From: Actinotalea sp. JY-7876
GTDB lineage: Bacteria > Actinomycetota > Actinomycetes > Actinomycetales > Cellulomonadaceae
Direction of reading: 5' to 3'
NCBI RefSeq assembly: GCF_014042015.1
Contig: NZ_CP059493.1
Span: 2,170,001 to 2,234,000, forward strand
DNA length: 64,000 bases
In this document: positions 1-64,000 of the stretch, one piece after another
Position numbering within the stretch: the stretch's first letter is position 1
Layout: every line of letters starts with the position of its first letter
Program-made: the position numbers and the translations under genes
The notes under the pieces: generated by a model
Seen by the model: the letters and a program-made list of their open reading frames with translations, nothing else
Told to the model about the DNA's origin: nothing
The model's database searches: none

Positions 1-560
1 GAGGCGGCGCCCGGCGGACGGCACGCACCGCACACCGCACCGCCCGAGCCGACGGCGAACGCCCGGTGCGGACCCGGGGCGCCGCACCGCGCGCAGTCGG
101 TGAACGACGGCGCCCAGCCGGCGATCGCGAGCGACCGCAGCAGGTAGGAGTCCAGGACGAGGCCCGGCGCGTGCGCCCGCTCCGCGAGCGACCGCGTGGC
201 GGCGACGAGCAGCAGGTACTGCTGCGTGGCGGGCTCGCGTTCCGCCTCGACGAGGCGCTCGGCCGTCTCGAGCATGGCCGTGCCCGCCGTGTACAGCGCG
301 TAGTCCGCGCAGACGGCACGGGCGTAGGGCCCCAGCGTCTCGACCTGCGTGACGATGTCGAGGTTGCGCCCCGTGTAGAGCTGGGCGTCGACCACCATGA
401 ACGGCTCGACCCGCGACCCGAACCGGGACGAGGTGCGTCGCACGCCCTTCGCGACCGCGCGCACCTTGCCGTGGTGGCGGGTCAGGAGGGTCACGATGCG
501 GTCGGCCTCGCCCAGCTTCTGGGCGCGCAGCACGATCGCCTCGTCGCGGTAGAGGCTCAC
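1..560 (-). CDS. recO: DNA repair protein RecO (C-terminus cut by window edge)
   Basis: RecO loads RecA onto SSB-coated single-stranded DNA in the RecFOR recombinational repair pathway. The reading frame from GTG at 560 begins [21 protein letters not shown], the usual N-terminal OB-fold start (motif RDEAIVLR...[11 protein letters not shown]), followed by [11 protein letters not shown]. Near residues 160-180 a CARCG...CGAC pair gives the four-cysteine zinc site found in many RecO proteins. About 186 residues are visible of a family usually 240-270 long; the rest runs off the left edge. An upstream ATG/GTG around 565-568 is followed by an in-frame stop, so GTG at 560 is the only workable start. 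No strong ribosome site is seen. Neighbourhood with era (7315) is normal for actinobacteria, although about 6.7 kb of other genes separate them here. Confidence 0.95.
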
Positions 561-692
561 GGCACCATTGTCCCCCGCCCCACCGACACCACACCCCCGC
601 CGCGCCGCACGCCCGGCCCGCACCGCGCACACCCTCCGCCCGGCGCACCGGCCCCCACGGCCGCACCGCCGTGTCCGGTCCACTATTTCGCG

Positions 693-721
693 TGCCCGGA
701 GCCGTCACCGCGGGCTAGCGT
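693..721 (+). promoter_or_regulatory. Possible promoter for the leader peptide and rsgA
   Basis: TAGCGT at 716-721 matches the actinobacterial TAnnnT -10 pattern. The hexamer 17 bp upstream (TGCCCG, 693-698) is a poor -35. It lies in the 330-bp gap between the divergent recO and rsgA genes and would give a leader of roughly 75 nt before the small ORF at 805. Weak call based on the -10 alone. Confidence 0.3.
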
Positions 722-804
722 CGGTGTGGTGCGGCCGCGCCACCCGGCGCGCCGCCCCGGGCGCCCGGCCGGCGCCCACGGACCCCTGGAAGGAGGTGCG
801 CGCC

Positions 805-861
805 ATGACCGACGTCGTCGTCGTCCCCGTGCCCGTACCTCCCGCACGACCGCGCCGCTGA
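805..861 (+). CDS. 18-residue leader peptide upstream of rsgA
   Basis: A short ORF, MTDVVVVPVPVPPARPRR, starts at ATG 805 with a near-perfect Shine-Dalgarno AAGGAGGTG at 790-798, spaced 6 nt. This is far stronger than the site in front of the large downstream gene. It ends at TGA 859-861, 29 nt before the TTG proposed for rsgA. The peptide has four Val in a row, alternating Val-Pro, then Pro-Pro and an Arg-Pro-Arg-Arg end; Pro-Pro and Arg-rich nascent chains can slow ribosomes. The stop codon lies in the loop of a perfect 8-bp hairpin. This looks like a regulatory upstream ORF rather than a functional protein. The family is not recognised; the role is inferred. Confidence 0.6.
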   Translation: MTDVVVVPVPVPPARPRR

Positions 862-886
862 CCGGCGCGGCCCCTCGAAGGGTCAC
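850..886 (+). promoter_or_regulatory. Hairpins at the leader stop codon and rsgA ribosome site
   Basis: CCGCGCCG (850-857) and CGGCGCGG (863-870) are perfect 8-bp complements around a 5-nt loop CTGAC that contains the TGA stop of the leader peptide. Immediately downstream CCCT (872-875) and AGGG (879-882) can pair around a short CGA loop, hiding the only purine-rich stretch (GAAGGG) before the rsgA TTG at 891. A ribosome translating or stalling on the leader would melt the first hairpin, so translational coupling or attenuation of rsgA is plausible. The pairing is seen; the mechanism is inferred. Confidence 0.5.
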
Positions 887-890
887 TCCG

Positions 891-1961
891 TTGTCCGCTG
901 CTCCACCGCCCACCACCCCTGCCACGCCCGCCTCTCGTCCCGACGACGGGCCGGTCGCCCGCGTCGTCCGCCCGGACCGCGGCTCGTGCGACGTCCTCCT
1001 CCCCGCGCCCGACGCGAGCGTCGACGCGTCGCCCGTCCGGGCCGCGTGGTCACCCGCGCTCGCCCGCGCCGCCGCGGCCGACCCCACGGCCGTCCCGGCC
1101 GCCGGCGACCGCGTGCGGCTCGCACACGTCCCGCCCGACGGGTGGATCGTCGCCGCCGTCCTGCCGCGGCGGACCGCCGTCGTGCGCGCCCAGGTCGCCG
1201 CCGGCTCCTCGCACGCCCAGGTCCTCGCCGCGAACGCCGACGTCGCCGTCGTCGTGGAGGCGATGGCGCCCGACGTCGACCTCGCGCGCATCGAGCGCCT
1301 CCTCGCGCTCGCGTGGTCGTCCGGCGCCGAGCCGCTCGTCGTCCTGACCAAGGCCGACCTGGTCGCCCATCCCGACGCGCTCCTGGGCGAGGTCGTCGCG
1401 ATCGCGCCCGGAGCCGACGTCGTCGCCGTCAGCGCGGTGGACGAGGTCGGGCTCGAGCCGCTGCGGGGCCGGCTCGCGGCGGGCGCGACGCTGGCGCTGC
1501 TGGGCGCGTCGGGCGTCGGGAAGTCGACCCTGCTCAACGCCCTGCTCGGCCGCGAAGCCATGCGCACGCGCGCGCTGCGAGGCGACGGCAAGGGCCGGCA
1601 CACGACCGTGACGCGCGAGCTGCACATGGTCCCGGGGGGCGGCGCGGTGATCGACACCCCGGGCATCCGATCGGTCGGCCTCGCCGGGCAGGAGGCGCTG
1701 GCCGACGTCTTCGCGGAGATCGAGGCGCTCGCGGCCGGGTGCCGGTTCTCCGACTGCGCGCACGCGAGCGAGCCCGGCTGCGCCGTGGTCGCCGCGGTCG
1801 CGGACGGCGATCTGGCCCCCCGGCGCCTGCGGAGCTACCGCAAGCTCGTGCGCGAGGCCGCCTACCAGGCGGCGCGGGTCGACGCGCGCCTGCGCGCGGC
1901 CGCGGCCGGCGAGCTCAAGGCGCGCACCAAGGCGTACCGCCGCCACCCCCTGCGCCCCTGA
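891..1961 (+). CDS. rsgA: Ribosome small-subunit-dependent GTPase RsgA (YjeQ/EngC)
   Basis: Circularly permuted GTPase that checks late 30S subunit assembly and helps release RbfA. GTPase motifs occur in permuted order: TKAD (G4) near residue 153, SAVD (G5) near 183, GASGVGKS (G1) near 205 and DTPG (G3) near 255. A C-terminal zinc knuckle CRFSDCAHASEPGC (C-x4-C-x-H-x5-C) starts near residue 283. An N-terminal OB-fold region carries the Val-rich ADVAVVVEAM strand. The frame is open far upstream, so the start is uncertain; TTG at 891 gives 356 residues, the expected size, and sits just after the leader ORF. It is one of few plus-strand genes here and is divergent from recO. Confidence 0.93.
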   Translation: MSAAPPPTTPATPASRPDDGPVARVVRPDRGSCDVLLPAPDASVDASPVRAAWSPALARAAAADPTAVPAAGDRVRLAHVPPDGWIVAAVLPRRTAVVRAQVAAGSSHAQVLAANADVAVVVEAMAPDVDLARIERLLALAWSSGAEPLVVLTKADLVAHPDALLGEVVAIAPGADVVAVSAVDEVGLEPLRGRLAAGATLALLGASGVGKSTLLNALLGREAMRTRALRGDGKGRHTTVTRELHMVPGGGAVIDTPGIRSVGLAGQEALADVFAEIEALAAGCRFSDCAHASEPGCAVVAAVADGDLAPRRLRSYRKLVREAAYQAARVDARLRAAAAGELKARTKAYRRHPLRP

Positions 1962-1966
1962 CCGGG

Positions 1967-2029
1967 CCCCGGCCGGGCCGGGACCCGGCCGGGCCGGGCC
2001 CCGGCCGGGCCGGGCCCCGGCCGGGTGCC
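1967..2029. terminator. 16-bp G/C-only tandem repeats between convergent rsgA and leuA
   Basis: Four copies of a 16-bp unit, CCCCGGCCGGGCCGGG (one copy begins A instead of C), start at 1967, 1983, 1999 and 2015. Every unit is largely self-complementary, so RNA from either strand can fold. The position between the ends of two convergent genes suggests a bidirectional terminator, although there is no T-tract. Confidence 0.5.
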
Positions 2030-3931
<1,902 letters not shown>

Positions 3932-3932
<1 letters not shown>

Positions 3933-3982
3933 CAGGCCCCGCCGCGGCGACGAAGAAGCAGCCGAGGCTGTGTCACGCGCAC
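3932..3982 (-). CDS. leuL: leuA leader peptide with consecutive Leu codons
   Basis: A 16-codon ORF beginning GTG at 3982 encodes M(V)RVTQPRLLLRRRGGA and stops at 3934-3932, 72 nt before leuA. Three adjacent leucine codons (CTG CTT CTT, the last two rare at this GC content) would sense charged leucyl-tRNA. A -10 box TACAGT lies at 3994-3989, so the transcript would begin about at the GTG and the leader would be translated leaderless. Leu-codon leader peptides before leuA are an established actinobacterial attenuation theme; no biochemical evidence is available for this copy. Confidence 0.7.
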
Positions 3983-3988
3983 CCCGTC

Positions 3989-3994
3989 ACTGTA
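3989..3994 (-). promoter_or_regulatory. -10 box of the leuA leader transcript
   Basis: TACAGT on the minus strand fits TAnnnT and lies 6 nt upstream of the leader GTG at 3982. The region 17 bp further upstream overlaps the end of the preceding gene and has no good -35. Confidence 0.45.
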
Positions 3995-4002
3995 CCCCCG
4001 GC

Positions 4003-5664
4003 TCACGCGTCCGGCACGCACCACAGCTGGCCCTCGGGCCGGCCCCGGCCGGCGCAGTCGTCGCCGAAGTCGTTGTACTCGGTGCCGACGTCCGACTCCA
4101 TGAAGAGGTCGTCGCACGCCTGGTTGTCGCCAGCCTCGCAGGCGTCCCAGAGCGCGTCGAGCTCGGGGTCGTCACCGTAGCTCTGAGGCTCGTCCGACGG
4201 CGCGCTGGACGAGTACTCGCAGAGGCCGCCGCGGTCCTCGGTCGTGCCGCCGCACGTGTCGGCGAACGCCTCGTACTCCGAGCCGATGGGCGAGGAGAAG
4301 TACAGGTCGTCGCAGGCGACGCCGTCACCCGCCTCGCAGGCGTCCCACAGGGCGTCCAGCTCCGGGTCGTCGCCATAGGCCTCGGGCTCGCCCTCGGGGT
4401 CGGGGTCCGGGTCGGACGAGCGACCGAACTCGGTGACGCAGCTCACGCCACCGTCGGTGCGGCCACCGCAGGTGTCACCGAACTCCTCGTACTCGGAGCC
4501 GAGGGGCGAGGAGAAGTACAGGTCGTCGCACGCCTCCCAGTCCTCGTCGGCGCACGCGTCGTACAGCCCGTCGAGCTCCGGGTCGGACCCGTAGGTCCCG
4601 TCGGGCTCGCTGAAGGACCCGAGCAGGCCGCGGATGACGAAGAACGCCGCGAGGCCGAGCACGATGAGCCCGCCGATCACGCCGAGGACGATGAAGAGCG
4701 TCTTGTTCGAGGACTTCTGGGGTGCTCCGGGCTGGTACTGGCCGCCCGCGTAGGCCGTGGCGGTCGGGCCGCCCGCCGGGGGGCCGCCGTACGCCCCGCC
4801 CGGGTAGGCGGTCGCGCTCGGACCCGACGGGCGCTGCTGGCCGGGCTGCCCGTAGGGCTGCTGGCCCGGGGCGCCGTAGGGCGGCTGGCCGTAGCCGGGC
4901 TGCTGCTGGCCGTAGGGCGGCTGCTGGCCCTGGCCGGGCTGCCGCTGGCCGTAGGGCGGCTGCTGGCCCTGGCCGGGCTGCTGGCCGTGGGGCGGCTGCT
5001 GCTGGCCCTGGCCGGGCTGACCGTACGGAGGCTGCTGGCCGTAGGGCGGCTGGCCGGCCGCCGGCTGACCGTAGGGCGAGGTGGGCTGCGCGCTGTACGG
5101 CTGCGAGGCGGGCGCGGAGTAGGGCGTCGGCGCGGGAGCGCTGTAGGGCGGTGCGGCGGGGCCCTGCGCGGACGCCGGCGTACCGCCGCCCTGGGAGGCG
5201 CCGGACTCCTGGGCGGCGCCCGACGAGGGGGTGCTCTCGCCCTGCGGCAGCGCGACGGTCGGGGTCTCGTCGGCGCGGCCCTCGGTGGGGAGCACGGCCG
5301 TCTCGGCCTCGCCGGCCGGCGTGACCTCGCCGGTGCTCTCACCGGCCGGCGACGACGCCGGCTGCTCCGTCGGCTGCTCGGTCGTCTGGCTCGCGGGCGC
5401 GCCGCGGCCGGGGACCTCGGTGATCGGACCGGACGGCGCGGCGGCGGCGGGCGCCCGCCCGGCCGTGCCACGGGCGGCGAGCGCGGCGTCGACGGCCGGG
5501 TCGCCGAGGGCCGAGAGCCACTCGAGCAGGCCGGGGTACGTGGCCGGGTTGGCCGCCACGGCGGGCCGCAGGTCAGGCCGCTGCGCCGCGATGTCGGCGA
5601 GCGTCTGCCCGGGCGTGGTCGGGTCCGCTGCCTGTGCGGCGGTGAATCCCTGTGCGTCGGTCAT
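4003..5664 (-). CDS. Membrane protein with LRV-like N-terminus, Pro/Gln linker and three external Cys-rich repeats
   Basis: 553 residues, function unknown. Residues 1-65 (DPTTPGQTLADIAAQRPDLRP and following) resemble the variant leucine-rich repeat domain seen in many actinobacterial proteins. Residues about 70-315 are low-complexity Pro/Gln/Gly/Tyr (many PPYGQ units). One membrane segment (TLFIVLGVIGGLIVLGLAAF) lies near 320-348. After it come three related units of 55-65 residues (starting near 357, 430 and 497), each with DPELD-L-DAC, ACDDL, GSEYE-F-D-CGG; each has several conserved Cys and many Asp/Glu. Topology suggests a cytoplasmic N-terminus and acidic, disulfide-bonded external repeats. 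Start ATG 5664 has GGAGGGG 9 nt upstream. No neighbour suggests a function. Confidence 0.85.
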   Translation of the reverse strand: MTDAQGFTAAQAADPTTPGQTLADIAAQRPDLRPAVAANPATYPGLLEWLSALGDPAVDAALAARGTAGRAPAAAAPSGPITEVPGRGAPASQTTEQPTEQPASSPAGESTGEVTPAGEAETAVLPTEGRADETPTVALPQGESTPSSGAAQESGASQGGGTPASAQGPAAPPYSAPAPTPYSAPASQPYSAQPTSPYGQPAAGQPPYGQQPPYGQPGQGQQQPPHGQQPGQGQQPPYGQRQPGQGQQPPYGQQQPGYGQPPYGAPGQQPYGQPGQQRPSGPSATAYPGGAYGGPPAGGPTATAYAGGQYQPGAPQKSSNKTLFIVLGVIGGLIVLGLAAFFVIRGLLGSFSEPDGTYGSDPELDGLYDACADEDWEACDDLYFSSPLGSEYEEFGDTCGGRTDGGVSCVTEFGRSSDPDPDPEGEPEAYGDDPELDALWDACEAGDGVACDDLYFSSPIGSEYEAFADTCGGTTEDRGGLCEYSSSAPSDEPQSYGDDPELDALWDACEAGDNQACDDLFMESDVGTEYNDFGDDCAGRGRPEGQLWCVPDA

Positions 5665-5762
5665 CGTCGTGAACCCCTCCGGTGTCCGGGGCCCGGCGAA
5701 GCCGCCCCGGGAGAACCGTAGCGGTCAACCGAGCGCCGCGGGCACCCGGATGGCCGACGTGA

Positions 5763-7253
5763 TCATGTCGGTGGGAAGACGCCCCAGTAGGCGAGCATCA
5801 GCAGCAGCACGGCGGACCCGGCGACCCCCGTCGCCAGGGTCCACTCCCCCGTGACGGTCCGCGCGGCCGGCTCCGCGCCGGGGCGCCGCGCGTCCAGGAC
5901 GCGGTACACCAGGACGACCCCGGCGACGACGGCGACCACCCCGAGCAGCCGCACCGCGAGCCAGCCGCCCTGCACGAGCACGGGGTTCGTGAGGTAGTTC
6001 TGGGCCAGGTGCGCGACGGACATGAGATAGGCCACCAGGGTCACGAGCGTGAGCGCCGCACCCGCCGCCATCGTGACGAGCGGGGCGAGGATCCCCCGCC
6101 CCAGCGCGCGCTGGCGACGTCCACGCAGCCGGCGGACCACCCACAGCACCGGGCCCACGAGGAGCGCCACGGCGCAGGCGCCGAGAGCCGCGACGACGAG
6201 GTCACCCTCGGCGAACCAGCGGGGGCGCTCGACGGGGTCGGCGCGGAAACGCTGGTACGGCTCCGCGCCCGCCACCCGGGGCTCCGCGTCGCCAGTCTCG
6301 GGCAGTCCCTGCACCCAGTCGACGAGGTCCCGGGCGAACTCGGGGACCAGCGTGGCGCCGATCTTGATGCCGTGGTTGGCGTCCTCGTAGTACCGCACGG
6401 TCCAGTCGGGGTTGGCCGCCATCGAGAGGTCCTCGACCAGCTCGAGCGCGCCCTGCACGGTGGGCATCGCGGCGTCCCCCGTCCCGTAGACGAGCAGCAC
6501 GGGCTGACGCATGCGCTGCTGGAAGGGTCGCACCTCGAAGTTGCCGTACTCGAAGCCCCCGCCCGGGAACTCCATGCCGACCACGCGCGGGACGGCGCGG
6601 AGCACCTCCTCCGGCACGCCCGTGTTGCGCAGGTAGGAGTCGACCGCGAAGGCCGCCTGCTGGCGCGGCGGCACCACGGGGGCGGCGACGAGCACGACGA
6701 ACGCCACCGACGGGTTGTCCGCCGCCATGACGGGCACGATCCAGCTGCCCTCGCTCTCGCCGTAGACCCCGACGCGGTCGCTGTCCACGCCCGGCAGACC
6801 GCGCAACAGCTCGACGCTGCGCAGGTAGTCGCTGGCCATCGCGTTGTAGTCGCGCGTGCGCGTCGTGTACGTGTCGAGCCGCTTGTTCGGCACCATCGCG
6901 ACGATGCCCGCGCTCGCGAGGGCCTGCGCCTGCTGCGTGAACGCGACGTCGAACTTGCCCGTCCCCGCGCCGTGGACGAAGACCACGCCCGGGCGGTCGC
7001 CCTGCGCACCCACGGGCTCGCTGATCTGGGCCTCGACCACGGCGCCCGCGAGCTCGACGGTCACCACCGAGGTCGCGACCTCGTAGGTGCCGACCGCGTC
7101 CGCGCCCTCGACGCCCCCGATGGCGGTGTCGGCCGACTCGACCTCGATCGTCTCGGTGAGGGGAACGGGGTCCCAGTCCGGACCGGAGACGGTGCCGACG
7201 ATGCCGAGCGCCACGACTGCCACGGCGCTCGAGAGCGCGATCCGGTATCGCAC
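5763..7253 (-). CDS. Alpha/beta hydrolase with C-terminal membrane domain
   Basis: 496 residues. An N-terminal signal anchor (ALSSAVAVVALGIVGTV, residues 5-22) leads to an extracytoplasmic serine hydrolase of the dienelactone hydrolase/peptidase S9 type: oxyanion region VVFVHGAGTGKFD, nucleophile elbow YGESEGS with Ser about 167, acid in VYGTGDAAMP, and His in EDANHGIK. After about residue 345 four hydrophobic segments follow (DLVVAALGACAVALLVGPVL; the ILAPLVTMAAGA region; WLAVRLLGVVAVVAGVVLVY; GVAGSAVLLLMLAYWGVF), an unusual fusion. Start GTG 7253 lies 7 nt after a TAGACT -10 box (7266-7261), giving a leaderless transcript. Substrate unknown; an ester or peptide at the cell surface is inferred. 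Confidence 0.85.
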   Translation of the reverse strand: MRYRIALSSAVAVVALGIVGTVSGPDWDPVPLTETIEVESADTAIGGVEGADAVGTYEVATSVVTVELAGAVVEAQISEPVGAQGDRPGVVFVHGAGTGKFDVAFTQQAQALASAGIVAMVPNKRLDTYTTRTRDYNAMASDYLRSVELLRGLPGVDSDRVGVYGESEGSWIVPVMAADNPSVAFVVLVAAPVVPPRQQAAFAVDSYLRNTGVPEEVLRAVPRVVGMEFPGGGFEYGNFEVRPFQQRMRQPVLLVYGTGDAAMPTVQGALELVEDLSMAANPDWTVRYYEDANHGIKIGATLVPEFARDLVDWVQGLPETGDAEPRVAGAEPYQRFRADPVERPRWFAEGDLVVAALGACAVALLVGPVLWVVRRLRGRRQRALGRGILAPLVTMAAGAALTLVTLVAYLMSVAHLAQNYLTNPVLVQGGWLAVRLLGVVAVVAGVVLVYRVLDARRPGAEPAARTVTGEWTLATGVAGSAVLLLMLAYWGVFPPT

Positions 7254-7314
7254 GCCGCGGAGTCTAGCCGCGCCGTCGGGCTGGACCGGACGGGCCGAGC
7301 CCGCGCCGCGCCCG

Positions 7315-8259
7315 TCAGAACCCGAGGCGGCGCAGCTGCTTGGGGTCCCGCTGCCAGTCCTTGGCGACCTTGACGTGCAGGTCCAGGTAGACCCGGGCCC
7401 CCAGGAGCGCCTCGATGCCGCGCCGGGCCGTCGAGCCCACGTCGCGCAGCCGGGCGCCGCCCTTGCCGATGATGATCGCCTTCTGGCTGTCGCGCTCGAC
7501 GAAGAGCTCGACGCGCACGTCGAGCAGGGGCGGCCTGCCGTCCGAGCCGTCGCGCCCCTCCCGCGGCTGGATCTCGTCCACGACGACGGCGAGCGAGTGG
7601 GGCAGCTCGTCGCGCACGCCCTCGAGCGCCGCCTCCCGCACCAGCTCGGCGACCATGACGGCCTCCGGCTCGTCGGTGAGCTCACCGTCCGGGTAGAGCG
7701 CCGGTCCCGGCTCGAGGTGGCTCACGAGGACGTCGACGAGCGTGTCGACCTGGTACCCCTCGACGGCGCTGACGGGCACGACGTCGGCCCACTCCCCCAG
7801 GGCCGCCACCGCCATGAGGTGCTCGGCGAGCCGGCCCTTGGGCACGGTGTCCGCCTTGGTGGCCACGGCGACGACGGGGGTCGAGTGCGGTCCGGACGCG
7901 AGCTCGGTGAGCTGCTGGGCGATCCACCGGTCCCCCGGGCCCACACGCTGGTCCGCCGGCAGGCAGAAGACCACGACGTCGACCTCGCCGAGCGTGTTCT
8001 TGACCAGGTCGTTGAGCCGCTCGCCCAGCAGCGTGCGCGGGCGGTGCAGCCCCGGTGTGTCGACGAGGACCACCTGCGCGTCGGGGCGGTGGACGATGCC
8101 CCGGATCACGTGCCGGGTGGTCTGCGGCCGCCCGGAGGTGATCGCGACCTTCTGCCCCACGATCGCGTTGGTCAGCGTCGACTTGCCGGCGTTCGGCCGC
8201 CCGACGATGCAGACGAAGCCGGACCGGAAGGTGCCGTCGTCGGTGGTCGGGCGGGTCAT
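7315..8259 (-). CDS. era: GTPase Era
   Basis: Ras-like GTPase that binds the 3' end of 16S rRNA and assists 30S maturation. The 314 residues carry GRPNAGKS (G1, 20-27), DTPG (G3, near 68), TKAD (G4, near 132) and a C-terminal KH domain with GKGG at 265-268. Length matches the family. The ATG at 8259 overlaps the stop of the upstream CBS-domain gene by 4 bp (ATGA), so translation is coupled. It is the last gene of the phoH-ybeY-CBS-era operon, all acting on RNA or ribosome maturation. Confidence 0.98.
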   Translation of the reverse strand: MTRPTTDDGTFRSGFVCIVGRPNAGKSTLTNAIVGQKVAITSGRPQTTRHVIRGIVHRPDAQVVLVDTPGLHRPRTLLGERLNDLVKNTLGEVDVVVFCLPADQRVGPGDRWIAQQLTELASGPHSTPVVAVATKADTVPKGRLAEHLMAVAALGEWADVVPVSAVEGYQVDTLVDVLVSHLEPGPALYPDGELTDEPEAVMVAELVREAALEGVRDELPHSLAVVVDEIQPREGRDGSDGRPPLLDVRVELFVERDSQKAIIIGKGGARLRDVGSTARRGIEALLGARVYLDLHVKVAKDWQRDPKQLRRLGF

Positions 8260-9545
8260 CGTGGAGCTCCCTGCGTCGGTGGTGCGTCCGGCACCTCGTC
8301 CTGGCTGTCGAGGGGCGCGCGGCGCACCACGAGCGTAGCCACCTGCTTGCGGCGTCCCTCCACGCGGTCCGCGCTCAGCTCGAGCCCGCCGACGACGGCG
8401 CTCGACCCTGCCAGGGGCACCTTGCCCAGTGCCTTCGCGAGCAGGCCGCCCGCGCTGTCGACGTCGTCGTCCTCGAGCTCGAGGTCGAACAGCTCGCCCA
8501 GCTCGTCGACGGGCAGGCGGGAGGGCACGCGGTACGCGCCGTCGCCCAGGTCCTCGACGTCGACGGGCGAGCGGTCGTGCTCGTCGGTGAGCTCGCCCAC
8601 GATCTCCTCGAGGGCGTCCTCGATCGTCACGAGGCCGGCGATGCCGCCGAACTCGTCGACGACCATGGCCATGTGGAAGGCGCCGCGCTGCATCTCGCGC
8701 AGCAGGTCGTCCACCGGCTTGGACTCGGGCACGAAGACCGGCGGCCGCAGCAGCCCGTCGACGGGCTCCTCGTCGGAGCCCTCGTGCAGGTGGCGGTGCC
8801 GCACGACGTCCTTGAGGTAGAGGACGCCGAGCACGTCGTCGACCGACTCGCCCACGACCGGCACGCGCGAGTAGCCCGAGCGCAGGAACAGCGACATGGC
8901 CTTGCGCAGCGGCGTCCCGCTCGGCAGCGTGATCATGTCCGTGCGGGGCACCATCACGGCGCGCGTGATGGTGTCGCCGAGCTCGAGGACGGAGCGGAAC
9001 ATCTCCCGCTCCTCGTCCTGCATGTGCTCCGACTCGCTGACCCGGTCGACCATGTCGCGCAGCTCGTCGTCCGTGAGCTCGTGCTGCTCGGAGATGCCCG
9101 CGCCCGCCGACCCGAGCGGCGTCGTGAGCACGCGCGCGCCGACGAGCCAGCCCGCCGTCAGGCGCAGCGTCCCCACCGGGTGGCGGCGCCCGAGCGTCCG
9201 CGGGACGTGCCGCACCACGACCACCGCGACGGCGGCGACGACGACGGCGGCGAGCGCCAGGACCTGCCACCACCGCAGACCGGTCGCGGCCAGGCCGAGG
9301 GTCGCCGCCACGGCGGCCAGGGCCTCGCAGAGCACCCGCACGAACGCGGCCGCCGACGCCGTGCTGTGCTGGTCGTCGGCGACGCGCTGCAGGCGTCGAC
9401 CGACCGGCGCGTCCGACGCCGCGAGCTCGGCCAGCGCCGTGCGGCTCACGCGCAGCAGCGCGGTCTCGCCGGCGGACAGCATCACCGCGGGCAGCACGAG
9501 GAGGGCGGCGACGACCAGCAGCGCCCCCGCAGGAGCACCGCTCAT
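8256..9545 (-). CDS. CNNM/HlyC-CorC family membrane protein with CBS domains
   Basis: 429 residues. An N-terminal DUF21-type membrane domain (about 1-150) holds hydrophobic segments such as [20 protein letters not shown] with the ETALLRVSR motif, and is followed by a CBS pair ([11 protein letters not shown]... to [16 protein letters not shown], about 190-325) and a CorC/HlyC C-terminal domain. Such proteins are linked to magnesium/cobalt efflux; hemolysin naming is historical. It sits between ybeY and era with 4-bp overlaps at both ends, a position common in actinobacteria. The DUF21 part looks somewhat shorter than usual, so transport function is uncertain. Confidence 0.93.
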
Positions 9546-9994
9546 CGCGTGGCGAGGAAGGTCAGGAGGAGCTGGCGCTGGAGCGCGAACATCTCCTTCT
9601 CCTCCTCCGGCTCGGCGTGGTCGTAGCCGAGCAGGTGCAGGATGCCGTGCGTCGTCAGGAGCAGCAGCTCCTCCGTCGTGGAGTGCCCCGCGTCGCGCGC
9701 CTGGCGCGCGGCGACCTCCGGGCACAGGACGACGTCGCCCAGCAACCCGGGCGGCGACGGCTCGCCGTCCTGGCCCGGGCGCAGCTCGTCCATCGGGAAC
9801 GACAGGACGTCGGTGGGTCCGGGCTCGTCCATCCACTGCACGTGGAGCTCGGACATGACCTCCGTGCCGACCAGCATGATCGACAGGTCCGTCTGGGGGT
9901 GCACGTGCATCGCGTCGAGCACGTGACGCCCGAGCGCCGCGAACTCCGCCTCGTCGACGGGGACGCCGGACTCGTTGTTGACCTCGATGCTCAC
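9542..9994 (-). CDS. ybeY: Endoribonuclease YbeY (rRNA maturation)
   Basis: Zinc-dependent single-strand RNase needed for 16S rRNA 3'-end maturation and 70S quality control. The 150 residues end with the signature [11 protein letters not shown], placing the metal ligands at His116, His120 and His126, and contain the conserved [14 protein letters not shown] at 9994 overlaps the phoH stop by 4 bp (GTGA); a longer open frame to 10054 would run deep into phoH and is unlikely. Confidence 0.97.
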
Positions 9995-11037
9995 CGGCGC
10001 CCGCTCCTGCCGTCGGCCCGGTGGTCGTGCGCGGGCGCACGGTCCGCGTCCCACGCCGCGTAGGCGTCGATGATCGAGCCGACGAGCCGGTGCCGGACGA
10101 CGTCCTCCGAGGTCAGCCGGCAGAACTCGACATCGTCGACGCCGCTGAGGATGTCCTCCACGACGCGCAGGCCGGACGTCGTCCCGCCCGGCAGGTCGAC
10201 CTGGGTGACGTCCCCGGTCACGACCATCTTGGCGCCGAACCCGAGGCGCGTGAGGAACATCTTCATCTGCTCGGTGGAGGTGTTCTGGGCCTCGTCGAGG
10301 ATGATGAACGCGTCGTTGAGCGTGCGGCCGCGCATGTAGGCGAGCGGCGCGACCTCGACCGTGCCGGCCTCCATGAGCCGCGGGATCGAGTCCGGGTCCA
10401 CCATGTCGTGGAGCGCGTCGTACAGGGGCCGCAGGTAGGGGTCGATCTTCTCGCTGAGCGAGCCGGGCAGGAAGCCGAGCCGCTCCCCGGCCTCGACCGC
10501 CGGGCGCGTCAGGACGATGCGGTTGACCTGCTTGGCCTGCAGGGCCTGGACGGCCTTGGCCATCGCGAGGTAGGTCTTCCCGGTGCCCGCCGGGCCGATC
10601 CCGAACGTGATGGTGTGGCGGTCGATCGCGTCGACGTAGGCCTTCTGACCGACCGTCTTGGGCCGGATGGTGCGGCCACGGTTGGACAGGACGTTCTGCG
10701 TGAGCACCTCGGCGGGCCGGGCGGCCGTCGCGGCCGTGAGCATGCGCACGGAGCGCGCGACGACGTCGCCGCTGAGCTCGGTCCCGCTCGCGGCCACCTC
10801 GAGCAGCTCGTCCAGCAGGCGCGAGACCAGGGCGACGTCACCCGGGGGGCCCTGGAGCGTGATCTGGTCGCCGCGCGCGTGGATCCGCACGCCCGGGAAC
10901 CCGGCCTCCACCGCACGCAGGACCTCGTCCCCCGTTCCCAGGAGGGCTACCGCCGGAAGGTGGGACGGCACGACGATGCGGTGCTCGACGTCGCCGCCGC
11001 CTGCGCCGTGCAGGCGTCGCGCAGATGTGTCTGACAT
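9991..11037 (-). CDS. phoH: PhoH-like ATPase/RNA helicase family protein
   Basis: 348 residues with an N-terminal KH-like region and a PhoH ATPase core: Walker A GPAGTGKT at 148-155, Walker [10 protein letters not shown] near 250, and [11 protein letters not shown]. PhoH proteins are induced by phosphate limitation in E. coli; in this conserved phoH-ybeY-era context a role in RNA metabolism is more likely. Start ATG 11037. It is the first gene of the operon. A -10 box TACGAT (11142-11137) about 100 nt upstream, and a small hairpin (GGGTGA/TCACCC) in the leader, mark the likely promoter. Confidence 0.95.
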
Positions 11038-11174
11038 GGGTCGGCCGGGGGCCGCGTCTCCTCGGGAGGTCGTCGTGTCGCGTGGTCGTGCGACGTGGTC
11101 GGGCGAAGGCTGCGCGCCGGGTGACGGCGCTCACCCATCGTACCGGCGCACCCACCCGGACGGCGGCCGGACGA

Positions 11175-11549
11175 TCAGCCCGGGGACCACCCGAGCTGCG
11201 TCCCGCCGAGCACGTGGCCGTGCACGTGGTACACCGACTGGCCGGCGTGCGGGCCGGTGTTGAAGACGAGGCGGAACTGCCCGCCCGCCTCGGCCTCGGC
11301 CACCTCCTCGGCGAGGCGCACCACCGCCGCGAGCAGCTCCGGTGACGCCGCCGCGAGGCGCACGACGTCGGGGTGGTGCTCGCGCGGGACGACCAGCACG
11401 TGCACGGGGGCCTGCGGGTCCAGGTCGCGGAACGCCACGGCGTGCTCGTCGGAGGCGACGACGGTGGCCGGGACCTCCCCCGCGACGATGCGGCAGAACA
11501 GGCAGTCGTCGGCGCGACCGGGCGCCGGGGTGCTGGGTGAGCGCGACAT
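11175..11549 (-). CDS. HIT-family nucleotide hydrolase (HinT-like)
   Basis: 124 residues with CLFCRIVAGEVPATVV at the N-terminus (C-x2-C zinc pair) and the histidine triad HVHGHVL at 108-114, including the catalytic middle His. HinT-type proteins hydrolyse adenosine phosphoramidates and AMP-lysine. ATG 11549 follows a TAGCCT -10 box (11561-11556) by 6 nt, so the mRNA is probably leaderless. It is commonly found between rsmE and phoH in actinobacteria, as here. Confidence 0.95.
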   Translation of the reverse strand: MSRSPSTPAPGRADDCLFCRIVAGEVPATVVASDEHAVAFRDLDPQAPVHVLVVPREHHPDVVRLAAASPELLAAVVRLAEEVAEAEAGGQFRLVFNTGPHAGQSVYHVHGHVLGGTQLGWSPG

Positions 11550-11631
11550 GCCGACAGGCTAGCCGCGGCGCCTGGCGCGCGCTGGCGGCGGCGCCTGCCA
11601 CCATGGCACCCACCCGACGGACGGAGCCCAC

Positions 11632-12213
11632 GTGACCCGCTCGACCGCATCGCCCGCCGCGTCTGGAGTCGCGGTACGACGCACGACGGCGCTCCGGCGC
11701 ACCGCGCTGGCCCTCGCCGTGACCGGCCTGGTCACCGGCGCCGCGGCGGCCTGCCAGACCGGCACCGAGGAGCCCGCCACGAGCGGCTCACCGAGCGCGT
11801 CCCCGACCGCCTCGTCGTCGGCGACCCCCTCACCGAGCGCGTCCGCGACCACCTCTCCGGCGGCGACGAGCGCCCCCACCGAGGAGCCGGCGGCGGCACC
11901 CGCTGTCAACGGCCCGAACTCGATCACGGCACCGCTCGCCGGCCAGCAGGTCACCTCGCCCGTGACGGCGACCGGCGAGGGCACCGCGTACGAGGCGACG
12001 TTGAGCTACCGGGTCGTGGCCGCGGGCACCGAGGACGTCGTCGTCGAGGGCTGGACCGAGGCCGGGGCCAACGGCGAGATCGGGCCGTGGAGCATCGAGC
12101 TGGACCTCGACCCGGGCACGTGGACGCTCCAGGTCTGGGAGGCGTCGATGTCCGAGACCGAGGGCGCGGGCGCGTCCGACAACCGCGTCGAGGTGACGTT
12201 CACCGTCGGCTAG
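11632..12213 (+). CDS. Lipoprotein with Gmad2-type immunoglobulin-like domain
   Basis: 193 residues. A signal peptide (RRTALALAVTGLVTGAAAAC) ends in a lipobox-like Cys near residue 41, then a Ser/Thr/Ala/Pro linker (about 45-90) and a C-terminal beta-sandwich domain starting NSITAPLAGQQVTSPVTATG with Trp-rich strands (GPWSIELDLDPGTWTLQVWEA). This matches the Gmad2 domain of bacterial surface and spore-germination proteins. Start GTG 11632. It sits alone on the plus strand inside the otherwise minus-strand hrcA-dnaJ-rsmE-HIT-phoH series, so it looks like an insertion. Binding partner unknown. Confidence 0.85.
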   Translation: MTRSTASPAASGVAVRRTTALRRTALALAVTGLVTGAAAACQTGTEEPATSGSPSASPTASSSATPSPSASATTSPAATSAPTEEPAAAPAVNGPNSITAPLAGQQVTSPVTATGEGTAYEATLSYRVVAAGTEDVVVEGWTEAGANGEIGPWSIELDLDPGTWTLQVWEASMSETEGAGASDNRVEVTFTVG

Positions 12214-12238
12214 CGGACGGTGACCGCAGGCTCGCGGG

Positions 12239-13018
12239 TCAGCCCCACCGGCCCGTGCGTGCGGCGAGGAGGGCGAGGGCGACCGGCCCCGCCGTCGACG
12301 TCCGGAGCACGTGCGGCCCGAGCCGCACCGCGGTCGCGCCGGCGGCCTCGAGGCGCTCGACCTCCTCGGCCGAGATGCCGCCCTCCGGGCCGACGACGAC
12401 GAGCACCTCCGCCCCGGCGGCACCGCCCGGACCGCCGTCGGGCAGCGGCACCTCGGTGAGCGGGACGCTCGCCTCCTCGTGCAGGACGAGCGCGACGCCG
12501 CCCGCCGCGACGACGGCGGCGGCGCGTGCAGCGAGCCCCGCGGTGTCCACGGGCTCGGCGACGGCCGGCACGTGCGCCCGGCGGGACTGCTTGGTCGCCT
12601 CGCGCACCGTGGCGCGCCACTTCGCGCGGCTCTTCGCGGCGCGCTCGCCGCGCCACACCACGATCGAGCGGGCGGCCTGCCAGGGGACGACCTCGTCCAC
12701 GCCGACCTCGGTCGCCGCCTCGATCGCGAGCTCGTCGCGGTCGCCCTTGGCGAGCGCCTGCACCAGGACGAGGCGGGGCGAGGCCTGCGGCTCCACGACG
12801 ACGTCGACCACCGTGAGCGTGAGGCGACCCGGCTCGACCGCGGCGATCTCGCACCGCAGCCGCACGCCGGCGCCGTCGGCGACGTCGACACGCTCGCCCG
12901 CGCGGCGACGTTGCACGACCCCGGCGTGCCGCGCCTCGCCGCCCTGCAGGACGTACGCGCCGCCCGGTGCGGCACCGGACAGCTGCCCCGGCTCCGCGAG
13001 GAAGACCGGGGCGCTCAC
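12239..13018 (-). CDS. rsmE: 16S rRNA m3U1498 methyltransferase RsmE
   Basis: SPOUT-class methyltransferase that methylates U1498 of 16S rRNA (E. coli numbering) using SAM. The 259 residues include the N-terminal PUA-like part (GGEARHAGVVQRRRAGERV), the QALAKGDRDELAIEAATEVGV stretch, and the trefoil-knot SAM site VVGPEGGISAEEVERL followed by LGPHVLRTSTAGPVAL. Start GTG 13018. It lies 12 bp after dnaJ in the hrcA-dnaJ-rsmE operon. Confidence 0.97.
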   Translation of the reverse strand: MSAPVFLAEPGQLSGAAPGGAYVLQGGEARHAGVVQRRRAGERVDVADGAGVRLRCEIAAVEPGRLTLTVVDVVVEPQASPRLVLVQALAKGDRDELAIEAATEVGVDEVVPWQAARSIVVWRGERAAKSRAKWRATVREATKQSRRAHVPAVAEPVDTAGLAARAAAVVAAGGVALVLHEEASVPLTEVPLPDGGPGGAAGAEVLVVVGPEGGISAEEVERLEAAGATAVRLGPHVLRTSTAGPVALALLAARTGRWG

Positions 13019-13030
13019 CGGACGCTCACG

Positions 13031-14170
13031 TCAGCGGCCCGCGAGCTTGTCGCGCAGCTTGGAGAAGACGCCGGGGTGGGCGGGGGCGACGCGGGACGCC
13101 GGACGGGCCTCGCCGCGCAGCTCCGCCAGCCGGCGCAGGAGCTCGGCCTGCTCGTCGTCCAGCGTCGTGGGCACCTGCACGTCGACGTGGACGTTGAGGT
13201 CGCCGCGGCCTCCCACGTGCAGGTGGCCGATCCCCAGGCCCCGCTCGACGACGACGTCGCCCGGCTGCGTGCCCGGCCGGATGTCGATCTCGCGGGGGCC
13301 GTCGAGCGTCTCGAGCTCGACCACCGTCCCGAGCGCCGCGGCCGTCATCGGGATCTCGAGCGTGCAGTGCAGGTCGTCGCCGCGGCGCACGAACGTCTCG
13401 TGGTTGCGCTCGCGCACCTCGAGGTAGACGTCGCCGGGCGGGCCGCCCGCGGGGCCGACCTCGCCCTGACCCGTGAGCTTGATGCGGGTGCCGGTGTCCA
13501 CCCCGGCCGGCACGTCCACCGACAGGGTGCGGCGGCTGCGGACGCGCCCCTCGCCCGAGCACTCCGGGCACGGCTCGGGGATGACCGTGCCGAAGCCGTG
13601 GCAGGCCGCGCACGGGCTCGAGGTCATGACCTGGCCGAGGAAGGAGCGGGCGACCCGCTGCACGACGCCACGGCCACCGCAGACGTCGCAGGTGCGGGGC
13701 GAGGTGCCGGGGCGGCAGCACGAGCCCTGGCAGGTGCCGCACAGGACCGCGGTGTCGACGGGCACCTCGCGGTGGACGCCGAAGGCGGCCTCGGCGAGGT
13801 CGATGTCGAGGCGGACCAGCGCGTCCTGCCCGCGCCGGGCGCGCGGCACCGGACCGCGCTGCGCCGACGCGCCCTGGGCGGCACCGAAGAACGTCTCGAA
13901 GATGTCCTGGAAGCCGAAGCCGGCGCCGAAGTTCGCGCCGCCGCCGCCGCCGGGAGCGGTCGGGTCCACGCCGCGGTCGTACATCTGGCGCTTCTCGGGG
14001 TTGGAGAGCACCTCGTAGGCGCGCGAGACGTCCTTGAAGCGGTCCTCCGCACCCTCACCGGTCGCGACGTCCGGGTGCAGCTCACGCGCCAGCCGGCGGT
14101 ACGCCTTCTTGATCTCGTCCTGCGTCGCGTCGCGGCTGACGCCGAGGACCTCGTAGTAGTTGCTGCTCAC
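13031..14170 (-). CDS. dnaJ: Chaperone DnaJ (DnaJ2 type)
   Basis: Hsp40 co-chaperone that delivers unfolded clients to DnaK and stimulates its ATPase. 379 residues: J domain 1-70 with HPD at 32-34, a Gly/Phe-rich stretch (GGGGGANFGAGFGF), a zinc domain with four CxxC motifs (CGTC, CDVC, CAAC, CPEC), then the beta-sandwich client domain. The first zinc motif reads CGTCQGSC, with Cys in place of the last Gly. As the hrcA-linked copy it is the second actinobacterial DnaJ rather than the dnaK-grpE-dnaJ one. Start GTG 14170; regulated from the CIRCE site upstream of hrcA. Confidence 0.97.
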   Translation of the reverse strand: MSSNYYEVLGVSRDATQDEIKKAYRRLARELHPDVATGEGAEDRFKDVSRAYEVLSNPEKRQMYDRGVDPTAPGGGGGANFGAGFGFQDIFETFFGAAQGASAQRGPVPRARRGQDALVRLDIDLAEAAFGVHREVPVDTAVLCGTCQGSCCRPGTSPRTCDVCGGRGVVQRVARSFLGQVMTSSPCAACHGFGTVIPEPCPECSGEGRVRSRRTLSVDVPAGVDTGTRIKLTGQGEVGPAGGPPGDVYLEVRERNHETFVRRGDDLHCTLEIPMTAAALGTVVELETLDGPREIDIRPGTQPGDVVVERGLGIGHLHVGGRGDLNVHVDVQVPTTLDDEQAELLRRLAELRGEARPASRVAPAHPGVFSKLRDKLAGR

Positions 14171-14265
14171 GTGTCACTCTCTGGACCGGGGGGTCCGGTG
14201 TCGGGCGGCGGTCGGACGGGTCTGGGGCGGCCGCGGCCGGTCGGGCCGAGGCGGTGCGCCGGGGC

Positions 14266-15285
14266 TCAGGGGGCGAGGATCCGGGACAGGTACCGCGCGA
14301 CGGCCCGGACCGCGGCGATCGTGCCCGCGTAGTCCATGCGCGTGGGTCCCAGCGAGCCGATGCGCGCGACCGGATCGCCGTCCGCACCGTACCCCGCGGC
14401 GACGATGGAGGTCTCCGCCAGTCCGGCGTGCTGGTTCTCGCTGCCGATCCGCACCGACACGGGCGCGGCGTCCTCGGCCATGTCGGTGAGCAGGCGCAGC
14501 AGCACCACCTGCTCCTCCAGCGCCTCGAGCACGGGCCGGATGGTGTGCGGGAAGTCCGTGCCGCTGCGCGCGAGGTTCGCCGCGCCCGCCATGACGATGC
14601 GCTCCTCCGTCGCCTCGGCCAGGGTGTCCTCGACGACCTTGATCACGCGGAGCACGATCGGCCGGTCGGCGACGGCGAACGCCTGGGTCATGCGGTCGAG
14701 CGGCTCCGCGAGGTCCACGAGCCGGCGGCCCGCCACCGTGGCGTTGAGCCGCGCGCGCAGCTCGGTGACGACGCGCTCCGCGACCGGTTCGCCGAGGTCC
14801 AGCACGCGCTGCTCGACGCGCCCGTTGTCCGTGATGATCACGACGAGGAGCCGGTCGTGGCCCACCGGGACGAGCTCGAGGTGCCGCAGCGCCGAGCGCC
14901 GCAGCGAGGGGTACTGCACGACGGCGACCTGCTGGGTCAGCTGCGCGAGCAGGCGCACGGAGCGGTCCACGACGTCGTCGAGGTCCACCGCCTCCTCGAG
15001 CAGCGTCTGGATCGCGCGGCGCTCCGCGGCCGACAGCGGCTTGACGGTCGAGAGCCGGTCGACGAAGAGGCGGTAGCCCTTGTCCGTCGGCACCCGGCCC
15101 GCCGAGGTGTGGGGCTGCGCGATGTACCCGGCGTCCTCGAGGGCGGCCATGTCGTTGCGGATCGTGGCCGGCGACACGCCGAGGTTGTGCCGCTCGACGA
15201 GCACGCGGGAGCCGACCGGCTCCTGGGTCTCGACGTAGTCCTCGACGATGGCGCGCAGCACGTCGAGCCTGCGGTCCTCGCTCAT
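14266..15285 (-). CDS. hrcA: Heat-inducible transcription repressor HrcA
   Basis: Represses heat-shock genes by binding CIRCE. 339 residues: winged helix at the N-terminus ([37 protein letters not shown]) followed by a GAF-like dimer domain. ATG 15285 has a strong AGAGGAGGTG site just upstream. The gene heads hrcA-dnaJ-rsmE and carries a CIRCE element overlapping its promoter, so it represses itself. Confidence 0.98.
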
Positions 15286-15335
15286 GACACCTCCTCTCCC
15301 ACAGCACGCCCGGCACGGCCGGGCGTCGTCGCATG

Positions 15336-15366
15336 TGGCACTCTCAGGGTCCGAGTGCCAATCCTA
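15336..15366 (-). promoter_or_regulatory. CIRCE operator and -10 box of hrcA-dnaJ
   Basis: Inverted repeat TTGGCACTC - 9 nt - GAGTGCCA (plus 15336-15361) matches the CIRCE consensus TTAGCACTC-N9-GAGTGCTAA with G/C changes in the arms. A -10 box TAGGAT (minus strand, 15366-15361) abuts it, so bound HrcA would cover the transcription start. Confidence 0.9.
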
Positions 15367-15413
15367 CCCGCGCGCGGCGCCCACCGTCGCGAGCCACGAG
15401 CCGACGGAGGACC

Positions 15414-16286
15414 ATGGACCGCTACGGACGCGACGTCCTCGCCGGACCGACCCCCGGCCAGGGGCCGACCAGCCCCCACCACCGGCGCAAGCCCTCGTCG
15501 CGGCCGCTCGCCGCCGACGTCGGGCTCGTGGTCGAGGAGGTCACGACCGGCTGGGTCGGCGCCGTCGTGCGCGTCGAGAAGTCCGGCGGGATGCACGTCG
15601 TCGTCCTGGAGGACCGCGCAGGTCGCACCCGCACCTTCCCGCTCGGCCCCGGCTTCTGGGTCGACGGCGAGCCGGTCGAGCTCACGCCCCCCGTCACCGC
15701 CCCCGCCCCGCAGCGCCCGACGCGCACGGCGTCCGGGTCCGTCGCCGTGCACGGCGCCCGCGCCCGCGTGGCGCGCGGCGGCCGCATCTGGGTCGAGGGC
15801 AAGCACGACGCGGAGCTCGTCGAGAAGGTGTGGGGCGACGACCTGCGCCTCGAGGGCGTCGTCGTCGAGCTCCTCGACGGCGTCGACGACCTCGCCGCCG
15901 CCGTGCGGGAGTTCGCGCCCGGGCCCGGGCGCCGCCTCGGCGTGCTCGTCGACCACCTCGTGGCCGGCAGCAAGGAGTCGCGCATCGCGGCGGACGCCAT
16001 GCGCGCCGCGGCTCCCGGCACGCTGCTCGTGCTCGGCCACCCGTACGTCGACGTCTGGCAGGCCGTCCGCCCCGGGCGCCTCGGGCTCGACGCCTGGCCC
16101 GTCATCGACCGTGGCACGGAGTGGAAGCGCGGCATCCTGCGCACGCTCGGCTGGCCGGCCGACGACCAGGCCGACGTCGCGCGTGGGTGGCAGCGCATCC
16201 TGCGCAGCGTCCGCGACTACCGGGACCTCGAGCCCAGCCTCCTCGGCCGCATGGAGGAGCTGATCGACTTCGTCACCGCACCCTGA
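15414..16286 (+). CDS. DUF3097 family protein
   Basis: 290 residues, matching the actinobacterial DUF3097 family next to hrcA or hemW. Conserved stretches include the N-terminal VVEEVTTGWVGAVV, IWVEGKHDAELVEKVWGDDLR near 125-145 (a TOPRIM-like ExxxD/EGKxDAxLxEK pattern), and VLVDHLVAGSKESRIA near 185. The TOPRIM resemblance hints at nucleic-acid handling, but no function is established. ATG 15414 has GGAGG 3 nt upstream; it is divergent from hrcA, sharing a 128-bp intergenic region with the CIRCE. Confidence 0.9.
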   Translation: MDRYGRDVLAGPTPGQGPTSPHHRRKPSSRPLAADVGLVVEEVTTGWVGAVVRVEKSGGMHVVVLEDRAGRTRTFPLGPGFWVDGEPVELTPPVTAPAPQRPTRTASGSVAVHGARARVARGGRIWVEGKHDAELVEKVWGDDLRLEGVVVELLDGVDDLAAAVREFAPGPGRRLGVLVDHLVAGSKESRIAADAMRAAAPGTLLVLGHPYVDVWQAVRPGRLGLDAWPVIDRGTEWKRGILRTLGWPADDQADVARGWQRILRSVRDYRDLEPSLLGRMEELIDFVTAP

Positions 16287-16416
16287 GGCGGCGCCTTCGC
16301 TAGTGTTCGGTGCACCGAGCCGGTGCACCGCCGCTCGGCCCCGGCGGCACCGCCGACCGGGACCACGAGGCCGGCAGCTGCGGTCAGCCCGACACGACGA
16401 AGCTGGTGAGAGCGAC

Positions 16417-17043
16417 ATGACGACGAATCCCTCCGACGAGCCCCAGTTCCCCGGTACGCCCGGTGCCGCGGGCACGCCCGGCGGCCCGCCCGCGGGCGCC
16501 ACGCCCCCGCCCGCCTACGGCACCCAGCCCGGCGGCTACCAGCAGCCCGGGTACCAGCAGCCCGGTGGCCCCCAGCAGGCGCCCGGCTACCAGCAGCCGG
16601 GCTACCAGCAGCAGCAGCAGCCGGGTGGCTACCAGCAGCAGCCCGGTGGGTACCAGCAGCCCGGCGGCTACGCGCCCTACCCGGGCACGGGCTACCCGCC
16701 GCCCGGGCAGGTCCCGCTGTCCGACGCCGAGCAGCGCCAGTGGGCGATGTTCGCCCACCTCGGCGGCATCATCCTCGGCTTCATCGCGCCCCTCGTCATC
16801 TGGCTGATGTACAAGGACCGGGGCCGCTTCGTGGAGGAGCAGTCCAAGGAGGCGCTCAACTTCCAGATCACGCTGACGATCGCCGCCGTCGCGTTCGCCG
16901 TCATCACCGCGATCACGTTCGGGATCGGCTCGATCCTGTACGTCGCGTTCATCGTCGCCCTGGTCTTCATGATCATGGCCGGCGTCGCCGCGAACAAGGG
17001 CGAGGCGTACCGCTACCCGGTGAACATCCGCTTCATCAAGTGA
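16417..17043 (+). CDS. DUF4870 domain membrane protein with Gln/Pro/Gly-rich N-terminus
   Basis: 208 residues. Residues 1-100 are a low-complexity tail of GGYQQPGYQQ repeats (with a run of five Gln). From about 103 (SDAEQRQWAMFAHLGGIILG) begins a DUF4870 (Tic20-like) domain with three or four hydrophobic segments and the KDRGRFVEEQSKEALNFQI motif typical of the family, ending near IRFIK. Function unknown. ATG 16417 has only a weak ribosome site. A perfect bidirectional terminator lies downstream, before convergent hemW. Confidence 0.92.
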   Translation: MTTNPSDEPQFPGTPGAAGTPGGPPAGATPPPAYGTQPGGYQQPGYQQPGGPQQAPGYQQPGYQQQQQPGGYQQQPGGYQQPGGYAPYPGTGYPPPGQVPLSDAEQRQWAMFAHLGGIILGFIAPLVIWLMYKDRGRFVEEQSKEALNFQITLTIAAVAFAVITAITFGIGSILYVAFIVALVFMIMAGVAANKGEAYRYPVNIRFIK

Positions 17044-17074
17044 TCGGCCGCTGAGCAGACGGTCGCCCGCTGAC

Positions 17075-17110
17075 CGACGGGGTCGGTGCCCACGGGCACC
17101 GACCCCGTCG
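17075..17110. terminator. Bidirectional terminator between DUF4870 gene and hemW
   Basis: Arms CGACGGGGTCGGTGCCC (17075-17091) and GGGCACCGACCCCGTCG (17094-17110) are perfect 17-bp complements with a 2-nt gap. It lies between the stops of two convergent genes. Confidence 0.85.
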
Positions 17111-17124
17111 TCGTCCCGGGACGC

Positions 17125-18390
17125 TCAGCCCGTGAGGTCGCGGACGACCGTGTCGGCCAGGAGCCGCCCCCGGCGCGTGAGGACCGCGCTGCCCGCGCCC
17201 GCGGCCCGCGCGTCGAGCAGCCCGTCGGCGACCAGGCCCGCCACCGCCGCTCGGCCCGCGGGGCCGACGTCGGCGAGCGGCAGGCCGCCGCGGAGCCGGA
17301 CGCCGAGCATGACGCGCTCGAGCCGGACCTCCTGCGGTGCGAGCTCCTCGCGGCCCGCCGCGGGCGTCAACCCCGCGCCGAGCCGGTCCGCATAGGCGCG
17401 CGGGTGCTTGACGTTCCACCAGCGCAGCGCCCGGCCGTCGCGGCCCTCGCCGAGGTGGGAGTGCGCGCCGGGTCCGAAGCCCCACCAGTCGTCGCCGCGC
17501 CAGTAGCCGACGTTGTGGCGGCACGCGGCGCCGGGCTCGCGGGCCCAGTTGCTGATCTCGTACCACCGCAGGCCGGCGGCGCCGAGCACGTCGTCGGCCA
17601 GCTCGTACTTCGCGGCCTGGTCGTCGAGGTCGGGCGCCGGGATGAGCCCGCGCCGCACCTGGACGGCCATCCGCGTGCCCTGCTCGACCGTGAGCGCGTA
17701 CGCGGACACGTGGTCGACGTCGCACGCGACCACGGCGTCCAGCGAGCGCCGCCAGTCGGCGAGGCTCTCCCCCGGCGTGCCGTAGATGAGGTCGAGCGAG
17801 ACGGCGAGGCCGGCCTCGCGCGCCCACGCGACGGCCTGCGGCACCCGGTCGGGGTCGTGCGTCCGCTCGAGGGTCGCGAGCACGTGCGGCACGGCCGACT
17901 GCATGCCGAACGAGACGCGCGTGAACCCGCCCGCGGCGAGCTCCGCGAGCGAGTCGGGGGTGACGGAGTCCGGGTTCGCCTCGGTCGTGACCTCGGCGCC
18001 GGCCGCGAGCCCCCAGGTGCCCCGCAGCCGGTCCACCATCGCCACCAGGTCGCCGGCCGGCAGCACGGTCGGCGTGCCCCCGCCGAGGAAGACGGTCGCC
18101 ACCTCGCGCGGCGTCCGCCCGACGGCGTCCAGGGTGCGGGCGGCGAGGTCGACCTCGCGCGCGACCGTCTCGGCGTAGCGCTCATGGCCCGCGCTGCGCC
18201 CACCGGCCTCCGCGAGCAGCTCCGCCGCCGTGTAGGTGTTGAAGTCGCAGTAGCCGCACCGCACGGTGCAGAACGGCACGTGGAGGTAGACGCCGAACCC
18301 GCGCGGGCCAGCGCCGGTCGAGGGCCGGAGCCAGTCGGGGAAGGTCCCGTCCGGCGGTGGTGCGGCCCCCTCGGGAAGCGCGGGGCTCAC
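17125..18390 (-). CDS. hemW: Heme chaperone HemW (radical SAM, CPDH-like)
   Basis: Radical SAM protein related to coproporphyrinogen dehydrogenase; HemW proteins bind heme and pass it to apoproteins. 421 residues: VYLHVPFCTVRCGYCDF with the C-x3-C-x2-C cluster site near residue 40, then FLGGGTPT, TEANPDS and SFGMQS motifs, and a C-terminal HemN-type domain. Start GTG 18390 is preferred because an ATG at 18435 would overlap lepA; the N-terminal 30 residues are poorly conserved either way. It follows lepA by 19 bp, the usual lepA-hemW pair. Confidence 0.95.
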   Translation of the reverse strand: MSPALPEGAAPPPDGTFPDWLRPSTGAGPRGFGVYLHVPFCTVRCGYCDFNTYTAAELLAEAGGRSAGHERYAETVAREVDLAARTLDAVGRTPREVATVFLGGGTPTVLPAGDLVAMVDRLRGTWGLAAGAEVTTEANPDSVTPDSLAELAAGGFTRVSFGMQSAVPHVLATLERTHDPDRVPQAVAWAREAGLAVSLDLIYGTPGESLADWRRSLDAVVACDVDHVSAYALTVEQGTRMAVQVRRGLIPAPDLDDQAAKYELADDVLGAAGLRWYEISNWAREPGAACRHNVGYWRGDDWWGFGPGAHSHLGEGRDGRALRWWNVKHPRAYADRLGAGLTPAAGREELAPQEVRLERVMLGVRLRGGLPLADVGPAGRAAVAGLVADGLLDARAAGAGSAVLTRRGRLLADTVVRDLTG

Positions 18391-18409
18391 GAGCCGACCC
18401 GCCGGGGGG

Positions 18410-20302
18410 TCACTTGCGTGCCTTCTCCTTGGCATCCTTGCCGCCGGACTCCGTCGAGAGCGCGGCGATGAAGGCCTCCTGCGGCACCTCGACCCGACCG
18501 ATCGTCTTCATGCGCTTCTTGCCCTCCTTCTGCTTCTCGAGGAGCTTGCGCTTGCGGCTGATGTCGCCGCCGTAGCACTTGGCCAGGACGTCCTTGCGGA
18601 TCGCGCGCACGGTCTCGCGCGCGATGACGCGCGAGCCGACGGCGGCCTGGATCGGCACCTCGAACTGCTGGCGCGGGATGAGCTCACGGAGCTTGCCCAC
18701 CATCATCACGCCGTAGGCGTAGGCCTTGTCCTTGTGCACGATCGCGCTGAACGCGTCGACCTGCTCGCCCTGCAGCAGGATGTCCACCTTGACCAGGGCG
18801 GCCGCCTGCTCGCCCGAGGGCTCGTAGTCGAGCGACGCGTAGCCGCGGGTCCGGGACTTCAGCTGGTCGAAGAAGTCGAAGACGATCTCGGCGAGCGGGA
18901 GCGTGTACCGCATCTCCACCCGGTCCTCGGAGAGGTAGTCCATGCCGCCGAGCTCGCCGCGGCGGGTCTGGCACAGCTCCATCACGGCGCCGATGAACTC
19001 GCTCGGGCACAGGATCGTGGCCTTGACCATCGGCTCGCGGACCTCGCCGATCTTGCCGCCCGGGAACTCGCTCGGGTTGGTCACGCGGATGACCGAGCGG
19101 TCCTCCATGGTGACCTCGTACACGACGTTCGGCGCCGTGGAGATGAGGTCGAGGTCGAACTCGCGCTCGAGCCGCTCGCGGATGATCTCCAGGTGCAGCA
19201 GCCCCAGGAAGCCGACGCGGAAGCCGAAGCCGAGGGCGACCGAGGTCTCGGGCTCGTAGACGAGGGCGGCGTCGTTGAGCTTGAGCCGGTCGAGGGCGTC
19301 GCGCAGCACCGGGTAGTCCGTGCCGTCGATCGGGTACAGGCCGGAGAACACCATGGGGCGGGGGTCGTCGTAGCCGCCCAGCGACTCGGCGGCGGGCTTG
19401 CCGGCGTTGGTGACCGTGTCCCCGACCTTGGACTGGCGGACGTCCTTGACGCCGGTGATGAGGTAGCCCACCTCACCCACGCCCAGGCCCTGCGTCGGGA
19501 TCCCCTCCGGGGAGATGACGCCGATCTCGAGCAGCTCGTGCTGCGCGCGCGTCGACATCATGACGATGCGCTCGCGCGGGCTGAGGTGGCCGTCGACGAC
19601 GCGGACGTAGGTGATCACGCCGCGGTAGGTGTCGTAGACCGAGTCGAAGATCATGGCGCGCGCGGGGGCGTCGGCGTCCCCGCGGGGTGCGGGCACGGTG
19701 CGGACGATGCGGTCGAGCAGCACCTCCACGCCCTCGCCCGTCTTCCCGGACACGCGCAGCACGTCCTCGGGCTCCCCGCCGACCAGCTTGGCGATCTCCT
19801 CGGCGTACTTCTCGGGCTGCGCCGCCGGCAGGTCGATCTTGTTCAGGACGGGGATGATCGCGAGGTCGTTCTCCATCGCGAGGTAGAGGTTCGCGAGCGT
19901 CTGCGCCTCGATGCCCTGGGCGGCGTCGACCAGGAGGACGGCGCCCTCGCACGCGGCGAGCGAGCGCGAGACCTCGTACGTGAAGTCGACGTGGCCCGGC
20001 GTGTCGATCATGTTGAGCGCGTAGGGGACGAGGACGCCGTCCTCCCCCGCCATCGCCCACGGCATGCGCACCGCCTGCGACTTGATCGTGATGCCGCGCT
20101 CGCGCTCGATGTCCATCCGGTCGAGGTACTGCGCGCGCATCGCGCGCTGGTCGACGACGCCCGTGAGCTGGAGCATGCGGTCGGCCAGCGTCGACTTGCC
20201 GTGGTCGATGTGGGCGATGATGCAGAAGTTGCGCAGCAGCTCGGGCGGCGTGGCGGCCGGCTGGATGCGGCTGCTCAGCGAGGCGCTCGGGATCGGTGAC
20301 AC
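18410..20302 (-). CDS. lepA: Elongation factor 4 (LepA)
   Basis: Translational GTPase implicated in ribosome back-translocation and initiation or 30S biogenesis. 630 residues: AHIDHGKS (G1) at 30-37, DTPGH (G3), NKID (G4), then EF-G-like domains and the LepA C-terminal domain ([25 protein letters not shown]). GTG 20302 fits the conserved N-terminus; a longer frame reaches 20464 without homology. It is upstream of hemW in the same direction. Confidence 0.97.
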
Positions 20303-20363
20303 GCCACCATGGTCCCATGACCGGCCCCGTCCCCCGGCACGGCGGCCGGGCCGCGCGGCGCCC

Positions 20364-21200
20364 TCATGCCTCGCGCGTGATCTGCACGGTGACCTCGTGC
20401 GCCCGCGTCCCCCCGCCCGCGTACGTCCCCCGCACGGGGGCGACGTCCTGGTACTCGCGGCCACGACCGATGACGACGTGGTGCTCGCCGACGTCGGTCC
20501 CGTTCGTCGGGTCGAAGGCGACCCAGTCGCCGGCCCACCACTCGACCCACGCGTGGGACTCGCCCACGACGGAGAGCCCGACGTCCCCGCCGCGCAGCGG
20601 GTGCAGGTAGCCGGACACGTAGCGCGCCGGCACGCCGGCGCTGCGCAGGGCCGCCACCGTCAGGTGCGCGAGGTCCTGGCACACGCCCTTGCGCTGCTCC
20701 CACGCGTCGGCGGCGGTCGAGTGCACCGCGGTGACGCCCGGCACGTACTCCACGAGCTCGTGCAGCCGCAGCGCCACGGCGCGCGCCGTGGCGTCCGGAC
20801 CCAGCTCGGCGGCGAGCTCCGCCGCCGTGGCGGCGACGTCGTCGGGCGCGCGCGTGGTGGCCGACGGCGCCAGGAACTCACCGAGCTCGGCCACCGTGGC
20901 GGGGTCGCGCACCTGCTCCCACGTCGCGTCGGCGACGACGGTGCGATCGCCGACGTCCACGCGCGTGACCGACTCCAGCACGAGCTCGCGGTGCGGCACG
21001 CCGCTCTCGAAGGCGGCGACCGCCGTCCCCCAGTAGTCGCGGTAGTCGTGGCGCCAGGTCTGCGGCTCCACCGCCAGCCGGCTCTCCAGGACGGTCTGGC
21101 CCCGCTCGGACAGCGGCGTCATGCGCGCCTCGTTGTACGAGGCCGTCACCGGACCGTCGTAGACGAACCGCGTCGTGTGCACCACGTGCAGCCGGCTCAC
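20364..21200 (-). CDS. Transglutaminase-like cysteine peptidase family protein
   Basis: 278 residues: a bacterial transglutaminase-like N-terminal domain ([25 protein letters not shown]) and a transglutaminase core with Cys174 (GVCQDLAH), His216 (ESHAWVEWW) and Asp near 231 (FDPTNG), so the catalytic triad is intact. GTG 21200 overlaps the stop of the alpha-E gene by 4 bp. It is the third gene of the ATP-grasp / alpha-E / transglutaminase operon, which comparative genomics has proposed makes or processes a peptide or amide-linked product. Substrate unknown. Confidence 0.93.
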
Positions 21201-22123
21201 AGCATGCTCCCCACCCACGTGGTCACCGCGCCGGACGGGAAGTAGCGGGCGCGGATCGCGTCGCTCGCCGCCGCGCACGCCCGCTGCACCAGCGCCATCT
21301 GGTGCGGCAGGTGCGCCAGCACCTCGCCGAGCTCGGCGTACTCCAGTCCGGTCCGGGCGTGCCCGAGGCTGCGCCGGGCCGCGATCGAGTACAGGTCCTG
21401 CCCGGGCGGCTCCAGCGCATCGAGGCAGCTCTGGGCCTGGGTGAGCGCGTACACGACCGAGCGCGGGAACAGCGGGTCGGTCAGCAGGAACTCCGCGGCG
21501 CTCCGGTCCGTGGCGACCCCGCGGAAGCGCCGCAGGTACGCCTCGTGCGCGCCGCACGAGCGCAGCAGCGTCGGCCAGTCCGGCCCGGACGCGCCGGTGA
21601 GCGCCCGCGCCGCCAGCAGGCGCGCGGTCATGTCCGCGCGCTCGATCGACCGCCCGAGCACGAGGAACTGCCAGGTGTCGTCGCGGGAGAGCGACTGGTC
21701 CACGATGCCGCTGACGACGGCCGCCCGCTCGCGGACCCAGGCCAGGAAGTCGTGCGGCCGGCCGGACCGCGTCCGCACCGGGAGCTGCGTCCAGGTCGCG
21801 TTGAGCGCCTCCCACAGCTCCGTCGAGATGACCTCGCGGCCCCGCCGCGCGTTCTCCCGCGCCGCGACCAGGGCGCCGGCGATCGAGGCCGGCGCGGCGG
21901 CGTCGTACGCGAGCACCTCGAGCACGACCCGACGCCCCGCCGGCACCCCCGGCTCCGGCTCGCGGTCCATCACGGCGAGCAGCGAGCGGCAGGCCAGGTC
22001 CTCCTCCGCCCACGGGTCCTCCAGCAGCGCGTGCAGGTGGACGTCGAGGAGGCGGGCCGTGTCCTCCGCGCGCTCGACGTAGCGGCCGATCCAGAACAGC
22101 GACTCCGCGATGCGGCTCAGCAC
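21197..22123 (-). CDS. Alpha-E domain protein
   Basis: 308 residues of the all-helical, Glu/Arg-rich alpha-E family: LSRIAESLFWIGRYVERAEDTARLLDVHL at the start and LGRSIERADMTARLL in the middle, the two family signatures with conserved ER pairs. No catalytic motif is evident. GTG 22123 overlaps the ATP-grasp gene end, and its stop overlaps the transglutaminase start by 4 bp, so the three proteins are translationally coupled and probably work together. Confidence 0.93.
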   Translation of the reverse strand: MLSRIAESLFWIGRYVERAEDTARLLDVHLHALLEDPWAEEDLACRSLLAVMDREPEPGVPAGRRVVLEVLAYDAAAPASIAGALVAARENARRGREVISTELWEALNATWTQLPVRTRSGRPHDFLAWVRERAAVVSGIVDQSLSRDDTWQFLVLGRSIERADMTARLLAARALTGASGPDWPTLLRSCGAHEAYLRRFRGVATDRSAAEFLLTDPLFPRSVVYALTQAQSCLDALEPPGQDLYSIAARRSLGHARTGLEYAELGEVLAHLPHQMALVQRACAAASDAIRARYFPSGAVTTWVGSML

Positions 22124-23712
22124 CCGGCACCACCCGTCCCGGCCGGCGCCGGTGCCCACCGGGCCTGCTGCTGCTGCTGCACCTGCACCTGCACCTCCTG
22201 GTCGGCCGGGCTGCTGTCGATCGGGACGCCCTGCGGCAGCGGGGCGGGAGCGGACCGGGCCGCGGCCGGCAGCGGCCGGCGCGGCGCCCCGAGCACCCAG
22301 GTGTCCTTCGAGCCCCCGCCCCGCGAGCTGTTGACGACGAGCTCGCCCTCCGGGAGCGCGACGCGGGTGAGCCCGCCGGGCAGCACCCACACCTGGTCGC
22401 CGTCGTTCACGGCGAAGGGCCGCAGGTCCACGTGCCGGGGGCGGAAGCGGTCGTCGACGAGGGTCGGGACCGTCGAGAGCTGGACGACGGGCTGGGCGAT
22501 CCAGCCGCGCGGGTCGGCGCGCAGCGTGCGGCGCAGCGCGTCGAGCTGGGCCCGGTCGGCGCGGGGACCGATGACCAGGCCCTTGCCACCCGACCCGTCG
22601 ACCGGCTTGACGACCAGCTCGTCGAGGCGGTCGAGGACCTCGGCGAGCGCGTCCGGCTCCTCGAGCCGCCACGTCTCGACGTTGGGCAGGATCGCGTCCT
22701 CGCCCAGGTAGTAGCGGATGAGGTCGGGCAGGTAGGTGTAGACGAGCTTGTCGTCCGCGACCCCGTTGCCCACGGCGTTGGCGATGGTGACGGTCCCCGC
22801 CCGGGCGCACGCGAGCAGACCGGGGCTGCCCAGCAGGGAGTCCGCGCGGAACACGACCGGGTCGAGGTACTCGTCGTCGACCCGCCGGTACACCACGTCG
22901 ACGCGGCGCCGGCCGTGCGTGGTCCGCATCCACACCCGCCCACCCGCGCAGAACAGGTCGCGTCCCTCGACGAGCTCGACGCCCATCGTCCGCGCGAGCA
23001 GCGAGTGCTCGAAGTAGGCGCTGTTGTGCACGCCGGGCGTCAGCACGACGACGGTCGGCTCGTCGACGCCGGACGGCGCGGCGGCCGTCAGGGCCGCGAG
23101 CAGGCGGCGCGAGTAGTCCTGGACCGGACGGATCCGGAGCGCGGCGAAGAGCTCGGGGAAGCTCTGCGCCATCGCCCGCCGGTTCGAGAGCACGTAGCTG
23201 ACGCCGCTCGGCACACGGACGTTGTCCTCCAGCACCCGGAAGGCGCCCTGCTCGTCGCGGACGAGGTCGATCCCCGAGACGTGCACCCGGACCCCGTTCG
23301 CGGGACGGATCCCGTGCGCCGCCCGGTGGAAGTGGGTCGACGTGGTCAGGAGCCGGCGCGGCACGACGCCGTCCGCGACCGCCCGCTGCTCCCCGTAGAC
23401 GTCGTCGAGGAACGCCTCGAGCGCGCGGACGCGCTGCGCGACGCCGGGCGCGACCGTCTCCCACTCCGCGGCGGTCAGGACGCGCGGCGCGACGTCGACG
23501 GGGAAGGGGCGCTCCTCCCCCGCGAGCGCGAAGGTCACGCCCTGCGTGAGGTAGGCGCGTGCCATGAGCTCGGCGCGCGAGCGGAGCTCGCCCGCGGGCA
23601 TCGCCACGAGCGCCTCGTGCACCCGCTCGTAGGCGGCGCGGACGGACCCGTCGCGGTCGAACACCTCGTCCCACGCTGCCCCGGCGGGGTAACCCTCGAA
23701 CAGGTCGGCCAT
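22117..23712 (-). CDS. Circularly permuted ATP-grasp protein
   Basis: 531 residues of the CP-ATP-grasp type 2 family: FHRAAHGIRPANGVRVHVSG, LEDNVRVPSGVSYVLSNR, VVLTPGVHNSAYFEHSLLA, NAVGNGVADDKLVYTYLPDL and VVKPVDGSGGKGLVIGPRA, the last being the ATP-binding loop. These enzymes are predicted amidoligases. The C-terminal 40 residues are low complexity (EVQVQVQQQQQ) from a triplet-repeat tract at about 22155-22200. ATG 23712 is first in the operon with alpha-E and transglutaminase. Confidence 0.92.
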   Translation of the reverse strand: MADLFEGYPAGAAWDEVFDRDGSVRAAYERVHEALVAMPAGELRSRAELMARAYLTQGVTFALAGEERPFPVDVAPRVLTAAEWETVAPGVAQRVRALEAFLDDVYGEQRAVADGVVPRRLLTTSTHFHRAAHGIRPANGVRVHVSGIDLVRDEQGAFRVLEDNVRVPSGVSYVLSNRRAMAQSFPELFAALRIRPVQDYSRRLLAALTAAAPSGVDEPTVVVLTPGVHNSAYFEHSLLARTMGVELVEGRDLFCAGGRVWMRTTHGRRRVDVVYRRVDDEYLDPVVFRADSLLGSPGLLACARAGTVTIANAVGNGVADDKLVYTYLPDLIRYYLGEDAILPNVETWRLEEPDALAEVLDRLDELVVKPVDGSGGKGLVIGPRADRAQLDALRRTLRADPRGWIAQPVVQLSTVPTLVDDRFRPRHVDLRPFAVNDGDQVWVLPGGLTRVALPEGELVVNSSRGGGSKDTWVLGAPRRPLPAAARSAPAPLPQGVPIDSSPADQEVQVQVQQQQQARWAPAPAGTGGAGC

Positions 23713-23831
23713 AGTCGGACGTTAGGTGGCAGACGTCACATCGAGGTTTCCGGCGGCTTTCCGGCATGGTTCGGACGCCGGTGTGCCGGGCAGGCTCGGG
23801 CCTCGCAGGGCCGGTACGCGCGGCGTGCGGC

Positions 23832-23837
23832 TACCGT
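23832..23837 (+). promoter_or_regulatory. -10 box of the PemK-like gene
   Basis: TACCGT ends 6 nt before the GTG at 23844, the spacing expected if transcription starts at the start codon. No convincing -35. Confidence 0.4.
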
Positions 23838-23843
23838 GGCCGC

Positions 23844-24344
23844 GTGCCCTCCCCGCGCTCCCTCCTGCGCCGCGCCGCGCGCCTGGCGCGGGCCGTCGTC
23901 CACGGCCGGACGACCGCGGCACCGCCGGCCCCCTCGGCACGGGCCGCGGCCGGGTACGCGGGCGACTTCCGGGGGACGGTGCACGCCGTCTACGCGCCGG
24001 ACCTTGACGGCGACCCGGACCCGGGCGAGATCGTGTGGACGTGGGTGCCGTTCGAGGAGGACCACACGCGCGGGAAGGACCGCCCGGTGCTGCTCGTCGG
24101 GCACGACGGGCCCTGGCTCCTCGGGCTCATGCTCACGAGCCGCGACCACGACGCCCGTCCCGGCCGCGCCCCGGGACGGTGGGTCGACGTCGGCTCGGGC
24201 GACTGGGACGCGCGCCGCCGGCCGAGCGAGATCCGGGTGGACCGCGTGCTGCGGGTGGACCCCGCCGCGGTGCGGCGCGAGGGTGCCGTGCTGGACCGCG
24301 CCCGGTTCGACGACGTCGTCGCCCACATGGGCGGCTCCTGGTAG
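23844..24344 (+). CDS. PemK/MazF-like family protein, orphan
   Basis: 166 residues. After a basic, Ala/Arg-rich N-terminus (1-40), the sequence [37 protein letters not shown] matches the PemK/MazF fold entry (GEIVW...KxRPVLVV) and [12 protein letters not shown] the following strand; the C-terminus ([22 protein letters not shown]) matches RVDRVLRVD of the family. MazF toxins are ribosome-independent RNases, but many chromosomal actinobacterial PemK proteins have no partner. No antitoxin-sized ORF is adjacent. GTG 23844 follows a -10 box, implying leaderless translation. It lies beside rpsT. Confidence 0.75.
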
Positions 24345-24490
24345 CATCGACCTTCGCGTGTCCGCCCAGGTCGGCGGGCACTCGTCCGGCGTCTCCCCGA
24401 GGGTGTCCCCACGCCCCAGTCCCGATACCGGACGCGCCCTCTACGACCTGTCAGATTCGCTCCGGCGAAACGCACAAGAGAGTCAAACAC

Positions 24491-24751
24491 GTGGCGAACA
24501 TCAAGTCCCAGATCAAGCGCATCCGCACCAACGAGATCGCGCGCCTGCGCAACAAGGCTGTGAAGTCCGAGCTCAAGACGCACGTGCGTCGGGTGCGCGA
24601 GGCCGTCGCCGCAGGCGACAAGGAGGCAGCCGCCACGGCCCTCCAGGTCGCGACGACCAAGCTCGACAAGGCCGTGAGCAAGGGCGTCATCCACGCCAAC
24701 CAGGCCGCGAACCGCAAGTCGGCGCTGGCCAAGCAGGTCGCCTCCCTCTGA
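24491..24751 (+). CDS. rpsT: 30S ribosomal protein S20
   Basis: 86 residues beginning [34 protein letters not shown], the typical basic helical S20, which binds the 5' and 3' minor domains of 16S rRNA. GTG 24491 has only a weak upstream AAGAGAG. The 146-bp leader region before it (24345-24490) presumably holds its promoter, but no clear box is seen. A strong terminator follows. Confidence 0.97.
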
Positions 24752-24795
24752 GGCGACCACCGTCCGCCGGATCCACCCGGCGGGCACCGGACGCA

Positions 24796-24832
24796 CGAGA
24801 AGGGCGCCACCCCTGGGGTGGCGCCCTTCTCG
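24796..24832. terminator. Terminator after rpsT
   Basis: GAGAAGGGCGCCACC (24797-24811) pairs perfectly with GGTGGCGCCCTTCTC (24817-24831), with an extra C-G pair outside. It separates rpsT from the convergent TPR-regulator gene and can serve both strands. Confidence 0.9.
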
Positions 24833-24977
24833 CGTCTCGAGGGACGTCCTGTGCCGTGTGCGGACGCGCCGCGCGCCGGGCGGACGCGTCAGCGCGACGC
24901 CCGGCGCGTGTTTCCGGGCCACCGCCCTGCGCGCCGGTCCCCCCTGCGGGCCGGCTGCCGCGAGGGCGGGTGCCCGC

Positions 24978-26324
24978 TCAGTGCTCGGCGCCGCTGAACC
25001 CGGCCGCCGCCGACGACGGGACGACCACGGAGGGGACCGCCGTCGGGTAGATGCCGGCGTCGCGCAGCGCCGCGTCGAACGCCTGGGCCGCCCCTGCCGT
25101 GTCGCCGTGGCTCAGCAGCCGGTCCCCCAGCGCCCGCCAGATCGCGGCCGCGCTCCGGCCGGCGGCCATCATCGCGAGCCGGCCGCCCGCCCACTGGTAG
25201 GTCTCGCGCGCCTGCTCGACCTCGCCCCGCGCCGCGAAGACGTCGCCGAGCAGGATGTTCCCATTGCAGATGTCGAGGGCCGCCTGGTCCTCGAGCCGGC
25301 TCAGGCCGCCGCGCGCGAGCGACTCCGCCCGATCGGCGTCCCCGAGCATGAGCCACGCGCGCCCCTGCTCGAACTCGCACCGGGCGAGCTCGATCTCGGA
25401 GCCGACGACCGCGAGCCCCGCCGCCGCCTCGTCGAGCTGCGCCAGGGCGGCCTCGGGCTCCGCGGGCAGGCACCGCAGCAGGAGCCACCCGAAGTGCAGG
25501 CGCAGGCGCGGCACGTCCCGGCTCGCCGCACCTTCGCTCAGGTACGCGAGGGCGCGCTCGGTGAGCCGGCGGGCCTCGGCGAGGTCACCGCGCCCCTCGG
25601 CGACGAGCGACGCGTTCCAGTAGATGCTCCCCCGCCCGCGCATGGTCCCCTTCGCCTCGGCGATGGCGATCAGCTCGGACGCGCGGTGGGTCGCGAACAG
25701 GAGGTCCCCGCGCTCGTAGTAGGACCAGAGCAGCGTCGCCCCCAGGCGCAGGTGCTCGTCGGTGCCCGCGATACCCGCGGCCTCCACGTCCTCGAGCAGG
25801 GCCTCACCGAGCGCGATGCTGTGCCCCAGGTCGCCGGCCTCGTGGTAGGCCGCGACGAGGTCGCAGCCCATGACGGCCGCGTCCAGCCACCGGTGGTCGG
25901 CGCGCGCGTCGGCGAGCAGCGGCTCGAGCACCGCCACGCACTCGTCGAGGTCGCCGAGCGCCTCGTGGGCGCGGGCCAGCGTGTGCAAGGCCTCGACGTG
26001 ATGCCTGGGCGCGATCGAGCCCAGGTCGAGCGCCAGGAGGCGGTCCCTCGCCTCCTGCGCCTCCCCGTTCACGAGCGCGAGCTGCGCGAAGCCGATCTCC
26101 AGGCGCGCGCGCTCCTCGCTCGGAGCCCGGTCGCCGAAGCGCAGGTACTCCGCGGTGGTGCCGAGGCGGCGCGCGAGGACGCCCAGTGCCGCGTCGGTGG
26201 GCACGCGTCGACCGGCCTCGATGAGCGAGATGTAGCTCGGCGAGAAGTCGTCCCCGGCGAGCGCCGTCTGGGAGAGGCCGGCACGGGTCCGCTCGGCGCG
26301 GAGGCGATCGGAGAGTTCTGTCAC
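24978..26324 (-). CDS. XRE-family regulator with TPR domain (RRNPP-like architecture)
   Basis: 448 residues. Residues 5-58 are a Cro/CI-type helix-turn-helix (LRAERTRAGLSQTALAG...SPSYISLIEAGRRVPTD). The rest is all-helical with tetratricopeptide-like repeats (for example ALHTLARAHEALGDLDECVAV; RLTERALAYLSEG; AGDADRAESLARGGLSRLEDQ-type units). HTH plus TPR is the plan of the Firmicutes RRNPP receptors (Rap, NprR, PlcR, PrgX) that bind exported, reimported peptides; similarity is architectural only. GTG 26324 is 8 nt after a TAGGGT -10 (26338-26333), so it is probably leaderless. An inverted repeat over the start suggests autoregulation. A 42-codon exported-peptide gene lies directly upstream on the same strand. 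Confidence 0.85.
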   Translation of the reverse strand: MTELSDRLRAERTRAGLSQTALAGDDFSPSYISLIEAGRRVPTDAALGVLARRLGTTAEYLRFGDRAPSEERARLEIGFAQLALVNGEAQEARDRLLALDLGSIAPRHHVEALHTLARAHEALGDLDECVAVLEPLLADARADHRWLDAAVMGCDLVAAYHEAGDLGHSIALGEALLEDVEAAGIAGTDEHLRLGATLLWSYYERGDLLFATHRASELIAIAEAKGTMRGRGSIYWNASLVAEGRGDLAEARRLTERALAYLSEGAASRDVPRLRLHFGWLLLRCLPAEPEAALAQLDEAAAGLAVVGSEIELARCEFEQGRAWLMLGDADRAESLARGGLSRLEDQAALDICNGNILLGDVFAARGEVEQARETYQWAGGRLAMMAAGRSAAAIWRALGDRLLSHGDTAGAAQAFDAALRDAGIYPTAVPSVVVPSSAAAGFSGAEH

Positions 26325-26348
26325 AGTTGGTCACCCTATCCGTGACAG
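26318..26348. promoter_or_regulatory. Candidate operator at the TPR-regulator promoter
   Basis: CTGTCAC (26318-26324) and GTGACAG (26342-26348) form a perfect 7-bp inverted repeat with a 17-bp spacer containing the TAGGGT -10 box (26338-26333) and another GGTCACC. One arm covers the GTG start codon. Related TGTCA/TGACA repeats occur at 26572-26590 and 26738-26754. Confidence 0.55.
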
Positions 26349-26372
26349 TGCGCGCCGGGCAGGGCCCGAAAG

Positions 26373-26409
26373 GATGAAAATCCGACGCCGGCCTCGCGGC
26401 CGGCGTCGG
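26373..26409 (-). terminator. Intrinsic terminator after the small peptide gene
   Basis: On the minus strand CCGACGCCGGCC and GGCCGGCGTCGG (plus 26382-26393 and 26398-26409) pair perfectly over 12 bp with a 4-nt loop, followed by ATTTTCATC (26381-26373). The stop of the 42-codon ORF is 6 nt before the stem, so this ORF is a separate short transcript, not the start of the regulator mRNA. Confidence 0.85.
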
Positions 26410-26414
26410 CTCCG

Positions 26415-26543
26415 TCACATCTTGCAGCAGCCCGTGCTGCCGACACCCAGCGTGCTCACGCCGCCCGAGCCGAGGGGCAGGCCGACGACGGTGAGGCCGA
26501 GCGTGACGACGACGGCGGCGAGGGTCTTGGCGATGCGGTTCAT
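26415..26543 (-). CDS. 42-residue exported-type peptide next to the TPR regulator
   Basis: ATG 26543 has AGGAG 5 nt upstream and the ORF stops at 26415. The N-terminus MNRIAKTLAAVVVTLGLTVV is a classic short signal sequence: positively charged n-region then a 17-residue hydrophobic core, ending around PLGSGG. The remaining tail of about 13 residues is STLGVGSTGCCKM, small residues with a Cys-Cys pair near the end. Own ribosome site, own terminator, and a TGTCA inverted repeat at the probable promoter all support a real gene. It could be a signalling pro-peptide for the adjacent TPR regulator, a small membrane peptide, or a modified peptide; no maturation enzyme is nearby. Confidence 0.65.
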   Translation of the reverse strand: MNRIAKTLAAVVVTLGLTVVGLPLGSGGVSTLGVGSTGCCKM

Positions 26544-26571
26544 GGGAGCTCCTGGGCGGTCGGGCGACGTG

Positions 26572-26590
26572 TGTCACGAGGACTATGACA
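26572..26590. promoter_or_regulatory. Candidate operator at the small-peptide promoter
   Basis: TGTCA (26572-26576) and TGACA (26586-26590) are an inverted repeat with a 9-nt spacer, 29-47 bp upstream of the peptide ATG. On the minus strand CATAGT, a possible -10, lies inside it. The half-sites match those over the regulator promoter. Confidence 0.5.
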
Positions 26591-26737
26591 GGGTTCCTCC
26601 GGAAATGCACGATGCCTGAGCAGCGAATTTGACGTGTCCGTGGGGGACTTTTGGCGTGAATGGGGTGAAGACGTCCCAAAGCGATCGGGTGAATATCCGG
26701 CGAGTGACCGGGCTGCCGCCGCGGCGCGCCCACGCCA

Positions 26738-26754
26738 GTCACCCCGCCCGTGAC
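26738..26754. promoter_or_regulatory. Third TGTCAC-like inverted repeat
   Basis: GTCAC (26738-26742) and GTGAC (26750-26754) with a 7-nt spacer lie in the 259-bp gap between the peptide gene and holA. The rest of this gap (26591-26737) is noticeably richer in A/T than its surroundings and holds no ORF. Could be an upstream operator or chance. Confidence 0.35.
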
Positions 26755-26763
26755 AGCGACGAC

Positions 26764-26801
26764 GGGCCGCGCGCCGCAGGGTGACGTCGGCGGCGCGGCC
26801 C
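26764..26801 (-). terminator. Possible terminator of holA
   Basis: GGGCCGCGC (26764-26772) and GCGCGGCCC (26793-26801) pair over 9 bp immediately after the holA stop at 26803. The loop is long and no T-tract follows. Confidence 0.5.
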
Positions 26802-26802
26802 T

Positions 26803-27807
26803 TCAGCCTCGGGCGTCGGCGACGCGCAGCACGGCGCGCTCGATCGCGAAGGCGGCGTCCCGGCCGCCGCCCTTGACCTCGGCGTCCGCCTGCGCGACGG
26901 CGGTGACCGCCGCGGCGAGCGCCTCGGGGGTCCAGCCGGCGAGCTCACGCCGTGCCCGGTCGACCTGCCACGGCGCGAGGCCGAGGTCGCGAACCGGGTC
27001 CAGGCCGCGGCCGCGGGCGGCGCCCACCTTGGCGAGCGTGCGCAGCTTCGACGCCAGCGCCGCGACGAGCGGGACCGGGTCCGTTCCCGTCGACATGGCG
27101 TGCCGCAGCAGGGCGACGGCCTCCCCCGCCCGGCCCTCGACGGCGGCGTCGGCGACGCGGAAGCCCGTGGCCTCCACCCGCCCGCCGTAGTACCGCGTCA
27201 CCAGGTCGTGGGTCACGAGGCCTGTGGAGTCGGCCGCGAGCTGAGCGCACGCGGCGGCGAGCTCCCTGAGGTCGGCGCCGCACGCCTCCAGGAGCGCTCG
27301 CACGGCGGCGGGCTCGGCCTTGCGGCGGGCGCGGCGCAGCTCCCCCATGACGAAGGCATGCTTGTCCGCGTCCCGCTTGATGGGGTCGCACGCGACGACG
27401 GTCGCGCCGGAGGCCCGGATGGCCTCCAGCGCCTTCTTGCCCCGCACGCCACTACCGTGCTGGAGCACCAGCCACACGTCGGGAGCGGGTTCCGCGAGGT
27501 AGGCGACGACGTCGGCCAGGGCCTCGTCGGTCCCCTGGTGCAGTCCCGAGAGGACGACCAGACGCGGCTCGTCGAAGAGCGACGGGCTGGCGGCGACGCT
27601 GAGCCGGCCCGGCTCGTAGGCGGCGGCGTCGAGCCGGACGACCTCGACGGCGGGCTCCCGCTCGCGCGCCTGCGCGACGAGGCGCTCGACCGTGCGCTCG
27701 GCGAGCAGCGCCTCGGAGCCCGCGAGGAGCACGACGGGCGCCAGCTCCGCCTGGTCCCAGGCGATGCCGCCGGTCGGGGCGGTGCTGCGGCGGGCGGCAG
27801 GGGGCAT
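26803..27807 (-). CDS. holA: DNA polymerase III subunit delta
   Basis: Clamp-loader subunit that opens the beta clamp. 334 residues: ELAPVVLLAGSEALLAERTVERL at the N-terminus, LVVLSGLHQGTDEALADVVAYL, the LLEACGADLRELAAACAQLAADSTG block, and a C-terminal helical region (ALASKLRTLAKVGAARG, APWQVDRARRELAGW). This is the usual actinobacterial holA between comEC and rpsT. The start ATG 27807 lies in the palindrome GGGGCATGCCCC; upstream frames are open through repeats and are not credible. Confidence 0.93.
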   Translation of the reverse strand: MPPAARRSTAPTGGIAWDQAELAPVVLLAGSEALLAERTVERLVAQAREREPAVEVVRLDAAAYEPGRLSVAASPSLFDEPRLVVLSGLHQGTDEALADVVAYLAEPAPDVWLVLQHGSGVRGKKALEAIRASGATVVACDPIKRDADKHAFVMGELRRARRKAEPAAVRALLEACGADLRELAAACAQLAADSTGLVTHDLVTRYYGGRVEATGFRVADAAVEGRAGEAVALLRHAMSTGTDPVPLVAALASKLRTLAKVGAARGRGLDPVRDLGLAPWQVDRARRELAGWTPEALAAAVTAVAQADAEVKGGGRDAAFAIERAVLRVADARG

Positions 27808-27874
27808 GCCCCAAGCCTGCCACGCACCACCGTCACGCCCGACGCCCGCCCCATCCCCACCCCGACCAACCCCA

Positions 27875-28082
27875 CCGCCGCCCCACCCCGCCAGTCCCTG
27901 CCGCCCCGCACCGCCAATGCCTGCCGCCCCGCCATCTCCCCCGCACCGCCAGTGCCTGCCGCCCCGCCATCTCCCCCGCCCCGCCAATGCTTGCCGCCCC
28001 GCCATCTCCCCCGCACCGCCAGTGCCTGCCGCCCCGCCATCTCCCCCGCACCGCCAGTGCCTGCCGCCCCGCCATCTCCCCC
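27875..28082. repeat. 35-bp tandem repeats upstream of holA
   Basis: Unit starting CCGCCCCGCCATCTCCCCCG (35 bp in all) occurs at 27924, 27959, 27994 and 28029, with shorter partial copies at 27875-27923 and 28064-28082. Three full copies are identical; the second differs at a few bases. The block begins about 70 bp upstream of the holA start and is strongly strand-asymmetric (C-rich on plus). No protein-coding periodicity is maintained because 35 is not a multiple of 3. The promoter of holA must lie in or before it. Confidence 0.9.
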
Positions 28083-28126
28083 GCCACACGCCGCCCACCG
28101 CCGCCGCACCAGCCGCGGCCGCGACC

Positions 28127-28333
28127 AACACGTCCGTTCCCCGCGAGAACGTCCGCTGCACAGGACGTACTCGGCCGGAACGGACGTGGTCGGCCCACGT
28201 CCGTCCTCCGACTGCGGCGTGGGCCTGCGTCGGCGCGCGCCGGTGGGCGGGATCGCCACGTGGTCAGCACGTCCGTTTCCCGTGAGGACGTCCCCTGCAC
28301 AGGACGTGCTCACCCGGAACGGACGTGCTCGGC
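28127..28333. repeat. Two diverged 65-bp direct repeats containing ACGTCC-N8-GGACGT
   Basis: A segment beginning CACGTCCGTT at 28129 recurs at 28268 beginning CACGTCCGTTT, with most bases shared for about 65 bp (both contain CTGCACAGGACGT and CGGAACGGACGTG). In each the core is an inverted repeat ACGTCC - 8 nt - GGACGT. The second copy runs directly into the 20-bp array at 28322. No ORF is credible here. Confidence 0.8.
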
Positions 28334-28559
28334 GGGGATGGACGTGGTCGGCGGGGGGCGGACGTGCTCGGCGGGGGGCGGACGTGCTCGGCGGGGGGCG
28401 GACGTGCTCGGCGGGGGGCGGACGTGCTCGGCGGGGGGCGGACGTGCTCGGCGGGGGGCGGACGTGCTCGGCGGGGGGCGGACGTGCTCGGCGGGGGGCG
28501 GACGTGCTCGGCGGGGGGCGGACGTGCTCGGCGGGGATGGACGTGCTCGGCGGGGGGCG
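28322..28559. repeat. 12-unit array of a 20-bp repeat (GGACGT boxes)
   Basis: Eight identical head-to-tail copies of GACGTGCTCGGCGGGGGGCG occupy 28361-28520. They are flanked on each side by near copies: 28322-28360 (one 19-bp unit with GGGGATG, one with GTGGTC) and 28521-28559 (a 19-bp GGGGATG unit, then one perfect unit). Spacing of one site per 20 bp is near two helical turns. Runs of six G recur every 20 nt, so G-quadruplex structure is possible. There are no spacers, so it is not CRISPR. Together with 27875-28333 this fills the 811-bp gap between holA and the MFS gene; no gene is seen in it. Confidence 0.95.
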
Positions 28560-28618
28560 GACGTGGGCGGCTCGCGGACGGTGCCGGTGGGGAGGCCGGC
28601 GGGGCGGGGGTGTGGCGG

Positions 28619-30205
28619 TCAGCGGGCTACCGCGGCGCCGCGGGCGACCAGGCCTGCCGTGTCGGAGAGCTTGACCTCCTTCATGAAGAAGGCGACGACG
28701 AAGCCCAGGACGCCGAGCGGCACGAGGTACCAGAAGGCGGGGGCGAGCGCGTCGGTGTACGCCGCGACCACCTCCTCGCGCAGGGCGGCGGGCAGCTTCG
28801 CCAGGGCCGACGGCGTCAGGGAGCTCGCACCGTAGCCCGAGGGGACGGCGCCCGCGGGCGCATCCCTCACGGCCTCGGCCAGGCGGGTCGTGAGGTTGGT
28901 CGTGAACACCGTCGAGAACAGGCTGGTCCCCACGGCGGCGCCGATCTCCCGCAGGAAGTTGTTGGTGGACGTCGCGACACCCACCATCTCGGGCGAGACG
29001 GAGTTCTGCACCGCGATGACGATGGTCTGCATCACGAACCCGAGGCCGAACCCGAGGACGAAGATCATGACGCCGAAGGTCACGATCGACATCTGGGGCG
29101 TGAGCTGGGTCAGCAGGACGAGACCCACGGTGGCGATCCCCATGCCGAGGATGGGGAAGATCTTGTACCGACCGCGGGCGGAGATGAGCATGCCGGAGCC
29201 GAGCGCCGTGATCATCAGCCCGACCGTCATGGGGAGCATGAGGAGGCCGGCCTTCGTGGCGTCGTAGCCCCGCGCCATCTGCAGGAACGTCGGGAGGAAC
29301 GACAGCGCCGCGAACATGGTCATGCCCATGACCAGGGCGATCGTGACCGAGACCGAGAACGTGCGGTTCCGGAACAGGCGCAGCGGGATCAGCGGGTCGG
29401 TGGCCCTCGCCTCCACCGCGAGGAACGCCGCCAGCGCGACGAGGGTGAGGACGAGCAGCGCGGGCAGCGCCGGGTCGCTCCAGTCGTACCGCCCCGCGCT
29501 GCTGATCGAGCTCCAGCTGGTCAGGAGCACGATCCCTGCGGTGGAGATCGTCATGAGCACCGCACCGGGGACGTCGAAGCGGGTGCTCGGGGCGCGCGAC
29601 GGCAGCCGCAGGCGGGACCAGGCGACGGCGAGCGCGACCAGTCCGACCGGCACGTTGAGCCAGAAGCACCAGCGCCACCCCGGGCCGTCGGTGAACCAGC
29701 CGCCGAGCAGGGGGCCCGCCACCGTGGCGACCCCGAAGACCGCTCCCATGGGCCCCATGAACTTGCCGCGGTCCCGGGCGGAGACGATGTCCGCGATGAT
29801 CGCCTGGCTCAGGATGACCAGCCCGCCGGCACCGAGGCCCTGCACCGACCGCCACACGACGAGCTCGACGAACGTCGTCGACAGCGCCGACCCGGCCGAG
29901 CCCAGCACGAAGATCGAGATGGCGACCAGGAACGGACGCCGCCGCCCCCGCAGGTCGCCGAGCTTGCCGTAGATCGGCATGACGACGGCGATGGCCAGGA
30001 GGTAGGCCGTGATGATCCAGCCCTCGTGCTCGGCCGCCCCCAGGTCGCCCACGATCGTCGGCAACGCCGTCCCCACGACGGACTGGTCCAGCGCGGACAG
30101 GAACATCGCCACCAGCAGCGCGCTGAAGATCACGTAGACGGTGCGGCGGGAGAGCACCAGCTCCGGCTCGCTCGTCCCGGCGGACGACCTCGTGGTCCGG
30201 CTCAT
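28619..30205 (-). CDS. DHA2-family MFS drug efflux transporter
   Basis: Proton-driven multidrug exporter of the 14-helix EmrB/QacA family. 528 residues with LDQSVVGTALPTIVGDL in helix 1 (motif D1), GKLGDLRGRRRPFL (motif A) and GVATVAGPLLGGWFTDGPGWRWCFWLNVPVG (motif C and the following WRW). ATG 30205 has GAGGA 8 nt upstream; GTG 30223 is an alternative. It lies between holA and comEC, a place where the backbone order is normally uninterrupted, with the repeat array just downstream of its stop. Substrate cannot be inferred. Confidence 0.93.
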   Translation of the reverse strand: MSRTTRSSAGTSEPELVLSRRTVYVIFSALLVAMFLSALDQSVVGTALPTIVGDLGAAEHEGWIITAYLLAIAVVMPIYGKLGDLRGRRRPFLVAISIFVLGSAGSALSTTFVELVVWRSVQGLGAGGLVILSQAIIADIVSARDRGKFMGPMGAVFGVATVAGPLLGGWFTDGPGWRWCFWLNVPVGLVALAVAWSRLRLPSRAPSTRFDVPGAVLMTISTAGIVLLTSWSSISSAGRYDWSDPALPALLVLTLVALAAFLAVEARATDPLIPLRLFRNRTFSVSVTIALVMGMTMFAALSFLPTFLQMARGYDATKAGLLMLPMTVGLMITALGSGMLISARGRYKIFPILGMGIATVGLVLLTQLTPQMSIVTFGVMIFVLGFGLGFVMQTIVIAVQNSVSPEMVGVATSTNNFLREIGAAVGTSLFSTVFTTNLTTRLAEAVRDAPAGAVPSGYGASSLTPSALAKLPAALREEVVAAYTDALAPAFWYLVPLGVLGFVVAFFMKEVKLSDTAGLVARGAAVAR

Positions 30206-30374
30206 CGACGGGTCCTCACTCACGTGCCGGCGCGGGCCCCGGACGGCGCGACCCGCTCACGACCGCCGTCGAGGGCGAGCGGCCGACGGCCGGTCGTCGT
30301 CTCGTCTCGAGTCTGCGCCTGGCGCCGGCAGAGCGCGCGGCGGGGCGGCCGGGGCCGAGCGAGGGCGCGACGCG

Positions 30375-32879
30375 TCAGCCCACGGGGCAGCGGGCACGCA
30401 CCGTGAGCCCGCGCGGCTCGGCCGCGACCACCACCGTCCCGCACTCGTCCGTCGCGAGCACCGCGGCGCCCGTCGCACGGTAGAGCGCGAGCGTGCTCGC
30501 CGCCGGGTGCCCGTACCCGTTGTCCGCACCCACGCTGACGAGCGCGACGGCGGCGTCCACGGCCTGCGCCAGCGACGCGTCCTGGTACGCGGACCCGTGG
30601 TGCGCCACCTTGACCACCTGGGCGGCCAGCACCCCGGACGGGCCGTGCGCCGCCAGCAGGCCGGCCTGGGCGGCGGGTTCCAGGTCGCCGAGGGCGAGCA
30701 CCGCGAGGCCCGGGGCGTCCAGGCGCAGCACCAGGCTCGCGTCGTTGACGGCGCCCTCCTCGGGCCCGACCGCGTGCTCGCGCGGCGGCGAGAGCGCGTC
30801 CGCCACCGGGACCGGCGCCCGGCTCGGCCACAGGACCCTCCACCGCACCTGGCCGGCCGTCCCCTCACCGGACGTCCCCTCACCGGCAGTCCCCTCACCG
30901 GCGCTGCCGTCACCCGGTCCACCGGACCCCGCGAGGCCGACGTCGACCGGCACGCCCGCGTCCGCGAGCGCCCGCAGGGTGCGGCCCGCCTGGCCTGCGG
31001 GCTCGGGCAGGGGGCTCACCAGCGCCGCGTCGACGGTGCGACCGGCGAGCACGGGCTCCAGGCCACCGACGTGGTCGGCGTGGTGGTGCGTGAGGACGAG
31101 CAGCTCGATCCGGTCGACACCGAGCCGGTCCAGGCACGCGTCCGCGGCGTCACCATCCGGACCCACGTCCACCACGACGGCGGCTCCCGGCCGGGTACCG
31201 ACCACGAGGGCGTCACCCTGCCCCACGTCGCACTGCGCCACCCACGGCCCCGCCGGCGGACCCGCGCCCGGCACGAGGCCGACCAGCGGGCGGCGGATCC
31301 CCGGCACGGACACGAGGAGCACCGCGCACAGCACGACGACGACCCCGGGCCGCAGCGTGCGCAGGGCGCGGGTGCGGCCGGCCAGCAGGGCCAGCACGGC
31401 CGCCGTCGCCCCGGCCAGCAGCGCGGCGCCCGTGAGCCCTGCCGGCCAGGCGAGGCTCGCACCGTCGACGGACGCCGCACCGCGGGCGACCGCGCCGATC
31501 CACCAGCACGGTCCGCCGGCCGCCGCGCCGAGGGCGCGGGCGAGGGGCGGTGCGACCGGCGCGGCGAGCGTGGCCCCGAGCCCCAGCAGCGTCGCGGGGG
31601 CCACGGCCGGCGCCGCGAGCACGTTGGCCGGGACGGCGACCAGGGACACCGCCGGGTCGAGCAGGACCAGCACGGGGGCGCACACGGCCTGCGCGGCCAC
31701 GGGCACGGCGACCGCCACGGCCGCGGTGCGCGGGACGCGCTCCCCCGCGGCCCGGACCAGGACGGGCGCGAGCACGACGATCGCGCCCGTGGCGAGCACG
31801 GACAGCGCGAAGCCGTAGCTGCGCGCCAGCCACGGGTCGAGGAGCAGGAGCACGACCACGCTGGCGCTCAGTGCGGGCAGCGCCCGCGAGCGTCGACCCA
31901 GGGCCAGGCCCGCGAGCGTCAGCGCCCCCATGCCCGCGGCCCGCACGACGCTCGGCTCGGGGCGCACGAGGAGCACGAACGCGGCCAGCACGAGCGCGCA
32001 CACGCCGACCCGGGCGGGGCGCGGCAGCCGCGCCGTGAGGGCCAGGAGCGTGACGGTCAGCACCATGAAGTGCGCGCCCGACACCGCCGTCACGTGCGTC
32101 AGGCCGCTGACCCGCATCGCCTCCTCGAGGTCGGGCGGCACGCGCGACGTGTCCCCCACGGCCGCGCCGGGGACCAGCGCGCGGGCGTCGCCCGTGAGGT
32201 CCTCCGTGGCGGCGAGGAGGCCGACCCGCAGCGCCGTGGCCGCCTGTGCGTGCGGTGCGGGCGGCGCGAGGACCACCGGTCCGCGCGTCGCGGTGACGAG
32301 CGCGACGACCTCCTCGCCCGGGGCCGCGGGCGCCGCCCGGCCCGCCACGCTCACCCGCTCACCGTCTCTCACGCCGGCCCACGCGGGCCCGCCGATCACC
32401 CGGACCGCCGCGCGGGCGGGGCCCTGGCTCCCGCGCCCGCTGGCGGTGTCCACCGAGACCGTCACCCACCACCGCCCGACGGCGCCGTCCCACGGCGACG
32501 CGAGCGCCCGCGGGTCCCCACGGACCACGCCCTCGACCGCGACGACGGCGCGCTCCTCGGCGAGGCCGGGGAGCGGCCCGGAGGCCCGGGCGTGGAGCTG
32601 CAGACCGCACGCGAGGAGCGCGGCCCCGGCCACGAGCAGGACGAGGACGACGGAGGCGGCTGGTCCGGCGGCCCCGCGCTCGGGGCAGCGGCTCCTGGCC
32701 CAGACGGCAACCGCCGCGGCGAGCACGGTCAGCGCGGCGCCCACCGCCACAACCGCCGCCGCGCCCGACCCGACGGCGAGGCCGCACGCGAGCCAGGCCG
32801 CCGCCGCGGCCGGCAGCAGGCGCAGGTCCAGAGGCGGGTCACCGGGCGCGGCCCCGGGCTGGACCGTGGGCGCGGTCAG
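30375..32879 (-). CDS. comEC: ComEC/Rec2 competence protein, probable CTG start
   Basis: Membrane channel for uptake of single-stranded DNA with a C-terminal metallo-beta-lactamase-like domain. It contains the competence domain (LTHVTAVSGAHFMVLTVTL; GRRSRALPALSASVVVLLL), many membrane helices, and the lactamase motif LTHHHADHVGG. The first conventional start is GTG 32750, which would delete a typical ComEC N-terminus (DLRLLPAAAAAWLACGLAVG). Reading back, the only start-like codon before an in-frame TGA (32894-32892) is CTG 32879, which overlaps the comEA stop as CTGA. With CTG the protein is 834 residues. Coupled non-AUG initiation is therefore proposed. Confidence 0.88.
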   Translation of the reverse strand: MTAPTVQPGAAPGDPPLDLRLLPAAAAAWLACGLAVGSGAAAVVAVGAALTVLAAAVAVWARSRCPERGAAGPAASVVLVLLVAGAALLACGLQLHARASGPLPGLAEERAVVAVEGVVRGDPRALASPWDGAVGRWWVTVSVDTASGRGSQGPARAAVRVIGGPAWAGVRDGERVSVAGRAAPAAPGEEVVALVTATRGPVVLAPPAPHAQAATALRVGLLAATEDLTGDARALVPGAAVGDTSRVPPDLEEAMRVSGLTHVTAVSGAHFMVLTVTLLALTARLPRPARVGVCALVLAAFVLLVRPEPSVVRAAGMGALTLAGLALGRRSRALPALSASVVVLLLLDPWLARSYGFALSVLATGAIVVLAPVLVRAAGERVPRTAAVAVAVPVAAQAVCAPVLVLLDPAVSLVAVPANVLAAPAVAPATLLGLGATLAAPVAPPLARALGAAAGGPCWWIGAVARGAASVDGASLAWPAGLTGAALLAGATAAVLALLAGRTRALRTLRPGVVVVLCAVLLVSVPGIRRPLVGLVPGAGPPAGPWVAQCDVGQGDALVVGTRPGAAVVVDVGPDGDAADACLDRLGVDRIELLVLTHHHADHVGGLEPVLAGRTVDAALVSPLPEPAGQAGRTLRALADAGVPVDVGLAGSGGPGDGSAGEGTAGEGTSGEGTAGQVRWRVLWPSRAPVPVADALSPPREHAVGPEEGAVNDASLVLRLDAPGLAVLALGDLEPAAQAGLLAAHGPSGVLAAQVVKVAHHGSAYQDASLAQAVDAAVALVSVGADNGYGHPAASTLALYRATGAAVLATDECGTVVVAAEPRGLTVRARCPVG

Positions 32880-33889
32880 ACCCGGACCAGCTCACGCAGG
32901 TCGGCCAGCAGGCTCGGGCCGATGCCGGGCACCTCCGCGAGCTCCTCGACGGTGGTGAAGGGCCCGTGCTCGTCGCGCCAGGCCACGATGCGTTCGGCGA
33001 GCACCGGCCCGATCCCCGGCAGCTCGTCGAGCGCCGCCAGGTCGGCCCGGTTGAGGTCGAGCGGACCGGGCTGCGACGACCCGCCGCCGGTCCCCTGCGG
33101 CACCGCGACCGTCTCGCCCGGCGCCGGCACGACCACCTGCTCGCCGTCGGTCACCTCGCGCGCGAGGTTGAGGGCCGTGAGGTCCGCGCTGGGGAGCGCC
33201 CCGCCGGCCGCGTCGACGGCGTCGGCCACGCGGGAGCCGGCGGGCAGCTCGAGCAGCCCGGGTGCGGCGACCTGGCCGACGACGTGCACCACGACGGCCT
33301 GCGCGGCCGCACTCTCGCCCCCATCGGGCGCGCCCGGTCCCGCGGTCGGCGCTCCCCCGGCGGGGTCGGCCCCGGCCGCGTCCTGTGCGGTGCCGGTCGG
33401 CGCGTCCGCCGGCGGCCCGCCCACGACCGTCGCGGGCGGCGGTCGCAGGGCGAGCAGACCGACCAGGCCCACGACCAGCACCAGCACCACCGCGGCCAGC
33501 GCCACCGTGGCCGGCCGGACGGCCCACCGACGCCCGGACCACCCGGACGAGCCGGGGGCGGCGGCGGGGTGGTCGAGCGGGTGCCCGTGGGCGGCCGTGT
33601 AGCCGGTGACGGCGGCAGCCAGCGCCCGGTCCCGCAGCGCCGCTCCGCGCAGGGCGGCGGCCCGTTCGCGCGGGTCGTCCGGCCCGTCGGGCGCGTCGTC
33701 CGACCCGTCGGGCGCGGTCCCCGGCGCCGCGGGGACCCAGGCCGGCGGCGCGGCGGGCCGGCCGTCGCCGGCCGGACGCGCCCGGGTGTCGACGGCGAGG
33801 CGCGCGAGCCGGGCCCGCGCGCCGCCGTCACGGTCCTCGGACGTCGCACCACGGCCGGGGACCTGGTCGCGGTGCGCTGGGGTGGTCAC
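32876..33889 (-). CDS. comEA: ComEA-like DNA-binding protein
   Basis: Cell-surface DNA receptor for transformation. 337 residues: a long cytoplasmic Asp/Pro/Arg-rich tail, one membrane segment (VALAAVVLVLVVGLVGLLAL, near 128-150), a SLBB-type domain (VVVHVVGQVAAPGLLELPAG...) near 196-252 and a C-terminal double helix-hairpin-helix (LNRADLAALDELPGIGPVLAERI / VEELAEVPGIGPSLL). GTG 33889 is 7 nt after a TAGCGT -10 (33902-33897): leaderless. It precedes comEC. Confidence 0.95.
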   Translation of the reverse strand: MTTPAHRDQVPGRGATSEDRDGGARARLARLAVDTRARPAGDGRPAAPPAWVPAAPGTAPDGSDDAPDGPDDPRERAAALRGAALRDRALAAAVTGYTAAHGHPLDHPAAAPGSSGWSGRRWAVRPATVALAAVVLVLVVGLVGLLALRPPPATVVGGPPADAPTGTAQDAAGADPAGGAPTAGPGAPDGGESAAAQAVVVHVVGQVAAPGLLELPAGSRVADAVDAAGGALPSADLTALNLAREVTDGEQVVVPAPGETVAVPQGTGGGSSQPGPLDLNRADLAALDELPGIGPVLAERIVAWRDEHGPFTTVEELAEVPGIGPSLLADLRELVRV

Positions 33890-33967
33890 CGGCCCGACGC
33901 TAGGCAGGCGAGGCCCGACCGCCCCCGAGGGACCGCCGGACCTGTGGAGCGCCCGGCCTGTGGACGT

Positions 33968-34837
33968 TCAGGCGTCCGCGACCACCACCGCGAGGACGCC
34001 CGGCCCGACGTGGGCACCGATCACGGCGCTGATCTCCGCGACGTGCACGCGCCCCAGGCCCGGACCGCACGCGCCGCGCAGCTCCTCGGCCAGCGCCCGC
34101 CCGGCGGCCTCGTCGCCGAGGTGGTGCACCGCGAGGTCGAAGCGGTCCCGCGCGGCGGCGTCCGCGAGGGCGAGCTCCACGAGCCGCGCCCGCGCGCGTC
34201 CGGCCGAGCGCGCCTTCTCCACCACCTCGATGCGGCCGCGGTCGACGCCGAGCACGGGACGCACGCCGAGCACGCTCCCGAGCGCCGCGGCGACCGGCCC
34301 CAGGCGGCCCCCGCGCCGCAGGTGCTCCAGCGTCTCGACCGCGAACAGCACGGTCGACGTCGCGGAACGCCGCGCCGCCGCGGCGGCGACCTCGGCTCCG
34401 GGCAGCCCGCGCGCCGCGGCGGCCGCCGCAGCCAGCACGGCCAGGCCGAGGCCCATGCCCACGGTGCGCGAGTCCACGACCCGCACGGGCACGGCGGCCT
34501 CGCCCGCCGCGAGGCCCGCGGCGCCGACCGTCCCGGACAGGTCACCGGACAGGTGGACCGAGACGATCTCGCGGGCGCCGCGGGCGACGGCACGCTGGTA
34601 GGCGCGCGCGAACGCCTCGGCACCCGGCTGCGACGTCGTGACCCGGGCGCCGGACCGGAGCGCGTCGAGCAGCCCGGCGGGGCTCAGGTCGACGTTCTCG
34701 CGGTGCGCGACGCCGTCGATGACGACGTGCAGCGGCACGACCGCGACGTCGACGACGTCGAGCACCTCGGGCGGCAGCGACGCGGTCGAGTCGGTGACGA
34801 CCGCGACGCCGCCACGCGCGCCCGGCGCGGCGGGCAC
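33968..34837 (-). CDS. DegV family fatty-acid-binding protein
   Basis: DegV proteins bind fatty acids; some (FakB) present them to a fatty-acid kinase for acyl-phosphate synthesis. 289 residues: VVTDSTASLPPE at the N-terminus, LDALRSGARVTTSQPG, IVSVHLSGDLSGTVGAAG and VVDSRTVGMGLGL, the conserved lipid-binding loops. GTG 34837 lies 1 nt after the leuS stop; GTG 34807 is an alternative. No FakA homologue is in the window. Confidence 0.93.
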   Translation of the reverse strand: MPAAPGARGGVAVVTDSTASLPPEVLDVVDVAVVPLHVVIDGVAHRENVDLSPAGLLDALRSGARVTTSQPGAEAFARAYQRAVARGAREIVSVHLSGDLSGTVGAAGLAAGEAAVPVRVVDSRTVGMGLGLAVLAAAAAAARGLPGAEVAAAAARRSATSTVLFAVETLEHLRRGGRLGPVAAALGSVLGVRPVLGVDRGRIEVVEKARSAGRARARLVELALADAAARDRFDLAVHHLGDEAAGRALAEELRGACGPGLGRVHVAEISAVIGAHVGPGVLAVVVADA

Positions 34838-34838
34838 C

Positions 34839-37754
<2,916 letters not shown>

Positions 37755-37801
37755 CCGCTCAGGTTACCGTCGGCGCACCACTCGGCCCGCGCATATACGC
37801 G

Positions 37802-37849
37802 GGCCCACGCACCCTCCCCTGCGCGGCCGCAGGAAAGGGCGCGTGGGCC
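37802..37849. terminator. Nested hairpin between desaturase and leuS
   Basis: Outer arms GGCCCACGC (37802-37810) and GCGTGGGCC (37841-37849); inner stem CCTGCG (37818-37823) with CGCAGG (37828-37833). It lies just downstream of the desaturase stop and upstream of the leuS promoter. Confidence 0.65.
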
Positions 37850-37855
37850 GGTCGG

Positions 37856-38992
37856 TCAGCGGGCGGAGCGGTACTCGAGCGTCAGCGGGCACTGGAACGG
37901 GTCGCGCGCGGCCAGGCCGACCTTGTTGAGGTAGGCCACGACGATGGCGTACGAGCGCCACACGCTCGTCTCGGTGTAGTGGATGCCCCGCGACGCGCAG
38001 AACTCGCGGACGATCGGCTGCACCTGGCGCAGGTGCGGGCGCGCCATGTTGGGGAACAGGTGGTGCTCGATCTGGTAGTTCAGCCCGCCCATCATGAGGT
38101 CGGTGAACCGGCCGCCGCGGACGTTGCGGCTCATGAGCACCTGGCGGCGGAGGAAGTCGATGCGCGCGTCCGGCGGGACGATCGGCATGCCCTTGTGGTT
38201 GGGCGCGAACACGGCGCCCATGTAGAGGCCGAACAGCCCGAGCTGCACGCCGAGGAAGGCGAACGCCAGGCCGACCGGCATGGCCCAGAACACCAGCGCG
38301 AGGTAGCCCACGAGGCGGATGAGGACGAAGGCGATCTCGATCGGGCGGCGCTTGACCTCGCTCCGGCCGAAGATCGTCTTGATCCCGGAGATGTGCAGGT
38401 TCAGGCCCTCGAGCAGCAGGAGCGGGAAGAACAGCCAGCCCTGGCGCTGCGTGAACCACCCCACGAGACCCGAGCGGGGCGCCGGGAGGTCCTCGGTGTG
38501 GAACACGAGGGCGCCGGTGGCGATGTCGGGGTCGGCGCCGACCTGGTTCGGCTTGGCGTGGTGGCGGCTGTGCTTGTGCTGCCACCAGCCGTAGCTCATG
38601 CCGGCGTAGAGGTTGGCGATGACCAGGCTCGCCCAGTCGTTCCACCGGCCGGACTTGAAGATCTGGCGGTGCGCGGCGTCGTGCCCGAGGAACATCACCT
38701 GGCCGAGCACGAGCGCGAGGAGCGCCGCGAGCCCGAGCTGCCACCACGAGTCCCCGAGGAGCACGATGCCGGCCCCGATGCCGACGAGCAGCACGGTGAG
38801 CACGGTGAAGCGCGTCCAGTAGTAGCCGTAGCGGCGCCGCATGAGCCCCGCCTCCTGGACGGTGCGGGTCAGGGCCGTGAACTCGCTGACCTGGCGCTCA
38901 CGCGGGCTCTCGGCCAGCGAGCGGTCGGCGCGGCCGACGGGCGTCTGGGTGGTGGACTCGGCGCCGGTGGGAGGGACGACGTCTGCGCTCAT
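37856..38992 (-). CDS. Membrane acyl-lipid fatty acid desaturase
   Basis: Di-iron integral-membrane desaturase that introduces a double bond into acyl chains. 378 residues with all three His boxes: HDAAH (104-108), HKHSRHH (139-145) and QIEHH (307-311), with hydrophobic segments between (for example TVLLVGIGAGIVLLG). The QIEHH box with Gln is typical of front-end and acyl-lipid types such as mycobacterial DesA3. ATG 38992 is chosen over 39037 for conservation. Single gene; the 142-bp upstream region up to 39134 shows no clear promoter. Likely tunes membrane fluidity. Confidence 0.95.
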   Translation of the reverse strand: MSADVVPPTGAESTTQTPVGRADRSLAESPRERQVSEFTALTRTVQEAGLMRRRYGYYWTRFTVLTVLLVGIGAGIVLLGDSWWQLGLAALLALVLGQVMFLGHDAAHRQIFKSGRWNDWASLVIANLYAGMSYGWWQHKHSRHHAKPNQVGADPDIATGALVFHTEDLPAPRSGLVGWFTQRQGWLFFPLLLLEGLNLHISGIKTIFGRSEVKRRPIEIAFVLIRLVGYLALVFWAMPVGLAFAFLGVQLGLFGLYMGAVFAPNHKGMPIVPPDARIDFLRRQVLMSRNVRGGRFTDLMMGGLNYQIEHHLFPNMARPHLRQVQPIVREFCASRGIHYTETSVWRSYAIVVAYLNKVGLAARDPFQCPLTLEYRSAR

Positions 38993-39134
38993 GCATACTT
39001 CCCGGTCTGCTGGGGGACAGCGCGGGCCCGGGGGCACCGCACCTAGATCGGTCCGAACCTACGGCACCGTAACCTCCGCCGCCAGGGGTGCGGCCCGACT
39101 CCCCGGCGTGTCGCGCCCGAACAGACCGACGGGC

Positions 39135-39779
39135 TCACGCGAGCGGTCGGACGCGCACCGCCGCAGCGGCGGCGGGCGAGAGCCCTCCCGGTGCCACCAG
39201 GACCGCGTCGAGCCGCACGCCGCGCCGCTCGCACTCGCGCAGCACCTGCGGGTCCTCGTCGTCGACGCGCACCACGCGGCCGCGGCGTCCCGGCGCCAGC
39301 GTCGCCAGCACGACGGCGTCCGGGCGCTCCACGGTGCCGTCCGCCTGCGGGATCGGGTCGCCGTGGGGATCGCGGCGCGGCCGACCGAGCAGCGCGTCGA
39401 GCCGCTCGACGAACACGTCGGAGACCGCGTGCTCGAGCACCTCCGCCTCGTCGTGCACCTCGTCCCACCCGTAGCCGAGCTGCTCCACGAGCCAGGTCTC
39501 GATCAGCCGGTGGCGCCGGACGACCCGCAGCGCGATCGCGCGGCCCGCGGCGGTGAGGCGGACCTGCCCGTAGCGCTCGTGCTCGACCCAGCCGCGGGCG
39601 ACCAGCCGCCCGAGGGTCTCCGAGACCGACGGCGCGCCGACCCCGAGCCGGCGTGCGAGGTGCGAGGTCGTCACCGGCTCGTCCGACCACTCCTGGAGGT
39701 TCCAGACGACCTTGAGGTAGTCCTCGGCGACGGCCGTCAGGCCGACCTGCCGCGCCCCGCGCCGCCCCGCCCCGCTCAC
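39135..39779 (-). CDS. mntR: DtxR-family manganese-responsive regulator (MntR-like)
   Basis: 214 residues: winged helix at the N-terminus (AVAEDYLKVVWNLQEWSDEPVTTSHLARRLGVGAPSVSETL), dimer/metal domain (LRVVRRHRLIETWLVEQLGYGWDEVHDEAEVLEHAVSD, with the His and Glu ligands of the family) and a C-terminal FeoA/SH3-like domain (LATLAPGRRGRVVRVDDED). GTG 39779 overlaps the permease stop by 4 bp, so it is the last gene of the manganese ABC operon and probably represses it through the palindrome at 42303-42324. Confidence 0.92.
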   Translation of the reverse strand: MSGAGRRGARQVGLTAVAEDYLKVVWNLQEWSDEPVTTSHLARRLGVGAPSVSETLGRLVARGWVEHERYGQVRLTAAGRAIALRVVRRHRLIETWLVEQLGYGWDEVHDEAEVLEHAVSDVFVERLDALLGRPRRDPHGDPIPQADGTVERPDAVVLATLAPGRRGRVVRVDDEDPQVLRECERRGVRLDAVLVAPGGLSPAAAAAVRVRPLA

Positions 39780-40654
39780 GCGCCGACCGCCGTGCCCTCG
39801 GCGCCCTCGGCGACATCGACGCGGGTCGCTCGCCGCGCGCGGAGCCGCGACGCGGCCCAGGCGAGCCCGAACGCGATGCCCTGGCAGACCACCACGAGGC
39901 CCGCCGAGGCGGCGTCGAGCACGTAGCTCGCCCAGATGCCCACGACGGCGCACGCGGCGGCGATCGCGGGCGCGACCACGAGCATCCGGTCGATGCGGTC
40001 GACCAGCAGGGACGCCGTCGCGCCGGGGGTGATGAGCATGGCGACCGCGAGCACGACGCCGACCGCCTGGAGCGCGACGACGACGGTGAGGGCGAGCAGC
40101 CCCAGCAGCAGCATCCCCGTGCGGCGCACGGACATCCCGACGACGTGCGCCTGGACGCGGTCGAACGCGTACAGGGTGAAGTCCCGCCGCAGCGCCACGA
40201 TGACCGCGAGCGCGACGGCCGCGATGACGAGCACCTGGGCGATGTCGGCGTCGGAGACGCCCAGCACGTTGCCGAACAGGATGTGGGACAGGTCCACCTG
40301 GCTCGGGGTCGTCGAGACCAGGACGACGCCGACGGCGAACGTCGTGGTGAAGACGACGCCGATCGCCGCGTCCTCCTTGACCCGTGTCGACTCCCGCACC
40401 GCCCCGATGAGCGCGACCGCCCCGACACCGAAGACGAACGCCCCCACGGCGAAGGGCGCGCCCACGAGGTAGGACAGGACGACGCCGGGCAGCACGGCGT
40501 GGGACACCGCGTCCCCCATGAGCGACCACCCGATGAGCACGAGCCAGCAGCTGAGCATCGCGCACACCACCGACGCGACGAGGGTCACGAGCAGCGCGCG
40601 CTGCATGAACCCGAACTGCCACGGCTCGACGAGGAGCTCCCAGAACCCGGTCAC
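39776..40654 (-). CDS. mntC: Manganese ABC transporter permease
   Basis: 292 residues with about eight hydrophobic segments. Family motifs: WSLMGDAVSHAVLPGVVLSYLVG near 45-65, STTPSQVDLSHILFGNVLGVS, and VALQAVGVVLAVAMLITPGATA, the last being the conserved ABC-3 permease signature. GTG 40654 overlaps the ATPase stop by 4 bp. Only one permease gene is present, so a homodimer is expected. Symbol follows the Bacillus mntABCD order and is approximate. Confidence 0.92.
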   Translation of the reverse strand: MTGFWELLVEPWQFGFMQRALLVTLVASVVCAMLSCWLVLIGWSLMGDAVSHAVLPGVVLSYLVGAPFAVGAFVFGVGAVALIGAVRESTRVKEDAAIGVVFTTTFAVGVVLVSTTPSQVDLSHILFGNVLGVSDADIAQVLVIAAVALAVIVALRRDFTLYAFDRVQAHVVGMSVRRTGMLLLGLLALTVVVALQAVGVVLAVAMLITPGATASLLVDRIDRMLVVAPAIAAACAVVGIWASYVLDAASAGLVVVCQGIAFGLAWAASRLRARRATRVDVAEGAEGTAVGA

Positions 40655-41388
40655 GGCACCTCCGTCGGCGCGTCGAGGCCGAACGCCCGCGCGAGGTTCG
40701 CCGGGGTGACGACGTCGGCGGTCGGCCCCGCCGCCAGGACGCGCCGCTGCAGCAGCACGGCCGTCGCGCACAGGTCGGGCAGCGTGCGCAGGTCGTGGGT
40801 CGAGACGACCACCGTGGCGCCCTCGGCCACGAGCTCGTGGAGGACCGCCGTCACGGTGGCGACCGACACCACGTCGAGCCCGGTGAAGGGCTCGTCGAGG
40901 AGCAGGACGCGCGCCTCCTGCGCGAGCGCGCGGGCGAGCAGCACGCGCTGGCGCTGGCCGCCCGAGAGCCGCCCGATCTGGCGCCCGGCGAGGTCGGCGA
41001 GCCCGACGCGGTCCAGCGCGGCGTCGACCGCGGCGCGGTCGGCCGGGCGGACCCGGCGGCGGCGCCCCATCCGGTGGTGGCGGCCCATGAGCACGACGTC
41101 GGCGACCACGACCGGGAAGTCCTTGTCGACGTCGTCGGCCTGGGGCACGTACCCGACCAGCCCGTCGCGCCGCGCCTCGTCCGGGGTGCGGCCCAGGACC
41201 TCCACCCGCCCGGTGCGGGGCCGCACGAGCCCCGCGCACGCCTTGAGGAGCGTCGACTTGCCCGAGCCGTTCATCCCGACCAGGCCGCACGCCACGCCGG
41301 GGGCGACGTCGACCGCGACGTCCTCGAGCGCGACGACGTCGCGGTACCGCACCGTCAGGTCCCGCACGCGCAGGGCCGGGCCGCTCAC
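40651..41388 (-). CDS. mntB: Manganese ABC transporter ATP-binding protein
   Basis: 245-residue ABC ATPase: Walker A GMNGSGKS near 39-46, Q-loop VPQADDVDKDFPVVVADVVLMGRH (typical of metal-uptake ATPases), signature LSGGQRQRVLLARALAQ near 141 and Walker B VLLLDEPFTGLD. GTG 41388 overlaps the binding-protein stop by 4 bp. Confidence 0.94.
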   Translation of the reverse strand: MSGPALRVRDLTVRYRDVVALEDVAVDVAPGVACGLVGMNGSGKSTLLKACAGLVRPRTGRVEVLGRTPDEARRDGLVGYVPQADDVDKDFPVVVADVVLMGRHHRMGRRRRVRPADRAAVDAALDRVGLADLAGRQIGRLSGGQRQRVLLARALAQEARVLLLDEPFTGLDVVSVATVTAVLHELVAEGATVVVSTHDLRTLPDLCATAVLLQRRVLAAGPTADVVTPANLARAFGLDAPTEVP

Positions 41389-42314
41389 CGGTCGCCCTCC
41401 CCCGCCGGGGCCCCCGTCAGCCCGGCGACCACGACGTCCACGTCGTGGCGCAGGAGGTCGAGGTACGTGGGCACGGGGCCGTCGGGGCCCGACAGCGAGT
41501 CGACGTAGAGGGTGCCGCCGAAGCGCGCACCCGTCTCGCGGGCGACCTGCTCCTGCGCCGTCGAGGAGACGGTGGACTCGCAGAACACCGCGGGCACCTC
41601 GGCGTCGCGGACGCGACGGACGACGTCGGCGACCTGGCGCGGCGTGCCCTGCCGCTCGGCGTTGACCGGCCAGAGGTACGCCTCGTCGAGGCCGGCGTCG
41701 CGGGCGAGGTAGGAGAAGGCGCCCTCGCACGTGACCAGGAGCCGCTGGTCGGGCGGGAGCGCCGCGAGCCGGACGGTGAGCTCGTCGTGCAGCTCGAGCA
41801 GCTCGGCGGCGTAGGCCTGCGCCCGCGCGTCGAACGCGGCGGCGTCGGCCGGGGCCAGGTCGCCCAGGGCGTCGGCGATCGCGACGGCGTAGTCGGCGCC
41901 GGTGCGCGGGGACATCCACGCGTGCGGGTTGGCGTGGTCGCTCCCGGCGATCGGCAGGGGGTCGACCGCCTCGGTGAGCACGACCGTCGGCAGGTCGAGC
42001 GGCGCGACGAGGTCCTCGAGCCAGACCTCGAGCCCGAGGCCGTTGGCGAGGAGCAGGTCCGCCCCGGCGGCACGGCGCAGGTCGTCCGGGCTGGGCTCGT
42101 ACCCGTGGATCTCCGTGCCGACGCCCGTGAGGGACTCCACGCGCGCGTCCGGACCGGCGACGACGCCCGCCATGTCGGCGAGGACGGTGAAGGTCGCGAG
42201 GACCACCGGACGGTCGTCCCCGGCGGTTCCGCTCGCCTCGGCCGGAGGCGCGCAGCCGGCGAGGACCGCGGCGAGGCACGCGCCGAGCGCCGCGGCACCC
42301 CCAAAGTTCGGCAT
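41385..42314 (-). CDS. mntA: Manganese-binding lipoprotein of ABC transporter
   Basis: 309 residues of the cluster A-I (PsaA/MntC/ZnuA) family. The lipobox is LAGC (Cys21). Metal ligands: His in EIHGYEPSPDD (near 69), His in NPHAWMSP (near 129), Glu in VTCEGAFSYLARDAGL (the Mn-type Glu where zinc proteins have His), and Asp in YVDSLSGPDG. There is no His-rich loop, which also favours Mn over Zn. ATG 42314 lies inside a perfect palindrome and 5 nt after the -10 TAAAGT (42325-42320): leaderless transcript. First gene of the mnt operon. Confidence 0.92.
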   Translation of the reverse strand: MPNFGGAAALGACLAAVLAGCAPPAEASGTAGDDRPVVLATFTVLADMAGVVAGPDARVESLTGVGTEIHGYEPSPDDLRRAAGADLLLANGLGLEVWLEDLVAPLDLPTVVLTEAVDPLPIAGSDHANPHAWMSPRTGADYAVAIADALGDLAPADAAAFDARAQAYAAELLELHDELTVRLAALPPDQRLLVTCEGAFSYLARDAGLDEAYLWPVNAERQGTPRQVADVVRRVRDAEVPAVFCESTVSSTAQEQVARETGARFGGTLYVDSLSGPDGPVPTYLDLLRHDVDVVVAGLTGAPAGEGDR

Positions 42315-42325
42315 GCCGAACTTTA
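42303..42325. promoter_or_regulatory. 22-bp palindromic operator over the mntA start codon
   Basis: AAAGTTCGGCA followed by its exact complement TGCCGAACTTT spans 42303-42324. It covers the -10 TAAAGT (minus 42325-42320), the transcription start and the ATG (42314-42312). Size and position suit a DtxR/MntR dimer site. The A/T ends with a GC core resemble actinobacterial Mn-box sites, but the binding is inferred. Confidence 0.8.
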
Positions 42326-42338
42326 GGTCGCGCGGGCG

Positions 42339-43070
42339 TCAGCGCACCAGCACCAGGAGGATCTCCACGGCGCCCGCAGGCTCCACGGTGACGAACCCGA
42401 GGTCGGGCGCCTCGAGCCCGAAGTCCTCGAGCGTGACGGGGACCTGCCCCGCCACCTCGATCCCGGCCTCGGTGCGCTGGACCTGGAACGACGCCACCAC
42501 CGGCCGGCTGACGCCGTGGAAGCTCAGCGTGCCGTCCACCGCGACGGCGACCGGCTCCGTCGTCGCGCCGATGGCCGAGACGTCGACCGGCGCCGTCAGC
42601 GTGAAGGTCGCCTCGGGGTAGGCCGTGGTGTCGAGCGCGCGCCGGAAGTACGCGTCGCGCGCCGACTCGTCCGTGACGATCGTGGCGGTGCTCACGACGA
42701 CGTCGACGGCCGTCAGGGCGCCGTCGGTCACCTCGGCCGACCCGGTGACGTCCTCGGTGCGTCCCACGACCGTCACCGGCTCACCCGTGAGGACCTCCGC
42801 CAACCGGTAGCCCACGGCGGAGCCCTCGCCGATGCGCCAGGCGCCGTCGACGTCGACCGGCCCGGCCAGCACCTGGGCCTGCGCGGTGGGCGCCGCGGTG
42901 GGCGTGCTCAGCGTGAGCGGCGCCCGCGCGTCGGGGGCGAGGAACCGCGCGTAGACCCACGGTCCGCCGACCACCAGCGCGACGGCCAGCACGACGACGG
43001 CGAGCGTGACGACGAGCCGGCGCCGCAGGTGCTCCGGCGAGAGCTCCGGCGCGGCGGGCCCCTCACTCAC
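42339..43070 (-). CDS. YceI-family lipid-binding periplasmic-type protein
   Basis: 243 residues: an N-terminal membrane anchor (VVTLAVVVLAVALVVGGPWV, near 20-40) and a YceI domain (GAWRIGEGSAVGYRLAE... VVSTATIVTDESARDAYFRRALDTTAYPEATFTLT ... GTLSFHGVSRPVVASFQ ... LEDFGLEAPDLGF). YceI proteins form lipocalin-like barrels that bind isoprenoids. GTG 43070 overlaps the CopC gene by 8 bp, so the two are co-translated, an uncommon partnership. Confidence 0.92.
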   Translation of the reverse strand: MSEGPAAPELSPEHLRRRLVVTLAVVVLAVALVVGGPWVYARFLAPDARAPLTLSTPTAAPTAQAQVLAGPVDVDGAWRIGEGSAVGYRLAEVLTGEPVTVVGRTEDVTGSAEVTDGALTAVDVVVSTATIVTDESARDAYFRRALDTTAYPEATFTLTAPVDVSAIGATTEPVAVAVDGTLSFHGVSRPVVASFQVQRTEAGIEVAGQVPVTLEDFGLEAPDLGFVTVEPAGAVEILLVLVR

Positions 43071-43701
43071 GGTTCCCCCTGCGGCGGAGCACCAGCGGGA
43101 CCACGATCCCGGCCGCGGCGAGCGCCACGCCGCCGATCCAGGCGGCGGGGGGCAGACCCCACGCGGGCTGCTCGGGGTCCGCCTCGGAGGCGTCGGTGAC
43201 GGCGCTCGCGCTCGGCACAGGCGTCGCCTCCGCGGCCGTTGTCTCCTGCGGCGCCGTCGTCTCCTGCGGCGCCGTCGTCTCCTGCGGCGACGGGGCGGCG
43301 GTCGGCTGCTCGGCCACCTGGAACGCGAAGGTGCCCTCGAGCACGTGCCCGTCCGAGGACGGCGAGCGCCACGCCACGGCGTAGGCGCCGCCCGGCAGGC
43401 CGGGCCGCAGGGCCTGCGTCACGGTCGTCCCCGCGACGACTGCCTCGCCCTCGGACCACTGCGCGCCGTCGGGACCCGTCACGCTCACGGCCGCCCCGAG
43501 GGGCAGCTGGTCGGCGGAGAAGGTCAGGACGACCTGCGCGGGGGGCGCCTCGACGGTCGCGTCGGCCGCCGGATCGGTCCCGACCAGCCGGTCGTGGGCC
43601 GCGGCCGGCGCGACGCCGAGCGCTCCCTGGACGAGCAGCGCGGCGAGGAGGGCGACCACGGCGCCCGCTCCCCGACCTCGGACGACCAGCTCCTGACGCA
43701 C
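43063..43701 (-). CDS. CopC-domain copper-binding protein
   Basis: 212 residues: signal peptide (VVALLAALLVQGALGVAPAAA) giving a mature N-terminus beginning HDRLVGTDPAADATVEAPP, where the first His is the usual Cu(II) ligand; CopC domain to about 120 (SPSSDGHVLEGTFAFQV); a linker with three QETTAP repeats (18-bp DNA repeats at about 43237-43290); and a C-terminal membrane helix. GTG 43701 has AGGAGGAG 4 nt upstream. No CopD follows; the partner is YceI. Confidence 0.92.
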   Translation of the reverse strand: MRQELVVRGRGAGAVVALLAALLVQGALGVAPAAAHDRLVGTDPAADATVEAPPAQVVLTFSADQLPLGAAVSVTGPDGAQWSEGEAVVAGTTVTQALRPGLPGGAYAVAWRSPSSDGHVLEGTFAFQVAEQPTAAPSPQETTAPQETTAPQETTAAEATPVPSASAVTDASEADPEQPAWGLPPAAWIGGVALAAAGIVVPLVLRRRGNRE

Positions 43702-43786
43702 GACGCTCCTCCTGGTGCTCGCCCCGCCGGACGTCGGCAGCGGCGGCCTTACCGTACGCCGGACGGACCCGCGACCCGACACCGCG

Positions 43787-45814
43787 TCACCCGTCGGCGC
43801 CGTCCGCGGCGTCCTCGACGCGGCCCTCGCCCGGCGCCCCGGTCGGGTCCCCGGTCTGGTCCCCGGTCTGGTCGGCCTGGTCCTCGGCCTGGTCCTCGGG
43901 CTGTTCCGCCAGGTCCGCCGCCTGGTCTGCCGTCCCGGGCGAGGGCCAGGGCGAGGCGAGACCGACCCGGGCCACGCCGTCGGGTGCGACCTCGATCACT
44001 CGGTAGTCGAGCACGGTGCGTGACGTCGGGTCCCACCGCAGCACGGTGAGCTCGGCCACCCCGCGGAGCGGCCCGACGGTCGCCTGGCCCAGGGTCGCGC
44101 CCGCGGAGCTGCCGCTGACGTACCGCACCCCCAGGCCGACGGCCTCCGGGCCGATGCGCCGGTGCTTGTGCCCCGAGACCTGCGCCGGGACGCACCCCTC
44201 CTCGAGCGCCGCGTTGCCCACGTTCGGGTTGTGGACGAGCAGGAGGTCGACGCCGTCGCGCTCCGCGCACGCGACGTCGGCCAGGCGCCGCGCCGCCTGC
44301 CGCACCGTCTCCTCGCCGGCGAGGCTGGTGCCGGCGCCGATGCGCGTCGCGTTGGGGTCGCTGTCCCCGAGCACGCGCAGCCCGGCCACCTCGACCACCT
44401 CGCCGTCGAGCACGCGCGCACCCGCGTGACGCTCCTGCGAGGAGGTGGTCTCGCTGTCGTGGTTGCCGTCGGCGACGAGCATGGGGACGCCCTCGGGCAT
44501 CGCGCCGACGAACGCGTCGACGCAGTACTCCTCGACCGACGTCCCGTTCACCGTGGTGTCCCCGCCGTTGAGCACGACCTCGGCGCCGGAGAGCTCCGCG
44601 GCCGTGCGGATCACGCGCGCCATGCCGACGTTGCAGTGCAGGTCGCTGACGAAGAGCAGCACCACCGGCTCGGGCGCGTCGTCCTCGTCCGAGCCGTCGG
44701 CCGTGACACCGGGAGCGGCGTCCTCCGCTGCCTGCCCCGACCCGTCACCGTCCGACACCGGGTCACCGGGGTCACCGGGGTCACCGGGGTCACCCGAGCC
44801 GGCGCTGCCGTCCTGGGCCTGACCGTCCTCGGCCTGACCGTCCCCGCCCTCGCCGTCCGTGCCGTCGCCGACCGTGCCGTCGCCGTCCGCGCCCTCGGGA
44901 ACCTCGCCGCTCCCCTCCCCCTGCGCCTGCTCGTCCGCCGCGCTCGGGTCCTGCTCGTCGCCGGCGACGAGCAGGGTCTCGCGGGCCACCTCGAGCTCGC
45001 GGTCGGACTCCGCCCGCTCCTCCCAGGCGGCCCGCAGGGACTCGGCGGCGCCGTCGTAGAACTCCTCGTTCGCGCGCCAGGCGTCCACGGCCATACCGCC
45101 GTAGGTGTCGACGAGACCCGCGAGCCGGCCCGTGATCCGGGCGCCGGCCAGCGGGGTGCCGTCGAAGACCGCCGACGCCGTCGCGTCCTGCCCGTCCCGC
45201 AGCGCCGCGTCGCTGCTCGCCGACACGGTGCCGACCACGAGCACGACGACCGCGGTGCCGCCGGCGACCAGCCCCGCGTAGGGACGGGCGGTGTCCAGGA
45301 GCTCGGCACGGCGCGCGGCCCCGAGCCCGGCGCGCACGAGCCACGCCCCGACGGCCACGGTGACCATCGCGAAGGCGGTGCGCCGCGCGGCGTCCAGCAG
45401 CAGGCGCTCGACCGCCGACTGGACGGCCGCCTGCGGGGCGCTGAAGAACTGCACGTACCCCCGCAGGTCCCCGCCGAGGACCTCGAGCGTCTCGGCCGGT
45501 TCGAGTGCCGTCAGCTCGGCCGGGATCTCCTGGACCACGACCCGGGCGCCGAGCCCGAGCGGGAGCGGCGAGTCGATGACCAGCGTCCCGAGGGGCCCGA
45601 GATCGACCGTCACCTCGCTGTCCACCGTGACCTCGTACCGGGCGAGGTGCGGGCCGAGCGTGGCCTCGGCGGATGCGGTGGCGACGCCCCACGCGGCGCA
45701 CGGGAGGAGCAGCGCCAGGACGAGGGCGAGCGTCCGAAGCACGCGCACGGCCGGGTGCGCGCGCCGCCGCCCGGCACCGCCGGGCGAGGGGGTGGGGTCC
45801 TCGTCCGCTGTCAT
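43787..45814 (-). CDS. Membrane-anchored calcineurin-like metallophosphoesterase
   Basis: 675 residues. Residues near 20-45 are a hydrophobic anchor (VLRTLALVLALLLPCAAWGV); a second pair of helices lies near 150-210. A long acidic, low-complexity linker (GDGTDGEGGDGQAED..., GDPGDPGDP repeats) precedes the phosphoesterase core: LFVSDLHCNVGMARV, VLNGGDTT, ADGNHDSE, and SGHKHRR, so all metal motifs are present. The C-terminus has EDQAEDQADQTGDQTGD repeats. ATG 45814 has AGGAGG just upstream; ATG 45841 is an alternative. Substrate unknown. Confidence 0.88.
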   Translation of the reverse strand: MTADEDPTPSPGGAGRRRAHPAVRVLRTLALVLALLLPCAAWGVATASAEATLGPHLARYEVTVDSEVTVDLGPLGTLVIDSPLPLGLGARVVVQEIPAELTALEPAETLEVLGGDLRGYVQFFSAPQAAVQSAVERLLLDAARRTAFAMVTVAVGAWLVRAGLGAARRAELLDTARPYAGLVAGGTAVVVLVVGTVSASSDAALRDGQDATASAVFDGTPLAGARITGRLAGLVDTYGGMAVDAWRANEEFYDGAAESLRAAWEERAESDRELEVARETLLVAGDEQDPSAADEQAQGEGSGEVPEGADGDGTVGDGTDGEGGDGQAEDGQAQDGSAGSGDPGDPGDPGDPVSDGDGSGQAAEDAAPGVTADGSDEDDAPEPVVLLFVSDLHCNVGMARVIRTAAELSGAEVVLNGGDTTVNGTSVEEYCVDAFVGAMPEGVPMLVADGNHDSETTSSQERHAGARVLDGEVVEVAGLRVLGDSDPNATRIGAGTSLAGEETVRQAARRLADVACAERDGVDLLLVHNPNVGNAALEEGCVPAQVSGHKHRRIGPEAVGLGVRYVSGSSAGATLGQATVGPLRGVAELTVLRWDPTSRTVLDYRVIEVAPDGVARVGLASPWPSPGTADQAADLAEQPEDQAEDQADQTGDQTGDPTGAPGEGRVEDAADGADG

Positions 45815-45840
45815 CTCCTCCTCAGTATCCCGCGCGCGCA

Positions 45841-45859
45841 TGTTCGCCCACAGCGAACA
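45841..45859. promoter_or_regulatory. Perfect 7-bp inverted repeat TGTTCGC-N5-GCGAACA
   Basis: It lies in the short gap between the F420-type gene stop (45866) and the phosphoesterase start. It may be a terminator stem for the first or an operator for the second. It is not a LexA box, whose half-sites are in the opposite orientation (CGAAC-N4-GTTCG). Confidence 0.4.
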
Positions 45860-45865
45860 GCCGGC

Positions 45866-46651
45866 TCACCCGGCGTTGCGCTCGTCGCGCCAGGAGATCC
45901 ACTCGCGCAGGCGTCCCAGGTCGTAGTCCGGCCCGCTGACGTCCACGGTGAAGAGCGAGACCCCGAGATCGACCAGCTGGTCAGCCTGCTCCCCCGGCAC
46001 GCCCTCGGTGCCCAGCCCGACGGAACGCTCGATCTCGGTCGGGTCGCGGCCGACGTCGGCGCAGTGCCGGTCGAGGACGGCCGACTTGTGCGCGAAGACC
46101 TCCGGGTCCGCGAACGAGTGCCAGATCGTGGCGTGCTCCGCGACGACCCGCAGGGTCTTGCGCTCACCGCCGCCGCCGATGAGGACCGGGATGTCGCGCG
46201 TCGGGGCGGGGTTCAGGGCGGCCCAGCGCGACCGGATGCGCTCCATGCCCGTGGCGAGCTCGGCGATCCGGGAGCCGGCGGTGCCGAACTCGTAGCCGTA
46301 CTCGGTGTAGTCGCGCTCGAACCATCCCGCTCCGATGCCCAGGATCAGCCGGCCGTCGCTGATGTGGTCCACGGTGCGCGCCATGTCCGCCAGCAGGTCG
46401 GCGTTGCGGTAGCCCTGGCACGTCACCAGCGCGCCGATCTCGATGCGCTCGGTGGCCTCCGCCCAGGCGGCGAGCATGGTCCAGCACTCGAAGTGCTTGC
46501 CGTCGGGGTCGCCGTAGAGCGGGAAGAAGTGGTCCCAGTTGAAGGCGATGTCGACCCCCGCCTCCTCGGCCTGCGCGACGGCGCGCCGGATGGCGGCGTA
46601 GTCGGCGTGCTGCGGCTGGATCTGGACACCGATGCGGAGCGGGCGCGTCAT
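45866..46651 (-). CDS. LLM-class F420-dependent oxidoreductase
   Basis: Luciferase-like TIM-barrel oxidoreductase, probably F420-dependent. 261 residues: RIGVQIQPQHADYAAIRRAVAQAEEAGVDIAFNWDHFFPLYGDPDG, LVTCQGYRNADLLADMARTVDHISDGRLILGIGAGWFERDYTEYGYEFG and DIPVLIGGGGERKTLRVVAEHATIWH, all family hallmarks. ATG 46651 is 7 nt after TAGGGT (46664-46659), giving a leaderless mRNA. Substrate unknown. No F420 biosynthesis gene is in the window. Confidence 0.92.
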   Translation of the reverse strand: MTRPLRIGVQIQPQHADYAAIRRAVAQAEEAGVDIAFNWDHFFPLYGDPDGKHFECWTMLAAWAEATERIEIGALVTCQGYRNADLLADMARTVDHISDGRLILGIGAGWFERDYTEYGYEFGTAGSRIAELATGMERIRSRWAALNPAPTRDIPVLIGGGGERKTLRVVAEHATIWHSFADPEVFAHKSAVLDRHCADVGRDPTEIERSVGLGTEGVPGEQADQLVDLGVSLFTVDVSGPDYDLGRLREWISWRDERNAG

Positions 46652-46735
46652 GGGCCCGACCCTAGGGCCGCCCGACGACACCCCGCGAACCCGGCCGCAC
46701 GCCCGGTCCGGCGTCGACGGAGAGGACCACCAGGG

Positions 46736-46927
46736 CTAGGTCGCGGTCCTCGCGCGGGCCCGGCGCTCCCGGAACCACGTCACGGCGGCGACGGCGCCGA
46801 CGATGAGGACCGTGGGGACCAGCCACCGCGTCCACGGGCCGCGGTCGAGGACGACGGTCATGAACCCCGCGATGACCAGGCAGCTGAGGAGCACCTGTCC
46901 CGCCGCGCGAACGATCCTCGTGCCCAT
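46736..46927 (-). CDS. Small two-helix membrane protein
   Basis: 63 residues: two hydrophobic segments (QVLLSCLVIAGFMTVVL, near 11-27, and WLVPTVLIVGAVAAVTWF, near 35-52) and a basic tail (RERRARARTAT). ATG 46927 has AGGGGG 5 nt upstream, and a TAGGCT -10 (46970-46965) lies about 38 bp before it. Unknown function; common type of actinobacterial small membrane protein. Confidence 0.7.
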   Translation of the reverse strand: MGTRIVRAAGQVLLSCLVIAGFMTVVLDRGPWTRWLVPTVLIVGAVAAVTWFRERRARARTAT

Positions 46928-47070
46928 GCCGCCCCCTGTCGGTGCGCCCCTCCACCTGGGAGCGAGCCTAGGGGCGAGCGTCGGCGCGGCGCGAGCGCCT
47001 GCGCAGCCGACGTCGGACGACGACGGCGAGCGCGGTGGCAGACCGATCACCTGTGCGGGATCGCTCGACG

Positions 47071-47730
47071 TCAGTCCACGACGACGACCACGCGCAGGTC
47101 GCGCGGTCCGTGGACGCCCTCCACCCGGACCAGCTCGATGTCGCTCGTCGCGCTCGGCCCGCTGATCCAGGTCTGCGGGCGCTCGGGGTGCTCCCCGAGG
47201 AGGGCGACCGCCTCGGGCACCGACGCGACGACCTGGTCCGCGCGGACGACGCAGACGTGCCGGTCCGGCACCAGGCTCAGCACGCGGCGGCCCTGGTCGG
47301 GGCCGCCGTCGAGCACGATCGTGCCCGTGTCGGCCACCGCGACCCGGCAGGCCGTGAGGACCGCCCCGGTCCCGTCGAGGCGACGGGCGGTCAGCAGGTC
47401 GCCCGGCGCGTCGACGAGCACCGTGAGCCCGCTCGCCCGGACCGCGTCGAGCCACGCCTGCGGCAGCCCGGGTGGGACTGCGACGGCGCCGGCGTCCGCG
47501 AGCTGCGCCGCCACGGTGGCCGCGACCTCGCTCGCCCGGCAGCGGATCACGGCCGCCCGGTAGTCGAGCAGCCGGTCCGCCAGCAGGGCCAACGCACCCT
47601 CGGAGCCGGGCGCGACGTCGGTCGCCGCCCGGTAGCCCCGGACGACGTCGGCGGGCGCAGGGCCCGGCGCACCCGGGGCGCGGCCGAGCGCCGAGCGGAC
47701 CGCGCCCAGGACGGCGTCGCGCGCGCTCAT
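47071..47730 (-). CDS. lutC: Lactate utilization protein C (LUD domain)
   Basis: 219-residue LUD-domain subunit of the LutABC L-lactate oxidase complex. Motifs: RCRASEVAATVAAQLADAGAVAVPPGLP, VAVADTGTIVLDGGPDQGRRVLSLVPDRHVCVV and SGPSATSDIELVRVEGVHGPR at the C-terminus. ATG 47730 overlaps the lutB stop by 4 bp. Last gene of lutABC. Confidence 0.95.
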   Translation of the reverse strand: MSARDAVLGAVRSALGRAPGAPGPAPADVVRGYRAATDVAPGSEGALALLADRLLDYRAAVIRCRASEVAATVAAQLADAGAVAVPPGLPQAWLDAVRASGLTVLVDAPGDLLTARRLDGTGAVLTACRVAVADTGTIVLDGGPDQGRRVLSLVPDRHVCVVRADQVVASVPEAVALLGEHPERPQTWISGPSATSDIELVRVEGVHGPRDLRVVVVVD

Positions 47731-49253
47731 GACGCGTCCCCGCCCGCGCCGCGGCCCGCGCCGGTGCTCGTGCCGCGAGGGCGTCGCGCCAGGCCGTCCC
47801 GGAACGAGCGGCGCGGCAGCACCGGCAGGTCACGCGTGGCGGTCCACAGCGAGCCGGGCCAGGGCAGACGCCGAATCCGGCGTCCTCCCAGCACGCGGCC
47901 GGCGAGCGCGAGGCCGCGCAGGGCCCACCGGAACCGGCCACCCGAGGACATCGCCGCGGCGGCCGCCGCCATGGCGGTCCCCATCGCGCTCGGGTGGGCG
48001 CCGTCGCCGTCGTGCAGCGCGCGGTCGCGCAGGTGGACCAGCGCGGTGGGGATGTCGATCTTCACGGGGCACGCGTCGTAGCAGGCGCCGCACAGCGAGC
48101 TCGCGAACGGCAGCGACGCCGTGGCCGCGTCGCGGGACTCCAGGCCCAGCAGCTGCGGGGTGAGGATCGCGCCGATCGGACCGGGGTACACCGACCCGTA
48201 CGCGTGGCCGCCGGTCCGCTCGTAGACCGGGCAGACGTTCATGCACGCCGAGCAGCGGATGCAGTGCAGGGCGGAGCGCCCGATCTCGTCCGCGAGCGCA
48301 CGCGTCCGACCGTTGTCGAGCAGCACGAGGTGGAACTCCTGGGGCCCGTCGTCCGGCGTCACACCGGTCCACATGGTCGTGTAGGGGTTCATCCGCTCAC
48401 CGGTCGAGGACCGGGGCAGCAGCTGCATGAAGACCTCGAGGTCCCGGTACGTCGGCACGACCTTCTCGATGCCCACCACGCTGACCAGGGTCCGCGGCAG
48501 CGTCAGGCACATCCGCCCGTTGCCCTCGGACTCCAGGACGGCGACCGTGCCGGTCTCGGCGACCGCGAAGTTCGCCCCGCTGATCGCGACGTCGGCGCGC
48601 AGGAACAGCTCGCGCAGGTGCGCCCGGGCGGCCATCGCCAGCTCACGCGGGTCGTCCGTGAGCCCGGTCGGCACCTCCGCCATGCGCGAGGCGAAGATCT
48701 GCCGGATCTCGTCGCGGTTGCGGTGGATCGCCGGCACGAGGATGTGCGACGGCCGGTCGCCGGCGAGCTGGACGATGAGCTCGGCCAGGTCGGTCTCGTG
48801 GGCGACGACGCCCTCGGCCTCCAGGTGCTCGTTGAGGCCGATCTCCTGCGTCGCCATGGACTTGACCTTGACGACCTCGCGCGCGCCGGCGGCCCGGACG
48901 ATGTCCGTGACGATGCGGTTCGCCTCGGCCGCGTCGCGTGCCCAGTGGACCGTCCCGCCGCGCGCGGTCACGGCCGCCTCGAGCTGCTCCAGCAGCTCCG
49001 GCAGCCGCTGCATGGTGTCGGCCTTGATCGCGGACCCCGCGTCGCGCAGCGCCTCCCAGTCGGGCAGCTCGGCGGTGACGTGCAGTCGCTTGTCCCGGAT
49101 CGTGCGGGTCGCCCGGCGCAGGTTGGTCCGCATCTGGCCGTCGGCGAGCGCATCGTGAGCCGCGACCGGGAACGTCGGCCCCCACCGCAGCGGGGCGACG
49201 GGCTCGGTCGCAGGCTTCGGCGGCACCGCGGGCATCCCCAGGTACGTGCTCAT
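47727..49253 (-). CDS. lutB: Lactate utilization iron-sulfur protein B
   Basis: 508 residues: LUD domain in the N-terminal two-thirds (VKVKSMATQEIGLNEHLEAEGV, HILVPAIHRNRDEIRQIF, AISGANFAVAETGTV) and a ferredoxin-like region with two 4Fe-4S sites, CIRCSACMNVCP (Cys331, 334, 337, 341) and CGACYDACPV (Cys388, 391, 395 region). ATG 49253 overlaps the lutA stop by 4 bp. Confidence 0.96.
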   Translation of the reverse strand: MSTYLGMPAVPPKPATEPVAPLRWGPTFPVAAHDALADGQMRTNLRRATRTIRDKRLHVTAELPDWEALRDAGSAIKADTMQRLPELLEQLEAAVTARGGTVHWARDAAEANRIVTDIVRAAGAREVVKVKSMATQEIGLNEHLEAEGVVAHETDLAELIVQLAGDRPSHILVPAIHRNRDEIRQIFASRMAEVPTGLTDDPRELAMAARAHLRELFLRADVAISGANFAVAETGTVAVLESEGNGRMCLTLPRTLVSVVGIEKVVPTYRDLEVFMQLLPRSSTGERMNPYTTMWTGVTPDDGPQEFHLVLLDNGRTRALADEIGRSALHCIRCSACMNVCPVYERTGGHAYGSVYPGPIGAILTPQLLGLESRDAATASLPFASSLCGACYDACPVKIDIPTALVHLRDRALHDGDGAHPSAMGTAMAAAAAAMSSGGRFRWALRGLALAGRVLGGRRIRRLPWPGSLWTATRDLPVLPRRSFRDGLARRPRGTSTGAGRGAGGDAS

Positions 49254-50071
49254 CGGGCGCGTCCCGTCCGCGCGGAGGCGGCCGATGCGGCGCGGGTCCC
49301 GCGCCGCGCGGGCGGCCGCCACGGGTCCTCGCGCGTGCTCGCGAGGATCTCCGCCAGGTGCACCGAGCGCACCGGCGCGCCCAGCCGGGACAGCGCGCCG
49401 TCGATGTTCATCAGGCAGGACCAGTCCCCCGCCGTGACGAACTCGGCCCCGGTGCCGACCACGGACGCCGCCTTGTCCGCGACCATCGCCGAGGAGGTCT
49501 CGGAGTTCTTCAGGGCGAACGTCCCGCCGAACCCGCAGCACTGGTCGGCGTCCGGCAGGTTGACCAGCTCGAGGCCGCCGACGGCCCGCAGCAGCGTGGT
49601 CGGGCGGTCGCCGACCCGCAGCATCCGCAGGGCGTGGCAGGTCGGGTGGAACGTCACCGAGTGCGGGAACCAGGCGCCGACGTCGGTCACGCCCAGGACG
49701 TCGACCAGCAGCTCGGACAGCTCGTAGGTGCGCGCGGCGACCTCCTCGGCCGCACGCGCGAGCCCGGGGTCCCCGGCCTGCCGGGCGACGCGGCCCTGCT
49801 GGTGCCGCGTCGAGGCCACGCACGACCCGGACGGGGCGACGACGGCGTCCCACTCCCCCTCGGCGACCGGCCAGAAGGTGCGGACGTGGTTGCGCACGAT
49901 CGGCGCGGCCTGCCGGGGGTAGCCCGAGTTCACGTGCATCTGGCCGCAGCAGGCCTGGCCGGACGGCACCACGACCTCGTGGCCCAGCCGCTCGAGCAGG
50001 CGCACCGTCGCGGCGGCTGCGTGGGGGAACAGGCCGTCGACCAGGCACGTGGTGAAGACGGCGATGCGCAT
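49250..50071 (-). CDS. lutA: Lactate utilization protein A (CCG domain)
   Basis: 273 residues with two CCG-domain motifs: ACCGQMHVNSGYP and DQCCGFGGTFALKN, which ligate the Fe-S cluster in heterodisulfide-reductase-like subunits. With LutB and LutC it oxidises L-lactate to pyruvate. ATG 50071 has GAGGT 3 nt upstream, and that ribosome site lies in one arm of an inverted repeat (50074-50116). No LldR-type regulator or lactate permease is beside the operon. Confidence 0.95.
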   Translation of the reverse strand: MRIAVFTTCLVDGLFPHAAAATVRLLERLGHEVVVPSGQACCGQMHVNSGYPRQAAPIVRNHVRTFWPVAEGEWDAVVAPSGSCVASTRHQQGRVARQAGDPGLARAAEEVAARTYELSELLVDVLGVTDVGAWFPHSVTFHPTCHALRMLRVGDRPTTLLRAVGGLELVNLPDADQCCGFGGTFALKNSETSSAMVADKAASVVGTGAEFVTAGDWSCLMNIDGALSRLGAPVRSVHLAEILASTREDPWRPPARRGTRAASAASARTGRAR

Positions 50072-50073
50072 GA

Positions 50074-50116
50074 GACCTCGTTGTCTGCGGGCCGCCGGGC
50101 GGGGACCGACGAGGTC
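50074..50116 (-). promoter_or_regulatory. Inverted repeat masking the lutA ribosome site
   Basis: GACCTCGT (50074-50081) and ACGAGGTC (50109-50116) are perfect 8-bp complements separated by 27 nt. On the mRNA, one arm contains the GAGGT Shine-Dalgarno of lutA. A TAGCGT -10 (minus, 50148-50143) would start the transcript about 65 nt before lutA. It may be an operator (GntR-like spacing is less usual) or an RNA switch. Confidence 0.45.
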
Positions 50117-50241
50117 CGACGGCAGCGGTTCGGGCGAGGATCACGCTAACCGATCGTCGCGGCGACACGCAGAGCCGCTCGTCCGAGCACGCACGGCGGC
50201 GCCGCCGGCCCGCCGTGAACCGGCAGGAACCCCACCGACGA

Positions 50242-50271
50242 CGAGAGGCCGCCCCGAAGGACGGCCTCTCG
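50242..50271 (-). terminator. Terminator after tRNA-Ala
   Basis: CGAGAGGCCG (50242-50251) and CGGCCTCTCG (50262-50271) pair perfectly; loop CCCCGAAGGA. It lies 9 nt beyond the tRNA 3' end. Confidence 0.85.
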
Positions 50272-50280
50272 ATGATCGGG

Positions 50281-50353
50281 TGGAGCTGAGGGGACTCGAA
50301 CCCCTGACCCCCTGCATGCCATGCAGGTGCGCTACCAGCTGCGCCACAGCCCC
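50281..50353 (-). tRNA. tRNA-Ala (anticodon GGC)
   Basis: Minus-strand cloverleaf of 73 nt: acceptor GGGGCTG with CAGCTCC, including the G3:U70 pair that identifies alanine tRNAs; D-arm GCGC...GCGC; anticodon stem CCTGC/GCAGG around loop ATGGCAT (anticodon GGC, 34-36); T-arm AGGGGTTCGAGTCCCCT-like. CCA is not encoded (CCC follows the discriminator A). Placed just after the phosphatase gene on the same strand. Confidence 0.97.
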
Positions 50354-50417
50354 GCTGCCCCGGAGGGCTCGTTGAGTCTAGGGGATCTCTCGCCCCGAGA
50401 GCCAATCCGCCCCGCGC

Positions 50418-51116
50418 TCAGCTGCGCAGCGCGTCTCCCGTGCTGGACGGCATCGCGTCCGTCGGGACGCCGGCGTTCCAGTCGTCGACCGCCACCGCGG
50501 GCCCGAGGTTGTGGGACTCGACGTACCAGGCCGGCGGGATGTCCCGGTGGCTCGCGCGCAGCAGCGACCAGTGCGCGTTGTGGAGCCCGCCCAGGCCGCG
50601 CCAGCCCGCCGGGTCCAGCCCGAGGAGCGCGACGAGCCCGAGCGTGATGGCCGCGCCGTGCGAGACGGCCACGAGCGTGCCGCCGTCCTCGACCGCCGCC
50701 GCGTGCTCCGCGACCGCCTCGCTGACGCGAGCCGCCACGGTCGCCCGCGCCTCCGCGCCGTCGCGGTCCGGGTCGCGCCCGCCGCGCCAGGTCGCGTACG
50801 CCTCGGGCCAGCGCTCCTGGATCTCGCTCGCGGTCAGCCCTTCCCACGCGCCGAAGCGGCGCTCGCGCAGGCGCGGGTCGACCTCGACCTCGACCCCCGT
50901 GAGGTCACCCAGCGCGCGCGCCGTCGCCACGGCCCGGGCGAGGTCGGAGGAGACGATGCGGCTGGGCGCGTGCCGCTGCGCGAGGTGCTGCGCGGCCTCC
51001 GCGATCTGCCACCGGCCGACGTCGTCCAGCGCGATGTCCGTGCTGCCCTGCAGCCGGGCGTCGGCGTTCCAGGCAGTGCGGCCGTGCCGCCACAGGACGA
51101 CGGCGCGCGCCGCCAT
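50418..51116 (-). CDS. Histidine phosphatase family protein (phosphoglycerate mutase-like)
   Basis: 232 residues with the catalytic LWRHGRTAWNADARLQGSTDIALDD motif (RHG at 10-12), RLRERRFGAWEGLTASEI (catalytic Glu region) and VAVSHGAAI (second His). This branch includes phosphatases on sugar phosphates and others; the exact substrate is not known. ATG 51116 shares one base with the rsfS stop. Last gene of nadD-(unknown)-rsfS-phosphatase, a standard actinobacterial order. Confidence 0.93.
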   Translation of the reverse strand: MAARAVVLWRHGRTAWNADARLQGSTDIALDDVGRWQIAEAAQHLAQRHAPSRIVSSDLARAVATARALGDLTGVEVEVDPRLRERRFGAWEGLTASEIQERWPEAYATWRGGRDPDRDGAEARATVAARVSEAVAEHAAAVEDGGTLVAVSHGAAITLGLVALLGLDPAGWRGLGGLHNAHWSLLRASHRDIPPAWYVESHNLGPAVAVDDWNAGVPTDAMPSSTGDALRS

Positions 51117-51502
51117 CAGTCCGCCTGCCCGTCCCCGCCCCGGGCGTCCTCGGGGAGCTCGACGACGGGGCAGTCGGCCCAGAGCCGCTCGAGCGCGTAG
51201 TAGACGCGGTCGTCCGCGTGCTGCACGTGCACGACGACGTCGCCGAAGTCGAGCAGGACCCAGCGCGCCTCGCGCACGCCCTCGCGCCGGATCGCCTTGA
51301 CGCCCTGCTTGTGCAGGGTCTCCTCCACGTTGTCGACGATGGCGGAGACCTGGCGCTCGTTGGTCGCGGAGGCGATGAGGAAGACGTCGGTGAGCACGAG
51401 GCGCTCGCTCACGTCGAGGGCGATGATCTCCTGCGCCTTGAGGTCGGACGCCGCACGTGCGGCGGCGATCGCGATGTCGAGGGCTCGGTCGGAGGCGGTC
51501 AC
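51116..51502 (-). CDS. rsfS: Ribosomal silencing factor RsfS
   Basis: 128 residues; binds ribosomal protein L14 and blocks subunit joining when nutrients are low. Motifs: EIIALDVSERLVLTDVFLIASATNERQVSAI and WVLLDFGDVVVHVQHADDRVYYALERLWAD. GTG 51502 overlaps the stop of the upstream gene by 4 bp. Typically downstream of nadD. Confidence 0.97.
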   Translation of the reverse strand: MTASDRALDIAIAAARAASDLKAQEIIALDVSERLVLTDVFLIASATNERQVSAIVDNVEETLHKQGVKAIRREGVREARWVLLDFGDVVVHVQHADDRVYYALERLWADCPVVELPEDARGGDGQAD

Positions 51503-53084
51503 AGATGTCCTGTCGTTTCGGTGGTGCCCGCGCGATCGGCGGGCGAGGAGGTGGCGGCTGCGGGGGCGGGCTCGGCGCCGTCGGTCGGAGCGGACTCGCG
51601 CATCCCGACCATGAAGATCAGCATGCCGAGCACGAAGGCGACCGCGACGAGCACGATCATGTGCAGCCAGGTGTAGGGGTGCGCGCGAGGTGGCTCCGGC
51701 GTGGCGTCCTCGTGGTCCGGCGCCTCGGCGACGGCCGACGCGGCGTCCTCGGGGAGCTCGGCGGGCCGGGGCCGCTCGGCCACCGCACCCGTGGCCAGCG
51801 GCGTGGGGGTCCAGCCGGTCGGGGTGGGCGCCACGTTGCTCCAGCTGGGCGCCAGGGGCGCCGCGCCGTCGACGTCAGTGACCGGGGTGGTGGGGACCGG
51901 CAGCGCCTTCGAGCCGAACGTCTGCCCGGCGCGGAGCGGCCTCCCGGTGGGCGCGACACCCGCGGACGGCGGGTCGGTCGCGACGGGCAGCTGCGTGGTC
52001 GGGTCGTCGGCGGCCCGCGGTCCGCCGGCGACCGGGGGTGCCGCGCTGCGGGCCGTCGCCGGACGCGCCCCGGGCGCCGGACGGGCCTCGGCCGGCCGCC
52101 AGGCCGTGCCGCCGGTCCACGGACGCGCCAGGGGCGCCTCGGGCTCCTCGTCGGGATCGGGCCGGTGCGCGGGCAGCGCGGTGTCCTGACGCGGCCCGGG
52201 CACCCCCACGAGGCGGCCCGACGCGACCCCGCGCGGCGCGCCGTCGGTGCCGTCGCCGTCGGTGCCACCCGCCCCGGCAGGGCGGGGTCCCGTCGCGCCG
52301 TTCGTCGCCGGGGACGCCTGCGACCGCGAGGCGGCGCGCTCGCGGGCGAGGCGCTCCTGCGCGGCGCGTTCGTGGAGCAGGCGCTGCTGGGCGGCGCGCT
52401 CGTGGGTGGCGCGGCCCTGCTGGGCGCGCTCGCGTTCGGCGCGCTCCTGATCCGCCCGCACCTGCTCGGCACGCTCCTGCTCCGCACGCTGTGCGACGCG
52501 CTGCGCCTGGGCGCGCTCGGCGCTCGCGCGCGCGGCCTCCTCGCGCTCGGCCTGCGCGCGGGCGGCCTGCGCGCGGATCGCGGCCGCGCGGGCCTGCGGC
52601 GTCAGGACGCTCGGGTCCCGCGCGGGCTCCGCGTCGCCCGTGCGCCGGGGCGGCTCGACGTCGGTGAGGGTGCCGTCGGCGGACACGCGCCGGACCCCGC
52701 CGGTGAGCGCGGGCGCCTGCACCTGGGGGGTCGGGCGCGCCGGGGTCGGGGTGTCCGCGGAGGTCGAGACGCGCAGCTCGCGCCGGGACCGCGGCCGGGG
52801 CGGCTCGGCCGGCGCGGCGGCGCCTCCTCGGCGGCGCGTGCGGCAGCGGCGGCACGCTCGCGCAGCTCGCGGCGCGACAGCGCTCGCTCGGGCGGCGCCG
52901 GCGCGGCCTGCGGCGCCGTCGGAGCCTCCTGCGCACCGGCCGGCGCGCCACCGGCCGGCGCCGGCGCGGCCGAGGGGCCGCCCGTGCCCGCCTGCGCGGC
53001 CTGCTGCGCCGCCAGGGCGCGCAGCCGTTCCTCCTCGCGGCGTCGCCGCCGCTCGCCCCACTCCGCGGGGCTCTGCTCAGTCAT
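51499..53084 (-). CDS. Coiled-coil membrane protein between nadD and rsfS, apparent frameshift
   Basis: Unknown function. The N-terminal frame starts at ATG 53084 (overlapping nadD by 8 bp) with [21 protein letters not shown], an Ala/Pro stretch and [23 protein letters not shown]. The remainder, in another frame, runs [20 protein letters not shown]..., a charged coiled coil ([20 protein letters not shown]; roughly 52330-52570), a Pro-rich linker and one membrane helix ([20 protein letters not shown]) before the stop at 51499 that overlaps rsfS. The switch is near 52809-52825, in GC-rich sequence GGCGCGGCGGCG; the span is 1586 nt, one short of 529 codons. A missing base, true decay or programmed -1 shift are the options. 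Coupling at both ends argues that the intact gene is real. Confidence 0.7.
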
Positions 53085-53679
53085 CCTGACCTCGATACAG
53101 ACGGTGCTTGGCGATGTACTGCACGACGCCGTCGGGCACGAGGTACCAGACCGGCTCACCGGCCCGGGCCCGCGCGCGGCAGTCCGTCGACGAGATGGCG
53201 AGCGCGGGGACCTCGAGCTGCGTGACGGCGCCCTGCGGGATCTGGTCGGTCGACAGCGTGTGCCCCGGTCGCGTGACGGCGACGAAGTGCGCCATCGACC
53301 AGAGCTCGTCGACGTCCTTCCAGGTGAAGATCTGCTCGATCGCGTCGGCGCCCGTGATGAAGAACAGGTCCGCGTCGGGCCGCTGCGCCCGCAGGTCGCG
53401 CAGGGTGTCGACCGTGTAGGTCAGCCCAGGCCGGTCGACGTCGACCCGGCTCACCGTGAAGCGGGGGTTGGACGCCGTCGCGACGACGGTCATGAGGTAC
53501 CGGTGCTCGGCGGCCGTCACGGGACGGTCCTGCTTGAGACTCGGGCGACCCGTGGGGACGAAGACGACCTCGTCGAGGTGCAGATCGGCTGCGGCCTCGC
53601 TCGCGGCGACCAGGTGACCATGGTGGATGGGATCGAACGTCCCGCCCATCACGCCGATCCTGGGCCGTTGGTCAGTCAT
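53077..53679 (-). CDS. nadD: Nicotinate-nucleotide adenylyltransferase
   Basis: Transfers AMP to nicotinate mononucleotide in NAD synthesis. 200 residues: [12 protein letters not shown] at 12-23 (nucleotidyltransferase GxFDPxHxGH), [16 protein letters not shown], and the [21 protein letters not shown] end, which corresponds to ISST-x-IR of the family. ATG 53679. Confidence 0.96.
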
Positions 53680-53745
53680 CGGGTTGGGAGTCCTCCGAGC
53701 TCGTCTGCGTCTGCGTGGCCTGCGGGTGCCTGGCGGCGCGCGAGG

Positions 53746-53937
53746 TCAGTGGCGCGTGCCCACGCTACGGAAGGCGTAGGTGACGGCGAGGAGCACCATG
53801 AGGGCGCCGAAGGCGGCGAGCCCGTAACCCACCGGCGGCAGTCCCTGGGCGGCCTCGGTGGCGTGCTCCTCGGCGGCGAGCAGGGCAGCGTGCACGTCGA
53901 CCTCCTGGGGTCTCGACTCGTCGTTCTGTCGCGACAC
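53746..53937 (-). CDS. Small membrane protein upstream of nadD
   Basis: 63 residues: a polar N-terminal half (QNDESRPQEVDVHAALLAAEEHATEAAQG) and one membrane helix (GYGLAAFGALMVLLAVTYAF) ending SVGTRH. GTG 53937. Similar short proteins sit between proA and nadD in related actinobacteria; function unknown. Confidence 0.75.
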   Translation of the reverse strand: MSRQNDESRPQEVDVHAALLAAEEHATEAAQGLPPVGYGLAAFGALMVLLAVTYAFRSVGTRH

Positions 53938-54038
53938 GCACCGGTCCGGGAACCCAGGGCGGTGCGAGGCGACGGGTTCACCAGTGTCGCACGTCCCGCC
54001 CGGCGCACGAGCCGTCGGCTCGCCGCGGACGGGTGACG

Positions 54039-55340
54039 TCAGGCGCGGACGTGGCCCTGGCCCTCGACCACCCAGCGCGTCGTCGTGAGCTCGGCGAGCC
54101 CCATCGGACCGCGCGCGTGCATCTTCTGCGTCGAGATGCCGATCTCCGCACCGAGTCCGAGCTGTCCCCCGTCGGTGAACCGGGTCGACGCGTTGACCAT
54201 GACGGCCGCCGAGTCCACCTCGGAGACGAAGCGCTGCGAGGCCGCCAGGTCACCGGTGACGATCGCCTCGGTGTGCCCGGACGACCAGGTGCGGATGTGC
54301 TCGAGCGCGTCGTCGATCGAGTCGACGACGCGGACCGCCAGGTCGAGCGAGAGGTACTCGGTCGCCCAGTCGTCGTCGGTCGCCGGCACGACGTCGACCC
54401 CGTCCGGCGCCAGCGCGGCCGTGCGGTCGTCGCCGTGCACCGTCACGCCCGCACCCGCGAGGGCCGCGAGGGCGTCGGGCAGGAAGCCGGGCGCGGCGTC
54501 GGCGTGGACCAGGAGGGTCTCGGCGGCGTTGCACACGCCGACCCGCTGCGTCTTGGAGTTCATGAGGATCGGCAGCGCCATCGCCGGGTCAGCGGCCGCG
54601 TCGACGTACACGTGGCAGTTGCCGACGCCCGTCTCGACGACCGGCACCGTGGCCTCGCGCACGACCGTCTGGATGAGGTCGGCGCCGCCGCGCGGCACCA
54701 GCAGGTCGACCAGCCCGCGGGCGTGCATGAGGGCCACGGCGCCGGGCCGGCCGTACTGGTCGATCGACTGGACCGCGTCCGCCGGGAGGCCGACCGACGC
54801 GAGCGCCCGGCCGAGCACCTCGACGATCACCGTGTTGGAGCTCGACGCCGCTGACCCGCCGCGCAGGATCGCCGCGTTGCCGCTCTTGAGGGCGAGCCCG
54901 GCGGCGTCGACCGTCACGTTGGGCCGCGCCTCGTAGATCATGCCGACGACGCCCATCGGTACCCGGACCTGCCGCAGCCGTAGCCCGTTCGGCAGCGTCG
55001 AGCCCCGCACCACCTCACCCACCGGGTCGGGCAGCGCCGCCAGCTCGCGCAGCGCGTCCGCGATGCCGGCGATGCGCTCGGGCGTCAGCGCGAGGCGGTC
55101 GAGCAGCCCCGCGGAGAGCCCGTGCGCCCGACCCCGTTCGAGGTCGACGGCGTTGGCGCTGACGATCTGCGCGTCCGCGGCGACCAGTGCGTCGGCCATC
55201 GCCCGCAGCGCCGCGTCCTTGGTGGCCCGCGTGGTGGTGGCGAGCGACCGGGCGGCCACGCGTGCGCGACGCGCCACGTCGCGCACGGCCTCCTCGACGG
55301 CGGCCGTGTCCTGGGCGGGGTCGGGCGGTGCGAGGGTCAT
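54039..55340 (-). CDS. proA: Glutamate-5-semialdehyde dehydrogenase
   Basis: Reduces gamma-glutamyl phosphate to glutamate-5-semialdehyde in proline synthesis. 433 residues of the aldehyde dehydrogenase superfamily: [36 protein letters not shown], catalytic Cys270 in [12 protein letters not shown], and the ProA C-terminus [21 protein letters not shown] 55340 follows a TATCCT -10 (55352-55347) by 6 nt, indicating a leaderless promoter separate from proB, which lies upstream beyond one other gene. Confidence 0.97.
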
Positions 55341-55361
55341 GCCCGCAGGATAGGCGTCCCG

Positions 55362-56256
55362 TCAGACGACCGGGTGCTCCGTGAACCCGTCGGCGAGGGC
55401 CTCGCGCACGAACTCCTCGTGCGTCCGCTCCCCCGTCGCGAGCGCGGGCAGGAGGACCTCGCGCAGCGCCGCGACGTCGGCCCGCCCGGCGGCGCCCGGG
55501 TCGTCGCCCAGCGTGACCCAGACGAAGCCTCCCGGCCTCGGCACGACCTGCGCGCCGGGGACGCCCGCGAGCGCGGCCGCGCCGCCGACCGCCTCGAGGT
55601 GCGCGGGGCCCAGGAGCGTGCCCCAGCCGTGGCCCCACAGCCGCGAGCGGAGGTCGCGCTCCGTCGGCGCGGCGACCACCCACTCCCACGGGCTCCACCC
55701 GTCCTCCGCCTGGACGCGGTCGAGGGTGGCGTAGGCCGTGTCCGCCCGCAGGGCGTCGACGGCGCCGAGCAGCCACGGGGTGAGGAACCCGGCGACGCGC
55801 ACGAGGTCCTCGCCCCCGCCGTACATCGCCCACCGGTGCATGTGCAGCGCGACCGTCAGCCCGTCACGCAGCGGCGCGTGACCGGGCGGCGTGGTGGGCC
55901 ACGACGCGACGACCTCGGCGACCAGGTGCTTGGGGTGGCCGGGGTGGTCGAGCAGGGCGGTCGCGACACCGAGCAGCCGCACCGTGGTCAGGGGCTCACC
56001 CGGTGCGAGGCGGTCCCAGTCCAGGCCGTCCCGCGCCAGCGCGGCCGGGCCCGAGGGGTCCTGGCCGGCCCGGACGACCGCCGTGGACCAGCTCAGCTCG
56101 ACACCCATGCACTGCTGGACGACGCCCTCCACACCGGCACGGAGCGGCGACGACGACCTCGTCCCCCACCGCTGGGTCCTGGACCGCGACGCCTCCCAGG
56201 ACGGCGGCCTCGACCGGCTCGTCCTCCAGGGCGGCCTCGGGCGGGAGCTGCGCCAC
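55362..56256 (-). CDS. Unknown protein between proB and proA, apparent frameshift
   Basis: Not recognised. GTG 56256 has a perfect GAAGGAGG ribosome site at 56269-56262, 5 nt spacing. The first frame encodes AQLPPEAALEDEPVEAAVLGG... to EVVVAA near residue 38; the rest (RAGVEGVVQQCMGVELSWSTAVV... to GFTEHPVV at 55362) is in the +1 frame. The switch lies near 56130-56150 and the span is 895 nt, one more than 298 codons, so one extra base would explain it. The main part is Trp-rich (DGWSPWEWVVAAPTERDLRSRLWGHGWG) and looks like a soluble protein. Either a sequencing insertion or a real pseudogene; codon bias on both sides looks maintained. Confidence 0.65.
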
Positions 56257-56382
56257 GACCGCCTCCTTCGCGCGGCCGGCGGCCGTCGGCCGATCCTGCC
56301 GCCCCCGCGAGCCCGGTGACGAGGCCGGTCGCCCGGACGGCCCAGCCGCCGGCGCAGGACCGCGACCGGCCGCTCGAGGGGG

Positions 56383-57573
56383 CTAGCCCCGGGCCCGGGG
56401 CCGCTTCGCGGACCGCGGCTGGCCGGCGCGCACGAGGACGATGTCGTCGCGGTGCACCACCTCGCGGTCGTATCCCGCGCCCAGGCGCTCCCGCAGCTCG
56501 TGCGTGGAGCGGCCGAGCAGCTCGGGCACGTCGCCCGCGGCGAACGCCACCAGGCCGCGCGCCACGACGACGCCGTCGGGCCCGACGAGCTCGACCGGGT
56601 CGCCCGCGTCGAACTCGCCCTCCACGCCCGTGATGCCCGCGGGCAGCAACGACGTCCGGCGCTCGACGACGGCCCGCACGGCGCCCTCGTCCAGGACCAG
56701 CCGGCCCAGGGTCGTGGCGGCGTGCTCGAGCCACAGCATGCGCGTCGACCGGCGTCGGCCGGTCGCGGCGAAGTACGTGCCCACGGCCTCGCCCGCGAGC
56801 GCGTCGGCCGCCTGCGCCGCGGACGTGAGCACGACCGGCACGCCCGAACCCGTCGCGATCCGCACGGAGGCCAGCTTGGTGACCATGCCGCCCGTGCCGA
56901 CCGCGCTGCCCCGGACGCTGACGTCCACGCCCTCGAGGTCGGCCTCGCTGCGCACCTCGCTGATCCGCCGCGCACCCGGGCGGGACGGCGGGCCGTCGTA
57001 GAGCCCGTCGACGTCGGTGAGGAGCACCATCGCGTCCGCGTGGACGAGGTGGGACACGAGCGCGGCGAGCCGGTCGTTGTCCCCGAAGCGGATCTCGTCC
57101 GTGGCGACCGCGTCGTTCTCGTTGACGATCGGCACGACGCCGAGCCCCAGCAGGCGCTCGAGCGCGCGCTGCGCGTTGCGGTAGTGGCCCCGGCGGACCG
57201 TGTCCTCCGCGGTGAGCAGCACCTGCCCGACGGTGAGCCCGTGGGCGGCGAACGCCTGGGTGTAGCGGGCCACGAGGAGCCCCTGGCCGACCGAGGCGGT
57301 CGCCTGCGCCGTCGCGAGGTCGCGCGGGCGCGTCGGCAGCCCGAGGGGCGCCAGGCCCGCCGCGATCGCACCGGACGTCACGAGCACCACCTGGCCGCCG
57401 GCGGCGCGGCGCGCGGCCAGGACGTCGACGAGCCGGGCCAGCGCACCGGTGTCCAGACGCCCGTCCGCGCCGGTCAGCGACGAGGAGCCGACCTTGACGA
57501 CGACGCGCGCGGCGGACGCCACCTGCGACCGGTCCGCGACGTCGTGCGCCCGCTCCCCCGTGGTGCCCGCCAT
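56383..57573 (-). CDS. proB: Glutamate 5-kinase
   Basis: First step of proline synthesis, phosphorylating glutamate. 396 residues: amino-acid-kinase domain with VVVKVGSSSLTG (24-35), VLVTSGAIAAGL, VPIVNENDAVATDEIRFGDNDRLAALVS and GTGGMVTKLASV, then a C-terminal PUA domain (about 300-375). ATG 57573 lies 4 nt after the obgE stop, so obgE-proB are probably co-transcribed. Proline feedback is expected through the kinase domain. Confidence 0.97.
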   Translation of the reverse strand: MAGTTGERAHDVADRSQVASAARVVVKVGSSSLTGADGRLDTGALARLVDVLAARRAAGGQVVLVTSGAIAAGLAPLGLPTRPRDLATAQATASVGQGLLVARYTQAFAAHGLTVGQVLLTAEDTVRRGHYRNAQRALERLLGLGVVPIVNENDAVATDEIRFGDNDRLAALVSHLVHADAMVLLTDVDGLYDGPPSRPGARRISEVRSEADLEGVDVSVRGSAVGTGGMVTKLASVRIATGSGVPVVLTSAAQAADALAGEAVGTYFAATGRRRSTRMLWLEHAATTLGRLVLDEGAVRAVVERRTSLLPAGITGVEGEFDAGDPVELVGPDGVVVARGLVAFAAGDVPELLGRSTHELRERLGAGYDREVVHRDDIVLVRAGQPRSAKRPRARG

Positions 57574-57577
57574 CGCG

Positions 57578-59101
57578 TCACTCGTCCTTGCTGGGGTCGG
57601 CCCAGTGGCCGGCCTCGCGCTCGGTCCACAGCTCCGACCGCGCCTCGGACTTGGCGTCCATGCGCTCCTTGTAGCCCTGGCGCTTCGCGGAGCGGGTGGG
57701 CCGGGACTGGTCCTCGAGCCGCAGGTCCGTGCCGCGCGGGCCGCCGAGCAGCTCGGAGCCCGTGAGCAGCGTGGGCTCCCAGTCGAAGACCACCGCGTCC
57801 TGCGAGGGGCCGATGACGACCTCGGCGCCCGGCGTGGCGCCCTCGGCGAACAGCCGCTCCTCGACGCCGAGCCGTGCGAGCCGGTCGGCGAGGTAGCCCA
57901 CCGCCTCGTCGTTGGTGAAGTCCGTCTGGCGCACCCAGCGCTCGGGCTTGGAGCCCAGCACCTGGAACCACGTGCGCCCGCCGCTCTCCTTGCGGGTGAC
58001 GGTGAAGCCGGCGTCGTCCACCGCCTTGGGCCGCAGCACGATGCGCGGGACCTCGACCTGCTCCGCCTCGCGCCGCGCCGTGGCCACGAGCTCGGCCAGG
58101 GCGAACGTCAGCGGGCGCAGGCCCTCGTGGCTCGCCGTCGAGATCTCGAGCACGCGCAGGCCGCGCGCCTCGAGCTCGGGGCGCACCATCTCGGCGAGCT
58201 CGCGCGCCTCGGGGACGTCGATCTTGTTGAGGACGACGACGCGCGGGCGCTCCGTCAGGGGCACCTCGCCACCGCGGATCTCGAGGTCACCCGCGTACGC
58301 GGCGAGCTCCGCCTCGATGACGTCGAGGTCGCTGATCGGGTCGCGGTCCGGCTCGAGCGTCGCGCAGTCCAGCACGTGCACGAGGACCGCGCACCGCTCG
58401 ATGTGCCGCAGGAACTCCAGGCCGAGGCCCTTGCCCTGGCTCGCGCCGGGGATGAGCCCGGGCACGTCCGCCACGGTGTAGCGCGCCGAGCCGGCCTGCA
58501 CGACGCCGAGGTTGGGCACCAGCGTGGTGAACGGGTAGTCCGCGATCTTGGGTCGCGCGGCCGAGATCGCCGCGACGAGGCTCGACTTGCCGGCGCTCGG
58601 GTAGCCCACCAGGGCGACGTCGGCGATGGTCTTGAGCTCGAGCACGACGTCCCGCCTCTCGCCGGGCTCACCCAGCAGCGCGAACCCCGGCGCCTTGCGG
58701 CGCGGCGAGGACAGGGCGGCGTTGCCCAGGCCGCCACGGCCGCCGGCGGCCACGACGAAGCGCGCGCCCTGGCCGACGAGGTCCGCGAGCACCTCGCCGT
58801 CCGTGCTCTTGACGACCGTGCCGTCGGGAACCGTCAGCACGAGGTCCTGACCGGTCGCGCCCTGGCGGTCGTCGCCCATCCCCTGCGTCCCGGAGGGTGC
58901 GTGACGGTGCGGCGAGTGGTGGAAGTCGAGCAGGGTCGTCACCTGCCGGTCGACCTCGAGGACGACGTCGCCGCCGTCGCCGCCGTTGCCGCCGTCGGGG
59001 CCGGCCAGGGGCTTGAACTTCTCGCGGCGGATCGAGGCGCACCCGTTGCCGCCGTCACCTCCCGTCGCGTGCAGGACGACGCGGTCGACGAACGAGGCCA
59101 C
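57578..59101 (-). CDS. obgE: GTPase ObgE/CgtA
   Basis: Essential Obg GTPase acting in 50S assembly and stringent control. 507 residues: glycine-rich Obg fold (1-158, [41 protein letters not shown]), G domain ([10 protein letters not shown]1 near 168, DVPGLI G3, NKID G4) and a C-terminal OCT domain ([30 protein letters not shown]). GTG 59101 has AGAGGAGA upstream. Classic rplU-rpmA-obgE-proB order. Confidence 0.98.
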
Positions 59102-59180
59102 GGCGCTCTCCTCTCGGGGTGGTGCCCGCGGCGCTCGGCGCGCGGGGGTGGTGCGGGGGGTCGGTCAGGGGCCGGACGAC

Positions 59181-59215
59181 GGAAGGGGCGCACCGGTCAC
59201 CGGTGCGCCCCTTCC
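59181..59215. terminator. Terminator between rpmA and obgE
   Basis: GGAAGGGGCGCACCGGT (59181-59197) and ACCGGTGCGCCCCTTCC (59199-59215) are perfect 17-bp complements. It follows rpmA by 14 bp and would make ribosomal-protein and obgE transcription partly independent. Confidence 0.9.
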
Positions 59216-59229
59216 GTGTGGAGCTCAGG

Positions 59230-59487
59230 TCAGGCGTCGGCCGTGACGATGTCGATGACCTTGCGGCCACGGCGGACACCGAACTGGACGGCACCCGGGG
59301 CGAGGGCGAAGAGCGTGTCGTCGCCGCCACGGCCCACGTTGATGCCGGGGTGGAAGTGCGTGCCGCGCTGGCGCACGATGATCTCGCCCGCGTTGACGAC
59401 CTGACCACCGAAGCGCTTGACGCCGAGGCGCTGCGCGTTCGAGTCGCGGCCGTTCCGCGAGGAGCTGGCGCCCTTCTTGTGTGCCAT
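59230..59487 (-). CDS. rpmA: 50S ribosomal protein L27
   Basis: 85 residues beginning [20 protein letters not shown], whose N-terminal tail reaches the peptidyl-transferase centre, then [28 protein letters not shown]. No Firmicutes-type cleavable extension is present. 79 bp downstream of rplU. Confidence 0.99.
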
Positions 59488-59566
59488 GACTGACCTGCTT
59501 TCGTGCTGAGCGTGACGGGAGGACGGGGTGAGCGGTCGCTGCGCTGGGCGCGGCGGCCGCCCGGAC

Positions 59567-59887
59567 TCACTTGATGCCGGTGACCTTCAGGCGCGTCAGC
59601 CGCTGGCGGTGGCCCTGGCGCTTGCGGTAGCCCGTCTTGTTCTTGTACTTGAGGATGTCGATCTTCGGGCCCTTCTCGTCCCGCACGATCTCCGCGGTGA
59701 CCGTCACGTCCGCCAGCGACGCGGCGTCCGAGGTCACCTTCTCCCCGTCCACGAGGAGCAGCGCGGGCAGCTGCACGGTCGAGCCGGCGTCACCCTTCAG
59801 ACGGTCGACGACGACGACGTCCCCGACCGCAACCTTCTCCTGGCGGCCACCAGCCTTGACGATCGCGTACACCACGTTGCCGCTCAT
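59567..59887 (-). CDS. rplU: 50S ribosomal protein L21
   Basis: 106 residues: [26 protein letters not shown] to [27 protein letters not shown], the L21 signature. ATG 59887 is preferred; the frame is open to 59992 but without homology. The ribosome site is weak (GAGTAGAG), and a structured leader of about 115 nt lies before it. Confidence 0.98.
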
Positions 59888-60037
59888 CTCTACTCGTTCG
59901 CGTAAGCACGACGTCGTCGTGCACGTTCCTTGGGGTGAGGCGCCGCGCGCAGCCACAAGGGTCTGGGGGCACGCACCACCCGGCGCATCCAAGACGCGCC
60001 GACGCCCAACAGTACGGAACGCTCACGGCAGGGTCAA
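59888..60037 (-). promoter_or_regulatory. rplU promoter and structured leader (possible L21-type autoregulatory leader)
   Basis: TTGACC (60037-60032), a 17-bp spacer and TACTGT (60014-60009) form the best promoter in the window. The leader of about 115 nt contains the perfect hairpin GCACGAC-N3-GTCGTGC (59906-59912 with 59916-59922) 18 nt before the ATG. Structured leaders before L21 genes are known regulatory elements in bacteria; whether this one is such a leader is inferred. Confidence 0.7.
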
Positions 60038-60795
60038 ACCAGCCCGCGCTCCGCGTGGTGCGCCCGGAACACCCCGGTGCGGAGCTCGATCGCGTAGGCC
60101 TCGAGCTCCGGCATCCCGGCCGCGCGCGCCACCGCGATCTCGGCCTCGATGTCGTACGGCACGCGCACCACCTGCACGGCGAACGGGTCCTGCGCCGTGC
60201 CGCCGACGACGCCCTCCAGGACGACGTACGACGGCACGGGCTCGTCGAGCGGGTTGCCCGCGCTGCCGACGTTGAGCAGCGTCCGGCCGTCGACCGTCTT
60301 GAGGTACGCGTCGTGGATGTCGCCGTAGACGACGACCGACGGCGCCGGACCCGGTCCGGTGAGGTCGGTCGCGGCGAACATCGCCTCGAACTCCTCGTCG
60401 GTGTGGACGCGGCGCACGCGCGTGTAGACGCTCAGCGCGGAGGCGTGCACGAAGCGCACGCGGCGCCCGCTCAGGACCATGTCGTGCACCAGGGGCAGCG
60501 CGAGCAGCCACGCCCGGTCGTCGGGCGTGAGCTCCTCGTACCACCAGACCGACGCCGGGTTCTTGTCCGGGTCCGGCCGCGGGAGGAAGTCGTCCCAGTT
60601 GCCGCGGACCGTGACCGCGCAGACCTCGCGCGTGCGCGCGACCGCCGCCGAGCCGCGGGGCCCCTTGCCGGCGACGTCACCCAGGTTGAGCACCGTCGTG
60701 ATGCCCCGCGCGGCGATGTCGGCGAGCACGGCGTCGTAGGCGGTCATGTTGCCGTGGACGTCGGAGAGCACGGCGATGCGCTCGAGGGGGGCCAC
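60034..60795 (-). CDS. YfcE/MJ0936-type metallophosphoesterase
   Basis: 253 residues with all metal motifs: IAVLSDVHGNMTAYDAVL, LNLGDVAGKGPRG, VRGNWDDFL (GN-x-D/E), VHASA and VYGDIHDAYLKTVDGRTLLNVGSAGNPLDEP. Probably a phosphodiesterase of small metabolites. GTG 60795 is 6 nt after TACGGT (60807-60802): leaderless. The upstream ATG at 60849 lacks conservation. Located between rne and rplU. Confidence 0.92.
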   Translation of the reverse strand: MAPLERIAVLSDVHGNMTAYDAVLADIAARGITTVLNLGDVAGKGPRGSAAVARTREVCAVTVRGNWDDFLPRPDPDKNPASVWWYEELTPDDRAWLLALPLVHDMVLSGRRVRFVHASALSVYTRVRRVHTDEEFEAMFAATDLTGPGPAPSVVVYGDIHDAYLKTVDGRTLLNVGSAGNPLDEPVPSYVVLEGVVGGTAQDPFAVQVVRVPYDIEAEIAVARAAGMPELEAYAIELRTGVFRAHHAERGLV

Positions 60796-60882
60796 GCGGC
60801 CACCGTAGGGCAGCCCGACGGCCCGGGGAAGCGTCGCCGCCCGGGGCACGGGCCCCGGGCGGCGAGACGCCGGCGTGCGGTC

Positions 60883-63800
60883 TCAGCCCTCCCGGGCGTC
60901 GTCCGTCACGGGGGCGACGGGCGCCTCCACGGCCTCGATGCTCGCCAGGGCGTCGCCGAGGTCGTCCGCCGCGGGCGCGTCCTGGGTCGCCGCCTCGGCC
61001 GCAGCCTCGGGCGCCGTCTCGGGCGCCGCACCGTCCGACGCGCGGTCCTGCGGTGCGTCGTCGGTGCCCGTGAGGTCCAGCTCGGCCTGGTCCTGGTCGT
61101 GGTCGTGCGCGTGCGCGGCGGCCGCCGCGATCGTCGCGAGCGTCGCCTTGACGGCCTCGCGCGCCTGCGGCAGGACCGGCACCGCGACGGGCGCGGCAGC
61201 GGGCGCCGCCTTCTTGCGACGCGAGCGCTTGGACTCCGTGGGCTCCGCGGGCCGGCCCTCGTCCTGCGCCGCACGGACCTCGACGGGCTCGCTGTGCACG
61301 ATGAAGCCGCGGCCGTTGCAGTGCTGGCACGTCTCGCTGAACGCCTCGACCAGGCCCTGCCCCACGCGCTTGCGGGTCATCTGGACCAGGCCGAGCGACG
61401 TGACCTCAGCGACCTGGTGCTTGGTGCGGTCGCGCCCCAGGCACTCGACGAGGCGGCGCAGGACGAGGTCACGGTTCGACTCGAGCACCATGTCGATGAA
61501 GTCGATGACGATGATGCCGCCGATGTCCCGCAGCCGGAGCTGGCGGACGATCTCCTCGGCGGCCTCGAGGTTGTTGCGCGTGACCGTCTCCTCGAGCGTG
61601 CCGCCCGAGCCCGTGAACTTCCCCGTGTTGACGTCGACCACGGTCATGGCCTCGGTGCGGTCGATGACCAGGGAGCCGCCGGAGGGCAGGTAGACCTTGC
61701 GGTCCATGCCCTTGGCGAGCTGCTCGTCGATCCGGTGCGCGCCGAAGACGTCGCCCTGGCCCGACCAGCGCGAGACCTTCTCGACCAGATCCGGTGCCAT
61801 GGCCCCCACGTACTCCGAGATCATCGACCACACGCCGTCGCCCTGGACGACGAGCGAGGAGAAGTCGTCGTTGAAGATGTCCCGGACGACGCGGATCGCC
61901 AGGTCGGGCTCGCCGTGCAGGAGCGCCGGCGCCGACGCGGACTTGGCCTTCTTCTCGATCGCCGCCCACTGGTCCTGCAGACGCTGCACGTCGGCGCGCA
62001 GCTCCTCCTCCGAGGCGCCCTCGGCCGCCGTGCGCACGATGACGCCCGCGGCGTCCGGCACGATCTCCTTGAGCAGCTTCTTGAGGCGGGCACGCTCGTT
62101 CTCGGGGAGCTTGCGGGAGATGCCCGTCATGCCGCCGGCCGGGACGTAGACGAGGTAGCGACCGGCGAGCGTGATCTGCGACGTCAGGCGCGCGCCCTTG
62201 TGGCCGATCGGGTCCTTGGTGACCTGGACGAGCACCGAGTCGCCCGACTTCAGCGCCTGCTCGATGCGGCGCGGCTGGCCCTCCAGGCCCGCGGCGTCCC
62301 AGTTGACCTCGCCCGCGTAGAGCACGGCGTTGCGGCCCTTGCCGACGTCGACGAACGCCGCCTCCATGCTGGGCAGCACGTTCTGCACGCGACCCAGGTA
62401 GACGTTGCCCGCCATCGAGCCGGCGCCCTGCCCACCGGTGCGCGAGACGAAGTGCTCGACGAGCACCCCGTCCTCCAGGACGGCGATCTGCACGCGCCCG
62501 TCCGACTCGCGGACGATCATGGCGCGGTCGACGGCCTCGCGCCGGGCGAGGAACTCCGACTCCGTGACGATCGTGCGGCGGCGACCGGCGTCCCGGCCCT
62601 CGCGCCGGCGCTGACGCTTGGCCTCCAGGCGGGTCGAGCCCTTGAGCGCGGTGACCTCGTCGGACGGCGTCCGCGCGGCCCGCGTGCGGGTCCGGGCCGG
62701 CGCGGCGACGTCGTCGCCCTCGCCGCGGGCCCGACGGCGACGCCGACGGCGACGACTCGACGCCCCGCCCTGCTCGTCGCCCTCGTCCTGGCCCTCGTCG
62801 CCGTTCTCGCCGTTCTCGTCGTCCTCGGACGACTCGTCGGCCGCGTCGTCGCCCGTGCCGGGCTCCGCCTGGCCGCGACCGCGACCCGAGCGCCGCCGGC
62901 GGCGCCCGCCCTCGCGCGGCTCGTCCTCGCCCTCGGGCTCGGACCCGGCCGTCTCGGCGTCGTCCTCGCCGCTCTCGTCCGCGGTGGCGGCCTCGTCGGC
63001 GTCATCCCCGTCACGCTCCGCACCGGAACGGCTGCGGCGGCCACGGCCACCGCGCCGGCGGCGGCGGCGCGGTGCGCCCGACTCGTCGTCGGCCTCGGGG
63101 CCGTCGTCGTCCGTGCCGTCCTCGTCCGCGCCATCCTGGTCGGCGCCGGCGGCCTCCTCGGTGGCGGCCTCCTCGGCGGGGGCCACCTCGGGCGTGACCA
63201 GCCCGGCCTCGACGGCCAGCTCCTCGGCGTCCTCCTCGGGGGCCTCGTCACCCGGCAGCACCAGGTCCTCGAGCCGCGGCGGTCCCGCCGGCGACTCGAC
63301 ACGCCGGCGCCGCGGGCGGGAGGTCGGCTCGGGCGCCTGGAACAGCAGGGCGGTCGTGGCCAGTCGCGGCGACTCGCGTCGCGGCGCACCGGCACCGGAG
63401 CCACGCCCGGACGCGGCCGCGTCACCCGTCTGGGCCGGCGCGCTCGCCGCGGCGGGCGCCTCGGCCTGCGCCGCGGCGCGGCTCGACGCGCCGCGGCTGC
63501 GGCGGCTGGTGGGCGCGCTCGCGCCGAGCTCGGCGAGCACGTCGAGCTCGGGGGCCGCGTCCGCGGCCTTGGTGCGCCGACGTCCCCGGGCCGGGGCGGT
63601 GGGCTCCTCGACGACCGTCTCGGTCGCGACAGCGGCGGCCTCCTCCGGGCTCGGCCCGTCGGTCGCGGTGGTCTGCGGCGCGGCGTCCGCCGCGGCACCG
63701 GTGTCGGCCCGGCCCGACGCACCCGCGCGGCGCCGTCGCGGCGCCCGGGTCGGCTCGGTCGCGGCGTCGGCGGCCGGCGCGGCGGGCGCCTCCGGCCCGG

Positions 63801-64000
63801 TCGCCCGCGGCTCGGCCGACGGTGCGGTGGTCGACGGCTCGGTGGTCGACGACTCGGTGGTCGACGGCTCGGTGGTCGACGACTGCGCGGTCGACGGCTC
63901 GGTGGTCGACGACTGCGCGGTCGGCGGCTCGGTACGAGCCGTGCCGGCGGACGTCGCGCGCCGGCTGCGGCGGGCGCGCGGCGCCGCCGTCGTCTCGGGC
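60883..64000 (-). CDS. rne: Ribonuclease E/G (N-terminus cut by window edge)
   Basis: Endoribonuclease for mRNA decay and rRNA/tRNA processing. Visible from the right edge: a very long low-complexity N-terminal extension (Ala/Glu/Arg-rich, with Ser-Thr repeats near 63826-63935 and Arg-rich blocks such as [15 protein letters not shown]), then the catalytic core from about 62450: S1 domain (MAGNVYLGRVQNVLPSMEAAFVDVGKGRNAVLY), 5'-sensor region, DNase I-like site with Asp in TVVDVNTGKFTG and IVIDFIDMV, and Zn-link CQHCNGRG. A short C-terminal tail follows. The core sits C-terminal, as in actinobacterial RNase E/G. The start codon is outside the window. Confidence 0.96.
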   Translation of the reverse strand, partial: PETTAAPRARRSRRATSAGTARTEPPTAQSSTTEPSTAQSSTTEPSTTESSTTEPSTTAPSAEPRATGPEAPAAPAADAATEPTRAPRRRRAGASGRADTGAAADAAPQTTATDGPSPEEAAAVATETVVEEPTAPARGRRRTKAADAAPELDVLAELGASAPTSRRSRGASSRAAAQAEAPAAASAPAQTGDAAASGRGSGAGAPRRESPRLATTALLFQAPEPTSRPRRRRVESPAGPPRLEDLVLPGDEAPEEDAEELAVEAGLVTPEVAPAEEAATEEAAGADQDGADEDGTDDDGPEADDESGAPRRRRRRGGRGRRSRSGAERDGDDADEAATADESGEDDAETAGSEPEGEDEPREGGRRRRRSGRGRGQAEPGTGDDAADESSEDDENGENGDEGQDEGDEQGGASSRRRRRRRRARGEGDDVAAPARTRTRAARTPSDEVTALKGSTRLEAKRQRRREGRDAGRRRTIVTESEFLARREAVDRAMIVRESDGRVQIAVLEDGVLVEHFVSRTGGQGAGSMAGNVYLGRVQNVLPSMEAAFVDVGKGRNAVLYAGEVNWDAAGLEGQPRRIEQALKSGDSVLVQVTKDPIGHKGARLTSQITLAGRYLVYVPAGGMTGISRKLPENERARLKKLLKEIVPDAAGVIVRTAAEGASEEELRADVQRLQDQWAAIEKKAKSASAPALLHGEPDLAIRVVRDIFNDDFSSLVVQGDGVWSMISEYVGAMAPDLVEKVSRWSGQGDVFGAHRIDEQLAKGMDRKVYLPSGGSLVIDRTEAMTVVDVNTGKFTGSGGTLEETVTRNNLEAAEEIVRQLRLRDIGGIIVIDFIDMVLESNRDLVLRRLVECLGRDRTKHQVAEVTSLGLVQMTRKRVGQGLVEAFSETCQHCNGRGFIVHSEPVEVRAAQDEGRPAEPTESKRSRRKKAAPAAAPVAVPVLPQAREAVKATLATIAAAAAHAHDHDQDQAELDLTGTDDAPQDRASDGAAPETAPEAAAEAATQDAPAADDLGDALASIEAVEAPVAPVTDDAREG
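63826..63935. repeat. 15-bp in-frame repeats inside rne extension
   Basis: About seven copies of a 15-bp unit of the form GGTGGTCGACGGCTC (variants with GACTC or TGCGC) encode a Ser/Thr/Glu/Pro pentapeptide repeat (STTEP-like) on the minus strand. Being a multiple of 3 it preserves the frame. Confidence 0.8.

Follow-up and report, generated by a model that had tools for sequence, protein, structure and literature searches.

Can an actinobacterium read a peptide of its own with a cytosolic receptor, in the manner of the RRNPP systems? The question is raised by two neighbouring genes, one for a helix-turn-helix (HTH) protein with TPR repeats and the other for a very short exported peptide. They lie in the window analysed here, a stretch of 64,000 nucleotides of Actinotalea sp. 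JY-7876 (NZ_CP059493.1, 2,170,001 to 2,234,000), and all positions below are in the numbering of that window. A first, sequence-only reading had taken the two genes, together with inverted repeats at their promoters, for the pattern of a peptide-sensing circuit.

The regulator and its neighbouring peptide gene

Both genes are on the minus strand and sit between holA, their upstream neighbour (DNA polymerase III delta subunit; 26803-27747, minus strand, with 27747 the end of the part used as query), and rpsT, the downstream neighbour (ribosomal protein S20; 24491-24751, plus strand). The gene holA is conserved across all 25 sampled genera, and holA-rpsT synteny defines the site. Two tandem repeats are found near the holA 5′ end, one with a 35-bp unit repeated 5.2 times (27904-28084, 95% match) and the other with the 20-bp unit CGGACGTGCTCGGCGGGGGG repeated 12.4 times (28320-28565, 94% match).

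The regulator gene (24978-26324, minus strand) starts with GTG and encodes 448 residues. It is single-copy in the 3.55-Mb chromosome, and the closest named kin of its product are in Actinotalea and Cellulomonas. The open reading frame, the Pfam matches (HTH_31, 2.5e-10; HTH_3, 5e-7; TPR_2, 2.5e-8) and an AlphaFold2 model agree on an HTH and TPR protein. The model, built with 38 sequences and having a mean pLDDT of 90.6, consists of the HTH followed by a TPR superhelix of about nine helix pairs. This is the layout of RRNPP receptors, an N-terminal HTH (except in Rap) and C-terminal TPR repeats, as the sequence-only reading had it. The resemblance extends to PlcR, which is the best natural PDB protein matching the regulator over both domains by sequence profile (E 2.1e-9, residues 3-183); further profile matches are RapJ (7.5e-5) and the HTH of ComR (1.4e-6), both the HTH and the TPR being widespread. 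Among the fold matches, which are peptide-binding TPR domains, the PlcR-PapR7-DNA structure appears with an E of 8.6e-6 at rank 33, and eukaryotic adaptors (LGN) stand at the top. TPR superhelices bind many partners, and this counts against reading the regulator as a peptide receptor. The protein would work like the receptor of an RRNPP system; as to membership of that family, the receptor homology is compatible with it and not decisive.

Upstream of the regulator and on the same strand lies the peptide gene (26415-26543, minus strand), present where it had been proposed. Its product, MNRIAKTLAAVVVTLGLTVVGLPLGSGGVSTLGVGSTGCCKM, has 42 residues and ends in the tail GSTGCCKM. The gene is preceded by a Shine-Dalgarno sequence, AGGAG, at about 26549-26553 (minus strand), with similar ones in the orthologues, and is followed by its own intrinsic terminator (26382-26409, minus strand) with a 12-bp stem, a 4-nt loop and an ATTTT tail. 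The terminator is the sole terminator-like match within 600 bp and has a folding z of -3.3. The N-terminus of the peptide is export-signal-like and this architecture is conserved; the Actinotalea-type peptides have no clean AxA at the signal-peptidase site.

The relatives make clear that the two genes belong together. In a same-family sample of 30 loci, a small ORF stands beside nearly all orthologous regulators, and in the 70 Cellulomonadaceae-type loci drawn from 79 named loci of a genome collection, a small Cys-Cys (CC) ORF is beside the regulator in every one. Conversely, the holA-rpsT sites of 19 relatives that lack the regulator, several of them empty and others holding unrelated DNA, contain the peptide in no case. 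When small exported ORFs preceded by a ribosome site were sought, with no demand for cysteine, the 600 bp 5′ of each of the 79 regulators gave 75 in all, and CC stands near the C-terminus in 73 of these; applied to the flanks, the same screen gave six such ORFs in 664 kb, and the only one with CC adjoins a second regulator. With both flanks covered and no cysteine required, the filter also recovers peptides encoded 3′ of the regulator or within longer ORFs. All 71 peptides have the Cys-Cys, and the consensus is G-[AS]-[TS]-G-C-C-[RK]-x(1-5). The tail is the most conserved part of the peptide, and what lies between it and the hydrophobic core is variable. In most close pairs, dN/dS of the peptide gene is about 0.08-0.4, which indicates purifying selection. 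Thus the expectations that the small ORF would accompany the regulator, keep its tail and be under coding constraint have all held.

Candidate operators on both promoters

Three palindromes of the form GTCAY-N7-GTGAC lie within 425 bp, which is far above chance; the whole 3.55-Mb genome has about 33 matches to the pattern, most of them in coding sequence by codon statistics. Candidate operator 1, GTCACGGATAGGGTGAC (26330-26346), covers the -10 box of the regulator, TAGGGT (26333-26338), assigned from the sequence. Candidate operator 2, GTCATAGTCCTCGTGAC (26573-26589), covers the probable -10 of the peptide gene, the -10-like CATAGT at 26582-26587, which was likewise assigned from the sequence and lies about 40 bp 5′ of the peptide start. 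A distal candidate, operator 3 (GTCACGGGCGGGGTGAC, 26738-26754), was absent from the sequence-only reading. That reading had described the repeats as perfect or near-perfect TGTCAC/GTGACA pairs: the palindromes on both promoters stand, while the literal form TGTCAC-N0-10-GTGACA matches nowhere, the outer bases being imperfect. An extra half-site, TGTGAC (26320-26325, minus strand), is located over the regulator start codon and makes up part of a composite operator pattern. The regulator mRNA is probably leaderless or nearly so.

As proof that these are operators, conservation across the 70 loci is, at the level of sequence, stronger than local clustering. The equivalent of operator 1 is found at about -22 from the regulator start codon in nearly all of the 70 loci, and in most of the 70 a counterpart of operator 2 precedes the peptide start by about 50 bp. 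With at most one mismatch, a site is present in the 50-bp regulator promoter of 52 of the 70 loci (0.04 in shuffled sequence) and in the 55-bp peptide promoter of 32 of the 70 (0.10 in shuffled sequence), so that the predicted conservation of the repeats is borne out on both sides. The distal third site has a counterpart in 10 of the 70 loci, where shuffled sequence would give 0.33. In the family that we call f38, the divergent promoters (intergenic regions of L157-L179) have conserved half-sites GTGACT and TGTCATGACA, and TGTCATGACA overlaps the regulator start codon, like TGTGAC in the window. Since the operators sit on the -10 boxes, we infer that binding represses.

What else might be under this control? 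Of 19 same-genus genomes, 17 contain the composite of regulator operator and half-site a single time each, with every match at the regulator, and the peptide operator is nearly unique per genome, 17-18 of the 19 genomes holding sites essentially only at the locus. Pattern searches in the same-genus genomes found no conserved operator outside the locus, and therefore no wider regulon is visible. Non-coding candidate sites are present 5′ of a bldC-like gene, an EAL gene and a gene for a secreted tripeptidyl-aminopeptidase-like lipoprotein; those 5′ of the BldC-like and EAL-domain genes are perfect GTCAC-N7-GTGAC sites (L139, G000:C1:362453, and L140, G000:C1:372798). The secreted peptidase was set aside as a regulon member because its site is not conserved in the genus, and the bldC-like gene because a site with the same spacing is not conserved there. 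To judge from the sequences, the circuit would control itself and its peptide, and a wider regulon, if any, would be reached via weaker sites or via the peptide.

The pairing in other actinobacteria

The sequence-only reading considered one locus of a type hardly described in actinobacteria. The pair is real, and its breadth had been underestimated: it occurs in many actinobacterial families, and its hallmark is the C-terminal Cys-Cys. The pairing of regulator and CC peptide is found in at least ten further actinobacterial families. The two genes are divergent in f15, f18, f27, f32, f35, f38, f39 and f46; the peptide gene is co-directional and upstream in f1, f16 and one f32 locus, and convergent and downstream in f32 and f45. 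Since gene order varies while the partner stays constant, a functional link between the two can be argued. In many of the peptides from other families, a clear AxA cleavage site is present and CC forms the very C-terminus, MARLRRVLAVTLAALTLTAAAATVAAPASADTIEPNWPTMCC being an example.

The pair is present in Streptomyces glaucescens (L132) and Actinoplanes sp. KI2 (L134). The tail reads ...MTGDAGCC in Nonomuraea gerenzanensis (L282), ...GDLPLCC on a plasmid of Streptomyces sp. NBC_01707 (L283) and ...HTKDIPLCC on a plasmid of Streptomyces sp. ADI95-16 (L279), the last amid biosynthetic-looking genes by a BTAD/SARP regulator and a P450. On this linear plasmid (NZ_CP033582.1, 376997-394133), CC peptide and regulator are followed by an exported 70-residue ORF without CC, which adjoins the genes for the SARP/BTAD regulator, the cytochrome P450 and an ABC transporter.

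Variation within the class is informative about the peptide. In two loci (L052 and L053; G102:C1 and G115:C1), four tandem peptide genes come after a paralogous regulator; their middles are variable and their tails near-identical (...SPCCKQAIR and ...SPCCKSAIR). Because in these four-gene arrays the tail is conserved and the middle is variable, the tail is suggested to be the part that is read. Elsewhere, four regulator homologues stand in a row on one contig (L044, L051, L055 and L056; G223:C158), which suggests tandem expansion or recent duplication. The loci in which no CC peptide was found include L045, L186, L187, L189, L191, L196, L199, L201-L203, L281 and L284, and at two others, L156 and L164, the contig breaks off within the locus.

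On the receptor side, a YWN motif in the TPR helix at residues 228-244 (N237 in the window regulator) is near-invariant among the homologues; RRNPP receptors, for comparison, have a conserved TPR asparagine through which the backbone of the peptide is held. Its Asn is replaced by Glu or Gly at five loci, four of which are without a CC peptide. One with YWG (L199; G608:C2) adjoins an exported small ORF, ending in ...FGWNHPG, that lacks Cys-Cys. The association between Asn and CC peptide gave a Fisher p of about 0.007 with L133 and L135 counted as without CC peptide and with kinship ignored; CC ORFs were found downstream at these two loci, so the true figure is lower than that p implies, and the association is weak, relying on few, partly related loci.

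The phages and viral contigs searched gave no real homologue of the pair: two weak HTH-only matches came from viral contigs and one partial match, without a CC peptide, from phage records. A phage arbitrium system of the AimR-AimP kind was rejected, the pair being chromosomal, between holA and rpsT, and not phage-borne.

How the circuit may work

A conserved pair, an export-like N-terminus, an invariant CC tail, operators on both promoters and an HTH-TPR fold can all be read from the sequences, and peptide sensing is well supported by them, much as first suggested. We think it rather probable that the pair is an RRNPP-like peptide-receptor circuit, in which an autorepressing receptor senses its own exported, C-terminally CC-tagged peptide. 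The N-terminal signal would direct export of the pro-peptide, and maturation would leave a short C-terminal peptide with Cys-Cys, here around GSTGCCK. In the cytosol, the HTH-TPR protein would bind the GTCAY-N7-GTGAC operators, occlude the -10 boxes of both promoters and thereby repress its own gene and that of the peptide. The peptide, re-imported or not yet exported, would then bind the TPR superhelix and alter DNA binding, most likely lifting repression and thus giving positive feedback on the peptide, with whatever downstream output the circuit may have. No dedicated importer, modification or immunity genes lie beside the pair at holA-rpsT; two SBP_bac_5 (peptide-binding, Opp-type) proteins are encoded in the genome, and they could serve peptide import, the task of an oligopeptide permease in RRNPP systems.

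The chief rival, to which we give perhaps a one-in-five standing and hence call unlikely, makes the peptide a product: the exported CC peptide would be, for instance, an effector acting outside the cell, an antimicrobial or a binder of metals or thiols, and the HTH-TPR repressor would sense some other cytosolic cue and control only the peptide and itself. The lack of outside targets keeps this explanation alive, conserved operators being essentially confined to the locus with no conserved external target. However, TPR regulators of such architecture classically bind peptides, and the absence of modification and immunity genes at holA-rpsT does not favour an antimicrobial or other effector. Moreover, it is the tail and not the whole mature region that is conserved, and the four-copy arrays keep the tail and vary the rest.

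Alternatively, the regulator may be a sensor of secretion or envelope stress that recognises the precursor still inside the cell once Sec export or the thiol-disulphide balance is upset, so that it reports export status and not cell density. The CC could well report redox state, the sole visible targets are the regulator itself and the peptide, and the missing importer gene would be no difficulty here. Yet it is the tail that is conserved rather than the signal sequence, and recognition of a tail only is more natural for a matured peptide; we regard this alternative as improbable.

Cysteine-codon leader ORFs are known in actinobacteria, and they share with the peptide gene the short ORF and the adjacent Cys codons near a terminator. 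The small ORF might then be a cysteine-responsive attenuation leader, stalling at the two Cys codons setting terminator read-through into the regulator, and the position of these codons just 5′ of a strong terminator upstream of the regulator is what one would expect. Such leaders, however, are not exported and need an upstream co-directional position, which fails in most families here: a peptide gene that is divergent or convergent cannot be the regulator's leader. In addition, a conserved promoter and operator that belong to the regulator lie past the terminator, a leader would need a conserved terminator or antiterminator whereas long hairpins 3′ of the peptide ORF occur in only about 11 of the 70 loci and are not general among relatives, and purifying selection acts on the protein together with a conserved export signal. 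The attenuation leader was accordingly rejected as very improbable. That the ORF is a chance or annotation artefact without function, for which its small size alone would speak, is negligible as a possibility given the 70/70 co-occurrence, the purifying selection, the screen against flanks and the joint absence at 19 sites.

The RRNPP-like reading can be placed beside the known systems. PlcR-PapR of the Bacillus cereus group likewise has a cytosolic HTH and TPR receptor, an adjacent small exported pro-peptide and operators near the peptide gene. It belongs to another phylum; the regulator here has 448 residues versus 293 in the PlcR PDB chain, the tail has an invariant Cys-Cys whereas the PapR heptapeptide, ADLPFEF, is cysteine-free (PMC6568020), and no wider regulon was detected. 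ComR-ComS and Rgg-SHP of streptococci share an HTH repeat-domain receptor, a neighbouring short signal gene and autoregulation, along with the sequence match to the ComR HTH; they differ in that the peptides are unlike, the export routes differ, theirs being PptAB (PMC12700828), and they are confined to Firmicutes. The systems collected with RRNPP_detector have the same pairing of a receptor with an adjacent pro-peptide gene, and the search logic is as used here (PMC10075063). They have been described for Firmicutes and their mobile elements, and actinobacterial signals are typically small molecules (PMC10075063). Two other RRNPPA surveys leave actinobacteria unmentioned, and we found no prior report of an actinobacterial RRNPP system in the open-access literature.

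We would put at about even chances the broader proposal that there is a large undescribed actinobacterial class, from Actinotalea and Cellulomonas to Streptomyces, Actinoplanes and Nonomuraea relatives, of C-terminal vicinal di-cysteine signals read by an HTH-TPR receptor. Reading may be redox-dependent, with an oxidised ring outside the cell and a reduced form inside, and some members would lie in Streptomyces biosynthetic clusters next to a SARP activator. As signal chemistry, such an invariant C-terminal Cys-Cys is unusual. Peptide quorum sensing via cytosolic TPR receptors is regarded as a speciality of Firmicutes, and for actinobacteria it is mainly small-molecule signals that are known; peptide sensing by this pair, if true, would add a class of signalling new to the phylum. 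So simple and recurrent a pair would then offer a handle on cell-cell communication across the phylum, and, with one pair in a Streptomyces cluster by a SARP gene, a synthetic peptide could switch on silent antibiotic clusters.
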